Shown here: in pieces, positions 1 to 33,668 of the stretch
How positions within the stretch are numbered: position 1 is the first letter of the stretch
Layout: each line of letters starts with the position of its first letter
Source of the DNA: Bacillota bacterium
Lineage (GTDB): Bacteria; Actinomycetota; Aquicultoria; Aquicultorales; Aquicultoraceae
NCBI GenBank assembly: GCA_023511485.1
Contig: JAIMBH010000026.1
Span: forward strand, 1 to 33,668
Length of the DNA: 33,668 bases
Direction: 5' to 3'
Position numbers and translations under genes: made by a program
Notes under the pieces: generated by a model
The model's database searches: none
What the model was told of the DNA's origin: nothing
Seen by the model: only the letters and a program-made list of their open reading frames with translations

Positions 1-1121
1 TCTATGATCTCACCGATTTGTTTTGACTTCTCTCCAAGGGTCTGTATTTTGTTGGCACTGTCTAAGACAGTGTCTTTCATCGATTCCATGCCTGACAGGG
101 CTTCATCCACAGATTGCTTGCCTTTCTCTGCTGTGCCTAGACTCTCGGAAGCAACTCTTGCAACCGTCTGCGCGCTCTCAACTACATCGCCGACAGCCGT
201 GGAGAGTTGCTCTATCATACTATTGGCCTCTGCAACATCACGTGCCTGCTCCTGTGCACCCTTTGCCACCTGGCTTACTGCAGTCGCGATTTGATTAACC
301 AGCTGATTTATTTCTGTTGCAGAACTAACCTGCCTTTCAGAGCCATGGGAAAACTGACTGACAGACGCAACCACTTCTGAGTTCTTGTTAACGATAGCCT
401 CGGAGTTCAGCGTGACTTCAGTTAAAGTATCAAACAATCCTTTTGAGGCCTTTGATATCTTCTGGAAAGCGTATCTGGTCGGTTGTAAGACCCGGGTCTT
501 TATCATAAAAAATGTAAGGACCCCAAAAGCTAAGGACATAATAAGTGCCAACAAGTTCACCACGTTGGCTTTTCTTAAGGCTGAAGAAGTCTGCCCTAAA
601 AGGTCGGTCTCATATTCCTTAACGAGCCCATGGATTTTATCTGCATCGGCTGAGGCTTTGCTTACAGCTTTATCGAAATCCTCCACCCTTTGACGGGCAG
701 TTTTTTGATCAGCATAAACATCGAAAACGCTCTGTGCCTTTTGGTTGGCAATTGTCATATCCTCTTTCAAAAGCGCAATTACCGGCTTTGCGCCAGGCAA
801 ATCTACAGCATTTTCAAGATCTGCAATCTTTGTGTTGACTTGCTCTTGCAACTGCCTATATAACTGCACTTTTGTGGCATCACCGGTAACTACTAGGTCC
901 TTTACCGTCATCTGGCTCTGCCCAATTGCATGCTGCAGCCCGCCGGCAGCATCCGCCATATTTGTATACTTTCGATAAAACGCAGCGCCATGGCCAGCTC
1001 CCGAGCCAGTGCTTAGATTGCCTATACTTAGTATAATTACTGGCATGACCATAAGCCCAAGCATAGTCGCTATTTTTACCGTCAATGAGAGACGGCTTAA
1101 CATGGTAAAACCCCTATTCAA
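1..1121 (-). CDS. Methyl-accepting chemotaxis protein (N-terminal part, runs off window)
   Basis: Chemoreceptor that senses a ligand and controls CheA at the membrane. No stop is reached before the window edge, so the C-terminal tip is missing. The translation shows an N-terminal membrane helix (about residues 18-36, IATMLGLMVMPVIILSIG), a helical extracellular region, a second membrane helix (NLLALIMSLAFGVLTFFMI) and then a long coiled-coil signalling domain with typical phrases such as ATEINQLVNQIATAVSQVAK and ALSGMESMKDTV. I chose the TTG at 1121 over the ATG at 1103 because a GGAGG (1127-1131) lies 5-6 nt before the TTG but over 20 nt before the ATG; both are in frame. A HAMP domain is not obvious after the second helix. 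It diverges from the flagellar operon and has a sigma-28-like promoter, which fits a late chemotaxis gene. Confidence 0.93.
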   Translation of the reverse strand, partial: MNRGFTMLSRLSLTVKIATMLGLMVMPVIILSIGNLSTGSGAGHGAAFYRKYTNMADAAGGLQHAIGQSQMTVKDLVVTGDATKVQLYRQLQEQVNTKIADLENAVDLPGAKPVIALLKEDMTIANQKAQSVFDVYADQKTARQRVEDFDKAVSKASADADKIHGLVKEYETDLLGQTSSALRKANVVNLLALIMSLAFGVLTFFMIKTRVLQPTRYAFQKISKASKGLFDTLTEVTLNSEAIVNKNSEVVASVSQFSHGSERQVSSATEINQLVNQIATAVSQVAKGAQEQARDVAEANSMIEQLSTAVGDVVESAQTVARVASESLGTAEKGKQSVDEALSGMESMKDTVLDSANKIQTLGEKSKQIGEII

Positions 1122-1149
1122 CGTGACCTCCTATTAGAGATTACTAACC

Positions 1150-1176
1150 TTATCGTCAAATAATTAAAAGACTAAA
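1150..1176 (-). promoter_or_regulatory. Candidate sigma-28 promoter of the MCP gene
   Basis: On the minus strand TTTAGTCT (1169-1176), 11 nt, then GACGATAA (1150-1157). The flagellar sigma consensus is TAAAGTTT-N11-GCCGATAA, so the -10 matches 7/8, the -35 matches 5/8 and the spacing is exact. It lies about 29 nt upstream of the TTG start. fliA, which encodes the sigma factor, is in this window. Confidence 0.5.
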
Positions 1177-1598
1177 TACGGCTGATGAGAAAAACTGGCG
1201 GTATATTTGCACCCATTAACTACAGGCAAAGCTGATTTCAAGTTATCTTGAGCTTATACCTGCCACTTATACCTCCTGAAATGTTTCTGCCATTTATTGC
1301 TGGCTTGCCATGCAAATACGCTATTTTACTATTTAATCGACAGGTTTATGCTATTGGTTTAGTAGCTGATTAATGCAATAAAAGCTAGCTGGATGAAGCT
1401 CTGTTTTGCTTGCTTGGCAACGGCACGGTACTTGCATTAGCGAGGCAACTTTGGGATATTTATAAAAGTGGAAGTGCTGGTTTAGCAAATCATGACAGTC
1501 CCGGGAAAGGCCCGGTAAATGCACACCTAACAAGCGAATAGGTATTCAATCATACCGGTCAATCATAGCAAATAAAAAAACAGACAGGAAACATAACT
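1177..1598. other. Divergent intergenic region between the MCP gene and fliO
   Basis: About 420 nt without a convincing gene. I see short hairpins (TCAAG-TTAT-CTTGA near 1238; CCGGG-aaagg-CCCGG near 1502) and AT-rich stretches that may hold the promoter of the flagellar operon, but no clear -35/-10 pair and no match to a known riboswitch. A 60-codon minus-strand ORF here has no protein-like features. Confidence 0.4.
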
Positions 1599-2540
1599 AT
1601 GTACGCAGATAAAAACCGGAAGGGTCCTTTATATGTAATAAAAGCAACACTTCTTGCCCTGATATTTTGTGCTCTTTTTGCGGCACCAACCTTTGCAAAG
1701 CCAGCACAAGAACCCCCTTTAACAGGTATGGCCAACGTCCCTGTTGCGGCCGCACCGGCCATTGACGCTTCGTCCACTATAACTAGTGGTGCAGCAAACC
1801 TGGCGGTCGAGCAGATAAACCGGGGCAACCAGCGTGGCACTAACGATAATGCTCAGGATGCTCAGTCTGGCCGCAATAGCAGCAATAATTCAACAATAAA
1901 ACCCTCCTCTGAGCCTGATGGCAAGTTTCTGGTTGATGAATACGACGACCCGGGAAAGCCTAAGGAGAAGACTAGCTTCTTTATCCAGCTTATCTATACG
2001 ATATGGGATATCATAAAATACATCTTTTACCTTGCCCTCGTCCTTGGCATCGGTTTCCTTGCGGTCTATGGTATTAAGCTGTTTACAACCAAGTATAACG
2101 CGTTTGGTGGCGGTGACCTGGTCAATATTTTGGAGGTAAAATATATCGCCCCCGGGAAAGCAGTATGCCTGGTTGAGATAGCAGGCAAAGTGCTCGCCCT
2201 TGGATTGACGGGCAATAATATTAACCTCCTTAGCGAATTCACAGAGACAGATCATGTCGAGGAGCTTAGAAAGGCCGCTGCCAAAAAACCTGAGCCATTA
2301 CAACCCTTCCAGGGTATACTTGAGAGATTTTCGAAACGATTCTCAACCCCGGTCCAAGGGAAAACGGTTAAATCGGTAAAGAAGCGCCGTGGAAAAACAG
2401 CAAACAGTGCTGCAGATTGGAAAGATGACCTTTATTCAACCGGAGACAATATCAGGAAGTTGCTGGATGAGATAAAGGAGCAAGAGCAAAAAGCACGGGG
2501 GTCTGACTCATCATCCAACAGGGGTGAAGATAAACGGTGA
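1599..2540 (+). CDS. fliO: Flagellar biosynthesis protein FliO
   Basis: Membrane protein that assists assembly of the FliP ring of the flagellar type III export gate. The 313 residues include a signal-like N-terminus (about 14-35), a low-complexity Ala/Asn/Ser linker, one strong membrane helix (about 140-162, [20 protein letters not shown]) and the conserved FliO cytoplasmic part ([35 protein letters not shown], about 173-207). The C-terminal tail is basic and then acidic and longer than in most FliO proteins. The start is an ATG with a weak AGGAAA site. It is the first gene of the flagellar run and overlaps fliP by 4 nt (GTGA), so the two are probably coupled. FliO is poorly conserved; position before fliP supports the call. 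Confidence 0.87.
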
Positions 2541-3349
2541 TTAAAGCTTCACCTAAGCTTAAAAAGCGGCTAATTCGAATATGCATTATAGTCCTAATAC
2601 TCATGTTTTCTGTCATGAGCGGTATTGTCACTGCCGAGCCCGGTGCTGACGGCATCACTGGCAACGGAAATATCCCCCTGCCCAAAATTTCATTTGGAGT
2701 TGAGGCTGCCCAAGGGCCTCAAGATCTAGCCGTAAGCATACAGGTTCTCTTGCTGCTTACAATCCTTTCGCTAGCCCCTGCACTGCTAATCATGGTTACA
2801 TCTTTTACACGTATAGTGATCGTCCTTGCCTTTATTAGAAACGCACTTGGGACACAACAAATTCCGCCTACCCAGGTACTGGTCGGGTTGGCTTTATTTC
2901 TAACATTTTTTACAATGGCGCCTGTTTTCGGCCAGATAAACGATACTGCAATCAAACCTTATACGGCACGGCAAATTTCCTATCAGCAAGCGTACAATAA
3001 CGCATCCCAGCCCATACGGCAGTTTATGTTTAAGCAAACGCGAGAGAAAGACCTTTCGCTCTTTGTCCACCTTGCAAAAATTAAACGGCCAAGGACACAG
3101 GCAGATGTGCCCACATATGTGCTTATCCCTTCTTTTATAATAAGCGAACTAAGAGCGGCTTTTATAATTGGTTTTCTGATTTTTATACCGTTTTTGATTA
3201 TTGATATGGTGACCGCAAGCGTACTCATGTCTATGGGCATGCTTATGGTTCCACCCGTAATGATATCGCTGCCGCTTAAAATATTACTGTTTGTGCTGGT
3301 CGATGGCTGGCATTTGGTTACCAGAGCTTTGGTGATGGGATTTAACTAA
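2537..3349 (+). CDS. fliP: Flagellar export gate protein FliP
   Basis: Core pore component of the flagellar type III export gate, forming a FliP5-FliQ4-FliR1 assembly in the membrane. 270 residues, normal for the family: a cleavable signal-like N-terminus (about 8-34), a membrane helix ([20 protein letters not shown]), the hallmark region [20 protein letters not shown], an extracellular loop (about 130-190), and two C-terminal helices with the typical [20 protein letters not shown] and [20 protein letters not shown]. The start is a GTG overlapping the fliO stop. A 39-nt gap containing an AGCTAA-rich stretch separates it from fliQ. Confidence 0.98.
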
Positions 3350-3388
3350 TAGCTAACTAAGACTGAAAGCTAATCAAAGGAGCGTAAA

Positions 3389-3658
3389 ATGACAGATTCA
3401 CTTGCCATGGAAATTGGAAAAAACGCGCTTGTGATAACTATGGAGATCGCGCTTCCTGTCCTGCTTTTTAGTTTAGTAGCCGGCCTCGTCATAAGCATAT
3501 TGCAGGCAGTTACACAAATCCAGGAATTTACATTGACCTTTATCCCAAAGGTTCTTGCAACCATGCTCGCCCTAGCTTTATTTGGGCCCTGGATGCTTCA
3601 CAAGGTTGTTGATTTCACGGCCAACCTATTGATTAACCTGCCAAGCTATCTCAAGTGA
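3389..3658 (+). CDS. fliQ: Flagellar export gate protein FliQ
   Basis: Small subunit of the export gate. 89 residues with two membrane helices (about 15-40 and 53-77) and the family phrase ISILQAVTQIQEFTLTFIPK between them. The ATG follows AAGGAGCG at a good distance. It lies between fliP and fliR as in most flagellar clusters. Confidence 0.97.
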   Translation: MTDSLAMEIGKNALVITMEIALPVLLFSLVAGLVISILQAVTQIQEFTLTFIPKVLATMLALALFGPWMLHKVVDFTANLLINLPSYLK

Positions 3659-3672
3659 GATAAGGAGATGTC

Positions 3673-4443
3673 GTGGATATATTGCCGTTCGACTCAAGGC
3701 AGCTATTGACTTTTCTGCTCATTCTAACCCGGGTTTCGGGCGTATTCTTCCTTGCGCCCGTCCTGGGGAGCCGCAATATTCCCCCGCAGGTAAAAATAGG
3801 CTTATCGTTAATGACATCAATTGCCCTCTTTCCCTTTGTCAAAAGCCCTGATCTAGCTACAACAATCAGTGGATTTGAGTATGCCATGCTATTGGCTAAA
3901 GAGTTTAGCGCAGGCGCTATAATAGGTTTTACTGCAACCATGGTATTCATGGGATTTTTGCTTGCGGGACAGATTTTAGATTTTCAGATGGGTTTTGGAA
4001 TGGTAAACGTTATCGACCCGCTCAGCAATATTTCTATCTCAATTATGGGCCAGTTCAAAAACCTTCTTGCAATTTTAGTTTTTCTTGCGATAAACGGGCA
4101 TCACTATTTGCTTACAGCGCTCGCAAAGAGTTTCGACTTAGTTCCCCTTACCGCTTTTTCGTTCTCGCCATCTCTGACAAACAACTTTATTGATATGGTT
4201 GTTGACATGTTTGTTATTGGACTTAAAATCGGAGGGCCCGCCATTGGAGTTCTTTTTATAACTGAATTAGCCTTAGGTATCGTGGCAAGAACAGTTCCGC
4301 AGATGAACGTGTTCATCGTGGGAATTCCGCTTAGGATCGGCATCGGATTAGCAACAGTAGTTGCTATGCTATCTTTCTACTTTGCATATATGCTAAGAGT
4401 TTTCGATCAAATGCCTAACCTGCTTATTAACTCGATCAGATAG
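3673..4443 (+). CDS. fliR: Flagellar export gate protein FliR
   Basis: Single-copy subunit that closes the FliP/FliQ pore and contacts FlhB. 256 residues, about six hydrophobic segments, and typical FliR phrases: LTRVSGVFFLAPVLGSRNIP near the N-terminus, GFTATMVFMGFLLAGQILDFQMGFGMVNVIDP in the middle, and RTVPQMNVFIVGIPLRIGIG near the C-terminus. The start is a GTG six nucleotides after AAGGAG. The intergenic gaps on both sides are only 14 nt, so it is co-transcribed with fliQ and flhB. Confidence 0.97.
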   Translation: MDILPFDSRQLLTFLLILTRVSGVFFLAPVLGSRNIPPQVKIGLSLMTSIALFPFVKSPDLATTISGFEYAMLLAKEFSAGAIIGFTATMVFMGFLLAGQILDFQMGFGMVNVIDPLSNISISIMGQFKNLLAILVFLAINGHHYLLTALAKSFDLVPLTAFSFSPSLTNNFIDMVVDMFVIGLKIGGPAIGVLFITELALGIVARTVPQMNVFIVGIPLRIGIGLATVVAMLSFYFAYMLRVFDQMPNLLINSIR

Positions 4444-4457
4444 GATTCGGTGAAGCG

Positions 4458-5522
4458 GTGGACAAGGACGGTAGAACCGAAAAGGCTACGCCTCGGCGAA
4501 GGTCCGAGGTTAGGAAAAAAGGACAGGTTGCCAGAAGCATGGAGGTTAACTCCGCCCTGATTATACTTGCCATTTTTTTAGCTCTTAGATCGTTTGGTCA
4601 GGGCATTTTTGAAGGCTTAAGCGACCTTATGCGTTTTTTTCTAACAAGCACAGCCACCTTTGATCTAAATGAGCAAGCAATCTTTTCACTGTTTTTAAAC
4701 CTCGCAATATTTTTCATAAGATTGATTCTACCCATATCTTTAGTCGTCCTGGCAGTAGGCATAGCCGCAAGCGTCGCTCAAATTGGGTTTAAAATTACAA
4801 CAAAGCCACTGGCACCAGACCTTAAAAAGCTCAACCCTGTATCAGGAGCCTCAAGGCTCTTCTCTCCTAAAGCTTTCGTGGAGCTTGCCAAGTCAACGAT
4901 TAAGATAGTCGTTGTCGGCTATATTTCCTACTTAATTATAAGAGATAACTACGGTGAGATAATCCGCACTATAGACATGGATATATGGGGGATGCTTGCT
5001 ACGCTTGGCTCGATAGCTTATGAGATCGGGATCAAAACGGGTATTGCGCTTCTGGTTATTGCCGCATTTGATTATGCCTACCAGAGATACACGTTCGAGA
5101 AAAATATTATGATGACGAAACAAGAGGTAAAAGAAGAATACAAGATGGCCGAGGGAGACCCACAGATTAAGTCAAGAATCAGGCGCAAGCAAATGGAGAT
5201 AAGCATGAGACGCATGATGCAGGAAGTACCAACCGCAGATGTCGTTATAACAAACCCGACCCAGCTCGCTATCGCAATAAAGTATGACGCCGGCACCATG
5301 AACGCCCCAAAAGTTGTCGCAAAAGGACAGCGGCTGATTGCAGAGCGGATAAAAAATATAGCCAAAGAGCACAACGTCCCTATAGTCGAGGATAAAATCC
5401 TAGCCCGGTCTCTATACAAATCCGTCGAAGTAGACCAGGAAATCCCACACCATCTTTACAAGGCAGTAGCAGAGATTCTTGCGTACGTTTATCAGATTAA
5501 TAAACGAGGGTCTAGAATTTAA
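4458..5522 (+). CDS. flhB: Flagellar export switch protein FlhB, with NPTQ at the cleavage site
   Basis: Export gate protein that switches the secreted substrate class after self-cleavage. 354 residues: the N-terminal motif KDGRTEKATPRRRSEVRKKG, four membrane helices (to about residue 210) and the cytoplasmic domain with the conserved linker MTKQEVKEEYKMAEGDPQIK. The usual autocleavage motif NPTH reads NPTQ here (residues 266-269; codons AAC CCG ACC CAG, 5253-5264). Asn and Pro, the cleaved pair, are kept; only His is replaced. Downstream, the residues around DKILARSLYKSVEVDQEIP are normal. GTG start. The next gene, flhA, is separated by 142 nt holding an inverted repeat. Confidence 0.97.
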   Translation: MDKDGRTEKATPRRRSEVRKKGQVARSMEVNSALIILAIFLALRSFGQGIFEGLSDLMRFFLTSTATFDLNEQAIFSLFLNLAIFFIRLILPISLVVLAVGIAASVAQIGFKITTKPLAPDLKKLNPVSGASRLFSPKAFVELAKSTIKIVVVGYISYLIIRDNYGEIIRTIDMDIWGMLATLGSIAYEIGIKTGIALLVIAAFDYAYQRYTFEKNIMMTKQEVKEEYKMAEGDPQIKSRIRRKQMEISMRRMMQEVPTADVVITNPTQLAIAIKYDAGTMNAPKVVAKGQRLIAERIKNIAKEHNVPIVEDKILARSLYKSVEVDQEIPHHLYKAVAEILAYVYQINKRGSRI

Positions 5523-5597
5523 GGAAGCTATTAGCCATTAGCTTAAAGCATAAGAAATTAAAAGCTGACTGCTTAGTGCTGATAGCTGATAGCATTT
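5523..5597. repeat. Imperfect intergenic inverted repeat (AGCTATTAGC-type)
   Basis: Arms 5523-5550 and 5570-5597 (28 nt each) are complementary at about 20 positions, the core being GCTATTAGCCATTAGC against GCTGATAGCTGATAGC. The arms are built from a short AGCTAT/AGCTGAT word. It begins directly after the flhB stop and could form an RNA stem-loop between flhB and flhA. Related elements lie at 26853-26914 and 29436-29487. Confidence 0.6.
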
Positions 5598-5664
5598 GAA
5601 GCGCAAATAATATAAAATATACTGAACAGAAATATGCAGTTGTGGAACTAGTGCTGGAACGGAT

Positions 5665-7740
5665 ATGGCTTCAGATCAAGCAGTAAACGCATCATTGATA
5701 GGGCAGGTCAATAGATACAGCGACGCGATACTTGCACTCATTATTGCGTTAATAATCGCATTGCTTTTAATACCGATACCCAGCGCGGTAATCGACTCAC
5801 TCCTAATATTTAACCTAATCCTTTCAGTCGTTGTTATATTTGTGGCCATGATAAACAACAACACACTTGAGTTTTCAATGTTCCCCACACTGCTGCTCAT
5901 TATGACGTTGTTCAGGCTGGGTCTTTACATCTCAACCACAAGGTCTATCTTATCAACCGGCACGGCCGGAAGCGTAGTAAATGCATTTGGTTCGATAATC
6001 ATTGGAGATAATTATGTCGTAGGCATAGTTATCTTCCTGATTCTAACTGCGGTTCAATTTATAGTCATCACCTCAGGTACTTCCCGTATCTCCGAAGTTG
6101 CCGCAAGGTTTACTCTCGATGCCATGCCTGGTAAACAGATGGCTATAGATGCCGACTTAAATGCCGGGCTCATTACAGAGGAAGAAGCAAAACGCCGACG
6201 GCGAAATGTCCAGCGAGAGGCAGATTTTTACGGCGCTATGGATGGCGCATCAAAGTTCATCAGGGGCGATGCAACAGCAAGCATCTTAATAGCCGCTGTT
6301 AACCTTATTGGAGGATTTATAGTAGGAGCAACCCAGCAAGGCATGGACCTTATGACATCGCTTCAGACTTTTGGGCGGATCGCAATAGGGGCGGGACTTG
6401 CTATCCAAGTGCCAACAATTCTTCTCTCCACCGCATCCGGTGTCATAGTGACCCGGGTCGCCTCAGAAAACGACCTTGGCCATGACCTGTCCAAGCAGTT
6501 ATTCAATCAGCCCCGTGCCCTTATGATTGCAGCAATTCTGATCATATTGTTTGGCTTTACCCCAGGGATACCTAAGCTTCCCTTCTTTATCGTCGGGGGC
6601 CTATCTGCAACGGCGTCTTATTACATAAGGCAAGCTGAAAAGCAATCTACTGCAGTTATGGAAGCTACGGAGGCCCAAGAAGAGAAACCCGGCGGAACTG
6701 AGTCTTTAGTCGATATGCTTCAGGTCGACCCAGTAGAGCTTGAAATCGGCTACAGCCTTATCCCCCTGGTTGACCCTGACCAGGGCGGGGAAATTCTTGA
6801 CCGAATCACGCTGATGAGAAGACAAATCGCGATGGAGCTAGGCTATGTGATACCGCCAATCCGCATAAGAGATAATATTCAGATCCCGGCAAACGAGTAC
6901 CGGGTTAAGATAAAGGGCGTCGAGGTCTCAAGATACGAAGTCATCGCAGATTATCTGCTTGCAATTGACTCCGGTATGACCACCGGCCGGTTAGCAGGCG
7001 AAGAAACTAAAGACCCGGCATTTGGCCTTCCCGCTTTCTGGATAATTCCGGAAGCCCGCGAGAGGGCGGAGGTTATGGGATATACCGTAGTTGATCCGAC
7101 ATCGGCTATCATCACCCACCTTTCAGAGCTGTCTAAAAAATATGCTCATGAACTAATAAGCCGCCAGGATGTACAGCAGCTTTTAGATAGCATCAAACAA
7201 AACTATCCGGTGGTAGTCGATGAACTTGTCCCAAGCATAATGACCATCGGCGAAATTCAACAGGTGCTGCAAAACCTCCTTGCCGAGCGTGTATCTATCC
7301 GAGATATGGTAACGATACTCGAGACGCTCGGAGACACGGCAAAGGTAACCAGAAACATGGAAATGTTAACCGAGTACGTGCGCCAGGCACTAGGCAGAAA
7401 CATCTGTCAGCAGCATCAGTCTAGCAACGGCAGGCTTGACGTAGTTGCAGTCGATCCATTGATTGAAAAAGAGATATCAGAGGCAATCGAGTACACAGAC
7501 CAAGGAATAACAATTTCGCTAGACCCATCAATAACACAAAGGATAATCGGAGATCTTGCAACGACCATTGAGCGGGCCTACGCCCAGGGCAGGAGCCCGG
7601 TGGTTATCTGCTCTGCAAACGTGAGACGTCCGCTTAGAAAAATACTTGAGAGAAAGCTGCCTAACGTTGCCGTTTTATCTTACAATGAGATTGCACCGGA
7701 GTTCGAACTACAATCTATCGGGATGGTGACCCTGGCGTGA
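5665..7740 (+). CDS. flhA: Flagellar export gate protein FlhA
   Basis: Nonameric export gate protein whose cytoplasmic ring docks chaperone-substrate complexes. 691 residues, the usual length. The N-terminal half has about eight membrane helices and the FHIPEP-family phrase MTLFRLGLYISTTRSIL; the linker-proximal loop carries DAMPGKQMAIDADLNAGLI and EADFYGAMDGASKFIRGDA. The C-terminal half (from about 350) is the soluble docking domain. The start ATG at 5665 has only a weak site (GGAA). The stop overlaps the flhF start by 4 nt, indicating coupling. Confidence 0.98.
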   Translation: MASDQAVNASLIGQVNRYSDAILALIIALIIALLLIPIPSAVIDSLLIFNLILSVVVIFVAMINNNTLEFSMFPTLLLIMTLFRLGLYISTTRSILSTGTAGSVVNAFGSIIIGDNYVVGIVIFLILTAVQFIVITSGTSRISEVAARFTLDAMPGKQMAIDADLNAGLITEEEAKRRRRNVQREADFYGAMDGASKFIRGDATASILIAAVNLIGGFIVGATQQGMDLMTSLQTFGRIAIGAGLAIQVPTILLSTASGVIVTRVASENDLGHDLSKQLFNQPRALMIAAILIILFGFTPGIPKLPFFIVGGLSATASYYIRQAEKQSTAVMEATEAQEEKPGGTESLVDMLQVDPVELEIGYSLIPLVDPDQGGEILDRITLMRRQIAMELGYVIPPIRIRDNIQIPANEYRVKIKGVEVSRYEVIADYLLAIDSGMTTGRLAGEETKDPAFGLPAFWIIPEARERAEVMGYTVVDPTSAIITHLSELSKKYAHELISRQDVQQLLDSIKQNYPVVVDELVPSIMTIGEIQQVLQNLLAERVSIRDMVTILETLGDTAKVTRNMEMLTEYVRQALGRNICQQHQSSNGRLDVVAVDPLIEKEISEAIEYTDQGITISLDPSITQRIIGDLATTIERAYAQGRSPVVICSANVRRPLRKILERKLPNVAVLSYNEIAPEFELQSIGMVTLA

Positions 7741-8867
7741 AAATAAAGCGTTATGAGGCTTCTAGCATGGAAGAAGCGATATCTAAAGTAAAATACGATC
7801 TGGGTCCCGAGGCGATTATATTGCATACCAGACGTCTGCAGAGACCCTGGCCGTTGCGAATATTTAAGAATAGCTCCGTCGAAATAACGGCTGCGCTGGA
7901 TGTTAACCTGGCAGATCAAAAGGAGAACGCCAGCAAGAATGGAGCATCAAGAAATGGTGCCAGTGAGGCAATCGACGCAAGGTTCGATCAGATACAGCTA
8001 GAAGTGGAAGAAATCAAGTCGATAGTCAAAACTATTGCAAGTCAGCTTACCGATCCACTCTTTCAGGAAGTGCCCGCGTGCTTCCTTGATCTCTATGAAA
8101 AAATGCTCCAGTCAAAGGTCGAGGATGACATTGCAAAGAAACTTATGAAATCCGTCCAGGAGCAGCTAACCACTTCACAGCTTGCCACGCCAGAGATACT
8201 TCATGAGAAACTTCGAAGCGAGATGGCAAAAATGATACCCGTAAGCCCTCCCCTCTCCCTAGATTACGGGCAAAAAAAAGTAATTGCCCTGATTGGGCCG
8301 ACCGGAGCCGGTAAAACAACAACGATCGCTAAGCTGGCTGCAAGATATTGCCTATATGAGGGTAAAAAAGCGGTATTTCTCACCGCAGACACGTACAGAA
8401 TCGCTGCAGTTGAGCAGCTTAAGACCTACGCGGAAATCATCGGTGCGCCGATCGAGATCGTATTTAACAGTCAAGACGCAAGAGAAGCAATGGAGCGTCA
8501 TGAAGATAAAGACCTGGTATTTATTGACACCGCGGGAAGAAGTCCGCTCAATGAGACGCAGATGAATGAGCTCGCGGTTTTAATGAATATCTGCGAACCA
8601 AATGAAATACATTTGGTCTTAAGTGTAACAACCAAGATGTCCGACCAGATGAATGCAATTAAACGATTCTCGGTTGTACCGATAAATAAAATTATATTTA
8701 CAAAACTGGACGAGACAAACACACCTGGAACAATGCTAAACATAGTAAACAAAGTAAAATTGCCCATCTCATATCTTACGGTAGGTCAAAATGTGCCGGA
8801 AGATATAAAGGTGGCCGAATCACAGAAACTAGCCAATCTCATATTAGGGGTGCCGTTAGATGAATGA
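7737..8867 (+). CDS. flhF: SRP-type GTPase FlhF
   Basis: Signal-recognition-particle-family GTPase that sets flagellar position and number together with FlhG. 376 residues: a basic N-terminal B domain (MKIKRYEASSMEEAISKVK), a linker with a short KNGASRNGAS repeat, an N domain, and the NG GTPase with P-loop GPTGAGKTTTIAKL (187-200), DTYRIAAVEQLKTYA, DTAGR (about 262) and TKLDETNTPG. GTG start overlapping flhA. Its stop overlaps the flhG start by 8 nt. Confidence 0.97.
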   Translation: MKIKRYEASSMEEAISKVKYDLGPEAIILHTRRLQRPWPLRIFKNSSVEITAALDVNLADQKENASKNGASRNGASEAIDARFDQIQLEVEEIKSIVKTIASQLTDPLFQEVPACFLDLYEKMLQSKVEDDIAKKLMKSVQEQLTTSQLATPEILHEKLRSEMAKMIPVSPPLSLDYGQKKVIALIGPTGAGKTTTIAKLAARYCLYEGKKAVFLTADTYRIAAVEQLKTYAEIIGAPIEIVFNSQDAREAMERHEDKDLVFIDTAGRSPLNETQMNELAVLMNICEPNEIHLVLSVTTKMSDQMNAIKRFSVVPINKIIFTKLDETNTPGTMLNIVNKVKLPISYLTVGQNVPEDIKVAESQKLANLILGVPLDE

Positions 8868-10128
8868 TCAAGCCAAAAAACTTCGGGAATTAGCTCAGAA
8901 AATCAGAGAAGAAAGAGATCGTGCCAGCTTAATTTTTGATCCGATGGCAAGAAAGTCTGAAAAAACCTTGCCCGGACGGGGCATTATCCCCAAAGAATAT
9001 GCAACTTATGCAAAGCCTGAGCCTGAAAAAACTGCTCCTGAAAAACCGGCCTCTGAGCGGATCGGCTCGGCTTTTGCCAGAATTAAAACCGAAAGCAATC
9101 GTGCAGCCGGGTTGGTACAGCCAACATCTGTTAAATTGCCTCCTACAGAGCAGATTTTTGAGACGACGGCCCCAATATCCTCCCCATCCGTAACTCAGTC
9201 GCCCGCTCCGACGTTGGATCCGCAAGTGATTCCGCCAATAGTTCCACCATTAGATATACCTGCGACGCCACCGGCACCCGCACCGAAACCGGATACAAAG
9301 CCCACCCCGCAAACTTCGGCCACAAGAGTTATAGCAGTAACTAGCGGGAAAGGCGGGGTCGGCAAGAGCAATCTTGTCGCTAATCTAGGTATTGCGCTTG
9401 CTAAGCGTGGCAGAAAAGTCATGTTATTTGATGCCGATCTAGGTCTTGCAAATATAGATGTGCTTTTTGGCATTAACCCAAAATACCACCTAAAGAACCT
9501 TGTTGATGGCGATAAAAGCTTGCAAGAAATCCTGGTTAAAGGGCCTTATTCTTTAAAGATAGTCCCCGGCGGGTCAGGTATTCCCGAACTGGCCAACTTA
9601 AGTGACGAGCAGCAGCAGAAACTTCTGGAGAGCTTCTCTGAGCTAGAGCGTGAATACGAGATCACGCTGATCGACACAGGCGCCGGTATATCTAAAGACA
9701 TAATCTCATTTGTCTTGGCAGCCCGTGAGGCGATAATCATCACCACCCCAGAGCCAACAGCAATTACAGATGCCTACGGTATGATAAAAGTGCTAACCCA
9801 AAGGGATTCTGGTGTCGATATAAAACTAGTAGTTAATATGGTATCCGATGAGAAAGAGGGTCAGGATATCGCAAACCGTATCATTATGGCGACAAAGCAG
9901 TTCTTAGGAAAACGGATTGAGGTTCTGGGCTATATCTTATCCGACCCAACAGTTAATATATCGGTGGTAAAACAAAAACCCCTTGTTATTGGATATCCGA
10001 ACTCAAAGGCATCGAAATGCATTATGCAAATTGCAGAGCAAATCGACAAATCCGGGCGGAAGGATAGAAGCCAAATAGCGGGTCGAAACGGTTTCCGAGG
10101 TTTTCTTTCGAGGCTGTTTGAAAGATAG
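8860..10128 (+). CDS. flhG: MinD-like ATPase FlhG with a long Pro-rich linker
   Basis: MinD/ParA-type ATPase (FlhG/FleN/YlxH) that counts flagella and stimulates FlhF. The first residues MNDQAKKLRELAQKIREE contain the DQAxxLR motif known as the FlhF-activating helix. The ATPase domain has the deviant Walker A GKGGVGKS (163-170), Walker B-like LFDADLGLANIDVLFG and the phrase TPEPTAITDAYGMIK. The protein is 422 residues, clearly longer than the roughly 300 of the Bacillus protein, because about 125 residues rich in Pro, Ala and Thr (about 28-152) separate the helix from the ATPase. The C-terminus is basic and hydrophobic (NGFRGFLSRLFER), fitting a membrane-targeting amphipathic helix. Confidence 0.96.
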   Translation: MNDQAKKLRELAQKIREERDRASLIFDPMARKSEKTLPGRGIIPKEYATYAKPEPEKTAPEKPASERIGSAFARIKTESNRAAGLVQPTSVKLPPTEQIFETTAPISSPSVTQSPAPTLDPQVIPPIVPPLDIPATPPAPAPKPDTKPTPQTSATRVIAVTSGKGGVGKSNLVANLGIALAKRGRKVMLFDADLGLANIDVLFGINPKYHLKNLVDGDKSLQEILVKGPYSLKIVPGGSGIPELANLSDEQQQKLLESFSELEREYEITLIDTGAGISKDIISFVLAAREAIIITTPEPTAITDAYGMIKVLTQRDSGVDIKLVVNMVSDEKEGQDIANRIIMATKQFLGKRIEVLGYILSDPTVNISVVKQKPLVIGYPNSKASKCIMQIAEQIDKSGRKDRSQIAGRNGFRGFLSRLFER

Positions 10129-10135
10129 GTGACAT

Positions 10136-10813
10136 ATGCAGGCAAGTAGGTTTTTAAGACCCGGGCTCCTGGTCGCAATTGAAGTCAATCCCGGTGAAAA
10201 CTGGCCGTTTACCATAGGTTACGTCTCTGATGACCGTCAGAGCATAACCTGCGAGTTTCTATTGGAAAAAAACCGCCATGCCAGTATTGAAACTGGTGCT
10301 GAACTTACGCTTACGTACTCGGCAGAAGACGGCATCTACCGTTTTCGGGGTAAGGTGGTCAAAGTCACGCAAGACCCTTTGCAGATAAGTTTCTCTCTTA
10401 TTGATAACGTAGAACACACCCAACGACGCGAGTTTTTCCGGCTTATCAGGCCGATGGTCAGAGCAAGGTACCGCCCGATTGGCGGCCCCGAGGATATTTT
10501 TGATGCCGAGCTGATCGAAGCGCCGGTGAAGGACTTAAGCGGAAACGGGATAGCCCTTATCATCCCTAAGGAGGATGAATTGCCATCCGGAATGCCGCTT
10601 GTTATGGAGATTGAGCTTATGAGCGGCCGGCAAATAAACCTTATCGGCGAGGTCATAAGGTGTATTCCTAACGACCCTGTAGTCGGCAAAAGTCTTCTCT
10701 GTGTACATTTTTCGGTTATAGAGGAGCGTGACAGAGATCGCATAATAGGTCATCTGTTCAGAGAACAGCTCGATCGTGCAGGAAGAAAGCGCCGTATGCA
10801 TAAGCAAGGCTAA
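10136..10813 (+). CDS. YcgR-like PilZ-domain c-di-GMP receptor (copy 1)
   Basis: Probable flagellar brake or regulator that binds c-di-GMP. 225 residues: an N-terminal YcgR-type beta domain (about 1-90, with PGENWPFTIG) and a PilZ domain with QRREFFR (96-102), giving the RxxxR arginines, and DLSGNG (133-138), matching D/NxSxxG. Both c-di-GMP-binding motifs are intact. It follows flhG by only 7 nt. A paralogue lies at 12229-12849 with both motifs at the same residue numbers. Which partner it acts on (stator, rotor or transcription) cannot be read from sequence. Confidence 0.92.
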   Translation: MQASRFLRPGLLVAIEVNPGENWPFTIGYVSDDRQSITCEFLLEKNRHASIETGAELTLTYSAEDGIYRFRGKVVKVTQDPLQISFSLIDNVEHTQRREFFRLIRPMVRARYRPIGGPEDIFDAELIEAPVKDLSGNGIALIIPKEDELPSGMPLVMEIELMSGRQINLIGEVIRCIPNDPVVGKSLLCVHFSVIEERDRDRIIGHLFREQLDRAGRKRRMHKQG

Positions 10814-10850
10814 TGTTTTATCAGTTAAATAGCGTGTGATGGAATACTAG

Positions 10851-11309
10851 ATGTCTAATGAGTCTATTATTAAGGTAACAATTCTTATTAGTACAGTTTT
10901 AAGCCTTATATCTCTCGTAGTTGCCGTACTCTCAGGTGGAGACATCATCTCTATAATAACCATACGCTTCCTGCTTGTATTTCTAGCCAGCGCTATTTTA
11001 TCCTGGACTGCTTTTACGATTATTAACTCAGTTATCATTAAAGCCGCCAGGGAATCTATAATCGAGTTGAATAAGGAGCTTGAAAAGGAAAAACGCCTTA
11101 TTGAAGAAGCGGAAAAAGATACCCTCTTGCAAGAGGCCGAACTGCTTAAAGAAGAATTAAACAAAGGTCAAAACCTTGATTTAACTTCTCTCCCCCAGGA
11201 AAATATAGACCTCGATTTTACAGAGGACAAAGAAAATCCTGAAATAAAAGTGTTTGAACCGTTTAAGCCGAGACGAATTGAAACCGATAAGGACGATAGC
11301 AGCTCTTAA
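10851..11309 (+). CDS. Small membrane protein of the flagellar operon, function unknown
   Basis: I do not recognise the family. 152 residues: two membrane helices (about 7-28 and 38-63), then a charged helical segment rich in Glu and Lys (about 68-105, likely coiled coil), and an acidic, disordered tail ending in DDSSS. It lies between the first PilZ gene and fliA, with 37 and 24 nt on either side, so it is in the operon. The design (membrane anchor plus cytoplasmic coiled coil next to the sigma-28 gene) recalls Bacillus SwrB, but I see no sequence similarity that would justify the name. Confidence 0.8.
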   Translation: MSNESIIKVTILISTVLSLISLVVAVLSGGDIISIITIRFLLVFLASAILSWTAFTIINSVIIKAARESIIELNKELEKEKRLIEEAEKDTLLQEAELLKEELNKGQNLDLTSLPQENIDLDFTEDKENPEIKVFEPFKPRRIETDKDDSSS

Positions 11310-11333
11310 AGGTAAATTCGGAAACGGTGAAAA

Positions 11334-12104
11334 ATGAACAAAACGCAGTCTTCACCAAGCAAATGGGTGCTCTATAAAGTTCACAACGACCCTCAAGCAA
11401 AAGAAGAGCTTATATTATCAAACATTTCATTGGTAAGATATGTCGCCGAGAGAATTAAGGATAACCTTCCGGCCGAGGTCGAAAGGGACGACTTGGTTAG
11501 CTACGGAATATTCGGCCTGATAGATGCCATTGAAAAATTTGACCATAACCGGGGTTTAAAATTTGAAACCTACGCTATCCCCAGAATTAGGGGTGCTATC
11601 CTTGATGGTTTAAGAACTTACGATATTGCTCCAAGATCGATGCGCCAAAAGGCAAAGCAAATCAGCAAAGCCTACGCCGAGGTGGAACGGCGTACCGGCA
11701 GGGCGGCAACAGATGCTGAAGTTGCAAAAGAACTCGGTGTCAGTATGGAATCATTCAACAGTATGCTTGCCGAAGTAAGCCGCCTCCCTCTCATATCCCT
11801 TGATGACTTGATACTTCAGGACGATGAAAATAGCGTTACCCTCGGTGAACGAATCGAAGATAAAAACTCAAGCGACCCTGCTGAGATGGTAGAGCTTACT
11901 GAAGTAAGAGACGCACTAATCGATGGAATTGAATCTTTGACCGACCAGGAAAGGCTAGTTATTACACTTTATTACTACGAAGGCCTTACCCTCAGAGAGA
12001 CCTGTGAAGTACTGGGGTTATCCGAGTCAAGAGTATCCCAGATAAGGATAAAAGCAGTCTTAAAACTTCGTGCAAAGCTGTCACATCTATGCGTAAATGT
12101 ATAA
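11334..12104 (+). CDS. fliA: Flagellar RNA polymerase sigma-28 factor (FliA/WhiG/SigD type)
   Basis: Sigma factor for late flagellar and chemotaxis genes. 256 residues: region 2 (about 27-95, with SLVRYVAERIKDNLP, DLVSYGIFGLIDAIEKFD and FETYAIPRIRGAILDGLR), region 3 (PRSMRQKAKQISKAYAEVER) and region 4 (about 205-250, LTDQERLVITLYYYEGLTLRE followed by the helix-turn-helix LGLSESRVSQIRIKA). The acidic gap between regions 3 and 4 is typical of the FliA/SigB class. No anti-sigma gene flgM lies next to it in this window. Candidate target promoters are seen at 12122-12149 and 1150-1176. Confidence 0.97.
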   Translation: MNKTQSSPSKWVLYKVHNDPQAKEELILSNISLVRYVAERIKDNLPAEVERDDLVSYGIFGLIDAIEKFDHNRGLKFETYAIPRIRGAILDGLRTYDIAPRSMRQKAKQISKAYAEVERRTGRAATDAEVAKELGVSMESFNSMLAEVSRLPLISLDDLILQDDENSVTLGERIEDKNSSDPAEMVELTEVRDALIDGIESLTDQERLVITLYYYEGLTLRETCEVLGLSESRVSQIRIKAVLKLRAKLSHLCVNV

Positions 12105-12121
12105 AGATTTATGCAATAAAC

Positions 12122-12149
12122 TATTGTTTTTCACATATCAAGCCGATAA
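12122..12149 (+). promoter_or_regulatory. Candidate sigma-28 promoter of the second PilZ gene
   Basis: TATTGTTT (12122-12129), 12 nt, then GCCGATAA (12142-12149). The -10 matches the flagellar sigma consensus exactly and the -35 matches TAAAGTTT at 6/8; the spacing is 12 rather than 11. It lies in the 124-nt gap after fliA, about 80 nt before the PilZ start, so the downstream genes can be transcribed separately by the sigma factor encoded just upstream. Confidence 0.55.
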
Positions 12150-12228
12150 ATAGTACAAATATGCTTTTACAATCTTAGCACCAGAGACTATGAGTAAGTA
12201 GAGGTTTACGTGTTTGCCGGGGTTAAAA

Positions 12229-12849
12229 ATGCAGGCAGAATTGCTGGATATTATAAGAACCGGTCAGATAGTCTATATTGAGGATGATGAAGGCCAGTCC
12301 TGGCCATTTGGTGTTAACAACATCTTAAGCCGTGAACTTGTGGTCTGCAGTGCGTTGGGGAGAAAATCCACCCCTCTAAAGGCTGCACAAAATATGGTAA
12401 CAATCGTTGTCCCCGAAGAAAACGGAGCCTACTTAATAGAAGCAGCGCTGGTCGAGGCCGATGAAAACAACTGCCGTATGATTCTCAAGCCAACCGGAAA
12501 GGCAGAACAAGTACAGCGTCGGCAGTACTTTAGAGTCTCAAAACCCTCAGCGCTGGTTCACTATCAGCTAGTTAATGATGATGTTAGCGAGGAGATTATG
12601 AAGCCGGTTGAGGGCATGGTTTGGGACCTCAGCGGCAATGGCATCGGGATGGTCATAAGAAGCACAAAAACGATTTATGCCGATTCCGAGATAAAATTAA
12701 GTATTACCCTTCCGGGAGAATCGCCGGTTGAGATAATCGGAAAAGTGGTTCGCGTTGTGCCAAGAAGTATTATCAAAAACGAATATTTACTTGGTGTAAC
12801 CTTTAAAAAATACGCGAAGCGGACAGGGATAGGATACTTAAATACATAA
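12229..12849 (+). CDS. YcgR-like PilZ-domain c-di-GMP receptor (copy 2)
   Basis: Second c-di-GMP receptor of the cluster. 206 residues with an N-terminal YcgR-type domain (GQSWPFGVN), the arginine motif QRRQYFR (96-102) and DLSGNG (133-138). Counted from this ATG, both motifs fall at exactly the same residues as in copy 1, and both proteins start MQA, which is why I prefer 12229 (GGGG six nt upstream) over the in-frame TTG at 12214 (GAGG upstream). It has its own sigma-28-like promoter, so copy 1 may be an early and copy 2 a late gene (inference). Confidence 0.92.
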   Translation: MQAELLDIIRTGQIVYIEDDEGQSWPFGVNNILSRELVVCSALGRKSTPLKAAQNMVTIVVPEENGAYLIEAALVEADENNCRMILKPTGKAEQVQRRQYFRVSKPSALVHYQLVNDDVSEEIMKPVEGMVWDLSGNGIGMVIRSTKTIYADSEIKLSITLPGESPVEIIGKVVRVVPRSIIKNEYLLGVTFKKYAKRTGIGYLNT

Positions 12850-12939
12850 CTCAAGAACAGCTGGCGCTTATGAAACTCAAGAAAAAAACTTAAACTCCCC
12901 TTCCGTAATATTTTCCACCTGGTGAGCTCTGAATTAAAG

Positions 12940-12948
12940 TGTTATAAT
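12940..12948 (+). promoter_or_regulatory. Candidate extended -10 promoter
   Basis: TGTTATAAT, that is TG-N-TATAAT with a perfect -10 hexamer (12943-12948), lies about 63 nt before the small Q-rich gene. The -35 at 17 nt (TGGTGA) is poor, which is common for extended -10 promoters. It would let the last two genes of the cluster be made by the housekeeping sigma. Confidence 0.5.
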
Positions 12949-13010
12949 TCATTCCAGGTTTACAGCTAAAATGGACTTTAATTTAAAGCTCTTTAAGGAA
13001 AGGAAGAGCT

Positions 13011-13325
13011 ATGTCTATCAGGCCAACCGATTTGCAAATAATTATTCAAAAGATGCAAGAGGTTGAGCGATTGCAGCAAGTCCAGCAACAACAGCCGAAA
13101 ACCCAACAACAACAATTCGCTGCCGAGTTGCTAAAAAAGAGCGAAGAGAAGGAGCGCCAGGTCAATTCCTCGCCGCAAACAGACGAGGTAAAAATTAACG
13201 CCAAAGGAAACGACGCTGAAAAAAAGAATCAAAACAAGCGCAAGAAGCAAGGAAGCAGCTCATCTGAAAAAGAAAAAGCAAACAATTTAGAAGCATCCGA
13301 GCATATCATCGATATAAAGATCTAG
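13011..13325 (+). CDS. Small Gln/Lys-rich flagellar-cluster protein, function unknown
   Basis: 104 residues, no membrane segment. The start MSIRPTDLQIIIQKMQEVER is helical, followed by Gln-rich stretches (QQVQQQQPKTQQQQ, about 22-35), a lysine-rich low-complexity middle (about 60-90) and the C-terminus EHIIDIKI. Small proteins of this design (S-RP-D-Q start, basic middle, IDIKI-like end) are, to my memory, found in flagellar clusters of Clostridia-like bacteria; I cannot name a function. A strong site (AAGGAAAGGAAG) precedes the ATG, and the next gene follows after 15 nt. Confidence 0.8.
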   Translation: MSIRPTDLQIIIQKMQEVERLQQVQQQQPKTQQQQFAAELLKKSEEKERQVNSSPQTDEVKINAKGNDAEKKNQNKRKKQGSSSSEKEKANNLEASEHIIDIKI

Positions 13326-13340
13326 GAGTTGGATACGCCA

Positions 13341-13907
13341 ATGTATATGGGATTTGAACCAATAGTCATAGTGCTCTCGGTAGCCCTACTTTCAATCCCT
13401 GTACTGACCTGGGTAATTTTAAGAAAGATATCCGCCGCCGATAAAGCCAGAGAGAGCAAGGAGGAACTGCGTTCCCTCGAGAACTCCCTCTCTTTGTTGA
13501 TAAAAGAACTCCAAGACTCTGTCCAAAAAGCCTTAGCAGACATGGAGAATTCTGCCGACCGGCTCAGCGCAATGATAGAGAAAGCAGATGACCGCATAAG
13601 GCAACTCCAGTATTACTATGAGTATGGTGAAGAGCTAAGACCGCTTGTTACGCCGCAACCGAGGCAAAATGAAAGCCCGATAATAGGATCATCGATTGAG
13701 CAAAGCCATGTAGTGAAGCACAAAGAGGTGCACGAGCTGAGCCGTAAGGGTTGGAGTCCGGTACAGATTGCGAAACATACCGGCATGAGCGCAGATGAAG
13801 TGCAGCTTATCGTTAACTTGATGGAAATTAGCACTATGGATGCACAGCTTCGACCCCAACAAGAAACCCAGCAACCACCGCAACAGTACAGACAGCCGAT
13901 GGTGTAA
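13341..13907 (+). CDS. DUF6115-type membrane-anchored protein with C-terminal HTH-like motif
   Basis: 188 residues from the ATG at 13341, which has AGGAG 11 nt upstream; an in-frame TTG at 13329 is too close to that site. One N-terminal membrane helix (IVIVLSVALLSIPVLTWVIL), a long coiled coil (about 30-95), a Pro/Gln linker, and a compact helical motif VHELSRKGWSPVQIAKHTGM that resembles a recombinase-type helix-turn-helix; the end is Gln/Pro-rich. This is the layout of DUF6115 proteins found beside flagellar genes. The helix-turn-helix on a membrane protein may be a protein-binding rather than DNA-binding element. It is the last gene of the plus-strand flagellar run. Confidence 0.82.
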   Translation: MYMGFEPIVIVLSVALLSIPVLTWVILRKISAADKARESKEELRSLENSLSLLIKELQDSVQKALADMENSADRLSAMIEKADDRIRQLQYYYEYGEELRPLVTPQPRQNESPIIGSSIEQSHVVKHKEVHELSRKGWSPVQIAKHTGMSADEVQLIVNLMEISTMDAQLRPQQETQQPPQQYRQPMV

Positions 13908-13916
13908 AGTGATAAC

Positions 13917-13954
13917 AGCAGATTAAAAAATAGGTTTTAGCTAGAGGGTCTGCT
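13917..13954. terminator. Possible convergent stem-loop
   Basis: AGCAGA (13917-13922) and TCTGCT (13949-13954) can pair between the end of the flagellar run and the convergent M15 gene. The stem is short and the loop is long, and there is no clean T-tract directly after it, so this is weak. Confidence 0.2.
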
Positions 13955-13970
13955 AAAAGGTAAAGAGTTT

Positions 13971-14756
13971 TTATCCCCTGACTAAACTTGCCCAGGTTTG
14001 CGGGTCAGTTTGAGCACTTCTTCTTAAATTACACCGCTTTTGCCAATTGGCTAAAGCTGCAGCTGTCTTTGGACCAAAAATTCCATCCACAACAAGCCTA
14101 TAGCCTTTTTCGTTAAGCCTTCTTTGTAGGTCCTTTACACTCTCTCCCCTAGAGCCCCGCTTGAGCAGCGGCAAAACGTCGCTATTGCTCCGGTTAGATG
14201 GGATGGCATCCCCTATAAGCCGTATGCAAGAAAAGTGCATACCATCTTTTGCACTTCGCCAAGCGCCTCCCCACTCAAAACCATGTTCTGTTGCAAGCCC
14301 GATAAGCGGCGTGGGCTGAAAAGAATTTGCACCGTAATTTATTTTACCTCCTGGACCATCCAACCCATCGTCAACATTGATATCGATATCGCATCCAAAG
14401 GCATGCCCGGATAGCGGCTTTGCGGGGTTCCAGAGCACGTGCCTTGGAACCCAGATACCACCGATGTCGTTTATTAAATTTTCTGCCGCAGCCCGGTCTA
14501 TAAACGCCTTCATTTGGGATGATACCAAGCGGTGGCAAGGAAAACGCCCAAAGGGGGTATCAATGCTAACAATGTTTCGCCTAACCCATTCGGGGTCAAT
14601 GATAATAGCGCCCCTCCTTCTTGGATTTTCCCGGTACGAAAAAGCGCCAAATATTTTCTTTAATTGACTCTGACTAAGTGACAAGGCTTTACCCCTAAAT
14701 TTATTCCTCTGGATTTTGGTTTCCAACCTGGTGCTTCTTCCCTTATGAAGCTTCAA
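13971..14756 (-). CDS. M15-family D,D/L,D-peptidase with C-terminal peptidoglycan-binding domain
   Basis: Zinc peptidase that cuts peptidoglycan cross-links or stem peptides. The M15 signature is SGHAFGCDIDIN (about residues 116-127; zinc ligands His118 and Asp125), with the third ligand in DGMHFS (His174), where most relatives have WHFE. A PG_binding_1 repeat follows (about 198-261, LKRGSRGESVKDLQRRLNEKGY). I see no signal peptide or membrane helix, as in phage-type endolysins, so how it reaches the wall is unclear. The start is uncertain: TTG at 14756 overlaps the upstream gene by 14 nt and has no clear ribosome site, while an in-frame TTG about 24 codons later has AGGGG seven nt upstream. 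It is probably co-transcribed with the HD-GYP gene. Confidence 0.88.
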   Translation of the reverse strand: MKLHKGRSTRLETKIQRNKFRGKALSLSQSQLKKIFGAFSYRENPRRRGAIIIDPEWVRRNIVSIDTPFGRFPCHRLVSSQMKAFIDRAAAENLINDIGGIWVPRHVLWNPAKPLSGHAFGCDIDINVDDGLDGPGGKINYGANSFQPTPLIGLATEHGFEWGGAWRSAKDGMHFSCIRLIGDAIPSNRSNSDVLPLLKRGSRGESVKDLQRRLNEKGYRLVVDGIFGPKTAAALANWQKRCNLRRSAQTDPQTWASLVRG

Positions 14757-16206
14757 AATCGGAGCTTAGCATATCGCTGAGCAAGCTCATCAGCTCATCG
14801 GCAGTAATTGTTGGAATATCTTTCTGCTCAACATCGGCTTTGTCGTCGTCAATGTTGTCCTTCATCATTTCAACAAACCTGGTTGCAAGAACTGGATCGA
14901 ACTGCGTGCCCTTATTTTGCTCAATAACCTCAAGAGCATCCTTATACGGGATTCCCTTCCGGTAAGGGCGATCCGATGTCATTGCGTCAAAGGCATCTGC
15001 TATAGCAATGATGCGTGCCAGAAACGGTATTTGCTCTCCACTTAAACCAAGAGGGTACCCCTTGCCGTCATAACGCTCATGGTGGTGCAGTATGATATCT
15101 GATATCTTTATCATGCTATCAATCGGCTGGGTAATCTCGTAACCTTTATAAGCGTGCTCTTTTATTAACTTGTATTCATCCTTAGTTAAAGTACCGGTCT
15201 TGTTAAGGGTAGACTCGGGAATACCAATTTTCCCGATATCATGTAGCCGGGCTCCAATATATGCCTTTTCAATCTCTAACTTACTTAAACCAAGATAGGA
15301 TGCCAGCTCAACCGAAAGCCTAGCTACATTATCAGAGTGCCCGCTTGTGTACGGGTCTTTTGCCTCAACCGCCCTGGAAAAGGATATTACTATTTTTAGG
15401 TAAGCCTTGCGCAAATCCTCCCACAACCTTGCATTGCGTATAGCAACGGATAGCCAGGATGCAATCTCACCGATAGAACGCATCTGCTCAAATCCGATGC
15501 TTACTTCTTGTTCGTTTGCTAAGATGATAACGCCAATAAACTCCTTCTGGCTGCGAAGCTGTACCGCCACTACCGTCTTAACACCAGCGGCCTTTAATTT
15601 ATCACAAATTTGAAACTCCTGATCGCAAGAAATATCCCGCGTATAAACCAAACCATTCTCGGTCATCGAAAAAACCGAAAATATTTCTTTGGCTGCTACA
15701 ACTGATAAATCAACCTGCGTCTGCTGGAAAAGACCTTCCTTCCATAAAAGCTCTAGGTAATCGCTGCGCTTTGATGCCAGGTAAAGCGCAGCTCCATCAA
15801 ATTCGAGTATTTGAAGCATCTCCTCAAGCGTCGGCTTGACAATTTGCCTTACGTCAAGCGTATCGTTAATTCTTGCAGTTATGGTCTGCAGGATCGATGA
15901 TTGCCGCTCACGCTGTACAAGCCTATCCCCTTCCATAGCTTGCACACGCAAGAGAATATCCATGATGAGAAGCATTGGTATTACCATGCTTGGGTAGCTT
16001 ATGAGCAAATGATAAATTGGGTTACCGGTAAATGTGTAACCAATTGCAAATTCGTTTGTTGTCGTAAAGGCAAAAAGAACGAGCCCAAGGATTATGCGGA
16101 AGCGGCCTTTTTCAGTTCGCCTAAGCCGGAAAACATAGTACATCCCGACCAAGCATAAAACTAAATTTAAAGAGCGAAAGATGATATCAAGCATCCGCTC
16201 GGCCAT
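14743..16206 (-). CDS. Membrane-bound GAF / HD-GYP c-di-GMP phosphodiesterase
   Basis: Probable enzyme that hydrolyses c-di-GMP. 487 residues: about three N-terminal membrane helices (up to about 88), a short helical linker, a GAF domain (about 105-255) and an HD-GYP domain (about 275-440) with HSDNVARLSVELA, ARLHDIGKIGIP, LHHHERYDGKGYP and AIADAFDAMTSDRPYR. The catalytic HD pair and the GYP tripeptide are intact. The C-terminal tail is acidic. Start ATG 16206 has AAAGG immediately next to it; the in-frame ATG at 16194 has a better distance. The 5' end overlaps the broken small membrane gene upstream. Its place beside the PilZ-containing flagellar cluster suggests it controls the same signal (inference). 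Confidence 0.95.
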   Translation of the reverse strand: MAERMLDIIFRSLNLVLCLVGMYYVFRLRRTEKGRFRIILGLVLFAFTTTNEFAIGYTFTGNPIYHLLISYPSMVIPMLLIMDILLRVQAMEGDRLVQRERQSSILQTITARINDTLDVRQIVKPTLEEMLQILEFDGAALYLASKRSDYLELLWKEGLFQQTQVDLSVVAAKEIFSVFSMTENGLVYTRDISCDQEFQICDKLKAAGVKTVVAVQLRSQKEFIGVIILANEQEVSIGFEQMRSIGEIASWLSVAIRNARLWEDLRKAYLKIVISFSRAVEAKDPYTSGHSDNVARLSVELASYLGLSKLEIEKAYIGARLHDIGKIGIPESTLNKTGTLTKDEYKLIKEHAYKGYEITQPIDSMIKISDIILHHHERYDGKGYPLGLSGEQIPFLARIIAIADAFDAMTSDRPYRKGIPYKDALEVIEQNKGTQFDPVLATRFVEMMKDNIDDDKADVEQKDIPTITADELMSLLSDMLSSDFEAS

Positions 16207-16511
16207 CCTTTAAATACTCTCTTCTAACTATCCAGACAACCGGTAATATACTTACCGTCTCACCGATTGCAGCAAAGCTGTGCATAAAGCGCAGGCCAAA
16301 GACCAAACTAGCGACATAGATAACATTTGTAAGCAAAAAATGCACCTGTGCAAACCAGATAGTAGGTATAGTAACGGCACGACTTGAGATTTACGCGGTT
16401 AACCAGCAAAAATATAATTGCCACAACAGATAGACCTAGGGGAAATATGTGTCCGTATTCAAAAACATTGTGCAATATAAGAGAGTACAACCAAACCACC
16501 CGCTTAATCAC
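16187..16511 (-). pseudogene. Small membrane protein gene split by a frameshift
   Basis: Two reading frames together make one plausible membrane protein of about 108 residues. The first (from GTG 16511) gives MIKRVVWLYSLILHNVFEYG and continues to VNRVNLKS, then degenerates and stops at 16308. The second, +1 frame, is open from about 16393 and gives RAVTIPTIWFAQVHFLLTNV, then LRFMHSFAAIGETVSILPVV and WIVRREYLKDGRADA, stopping at 16187 inside the HD-GYP start. The total, 325 nt, is a multiple of three plus one. The second frame has no start codon near its 5' end and overlaps the HD-GYP gene as coupled genes do. A sequencing error would look the same. No good ribosome site at the GTG, so the 5' end may also be lost. 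Confidence 0.5.
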
Positions 16512-16811
16512 CTAGGGGTTATACGTTAAATATCGACATTTCGCATGGCATTCTTAAAAAATTACGCTGGCAGGTAGAAAAATCTTAAAATAAGCTTTTA
16601 AAGACTTATCCTGGGATAAATTCCAACGCAGCGATTATTAGCATCTGGAGAATCAAATAATAAATAGGCAATATTTAGCAATGTTTTTTGATAGGCAATA
16701 TTTTGCCTAATGCTAAATATTTCTTACTAAGCTTCCGATTGTAAGCTAATATAAGGTAACTTTAATTTAAGTAGATTAATTATATTTATCCTACTATAAG
16801 GAAGGTTGATA
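16512..16811. other. AT-rich divergent intergenic region
   Basis: 300 nt without a gene between the broken membrane gene (-) and the zinc-finger gene (+). It holds the nested inverted and direct repeats at 16665-16721 and probably the promoter of the zinc-finger gene in the very AT-rich stretch 16740-16795, but no hexamer pair stands out. Confidence 0.4.
16665..16721. repeat. Nested inverted and direct repeats upstream of the zinc-finger gene
   Basis: AATATTTAGCA (16670-16680) is a perfect inverted copy of TGCTAAATATT (16711-16721). Inside it lies the hairpin AGGCAA-TATT-TTGCCT (16693-16708), and TAGGCAATATTT occurs directly twice (16665 and 16692). It could be a regulator-binding region or a cruciform. 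There is no T-tract for a terminator on the plus strand. Confidence 0.65.
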
Positions 16812-17486
16812 ATGCTTAAGCAGCATGGCTTTGTATTCATGTGGCCAGTTTACGAATCTTACGGAATAGATAAAGGTTATATAAAAGCCAGGAGCAACTT
16901 TGTCTTAAGTAACTACAATCCAATCTCATCTGACGAGCTATTCCTAGCAATTCAGCGCGTAGATACGTCAAAGGAAAGGTCGATTTTAAAATTTGTTTCG
17001 CGCTACGGCCTGTTAACAAACAAATCAGAGGAACTGATCGCAGAATTTAAGGAAAAAATTGCGGAATGCAGGCTTGTGCTTACAGCCTGTGCCGTAATCT
17101 CAAGAACAGAAAAGGGCTCCCTAACAGAAAAAGATAAACACTACCTGCAAGAATTCATTGCCGCCTCACCATCATCTTACCAACCCGCCGGATCGTTTAT
17201 CGAAATTGCAAAGAGCCTGGTTTACACAACTATCGGCGAAAAACTAAAGGGTGTATCATTTACTGCTGTGCCCCAAAAAAGTGGTTTTGCCCGAAATGCA
17301 GAGTTTAGTTCCCTTTTACAGGCCTTTTATTTTCGCATCTATCTTGATATGACCACCGACTCAAAGAGCCTCGAGTACCGGATCTGCGATAACCCAGCTT
17401 GTTCACGGGTGTTTTCCGCCGGCCCCAAGGGAATCAGACGCTACGATGCCAAAACATGCTCAGATACCTGCTCAAAGGCCCGGTGA
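16812..17486 (+). CDS. Protein with C-terminal Cys4 zinc-finger motif, function unknown
   Basis: I do not recognise the N-terminal part. 224 residues from the ATG at 16812, which follows AAGGAAGG at about 8 nt (an in-frame TTG at 16806 is too close to that site). The first 190 residues are mixed helical with no membrane segment. The C-terminus has C-x4-C ... C-x3-C (CDNPAC, then TCSDTCSKAR), the shape of a CGNR-type or 'found in mobile elements' zinc ribbon (RICDNPACSRVF ... RRYDAKTCSDTC). Proteins of this shape are often regulators of unknown target. It stands alone, with repeats upstream, and has no operon partner. Confidence 0.72.
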   Translation: MLKQHGFVFMWPVYESYGIDKGYIKARSNFVLSNYNPISSDELFLAIQRVDTSKERSILKFVSRYGLLTNKSEELIAEFKEKIAECRLVLTACAVISRTEKGSLTEKDKHYLQEFIAASPSSYQPAGSFIEIAKSLVYTTIGEKLKGVSFTAVPQKSGFARNAEFSSLLQAFYFRIYLDMTTDSKSLEYRICDNPACSRVFSAGPKGIRRYDAKTCSDTCSKAR

Positions 17487-17600
17487 CAGGCACCGCTCGA
17501 TTTACTGATCGGCGCTTTTATACTTTGAGCTTTGCAAATTTGTGAAAGCAGACCTAATGAATGCTTGCCTTAACACCTGATATTTCTGCAAAAACCGGGC

Positions 17601-17630
17601 AAAGAAAAAAAGGGCTCTTTGGAGCCCTTT
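17601..17630 (-). terminator. Rho-independent terminator of the tRNA gene
   Basis: On the minus strand the 9-bp stem AAAGGGCTC/GAGCCCTTT with a CAAA loop (17609-17630) is followed by a run of T with one C (17601-17608). It starts 7 nt after the tRNA 3' end, which fits a single-gene transcript. Confidence 0.9.
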
Positions 17631-17636
17631 TACTTG

Positions 17637-17710
<74 letters not shown>

Positions 17711-17737
17711 TCGTTTTGCCTTTTTCCGGCAGATACG

Positions 17738-17766
17738 ATGATATCACAAAGCAATTTTCAATGCAA
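17738..17766 (-). promoter_or_regulatory. Housekeeping promoter of the initiator tRNA gene
   Basis: Minus strand TTGCAT (17761-17766), 17 nt, TATCAT (17738-17743), with TG one base before the -10 (extended -10). Expected start of transcription is about 20 nt before the mature tRNA. Confidence 0.75.
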
Positions 17767-17840
17767 AAGCAGTAAGACCGCTTTTATAAAAAGTTAGTAT
17801 TTGGTAATCCAGAATATAGCGGGCTTATTCATTTACACCC

Positions 17841-17870
17841 TTGGCAATCGCTAAGCAGTTGTGGTAGAAT
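17841..17870 (+). promoter_or_regulatory. Housekeeping promoter of the NlpC/P60 gene
   Basis: TTGGCA (17841-17846), 18 nt, TAGAAT (17865-17870), with TGG before the -10 as an extended -10. The gene starts 30 nt downstream. Confidence 0.6.
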
Positions 17871-17899
17871 CTGATTAAGAAAGCTTTTGGGAGGATTCG

Positions 17900-19063
17900 T
17901 TGTCTCGCCGCAAGACAATCTGTATCGTTCTCGCATTTTTATTGCTGTTCGTTTTTGTTAATCCAGTTACAGCAACACCAGCACCGGATCTTACAACCAC
18001 AACACCGACAAATGATAACGTAGCTATTACGGCAAACGAACCAAATACAGAAACAACTGCCACGGCCGGACTAGAACAAGCACTGGCTGACGCAGATGCA
18101 GCAATTAAGCAAGCTCAGGCAGCGAGAATAAGACAAGAACTTGATATGCTTGGAGACGAGCTTGAGCGCTTAAATACCGATTATTACGGTGAAAGCGCTA
18201 AGCTTGCCGCCATCGAAGGAAGCCTCAATGAGACGCGTGAGAAACTGCGCTGGCTTGAGGCAGAGCTTGATGCGCAGCGTGAAATAATAAATGGACGCGT
18301 AACTCAAATTTATAAGCATGGCGATATGGAACCGCTGGAAGCAATCGTTAACAACGGTAGCTTCGCCGAGCTTTATACCAGACTAAGCTTCCTGATCAAG
18401 ATTAGCGAGCAAGATGCTGAGCTGCTGCAAAAGCTTCGCGACCAAAAAGAGAAGATTGAAACTACCAAAAAAACTCTTGACCAGCTCTATACCCAGCAAA
18501 GAGAGATAACAGCTGAACTTGAGGGCAGAAAGAAAGCAATTGAAGAAAAATTAAAACAAGAAGCAATGATTCTTGCAAGTATCGACCCACAAATTCAGGC
18601 GATTCTGGACGCAGAACAAGCTAAACAACAGCAAGAACAAGCCGAGCTTGTAAAACAGCTTTCACAAAAATCAGAAAATGATAGGTTATCACTTGAGCCG
18701 GGCACAATCGGTTTTGAGGCAATCCAGTATATAGGTATTCCCTATGTCTGGGGTGGAGAAGATCCAGAGATTGGCCTTGATTGCTCCGGCCTGGTAAAAA
18801 TCGTCTTTGCAAAGTTCGGTGTCAATCTGCCGCATTACTCCCGCGCCCAAGCCGAGCTTGGTGCGCCGGTTGACTATGAGGAAATGCAACCTGGCGACCT
18901 TGTCTTCTTTGGCAATCCGATCCACCATGTCGGCATTTACCTCGGAGAAGGCTATTATATTCATGCACCTAAACGAAACGATTTCGTAAAGATCAGCCGC
19001 CTAAGTGACCGCAATGACTTTGCGCGTGCCCGCAGGATAATAAGTATAATCCCGAGTAATTAA
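17900..19063 (+). CDS. Secreted NlpC/P60 peptidoglycan endopeptidase with coiled coil
   Basis: Cell wall hydrolase of the CwlO/RipA type. 387 residues: signal peptide (about 1-26), a Thr-rich linker, a long coiled coil (about 58-265) and the NlpC/P60 domain (about 275-385). The catalytic Cys is in LDCSGL (Cys295) and the His in HHVGIYLG (about 343). The coiled coil suggests control by an FtsEX-like or other partner, as known for CwlO and RipC (inference). TTG start with GGAGG six nt upstream. It has its own promoter and lies alone, divergent from the tRNA gene. Confidence 0.93.
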   Translation: MSRRKTICIVLAFLLLFVFVNPVTATPAPDLTTTTPTNDNVAITANEPNTETTATAGLEQALADADAAIKQAQAARIRQELDMLGDELERLNTDYYGESAKLAAIEGSLNETREKLRWLEAELDAQREIINGRVTQIYKHGDMEPLEAIVNNGSFAELYTRLSFLIKISEQDAELLQKLRDQKEKIETTKKTLDQLYTQQREITAELEGRKKAIEEKLKQEAMILASIDPQIQAILDAEQAKQQQEQAELVKQLSQKSENDRLSLEPGTIGFEAIQYIGIPYVWGGEDPEIGLDCSGLVKIVFAKFGVNLPHYSRAQAELGAPVDYEEMQPGDLVFFGNPIHHVGIYLGEGYYIHAPKRNDFVKISRLSDRNDFARARRIISIIPSN

Positions 19064-19081
19064 CAATCTAAATAACAGCCT

Positions 19082-19122
19082 AAAAAGCAAAGCTCTGATT
19101 TTTAAAAAACTTTATGCTTTTT
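19082..19122 (+). terminator. Possible terminator stem-loop after the NlpC/P60 gene
   Basis: AAAAAGCA (19082-19089) and TGCTTTTT (19115-19122) can pair, with extra A-T pairing inside. The loop is long and the stem is AT-rich, so only a weak call. Confidence 0.3.
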
Positions 19123-19131
19123 GTTGATTTT

Positions 19132-19155
19132 ATAGCGCAGGATATAGCGCAGGAT
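19132..19155. repeat. 12-bp tandem duplication
   Basis: ATAGCGCAGGAT occurs twice directly in tandem (19132-19143 and 19144-19155) in the 276-nt gap between the NlpC/P60 gene and tldD. Probably a replication-slippage product; the rest of the gap shows no gene. Confidence 0.8.
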
Positions 19156-19339
19156 TCTTGTTTTTTTGAATATTTAGCCTGCTCCATAGGCCTCTTTTGC
19201 CATCAAGCTGCCATTTTATACTTAGGCTACCTAGCCCATTCCAATAAAACAATGGCTTTGCAAACCGGTTTATGCAATGCTTAAATAGATACAATTTTGG
19301 GAATTCAAGTATCATTCCAACTGGTAAAGGAGAACGCGA

Positions 19340-20782
19340 ATGAAGGATTTGACCTCACTTGCCCTTGATGTGGCCAAAACCTACGGAGCAACCTATGCCG
19401 ATATCCGGATTATTGAAAAACAAAGCGAATCGATAGCAATTAAAAACGGTCGCGTCGAAGAGCTGACAGCTTCAACTAATTATGGTTTCGGAATTAGAGT
19501 TGTTGCAGATGGCTCATGGGGTTTTGCCGGCAGTTTTTTAGTCGATAAGGGTGAGATTGAGCGCGTTGCCCGCCTTGCCGTCGAGATCGCCAAAGCAAGC
19601 GCAATGATAAAAAAAGAGAATGTAGTCCTTGCCCCCGCTCAGGCTATCCAGGATAGTTATAAATCTCCTATGGAAATTGATCCCTTCAAGGTCTCACTTG
19701 ATGACAAACTTGCACTGCTTAGCGAAGCCGAAGAGATCATAAGAAAAACCAAAGGTGTTGCTATCTCAACCGCATCAATGTCGACATCAAGAGAGAAAAA
19801 AATATTTGCCAATCTTGAGGGAAGCTATATAGAGCAAGAGATAACTGAGTCCGGCGCAGCAATTGAAGCAGTTGCAATCCAGGCGGCTGAAGTCCAGGAA
19901 CGGTCATATCCTAACTCTCACGGCGGCGATGTTGCTACCGCCGGATATGAATTTATCCAAGGGTTAAATTTAAAAGACCATGCACCAAGGGTAGCTGAGG
20001 AAGCGGTCGCGCTCCTATCGGCCAAGCAATGCCCTAGCGGAGAATTTACGGTGATCTTAGACGGCAGCCAGCTTGCGCTCCAGGTTCATGAATCCTGCGG
20101 TCACCCGGCTGAGCTTGATCGGGTGCTCGGCATGGAGGCAAGTTACGCCGGAACTAGCTTTATGACGCTTGATAAGCTAAATAAACTTCAGTATGGCTCA
20201 CCCATCGTAAATATCAACGCAGATGCGACTATCCCTCATGCCCTCGGCACATTTGGATATGATGACGAGGGTGTTCCTGCGCAAAAATTTGATATTATAA
20301 AAAACGGGCTCTTTGTAGGATATCTGACCGACCGTGAAACAGCTCCGGTAATCGGTCAGCAAAGCAACGGCTGTGCAAGGGCCGATGGTTGGGGTAGGAT
20401 CCCCTTGATTCGCATGACAAACATAAACCTTCTACCAGGAGATTCCTCCCTGGAGGAAATGATAAGTGAGGTCGATGATGGCCTTTATCTAGCAACTAAT
20501 AGAAGCTGGAGCATCGACGACAAGCGGCTTAACTTCCAGTTTGCGACCCAAATTGGCTGGGAGATAAAAAAGGGGAAGTTAGGCTCGATGGTTAAAAATC
20601 CAAACTACACCGGTATAACCCCTGAGTTCTGGAAATCCTGTGACGCAATTGCCGGACCGAGCGAGTGGCGGGTCTGGGGCCTTCCAAACTGCGGCAAGGG
20701 TGAGCCGACACAGATAGCCCACGTAGCGCACGGGGCCTCTCCGGCAAGGTTTAGAAATGTTAAGGTGGGAGTCGGCAGATGA
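19340..20782 (+). CDS. tldD: Metalloprotease TldD
   Basis: Zinc-dependent subunit of the TldD/TldE heterodimeric protease, which degrades unfolded peptides and matures modified peptides. 480 residues; the zinc motif HExxxH is HESCGH (250-255), in the usual context LQVHESCGHPAELDRVLG. The C-terminal part has the typical SWSIDDKRLNFQFATQIGWEI. ATG with AAAGGAGAACGCGA upstream. It overlaps tldE by 4 nt, so the two subunits are coupled. No small precursor peptide or radical SAM gene is next to it, so no substrate can be proposed. Confidence 0.97.
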   Translation: MKDLTSLALDVAKTYGATYADIRIIEKQSESIAIKNGRVEELTASTNYGFGIRVVADGSWGFAGSFLVDKGEIERVARLAVEIAKASAMIKKENVVLAPAQAIQDSYKSPMEIDPFKVSLDDKLALLSEAEEIIRKTKGVAISTASMSTSREKKIFANLEGSYIEQEITESGAAIEAVAIQAAEVQERSYPNSHGGDVATAGYEFIQGLNLKDHAPRVAEEAVALLSAKQCPSGEFTVILDGSQLALQVHESCGHPAELDRVLGMEASYAGTSFMTLDKLNKLQYGSPIVNINADATIPHALGTFGYDDEGVPAQKFDIIKNGLFVGYLTDRETAPVIGQQSNGCARADGWGRIPLIRMTNINLLPGDSSLEEMISEVDDGLYLATNRSWSIDDKRLNFQFATQIGWEIKKGKLGSMVKNPNYTGITPEFWKSCDAIAGPSEWRVWGLPNCGKGEPTQIAHVAHGASPARFRNVKVGVGR

Positions 20783-22116
20783 TAGATAAGGATAAAATTC
20801 AAGAAGCCATGCAAACTGCAATAGATTATTCAAGAGCAGATCAAACTGAGGTACTGGTAAGCAGCACCAGCACCGCTTTAACGCGTTTTTCAAACAATTA
20901 CATCCACCAAAATGTGGCCGAGACTAATGTGAGCGTATCGATTAGAGCGGTAGTCGATAAAAAGCTGGGATATGCTTCTACTAACCGACTTGATGCAGGG
21001 TCAATAAAAGAGATGGTAGACAAAGCAATCGAGATCGCAGAGCGGCGCCCCCCAGACCCCGATTTTGTATCCCTGCCCGAGCCAAGACCGATAGAGCTAA
21101 GAGATTTAGTTTCTAAACTTACGGTTAATTATTCGCCAAAAGAGAGGGCTTTAGATTTACAAAGGCTAATAGGAGCAGTCGCAGCAAGAAACTTGACAGC
21201 AGCCGGTGCATATTCCACAGGATACAGCACGCTAGGGTTAGCCAATTCTTTAGGGGTAAATGCGGTTGAAACAATAAGTGAGGCCGAGCTAAAGACGGTT
21301 GTCATGTCCGAGACAAGCTCGGCATTTAGCAGTGCGATTGCCGTTAACGTAAACGACATAGACGTCGAGAGAATTGCGCTCGAGGCCGAGGAGACTGCAA
21401 TCCGCGGCCAAAACCCGGCTGAGCTTAAGCCTGGATTTTACACAGTTATACTCTCTCCTTATGCGGTCGCCGATATGGTCTCCTTTATGGCTTTTGCGGG
21501 TTTTAGCGCTCTTGCCCTACAAGAGGGCAGAAGCTTTATGAAAGATAAATTCGGACAGCAGATCACAGATCCAAGGGTATCGATATGGGACGATGCATAT
21601 GATCCACATACAATCGGCCTAACCTTTGATTTTGAGGGCGTACCAAAAGAAAAAGTGGTATTTATAGAAAACGGCATAGCAAAGAGCGTCTGTTACGACA
21701 GCTACACCGCAAATAAAGAAGGGAAAAAATCTACAGGCCATGCCCTCCCTGCTCCTAACCCTTATGGTCCCATGCCCCTAAACTTAATAATGGCTCCGGG
21801 CGATTCGTCATTGGCTGAGATGATCAGAACAAGCGAACAGGCGATTCTGGTAAGCCGCTTCCACTATACCAATATGGAAGATCCAATTAGGACAACATTA
21901 ACCGGAATGACAAGGGACGGTACCTTTTTAATCGAAGATGGAAAAGTGAAGATGCCGATAAAAAATCTTCGTTTTACGCAGAGCATAGTAGAAGCACTAT
22001 CCAAAATCGATGCAATATCGTTAGACAGACAACTTAAGGAAGGAATTCTCGGTCCAGCATATGTTCCGTGGATAAAGGTAAGCGAATTTAACTTTACCGG
22101 TGTTACTCAATTCTAG
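20779..22116 (+). CDS. pmbA: TldE/PmbA subunit of the TldD/E protease
   Basis: Partner subunit of TldD that lacks the zinc motif; it shapes the peptide channel. 445 residues, homologous to TldD in overall plan: an N-terminal domain with KKLGYASTNRLD and a C-terminal domain with LPGDSSLAEMI-like sequence (MAPGDSSLAEMIRTSEQAIL) and NLRFTQSIVEAL. As expected for PmbA, no HExxxH. Its ATG overlaps the tldD stop. The end is convergent with the anti-sigma gene, with about 29 nt between them. Confidence 0.96.
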   Translation: MIDKDKIQEAMQTAIDYSRADQTEVLVSSTSTALTRFSNNYIHQNVAETNVSVSIRAVVDKKLGYASTNRLDAGSIKEMVDKAIEIAERRPPDPDFVSLPEPRPIELRDLVSKLTVNYSPKERALDLQRLIGAVAARNLTAAGAYSTGYSTLGLANSLGVNAVETISEAELKTVVMSETSSAFSSAIAVNVNDIDVERIALEAEETAIRGQNPAELKPGFYTVILSPYAVADMVSFMAFAGFSALALQEGRSFMKDKFGQQITDPRVSIWDDAYDPHTIGLTFDFEGVPKEKVVFIENGIAKSVCYDSYTANKEGKKSTGHALPAPNPYGPMPLNLIMAPGDSSLAEMIRTSEQAILVSRFHYTNMEDPIRTTLTGMTRDGTFLIEDGKVKMPIKNLRFTQSIVEALSKIDAISLDRQLKEGILGPAYVPWIKVSEFNFTGVTQF

Positions 22117-22145
22117 AGCCTAGAAGCCAGAGCTGGACCTGAGGC

Positions 22146-22616
22146 TTAGTTACTTACTTTTAATCTCCTTTCCTGATTCCTTACCTCTTGACCTGAAACC
22201 CTATTATGGTTTAGCCATTTTACAAGGGTTACTTCAGTGCTACCGTTCTGGCTCTTAATCTTCAGAAGATCTACGAGGTTGTTCATCAGCGGTATGCCCC
22301 GTCCACCCTGTCTGTTAGACGGCGGAAAAGAGTTCCTTGGCTTTTGCATCTTAAACCCACGTCCCCTGTCGATTATCCTCGCAATCAAACAATCGCCGTC
22401 AACACTAAATATCGTTGTTACAAGGTCACTCTTGGAATGCATAACGGCATTGGTAGAGGCCTCCATAACCGCAAGACTAAAATCCTTAATCTCATCTTCA
22501 CTTAAAGATGTACTGTGGGCCACATCGAGAGCTAACTGCCTGATGCTTGCCAGGTAATTAGCTTTAGCTGGAACGGTAAGCCGGATTTTATCCTTTATGC
22601 CGTTCTTTGATCGCAC
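22146..22616 (-). CDS. RsbW/SpoIIAB-like anti-sigma factor (HATPase_c_2 serine kinase)
   Basis: GHKL-type kinase that in this family binds a sigma factor and is released by an unphosphorylated anti-sigma-factor antagonist. 156 residues: N-box LAVMEASTNAVMHSKS (about 47-62), G1-type DRGRGFKM (about 86) and G2-type GGRGIPLMNNLVDLL (about 103). GTG start with AAAGGAG eight nt upstream. No antagonist (STAS) or sigma gene is adjacent, so its partner is elsewhere or unknown. The last residues (about 137-156, SGQEVRNQERRLKVSN) fall outside the domain, are charged, and their DNA is composed of AGGT/CAGG-rich words, as if intergenic sequence was added to the gene end. Confidence 0.9.
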   Translation of the reverse strand: MRSKNGIKDKIRLTVPAKANYLASIRQLALDVAHSTSLSEDEIKDFSLAVMEASTNAVMHSKSDLVTTIFSVDGDCLIARIIDRGRGFKMQKPRNSFPPSNRQGGRGIPLMNNLVDLLKIKSQNGSTEVTLVKWLNHNRVSGQEVRNQERRLKVSN

Positions 22617-22783
22617 ATTCCGAACTCCTTTGCGATTTATTTAATATATACCTTTATGCCGATAACATCTTTACTAAAATTTAGTAACGATGATAATTTG
22701 TTCGTCAGCTGCCCCAGAGAACCGCACTTGAGAATATACGTAAAGCGCACAATATCAAAACATATCGCCAAAAATAATAGACC

Positions 22784-22819
22784 CGGATAAGTAACTGGAG
22801 GGGCGCCATTACCTATCCG
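22784..22819. repeat. Stable intergenic hairpin
   Basis: CGGATA (22784-22789) pairs with TATCCG (22814-22819); inside, GTAA pairs with TTAC and TGG with CCA, around the loop AGGGGCG. About 13 base pairs with one mismatch and one bulge. There is no T-tract directly after it on the plus strand; on the minus strand a T-rich stretch follows about 10 nt later. It is the strongest structure in the gap. Confidence 0.6.
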
Positions 22820-23089
22820 TGGTCTAAATTGGAAACGCTCAATTTATTTTTAACTTACTTATTAGATTAGCAGAATCCTCCCTGTCTTTGCAAGCATTTT
22901 AAACAGCTTTAAAAAACTCTGCTATGCATTATAGCTGGTAAGCGGGTCTATTATTATAGTATACGGGGTATTGCCATTACCTGATCCCTAATAATTGCCT
23001 GCGACTTCGTTTGCGATTTTTACTAATTTTGCCATCTAAACCATAATTGTCTTTTGCCTACGTTTACCTGCATAAATAGCATTTTGCGC

Positions 23090-23095
23090 TATAAT
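23090..23095 (+). promoter_or_regulatory. Candidate -10 element
   Basis: A perfect TATAAT, with a poor -35 (CTGCAT at 16 nt). It would serve the small basic ORF at 23185 and perhaps the M23 gene downstream. Confidence 0.35.
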
Positions 23096-23184
23096 GCCCT
23101 TCTATAGCTGGAAAATTTTGGTCTAGACATCCAATGGATTTTCATTCAAAATCTATAACTTAGGGCAATCGGAAACAAGGAGTG

Positions 23185-23301
23185 ATGTATAAAGCGCTTA
23201 AAAAACGGCCTTTTTCAACAAGTAAGGGCAGAAAAGCAAGCTTTAAAAAACAACGAAGGCCGTCAAACCCCAAAGTAAATAAAGCAATAACCAAAGCATA
23301 A
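23185..23301 (+). CDS. Possible small basic protein (38 aa)
   Basis: ATG with AAGGAG only 2 nt upstream. It encodes a very basic peptide: MYKALKKRPFSTSKG, a Lys/Arg-rich middle (FKKQRRPSNPK) and end NKAITKA. The next frame, open from about 23280, continues with protein-like sequence (KPQHPPVYPHFDLPINRQL, ending TEQVQNFAFKEK at about 23432) but has no start codon, so a longer gene of about 80 residues broken by one frameshift is possible. I cannot assign a family. The spacing of the ribosome site is short, so this is tentative. Confidence 0.35.
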   Translation: MYKALKKRPFSTSKGRKASFKKQRRPSNPKVNKAITKA

Positions 23302-23481
23302 TTAAAATAATTAGAACTAGAACAGCAAAACCCCAACATCCACCAGTTTATCCTCATTTCGATCTACCAATAAACCGACAATTAACAGAACAATCAACCG
23401 AGCAGGTACAAAACTTTGCATTTAAAGAAAAATAATCTTTTGCCATTTTGGCTGCAATACCAATGAAAGGAAGTGGTGTAT

Positions 23482-24567
23482 TTGCGCGTATGCAAATCAA
23501 TGTTGATTCTACTGGTGCTAATTGCACTGTTTACAGTTTTAAATATTTCTTTAGCTATGGCTTCTCAGCAAAGATATGACCTCAGCAACCGGATCGAGAA
23601 AATTCAAGAGCAGATAGCAAGCGATGAAAAATATCTAGAGACCGCAACAGCCGAGTATAAAAAATCTCTCACCCAAGTGCAATCGTTAGATTTAAAGATA
23701 GATACTTGCAACTCAAAGTTAAAATATGTCCAGGTAAAACTGGATAGCCTTAAGAACAATACAGGCAAAGATAAATTTTACAGCTACAGTTTTAGGTCAT
23801 ACAACCTCCTCTCTGCTCTCGTATTTTCTAGCAGTCTAAACGACTTTCTCACGAAATTGGGTGCCTTTGGGCACATTCTTAACCGGAACATTAAGACGGC
23901 TGATGAGTTAAAGACCCTGAAATATAAGTTGCTCAGCCATAGATCTAATCTACTAACTTTACGGGAAGACAAAGTCCGAGAACTTGCAGATGCACAGCAG
24001 CGCTACAATGAAATCAATAATGCACTTGTATCGCGAAAAGACATACTTGTTAGTATTAATTTCAACGCCAGGTCAAGCCGCCTTCGGTTTGATAACAGAA
24101 ATGCACCAGCAAAACCTTCCTTGCGTTACAATTATGCATCTCGCGGAAGCAACCGCGGTGGGTTTGTCTTCCCTGTTGCTGGAGCGCACACCTATGTCGA
24201 TAGCTGGGGTAACGCTCGGTCTGGTGGCCGCCGGCACCAGGGCACTGATATCATGGCCGCACGCGGCACGCCGGCTGTCGCCTGCACATCCGGCGTTATT
24301 GGCAAGGCAACGCCTTTTAGCCGTGGGATAGGCGGCATCACTATCTGGCTTGTTGGTGACGATGGAAATGCCTATTACTATGCGCACCTGGATTGTATTG
24401 AGCCAAGTATCAGGCCAGGTGTGCGGGTCGGTGCGGGACAGGTCATCGGCAAGGTCGGCAGCACCGGAAACGCGCCAGAATCTGCACCGCACCTGCATTT
24501 TGAGTTTCATCCACAGGGAGAAAGAGCGGTGAATCCTTATCCCCTTTTAAAAAGTGTTGACAAGTAG
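23482..24567 (+). CDS. Secreted M23 (LytM-type) metalloendopeptidase with coiled coil
   Basis: Peptidoglycan hydrolase or EnvC-like activator. N-terminal signal/anchor (MLILLVLIALFTVLNISLA), a coiled coil (about 30-195), a short Arg/Asn/Ser linker, and a C-terminal M23 domain (about 225-355) with HQGTD (first zinc ligands), a GDDGNAYYYAHLD strand and HLHFEFHP (last ligands). Both zinc motifs are intact, so it should be active. I prefer the TTG at 23482, which has AAAGGAAG about 8 nt upstream; in-frame GTG codons at 23473 and 23476 lie inside that site. It is a single gene; together with the NlpC/P60 protein it gives the window two coiled-coil wall hydrolases. Confidence 0.93.
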   Translation: MRVCKSMLILLVLIALFTVLNISLAMASQQRYDLSNRIEKIQEQIASDEKYLETATAEYKKSLTQVQSLDLKIDTCNSKLKYVQVKLDSLKNNTGKDKFYSYSFRSYNLLSALVFSSSLNDFLTKLGAFGHILNRNIKTADELKTLKYKLLSHRSNLLTLREDKVRELADAQQRYNEINNALVSRKDILVSINFNARSSRLRFDNRNAPAKPSLRYNYASRGSNRGGFVFPVAGAHTYVDSWGNARSGGRRHQGTDIMAARGTPAVACTSGVIGKATPFSRGIGGITIWLVGDDGNAYYYAHLDCIEPSIRPGVRVGAGQVIGKVGSTGNAPESAPHLHFEFHPQGERAVNPYPLLKSVDK

Positions 24568-24912
24568 GGCGCCTTAAAAAGCTTTTTAGCCGGATTTTAA
24601 GTTATTGGCAAAATTCTCTAGCCGCTGCTTATGCATAGCACAGCCCTTTAGGGATTTCCAAAAGCAAAGCAGTATAGCCTTTTTGCTTTACTTAAGCAGG
24701 CTTAGAGCCGTAAATTAAGTGCCTAAAATTAGCTTAAGCCTTCTAATTTACATCATTCTCCCTTCAGGTTTCCTTTTGGTCGGCACTTATTAACTATTAA
24801 TGACGTCGGAGAATAAAATACCTGCAATTTGCATTTTTGATTTCTAAATGACGATATAATAATATAGGTAAATAGAGTTATATAGCCGCTAACTTGATGA
24901 GGGAGTCAGAAA
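24568..24912. other. Intergenic region before the DUF5714 gene
   Basis: 345 nt without a gene. Just after the M23 stop is a perfect AT-rich palindrome (TAAAAAGCTTTTTA, near 24580), and AAAGCAAA (24661) can pair with TTTGCTTT (24682), either of which could be a terminator. TATAAT at 24855-24860 is the likely -10 of the DUF5714 gene; a TTGCAT lies 20 nt before it, which is too far for a normal promoter. Confidence 0.4.
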
Positions 24913-25689
24913 ATGGCCGATATAATCCGCCCAACAGGTGATTGCTGAGCACCTCCGGTAAAAAAGTATTCAGAAAACTGCATGGTATGCGGTGGCAAGT
25001 TAGATTACAAAGCTAACCCTGAACTCCTCACATGCTATTTCTGTGGGGAAACTAAGCATGGTAGCATATCCTGCCCAAACGGGCACTTCGTATGCGACAC
25101 CTGCCATGGTAAAGATGCATTTAGCGCGATAGTGGGGGTCGTGCTGAATACTAAATTAAACGACCCCATGGAAATTGCCGACCAAATAATGAGCCATCCT
25201 TCTGTTCCAATGATCGGTGGCGAGCACCATACAATTGTTGCCACATCGATTATGGCTGCACTTAAGAATAGTGGTCCCATCTTCTATAACGGGGAGCAAA
25301 TTAAGGTGGATAATAATTTTATCCGAAGGACCATTGATAGAACCTGGACCGATAAAATACCTTCCTGTATGTGCGCAAATTACGGTGCCTACGGCGCCGC
25401 TTTAGCAGCTGGAGCAGTGTTTAGCCTACTAACCGATGCAACATGCGACGTGCCAAAAGCAAGAGAGCGCCAAATCAGCATGGAGATAACTAATTACGCG
25501 GCTTCAGATATAGCCTGGTATCGCGGGACTTGCTGTAAGTTAAGCGTTAAGCTTGCAATCGATGGTGCCTGCCTGGCAATCAAAGAGCACTTTGATTTGA
25601 ACCTTCCGCGGAAAAGATCAAGATGCCAACACATGAAGAGGAACCCTTATAAATGCCTCGGTGCGCAATGCCCGTACTCAAAGGCGTAA
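24913..25689 (+). CDS. DUF5714-type Cys-rich protein with in-frame TGA (probable selenoprotein)
   Basis: 258 residues if TGA at 24946-24948 (codon 12) is read as selenocysteine (U). The ATG at 24913 has GGGAG seven nt upstream. The frame reads MADIIRPTGDC-U-APPVKKYSEN and then CMVCGG. The longest conventional ORF begins at Met 24982, inside this first CxxC pair, and has no ribosome site and no alternative start between the TGA and itself. Further Cys pairs follow: CYFC, the CPNGHFVCDTCH region, and later CMC, CC and C-x5-C (ending KCLGAQCPYSKA), with a GGEHHTIVA motif near residue 95. This is the pattern of DUF5714, whose function is unknown; metal or Fe-S binding is likely (inference). The gene is convergent with mnmA, only 4 nt apart. 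A real nonsense mutation is the main alternative. Confidence 0.75.
24978..24992 (+). promoter_or_regulatory. Candidate bacterial SECIS hairpin
   Basis: CTGCAT (24978-24983) pairs with ATGCGG (24987-24992, one G-T pair) around a GGT loop. The loop G residues are 35 nt after the TGA, within the spacing known for bacterial SECIS elements (loop about 16-37 nt downstream, with a G at the loop start). The 3-nt loop is tight; opening the last A-T pair gives TGGTA. A competing pairing of CACC (24950-24953) with GGTG (24991-24994) exists. Confidence 0.4.
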
Positions 25690-25693
25690 AAAA

Positions 25694-26791
25694 TCAAAGA
25701 GACCTTTCAATAGTTCCACCCCCCACCACGACATCTCCATCGTAAAAAACTACAGCCTGGCCGGGTGTTACCGCAGATTGGGGATGTTCAAACTCTACCT
25801 TTACCCTGCCCCCAGCAAGCGGCGATATCTTCGCCGGGGATTCAGGCGCCTTATATCTTATCTTTGCCGTAACGGCCATTGGCTCGATCAGGCTAGGAAT
25901 CGATATGAAGTTAAGTTCATGTGCGATAAGCACGGTTTTATTAAGGTCCTCTTTTGTGCCAACTACAATTGCATCTTCTTCCTCCCTTATTGCAATCACA
26001 TATAGGGGAACTGGTGAAGGGATACCCAATCCCTTTCTCTGTCCGATTGTATAGTGGATAATGCCCTTGTGAACGCCCAGCACATTTCCCTGTTTATCAT
26101 AGATGGGGCCGGGGCGCTCAGCGCCAGGTACATATTCGCTTACAAACCTGGGGTAATTTTTATCGGGGACAAAACATATTTCCTGACTCTCAGCTTTCTT
26201 AGCAACGGGCAAGCCAAGCTCCTCAGCTTTCTTGCGCGTCTCATCCTTGGTCAGCTCCCCAAGCGGGAAAAGCGTGCGCGCAAGCTGATCTTGCGTTAAG
26301 ACGTAGAGTACATATGACTGATCCTTGCTTTTATCGATCCCCTTTTTTAGGATATATCTTCCCATAGGCTTATTATGTTCGATTCTTGCGTAATGGCCGG
26401 TTGCAATGTAATCTGCACCAACCGCAAGGGCCTTATGAAGAAGAGCCTGAAATTTTATAAATTGATTGCACCTGATACACGGGTTTGGCGTACGCCCTCG
26501 CCTGTACTCAGAGACAAAGTTTTCAATAACTTCTTCTTTGAATACCTCGCGGAAATCAAACGTATAATGCGGGATGCCAAGCCTGTACGCTACCTTTTTG
26601 GCATCATCGGTTGCCGACAGCGAGCAACAGCCACCGAAGCGCTCGGCATCGTCGGGTGTCTTTGGCGATGGCCAAATATTCATCGTTATGCCGATTACTT
26701 CATAACCAGCCTCAACTAATAAGGCCGCCGCTACCGAGCTATCGACACCGCCGCTCATAGCGCAGACAACACGTGTTCTCTTGCTAGACAT
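25694..26791 (-). CDS. mnmA: tRNA-specific 2-thiouridylase MnmA
   Basis: Thiolates U34 of tRNA-Lys/Glu/Gln using sulfur passed from IscS. About 365 residues: PP-loop MSGGVDSSVAA near the N-terminus, the catalytic Cys in TPNPCIRCNQFIKF (about 105), the second catalytic Cys in ESQEICFVPD (about 205) and a C-terminal beta domain ending with QAVVFYDGDVVVGGGTIE. ATG at 26791; a GTG two codons upstream is possible. It follows iscU after about 145 nt holding a large inverted repeat. In many anaerobes mnmA sits, as here, with the iscS/iscU genes. Confidence 0.97.
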   Translation of the reverse strand: MSSKRTRVVCAMSGGVDSSVAAALLVEAGYEVIGITMNIWPSPKTPDDAERFGGCCSLSATDDAKKVAYRLGIPHYTFDFREVFKEEVIENFVSEYRRGRTPNPCIRCNQFIKFQALLHKALAVGADYIATGHYARIEHNKPMGRYILKKGIDKSKDQSYVLYVLTQDQLARTLFPLGELTKDETRKKAEELGLPVAKKAESQEICFVPDKNYPRFVSEYVPGAERPGPIYDKQGNVLGVHKGIIHYTIGQRKGLGIPSPVPLYVIAIREEEDAIVVGTKEDLNKTVLIAHELNFISIPSLIEPMAVTAKIRYKAPESPAKISPLAGGRVKVEFEHPQSAVTPGQAVVFYDGDVVVGGGTIERSL

Positions 26792-26852
26792 AACCACCAG
26801 TTCTCAATAGTTCAAAATCTACTTTCTCTTGAAAAGCTCGTCCATACTCCGA

Positions 26853-26914
26853 AGAAGCCAGAAATCAGAATCCAGAAGTTTTTCTTTCCTTCTGGCTTCT
26901 GACTTCTGGCTTCT
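26853..26914. repeat. Near-perfect 26-bp inverted repeat (GAAGCCAGAA-type)
   Basis: Arms 26853-26878 and 26889-26914 are complementary at 24 of 26 positions, with a 10-nt T-rich loop. Each arm is made of the repeated word AGAAGCCAGAA/TCAGAA. It lies between iscU and mnmA, in the transcript of both. The word AGAAGCCAGA also occurs at about 22126, between the convergent pmbA and anti-sigma genes. Confidence 0.9.
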
Positions 26915-26935
26915 AATCTTTCAAACCTACCCTGA

Positions 26936-27304
26936 TTATTTTACCTTTGATCGATAATTTGCAATCGCCTCGCGCAGCCCATCGGCGGCAAGCACCGAGC
27001 AATGCATCTTCTGCGGCGGAAGGCCGTCTAATGCATCGGCAATATCCTGCCGTGAAATTTTCTCCGCTTCTTCCAAGGGTAAACCCATGGCAAGCTCGGT
27101 TATCATGCTGCTGGTTGCAATTGCCGCGCCGCAACCCAGCGTCTTAAACTTTATATCCTCAATTTTGTTATCTTTAACTTTTATTGTGATGCGCATCATG
27201 TCGCCACAAGTCGGGTTTCCCACTTCACCAATGCCATCTGGATTTTCAATCTCGCCGACATTTCTCGGATTTCTGAAATGCTCCATTACTTTTTCGCTAT
27301 ACAT
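26936..27304 (-). CDS. iscU: Fe-S cluster scaffold protein IscU/NifU N-terminal type
   Basis: Scaffold that builds Fe-S clusters with sulfur from IscS. 122 residues with the three ligand cysteines in GNPTCGD (Cys33, with Asp35), LGCGAAIATSS (Cys58) and KMHCSVLA (Cys102). The start is an ATG with GGAGG about 9 nt upstream. iscS lies 32 nt upstream, so the pair is co-transcribed. The protein ends after the U domain (no NifU C-terminal part). Confidence 0.97.
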   Translation of the reverse strand: MYSEKVMEHFRNPRNVGEIENPDGIGEVGNPTCGDMMRITIKVKDNKIEDIKFKTLGCGAAIATSSMITELAMGLPLEEAEKISRQDIADALDGLPPQKMHCSVLAADGLREAIANYRSKVK

Positions 27305-27336
27305 GCGTTAAAACCTCCGGTTTTTCGTCCATCTAC

Positions 27337-28512
27337 TTATTTTCCTTTCCAAGCGGCATCTAATGGCGACATTGCCCTTAATCTCTCCACAATTGGCGGC
27401 AATATCTCAAGCAAGTAATCGATGTCCTCTTTAGTTGTCTTGTCGCCTAGCGTAAACCTTACCGAACTGTGCGCAACTTCTGCGGGTATTCCCATGGCCA
27501 AAAGCACATGCGATGGATCTAGTGTTCCTGATGTGCAGGCAGAACCACTTGAGCAACTTATGCCTTCCATATCAAGGCTCAATAGTATAGCCTCGCCTTC
27601 CGCCCCAATTAAGCATGCGCTAGCATTGTTTGGCAGGCGCTTGGTAGGATGACCAGTCGGCCTGACATTTGGTACCTTCTCAATGATGCCGTGCAGCAGG
27701 TAATCTCTTAGCTCAGCCAGGCGCTTTGCCTCTGAATCCATCTCTTTCTCGGCAATTTCAACGGCCTTGGCAAGACCTATAATGCCCGCTACATTGTGCG
27801 TACCGGCCCTGCGGTTATTCTCCTGGCTACCGCCATGGGCAGTCGGAACCATCCGGGTACCCCTTCTTACATATAGAACTCCAACCCCTTTAGGGCCGTA
27901 TAGCTTGTGCGCAGAGACAGATAACAGATCAACTCCAAGCTCGTTTACGTTCACCGGAATATGTCCGAACGTTTGAACCGCATCGGTATGCAGATAAACC
28001 CCTTTCTCTCGGGTAATTTTACTGATCTCCTCTAAAGGCTCAATTGTTCCTACCTCGTTGTTCGCATGCATAACCGAAACCAGAACGGTCTTATCTGTTA
28101 TCGCCCGTTCGACATCGGCTGGGTCCACCATACCGTGCTCATCAACCGGAAGCAGAGTTACCTCGTAGCCACGCTTCTGCAAGAAATGGCAGGGTTCAAG
28201 TACCGCATGGTGCTCAACCGGCGTAGTGATTATATGGTTACCTTTTTTCTCATTTGCAAAAGCGATCCCTTTGATAGCCATGTTGTCAGATTCGGTCCCG
28301 CCGCTCGTAAAGATAATCTCCCTAGGATCGGCTCCCATAAAGGCCGCGATTCTATCCCTGGCATCTTCAATTGCTCCTCTTGCACTCCTGCCTAGAGTGT
28401 AAAGAGAAGAAGGGTTGCCAAACTCTTTAGTAAAGTATGGCATCATCGCCTCTACTACTTCCGGACGCATCGGCGTTGTCGCCGCATAATCAAGATAAAT
28501 AAACCTCTCCAA
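27337..28512 (-). CDS. iscS: Cysteine desulfurase IscS/NifS
   Basis: PLP enzyme that takes sulfur from cysteine and passes it as persulfide to IscU and MnmA. 391 residues: PLP lysine in SAHKLYGPKG (Lys203), His in TPVEHHAVLEP, and the persulfide Cys in SSGSACTSGTLDPSHVL (Cys326), the long-loop class I (NifS/IscS) form. TTG start with GGAG upstream (AAAGGAGAGCAAGAGG). It follows cysE after 160 nt; I see no T-box and no clear promoter in that gap. Confidence 0.97.
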   Translation of the reverse strand: MERFIYLDYAATTPMRPEVVEAMMPYFTKEFGNPSSLYTLGRSARGAIEDARDRIAAFMGADPREIIFTSGGTESDNMAIKGIAFANEKKGNHIITTPVEHHAVLEPCHFLQKRGYEVTLLPVDEHGMVDPADVERAITDKTVLVSVMHANNEVGTIEPLEEISKITREKGVYLHTDAVQTFGHIPVNVNELGVDLLSVSAHKLYGPKGVGVLYVRRGTRMVPTAHGGSQENNRRAGTHNVAGIIGLAKAVEIAEKEMDSEAKRLAELRDYLLHGIIEKVPNVRPTGHPTKRLPNNASACLIGAEGEAILLSLDMEGISCSSGSACTSGTLDPSHVLLAMGIPAEVAHSSVRFTLGDKTTKEDIDYLLEILPPIVERLRAMSPLDAAWKGK

Positions 28513-28672
28513 CCTCTTGCTCTCCTTTCAAAACCGCCTTATCCATTCACTAAAGATACTGCGGATAGATACTGTGCGCTAAAATCATTATGTTACCCTC
28601 TACAGCCGGCCAGCAGCGACGACCGATTTGTAACTTCGCAACCCCGAGACAATCAAGACCGTTAGCCAAAAT

Positions 28673-29419
28673 CTAAACTCCCTCTTCTTGAACTGCTTCC
28701 ATATCAACTTCGCAGGTCTCTGCTTCTCCCTTATCTAGTTCCCCTTCGATAAGTTTAAGCGAGGGAATAGCTTCCTGTTTCTTTGTTAGCTCCTCTATCT
28801 TTTGCTCAAGCTCTCTAATCTTATCCCCTAAACACTTGATAGCCTGCGCCTCTGGGTCTGGAAGGTGGCCGTGCTCGAGCTCCTCTTCAGCAGTTAAGCG
28901 CCTGCCATGGGAGATCACCACTCTACCCGGGATGCCAACAACCGTCGTGTTTGCCGGAACAGAGCGTACCACTACAGAACCGGCACCGATTTTAACATTA
29001 TCACCGATAGTTATCGCACCGAGAACTTTAGCACCCGCACCGACGACCACATGGTTTCCTAAAGTTGGATGGCGCTTACCCTTCTCTTTGCCGGTCCCTC
29101 CAAGAGTTGCGCCCTGGTAAAGCAAAACATCGTCACCTATCTCGGTCGTCTCACCTATTACAACCCCCATGCCATGATCTATAAAGAAACGCCTCCCTAT
29201 TTTTGCCCCCGGATGGATCTCGATGCCTGTTACCGCCCGGCTGAACTGTGAAATAATTCGGGGGATAAGCGGTACATGTTTTTTATACAGGTAATGTGCA
29301 AGCCGATGCATCATAATCGCGTGGAATCCGGGGTAGCAGAGAAGGACCTCGATTACGCTTTTAGCCGCCGGGTCTTTTTCAAATATTGTCCTGATCTCTT
29401 CCCTTATTGTCCTAAACAT
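28673..29419 (-). CDS. cysE: Serine O-acetyltransferase CysE
   Basis: Makes O-acetylserine from serine and acetyl-CoA, the first step of cysteine synthesis. 248 residues: an N-terminal helical part, then the hexapeptide left-handed beta helix (about 65-165, with [20 protein letters not shown] and [20 protein letters not shown]). The catalytic His is in FIDHGMG. The C-terminal 70 residues are an acidic helix ([12 protein letters not shown], then a Glu-rich end), longer than in the short bacterial forms. ATG start, AAGGTG upstream. cysK is upstream with about 73 nt that hold an inverted repeat. Confidence 0.97.
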
Positions 29420-29435
29420 TAAAACACCTTCTTGG

Positions 29436-29487
29436 CCATCAGCCGGTAGCTTTTCTATTCCTTTTTATTTGAGCTGACTGCTGATTG
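29436..29487. repeat. Intergenic inverted repeat between cysK and cysE
   Basis: CCATCAGCCGGTAGCT (29436-29451) and AGCTGACTGCTGATTG (29472-29487) are complementary at about 12 of 16 positions around a T-rich 20-nt loop. The AGCTGA/CTGAT words are the same as in the element after flhB. It lies directly after the cysK stop in the transcript direction. Confidence 0.55.
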
Positions 29488-29492
29488 CTTTA

Positions 29493-30476
29493 TTAAAGGT
29501 CTGCAAAAACCGGGTTGCTTAAGTACCTCTCGCCAGTATCGGGCAGAATAACTACGATAAGCTTACCAGCATTTTCCGGCCTCTTAGCTACCTGAACTGC
29601 TGCATACGCTGCAGCACCGCTTGATATTCCAGCAAGTATACCCTCTTCCCTGGCAAGTCTCCTGGTAAACCAGATAGCATTTTCGTTGGTTACCTGGAAG
29701 ACCTCATTAATCATATCGGTATTCAATACCTTAGGGATGAATCCGGCTCCGATACCCTGAATCTTATGTACGCCCGGGCTTCCACCCGATAAAACCGGTG
29801 AATCAGCCGGCTCCACCGCAACTGTATAAAGCTCTGGTTTTCTTTCCTTGATAACCTCAGATACTCCAGTCAGCGTCCCGCCGGTGCCAACACCGGCAAC
29901 GAATATATCTATATTCCCATCGGTGTCCTCCCAAATCTCCTCAGCAGTTGTTTTTCTATGGATTTCCGGATTAGCCGGATTTTCAAACTGGTGCGGCATA
30001 TAATAGTCTGGGTTTTCCTGCTGTATTTCCTGTGCCTTTCGGATTGCACCACTCATACCTTCAGCTCCAGAGGTCAAGACCAGTTCTGCACCATACGCTT
30101 TTAGGAGATTTCTTCTCTCAATACTCATGGTCTCTGGCATAGTAAGGATCACCTTATATCCCCTGGCAGCAGCTACAAATGCAAGAGCAATTCCGGTATT
30201 GCCACTAGTTGGCTCAATAATGGTTGAACCAGGCGCCTGATCACCATCGGTAGCAATGCTAGCTGGCATAACCAGAGTTTTGCCGGGTTTAATTTTTCCT
30301 TCCTTTTCAGCCATATCGAGCATGCTGACGCCGATCCGGTCTTTTACGCTTCCCGCCGGGTTGAATGATTCTACCTTTGCCACAACCGTTGCCTGCGCCC
30401 CATCAGTCACCCTATTCAAACGCACAAGCGGGGTTCTTCCGATGGTCTTTGTTATATCTTCGTAAATGCTCGCCAT
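29493..30476 (-). CDS. cysK: Cysteine synthase CysK with a short insertion
   Basis: O-acetylserine sulfhydrylase, a PLP enzyme making cysteine from O-acetylserine and sulfide. 327 residues: PLP lysine in [11 protein letters not shown] (Lys45), the substrate loop [13 protein letters not shown] (about 88-100), [18 protein letters not shown] and the C-terminal PDTGERYLS. Compared with the usual phrase GKIKPG[12 protein letters not shown] there are about 17 extra residues (68-84, with [16 protein letters not shown]) directly before the substrate loop; the frame is unbroken and all active-site motifs remain. ATG with GGGGGA upstream. Confidence 0.96.
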
Positions 30477-30524
30477 GCAAATCCCCCAAATCTTCTCTTG
30501 TTTGGCTTTACACCTATCTCGCGC

Positions 30525-30971
30525 CTATATATAATACATGGGCTGCAGAGATTGATCGTAACGGGTCTGGCGTGCCGCCAGTTGTTCAAGTGTCATGCCC
30601 TTTAACACGCTTTCAATGGCCAGGCCCACCTGACACCAAAGGTCTTGTAAAGCACACTGTGTGCTCTTTGCGCATTCTGAGGCATTGCTTCCGACGCAGG
30701 TAGTTGTTGTTAGGGGACCTTCTAATGCCTCGATAACCTCCAGAATCGTAATTTCCTCAGGGGCACGCGCCAGAGTCACGCCGCCCTGTGCTCCCCGCTG
30801 GCTTTTTACAAGCCCAGCTTTCCTCAAAACTGTTATCTGTTGCTCTAAGAATCGTTCGGGAATACCCTGCCTTACGGCTATTTCACGCACGCCTACCGGC
30901 CCTTGCCCGTAATAGCCTGACATGTCAATAAGTGCCCTTAGCGCATATTCACTTTTCGCAGAGAACTTCAA
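30525..30971 (-). CDS. Rrf2-family regulator, IscR/CymR-like with Fe-S-type cysteines
   Basis: Winged-helix repressor likely controlling the downstream cysteine and Fe-S genes. 148 residues: N-terminal Rrf2 helix-turn-helix (MKFSAKSEYALRALIDMSGY, VREIAVRQGIPERFLEQQ, LRKAGLVKSQRGAQGGVTLA) and four cysteines in the C-terminal half at 92, 100, 106 and 113. IscR ligates a [2Fe-2S] cluster with cysteines at 92, 98 and 104, so cluster binding is plausible; CymR lacks these. TTG start with GAGGAG five nt upstream. It leads the run rrf2-cysK-cysE-iscS-iscU-mnmA and has a palindrome in its leader that may be its own operator. Confidence 0.92.
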   Translation of the reverse strand: MKFSAKSEYALRALIDMSGYYGQGPVGVREIAVRQGIPERFLEQQITVLRKAGLVKSQRGAQGGVTLARAPEEITILEVIEALEGPLTTTTCVGSNASECAKSTQCALQDLWCQVGLAIESVLKGMTLEQLAARQTRYDQSLQPMYYI

Positions 30972-30992
30972 CTTTACTCCTCGGTCCAGTGA

Positions 30993-31011
30993 TTATCGAC
31001 AATTCCGATAA
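30993..31011 (-). promoter_or_regulatory. Palindrome in the rrf2 leader, candidate operator
   Basis: TTATCG-N7-CGATAA (perfect 6-bp arms) lies between the predicted transcription start and the TTG start of the Rrf2 gene. Its size and position fit a dimer site for autoregulation. It does not match the known IscR type 1 consensus. Confidence 0.45.
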
Positions 31012-31035
31012 ATTTAGTGCGAATTCTTTAATGCA

Positions 31036-31065
31036 ACCATACACCTGTCACCAGATGCTTGTCAA
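31036..31065 (-). promoter_or_regulatory. Housekeeping promoter of the rrf2-cysK run
   Basis: Minus strand TTGACA (31060-31065, perfect -35), 18 nt, TATGGT (31036-31041, 4/6). The transcript would start about 58 nt before the rrf2 start codon and contain the palindrome. Confidence 0.65.
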
Positions 31066-31158
31066 CAAAATAATGCTAAGAAATAGCAATACACCGGAAG
31101 CTTCAGAGATTTTTTGACTTATGATTATCAATTGAAAAGGATGGGAAAAATCGGCAGG

Positions 31159-32007
31159 TTACAAACCGGTCTGATTCTTTAGAGCTACATTCATGCTGCC
31201 ACTTTTAAATCCGGATAGGTCGAGGGATATAAAATTAAAGCCAAAAGCTTTAAGCTGCGCAACAATTCGATCTGCACTCTTTAAGACTTTATCCATTTCA
31301 TCTTTAGGAACCTCTATCCTTGCAAGGTCGCCATGATGGCGCACCCTAAGTTGCCTAAATCCAAGCTCTTTGATATATTTTTCGGCTTTTGCAATTTGAT
31401 GCAGTTTGGCCGCATTGATTTCCTCACCGTAAGGAATCCTTGAAGCAAGACAAGCCATACTCGGCTTATCCCAGGTAGAAAGACCTAATAAGGCAGATAG
31501 CTCCCGAATATCAGATTTGCAAAGACCGGCTTCTTTTAGAGGACTTCTTATCCCCATTTCAGCCGCCGCCTTGATGCCAGGCCGCCAATCCCCTTCGTCG
31601 TCGGCATTGGTGCCATCAGCGATCCAATTAAAGTTGTGCTCTTTTTGTATATCTTTAAGAAGAGAAAAACGTATTTTTTTGCAGTGGTAGCAGCGGTCGG
31701 GGGGATTTTTGATGAATTCCTTGCATTCCAGCTCGTTGGCATCGACTATGAGATGCGTTGATCCAATCTCTTTAGCTATGCGCTTGGCGTCTTCAAGCTC
31801 ACTTAACTCAAGCGTGGCCGAGTTAGCTGTCACTGCAACAGCCTTATCCCCCAGCATATCGTGGGCTACCTTCAGTAAAAGAGTGCTGTCGGCACCCCCT
31901 GAAAACCCGATCAGCACGCTCTGCATCTCGGCCAAAATGCCTTGGAGCCTTAGGTATTTATCCTCTAAACCCTTTCTTAGACCCTTTACATTAGTCATCC
32001 TGGCCAT
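31159..32007 (-). CDS. larE: ATP-dependent sacrificial sulfur transferase LarE
   Basis: Adds sulfur to the pyridinium precursor of the nickel-pincer nucleotide cofactor. PP-loop GFSGGADSTLLLKVAHD near the N-terminus, DRCYHCKK (about 110), DGTNADDEGDWRPG (about 140) and KPSMACLASRIPYGEEI, where this Cys corresponds to the one that gives up its sulfur in the Lactobacillus enzyme. Start choice: ATG 32007 or 31998; an upstream in-frame GTG (32022) is also open but lies further inside larB. All overlap the larB 3' end, so translation is coupled. It could also use a cluster-bound sulfide, as forms with more cysteines do. Confidence 0.93.
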   Translation of the reverse strand: MARMTNVKGLRKGLEDKYLRLQGILAEMQSVLIGFSGGADSTLLLKVAHDMLGDKAVAVTANSATLELSELEDAKRIAKEIGSTHLIVDANELECKEFIKNPPDRCYHCKKIRFSLLKDIQKEHNFNWIADGTNADDEGDWRPGIKAAAEMGIRSPLKEAGLCKSDIRELSALLGLSTWDKPSMACLASRIPYGEEINAAKLHQIAKAEKYIKELGFRQLRVRHHGDLARIEVPKDEMDKVLKSADRIVAQLKAFGFNFISLDLSGFKSGSMNVALKNQTGL

Positions 32008-32767
32008 CGCCCTTATCCTCACCGATCTGGTTAATCATTGCAGCCAAGCAGCCAGCCCCAAACCCGTTATCAATATTTACAACTGCAACCCCGGTAGCGC
32101 ACGAGTTTAGCATGGTAAGAAGGGGTGCTAGCCCGCCAAAATGCGAGCCGTAACCTATACTTGTGGGAACCGCAACAACCGGGCACGAAACCATGCCCCC
32201 TACAACGCTGGGCAGAACACCATCCATCCCTGCCACTACAACTATTACCCTGGCCTGCGATATTTTTTCATAGGTTGCAAGCAGCCGGTGAAGACCGGCT
32301 ACGCCTACATCGTAAATGCGCTCGACATTGGCGCCCATCATTTGTGCTGTAATTGCCGCTTCTTCGGCAACTGGCAAGTCTGCAGTCCCAGCGCTCATGA
32401 CTACGACTTTTCCTTTCATCTTTCTTTTTTTACGCCTATCAACAGATACAATCCTTGCCTGTGCATGATATACCGCCTTGGGTTCAATACTCTTTATTGC
32501 TTCAAAAGCTGCCTCATCTGCCCTCGTAGCAAGGAGTGCGCCGGCGTTTTTCAGGATAACTCCCGCGATTTCCTTTACTTGCTCGACAGTCTTTCCTTGG
32601 CAGTATATTGTTTCGGGAAATCCTTTTCTTATTGCCCTGTGGTTATCTACTTTAGCAAACTCCAGATCTGTAAATGGCAGGTGTTTTAGGCGATCATACG
32701 CTTCGTCTATGCTCAAATTTCCACTTTTTAGTTCTTCAAGCAACTGCCTGATATTTCCGTCGTGCAT
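31991..32767 (-). CDS. larB: Pyridinium-3,5-biscarboxylic acid mononucleotide synthase LarB
   Basis: Carboxylates nicotinic acid adenine dinucleotide and cleaves it, the first step of nickel-pincer cofactor synthesis. 258 residues: N-terminal helical part with NHRAIRKGFPETIYCQGKT, and a PurE-like C-terminal domain with MSAGTADLPVAEEAAITAQM, AGMDGVLPSVVGGMVSCPVV and PTSIGYGSHFGGLAPLLTML. ATG with AGAGGTTGGT upstream. larC, the nickel insertase, and any larA-type racemase are not in the window. Confidence 0.95.
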   Translation of the reverse strand: MHDGNIRQLLEELKSGNLSIDEAYDRLKHLPFTDLEFAKVDNHRAIRKGFPETIYCQGKTVEQVKEIAGVILKNAGALLATRADEAAFEAIKSIEPKAVYHAQARIVSVDRRKKRKMKGKVVVMSAGTADLPVAEEAAITAQMMGANVERIYDVGVAGLHRLLATYEKISQARVIVVVAGMDGVLPSVVGGMVSCPVVAVPTSIGYGSHFGGLAPLLTMLNSCATGVAVVNIDNGFGAGCLAAMINQIGEDKGDGQDD

Positions 32768-32969
32768 CTACCAACCTCTTGTTTTACTTATTTTGTCATC
32801 CGAAATCGAAACTTAGTATCTCATCATTAAAGCTCAAGTGCAACTCTTCTTGCAGGTAAGGTGCAAAATCCAGAAGCTACGTGTGTCGGACAAGCTCGAG
32901 GAATATTTAACGACGTGTTTGACCTTAGCTTACCAGGGTAAATTGAAGAGGATTAGTGGGTGGGGGACA

Positions 32970-33263
32970 ATGGATTTAAACGTCAACAATATAATCGTCG
33001 CTGCGATTTCATATCTTACCGGCGCAGTAGCGCTATACGCATACTTTAACCGAAACCGTTATTTTGATTTAGTCCTGGCAACCGTTGCTGTCTTTATCTT
33101 TGGGACATCTATGTTACTTTTGGGCTTTAGAATTGATGCAGGCATAGCAAGGACCTTAATTAATTTGTCGACAGTTGTTATGGTTCTTGCGATACTCTTT
33201 TTCATAGTGCGCCTTGTAGGCGGCATATCTACCGTTATGAAAAGATACTTTAGAAAAAAGTAA
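32970..33263 (+). CDS. Small membrane protein, function unknown
   Basis: 97 residues from the ATG at 32970 (GGGGG 3-8 nt upstream); the frame is open further upstream to 32838 but that part is not protein-like. Three hydrophobic helices (about 6-27, 32-53 and 60-87) and a short basic C-terminus (KRYFRKK). The first helix hairpin (YAYFNRNRYFDLVLATVAVF) recalls the membrane part of the HD-GYP protein, but not enough to claim homology. It stands alone between larB and the XRE gene. Confidence 0.6.
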   Translation: MDLNVNNIIVAAISYLTGAVALYAYFNRNRYFDLVLATVAVFIFGTSMLLLGFRIDAGIARTLINLSTVVMVLAILFFIVRLVGGISTVMKRYFRKK

Positions 33264-33348
33264 TCACTCTTGCTATAAGTATAATATGGCGAAGCTTTTC
33301 TGGGAAATTAGACAAAAATAGCAGATCGAGAACCGGCTGAAAGTGGAA

Positions 33349-33399
33349 ATGTTATGACAAATTTAAAAAGTGAGTTTTATTACGGCAATTGCCGTAATA
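33349..33399 (+). promoter_or_regulatory. Promoter with a perfect 22-bp palindromic operator
   Basis: A perfect palindrome (33378-33399, half-site TATTACGGCAA) lies just upstream of the small XRE gene. An ATGACA at about 33354-33359 and a TATTAC 18 nt later (33378-33383) can act as -35 and -10; the -10 overlaps the palindrome, the usual way a repressor blocks its own promoter. Confidence 0.6.
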
Positions 33400-33408
33400 C
33401 GTAATGCG

Positions 33409-33597
33409 ATGGAAAAATTAAATAAATCTGCTAGGCAAGTTTCTCTTGAAACTGGAAATAAGGTTTCAGCTGCTTACATAAGCAAAATCTTGCACAATGA
33501 GCGCAAGCCTAGCCCTAAGGTCTTGAAGCTATTAGCTTCTCCTTTGCAGCTTCCTTACGATGTGCTGTTAAGGGAAGCCGGCTTTTTGCCCTCCTGA
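33409..33597 (+). CDS. Small XRE-family helix-turn-helix regulator
   Basis: 62 residues from the ATG at 33409, almost all HTH_3 domain: RQVSLETGNKVSAAYISKIL is the helix-turn-helix, followed by ERKPSPKVLKLLASPLQLPY and DVLLREAGFLPS. A GTG at 33370 would add 13 residues but would put the palindrome inside the gene; neither start has a good ribosome site, and a short-leader mRNA starting near 33390 fits the ATG. The palindrome upstream suggests it represses itself. No toxin or prophage gene is visible before the window ends. Confidence 0.85.
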   Translation: MEKLNKSARQVSLETGNKVSAAYISKILHNERKPSPKVLKLLASPLQLPYDVLLREAGFLPS

Positions 33598-33668
33598 CTT
33601 CCGCAATGCAGCACCCTAATTCTGGCATGGCATTACCTTTTCTATGTGGTCTCAGCACCCTTTAAATG

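Follow-up and report, generated by a model that had tools for sequence, protein, structure and literature searches.

A stand-alone DUF5714 gene predicted to encode a selenoprotein with a Cys-Sec pair on an N-terminal arm

The gene located at positions 24913-25689 of the forward strand in the window, as the whole 33,668-nucleotide stretch of DNA analysed is called here, almost certainly encodes a selenoprotein. It is a stand-alone DUF5714 gene of 258 codons including one TGA, which would be read as selenocysteine (Sec) next to a Cys. The explanation favoured as a whole, in which we place somewhat better than even confidence, is that a Sec-decoded stand-alone DUF5714 protein uses its arm to grip a soft metal or metalloid and to hand it to the core. 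An earlier note on this DNA had announced a new selenoprotein. Sec in the DUF5714 family, and at the same Cys-Sec (CU) pair, is already catalogued in MbdU (NF045648, PMC13188914); the stand-alone form with a single Sec is the new part. The genome hosting the window is an assembly of 2.37 Mb in 58 contigs; its kin are Actinomycetota, and one member of the family is named Candidatus Aquicultor (G009, the same as L076).

Reading frame and selenocysteine decoding

The frame opens at ATG 24913, 7 nt 3' of a ribosome binding site GGGAG (24901-24905, +), meets TGA at codon 12 (24946-24948) immediately after a TGC codon (24943-24945), and continues open for 246 codons up to a TAA ending at 25689. The resulting Cys11-Sec12 pair (24943-24948, +) marks the end of a short N-terminal arm predicted to be disordered. 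The longest conventional ORF (24982-25689, +), the one to be expected from a standard gene caller, starts at Met24, within a CMVC motif; it is not preceded by a ribosome site, and no ATG, GTG or TTG codon is found between the TGA and Met24. All these features had been described in the earlier note, and are found in the sequence as described. The accompanying statement that the conserved Cys motif is made only by readthrough holds for the CU pair and for the first Cys of the CxxC, not for the motif as a whole.

Orthologues sharing 65-80% protein identity have been identified in four related genomes (G001-G004). ATG, a GGAG/GAGG-type site, Cys codon and TGA are present in all of them, and the in-frame TGA is therefore conserved in 5/5 orthologues, query included; in G004 the pair is encoded as TGT-TGA. 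A chance reading of the TGA was rejected because the same layout recurs in G001-G004, and a reassigned TGA because this triplet is the normal stop codon of 6/23 long ORFs in the window, where 0-37 open codons follow it. It is very improbable that the TGA is a true stop, with Met24 (24982) as the start of translation and a leader or a relic as the frame upstream. A conventional ORF does exist, but start at Met24 would remove C23, which is invariant across 46 homologues, and because of this loss and of the missing ribosome site the ORF is probably a truncation artefact. ATG, ribosome site, Cys-TGA and upstream peptide are moreover kept in five genomes, the codon freeze described below extends across Met24, and in many homologues this position is not a Met. 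A pseudogene, or an assembly error in which TGC or TGG was misread as TGA, has a negligible probability. The window genome is assembled in multiple contigs, and the codon was judged from the assembly alone, but the same TGA is found in independent assemblies at the protein identities given above, and purifying selection is seen on both sides of it.

Sel genes in the same genome, the codon-12 column in homologues and a SECIS element had been suggested as checks on the selenoprotein assignment, and all three speak for it. Contig C47 of the window genome carries selA (639 bits), selB (415 bits) and tRNA-Sec (76 bits), all within 4 kb. A selA gene and a strong tRNA-Sec match were found also in three of the four genomes hosting an orthologue. 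G001, which belongs to the same genus and keeps a TGA-bearing orthologue, has no selA and no clear tRNA-Sec in a bin 97% complete. As sister genomes carry the sel genes together at one locus, binning loss is the likely, if unproven, cause, the alternative being a genuine loss of Sec decoding. The position occupied by TGA in the orthologues corresponds to Cys, in a CC pair, in L045, from a genome with no selA match, and in L046, from a genome with selA. Scans for promoters and terminators gave no signal exceeding chance, Rfam at a relaxed threshold gave only chance matches in the region, and no relatives of the query were found in the viral contigs searched.

The SECIS-like hairpin

A probable bacterial SECIS hairpin, ACUGCAU-GGU-AUGCGGU, is predicted by RNAalifold at 24977-24993 (+), with a stem of 7 bp and the loop at 24984-24986. 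It overlaps the stretch encoding the first CxxC. The loop is found 35 nt from the UGA in the query, and 29 nt from it in the other orthologues. According to the published rules (PMC13188914), bacterial SECIS elements feature a UGA-to-loop distance of 16-37 nt, a loop of 3-9 nt with a G within the first two positions and a stem of 4-16 bp; the GGU loop, the 7 bp and the 35 nt of the query all fit. Folding energy is borderline, being -7.4 kcal/mol for the 55-nt query stretch vs a rule of MFE <= -7.5 kcal/mol (PMC13188914), and ranges from -9.7 to -10.5 in the four orthologues. Folded as a single sequence, the 55-nt stretch is not better than its shuffles, and the SECIS argument for the query therefore rests on codon freeze and homologues.

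At identical residues of the five orthologues, synonymous codons agree in 59/59 pairs over residues 21-28, compared to 45% gene-wide. This is the best window of the gene for codon identity, and it coincides with the RNAalifold hairpin. Base pairs never vary across the five orthologues, and the query-clade hairpin accordingly features no covariation. In Desulfosporosinus homologues, taken as control, the hairpin is found 18-21 nt after the UGA; there the freeze is 0.87 on the hairpin, and the CxxC codons score 0.49, which is the average. In Aquicultor-group paralogues with UC, codon freeze likewise peaks in a window located 3' of the UGA. Perfect 5-bp stems closed by a 4-nt loop and placed precisely 18 or 21 nt after the UGA number 34 among the tails of 42 relatives, and correspond to 33 sequences, L039 being counted at both distances. 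The loop is GGUC in 24 of these hairpins, and differing or compensatory pairs are found at most positions. The peptides AGQH or GGR recurring after CU are probably a by-product of the hairpin. Derivation of the query element from the AGQH-type hairpin of MbdU was considered first, but the tree separates the query clade from MbdU-type proteins, and the change may have run in either direction. The SECIS-like hairpin of the query has apparently been built inside metal-site codons.

The arm, its distribution and its proposed role

Two Cys-rich ribbons, C23xxC26...C41xxC44 and C54...H58...C61xxC64-H65 (24979-25107, +), are invariant in the 46 homologues and precede the DUF5714 domain (PF18978; 25132-25677, +), which is mostly helical and carries conserved C160, CCK (207-209), C238, C248 and C253. 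The assignment to DUF5714 made in the earlier note is borne out by a PF18978 match of 130.7 bits (E 5.5e-38; gathering score 26.2), limited to residues 74-255. In AlphaFold2 predictions based on 46 sequences the core is confident (pLDDT 90.1), and the poorly determined residues are mainly 1-20, which contain the CU pair and have a mean pLDDT of 42-57. The pair is thus likely to sit on a flexible vicinal arm. Neither sequence search of the PDB nor fold search returned a convincing match for the core; the best fold match, cis-aconitate decarboxylase (Z 5.0 over 132 residues), was discarded as too weak for use.

The family was scanned in one genome per species, yielding 80 loci, about 40 of which feature an N-terminal Cys-Sec pair. 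The arm is found on DUF5714 proteins of Desulfosporosinus, Nitrospirota, Desulfobulbaceae, Spirochaetia and Actinomycetota, and occurs as CU, UC or CC. Paralogues of Aquicultor type have mostly the Sec-Cys (UC) order; archaeal, Dehalococcoidales and gut homologues begin at the ribbon and have no arm. A selA gene above cut-off is present in 23/23 genomes with a CU arm vs 10/23 armless genomes, a contrast for which p 2e-5 assumes an independence that genomes do not have, and in which archaea lack bacterial selA by nature. In the core tree one group unites 14 armless rows (support 100/99), a second lineage comprises the query clade together with L044 (93/78), and MbdU-type proteins make up a third. 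By our own reading of this tree, the presence of the arm would be explained by essentially one change, and the arms of the query and MbdU are for this reason probably homologous.

Additional members of the family deviate from the basic organization. The window genome hosts two further DUF5714 genes, G000:C2 (L125:7568-8272) and G000:C35 (L126:990-1682), both with an in-frame UC upstream that conventional ORFs miss; by eye, no metal operon was recognised in their neighbourhoods. A paralogue at L029:296-1105 has the motif GUR, in which the TGA is retained and the adjacent Cys is replaced by Arg. DUF5714 is fused to an AhpD-like CxxU domain in L031/L049, L051 and L082. The fusions L051:7908-9050 and L082:2103-3278 are apparent triple selenoproteins, as three in-frame TGAs are found in each, at the N-terminal CU, at CEPU and at a C-terminal CKTU or CSFU. 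The fused paralogue L031:1141-2307 (-), the same as L049, has RR where relatives have CU and terminates in DCUTP (compare L024), which suggests relocation of the arm to the opposite end.

In MbdU, in turn, the DUF5714 module is fused to DUF2284, for which metal binding is predicted. DUF2284 and AhpD-like domains are found elsewhere fused to arsenite methyltransferase (NCBIfam NF041536, NF041537). At several loci of Deltaproteobacteria, Desulfobulbaceae and Nitrospirota, the gene comes after genes encoding a regulator of ArsR type, a TsoA-like selenoprotein, a small CU-bearing membrane protein similar to MerT and a WUPKC protein similar to ResA, a set that is not complete at every locus. Operons with multiple apparent selenoprotein genes adjoin CU-DUF5714 or MbdU genes at L064, L070, L072, L082, L083 (1-8 kb), L047 and L050. 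Their products show the motifs MVEHUIKEC (TsoA-like), MCUQLPLLLASFGLG (MerT-like) and GAHWUPKC (ResA-like); the MerT-like and ResA-like forms are well below NCBIfam cut-offs, and the TsoA-like score 83-108 vs 170 bits. The query gene is found outside such operons, next to an M23-like peptidase and a mnmA-like gene (named by eye). Since it stands alone, its ligand could differ from that of operon-borne relatives. A search run with no positive control revealed no close MerT-like gene in the query genome or in Aquicultor-type genomes.

In the mechanism proposed, the UGA at codon 12 would be read as Sec by SelB and tRNA-Sec, guided by the hairpin at 24977-24993. Cys11-Sec12 would sit on a flexible N-terminal arm preceding the two ribbons and the helical domain with its many Cys. 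The thiolate-selenolate pair would most likely grip a soft metal or metalloid of mercury or arsenic class, or organic forms of these, and the arm would pass it to the core Cys cluster, in the way the C-terminal Cys pair of MerA handles Hg2+. The conserved UGA, the Sec machinery, the codon freeze on the hairpin and the interchange of CU, UC and CC are, as far as sequence goes, features that can be read off directly; delivery to the core by a mobile arm and the nature of the ligand are what we infer from them. Capture and hand-off are favoured because of the fusions, the operons, the CU/UC/CC interchange, the mobile arm and the MerA analogy. That the ligand is a soft metal or a metalloid is rated at about an even chance.

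The main rival, which we regard as possible but rather unlikely, is a redox arm, in which Cys and Sec form a selenylsulfide and carry electrons between the Cys-rich core and a reductant of thioredoxin type, a role resembling that of the Cys-Sec pair at the C-terminus of thioredoxin reductase. Partners such as AhpD-like CxxU domains and the ResA-like WUPKC protein suit such a role, a pyridine-nucleotide disulphide oxidoreductase is encoded immediately upstream in L079, and a CU pair in either order fits a vicinal selenylsulfide. However, the co-occurrence with MerT-like and ArsR genes and the fusion to DUF2284 point towards metals, and no cofactor-binding domain is found in the query protein. 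The two readings can be compatible, as in a metal reductase.

To return to metal capture and hand-off, a broader proposal is advanced tentatively, and held at somewhat less than even confidence. The exchangeable CU/UC/CC arm, found at either end of the protein in many phyla, could use selenium to hand off ligands of mercury or arsenic class, as part of a module for detoxification or organometals; stand-alone forms of this module would escape current annotation rules, and in the query lineage the SECIS could have shifted onto CxxC codons that are functional. The clean natural series CU, UC, CC and none, with the arm at the N- or C-terminus, makes it possible to test what selenium contributes to a pair of vicinal thiols. 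For a domain still labelled as of unknown function, the partners found in operons (MerT-like, ArsR and TsoA-like) suggest a metal or metalloid role that can be tested.

Relation to MbdU and other known systems

MbdU, the metal-binding double selenoprotein defined by NCBIfam NF045648, combines DUF5714 and DUF2284 (Haft and Tolstoy 2025, as cited in PMC13188914), and is listed as a CU protein with 2 Sec (PMC13188914). The claim of the earlier note that the family has no assigned function must be dropped, as NCBI names the fused form metal-binding. DUF5714 is not mentioned in the literature searched; the stand-alone forms are perhaps mentioned in Haft and Tolstoy 2025 (PMC12013261). L050 and L056 are full MbdU matches (760 and 797 bits), and their first Sec is in the same CU pair. 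The query scores 193 bits, over model positions 35-266 of 468, and does not reach the cut-off of 600 bits; other stand-alone forms similarly remain below it (L057 390 bits, L032 365, L039 198), and no other NCBIfam model matches either the query or these forms. Because stand-alone DUF5714 selenoproteins fall far below the cut-off of the sole matching model, routine gene prediction can be expected to leave out their Sec arm. The Pfam model PF18978 is of no help, as it omits the ribbons and the Sec arm, which are located upstream of the domain.

The N-terminal half of MbdU is homologous to the query, and the two share a CU arm ahead of the two Cys ribbons, and DUF5714. In contrast to MbdU, the query has neither a DUF2284 half nor a second Sec, contains a single TGA and ends after DUF5714. 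It belongs to a separate clade, its arm is short, and its hairpin overlies the CxxC codons, whereas that of MbdU comes right after the UGA.

The C-terminal Cys pair of MerA, which passes Hg2+ to the active site (PMC4500099), is a functional parallel only, as a mobile thiol pair delivering a soft metal to a buried Cys site; the arm of the query is instead N-terminal and selenium-bearing, and the likeness implies no claim of sequence relation. Other bacterial selenoproteins with CU motifs are SaoC, SaoL, HgcA, CopZ-like form 2 and KCU-star (PMC13188914). They are listed in other families and have been compared to the query by motif only; all share with it an adjacent Cys-Sec, and several are found in mercury or metal(loid) contexts.
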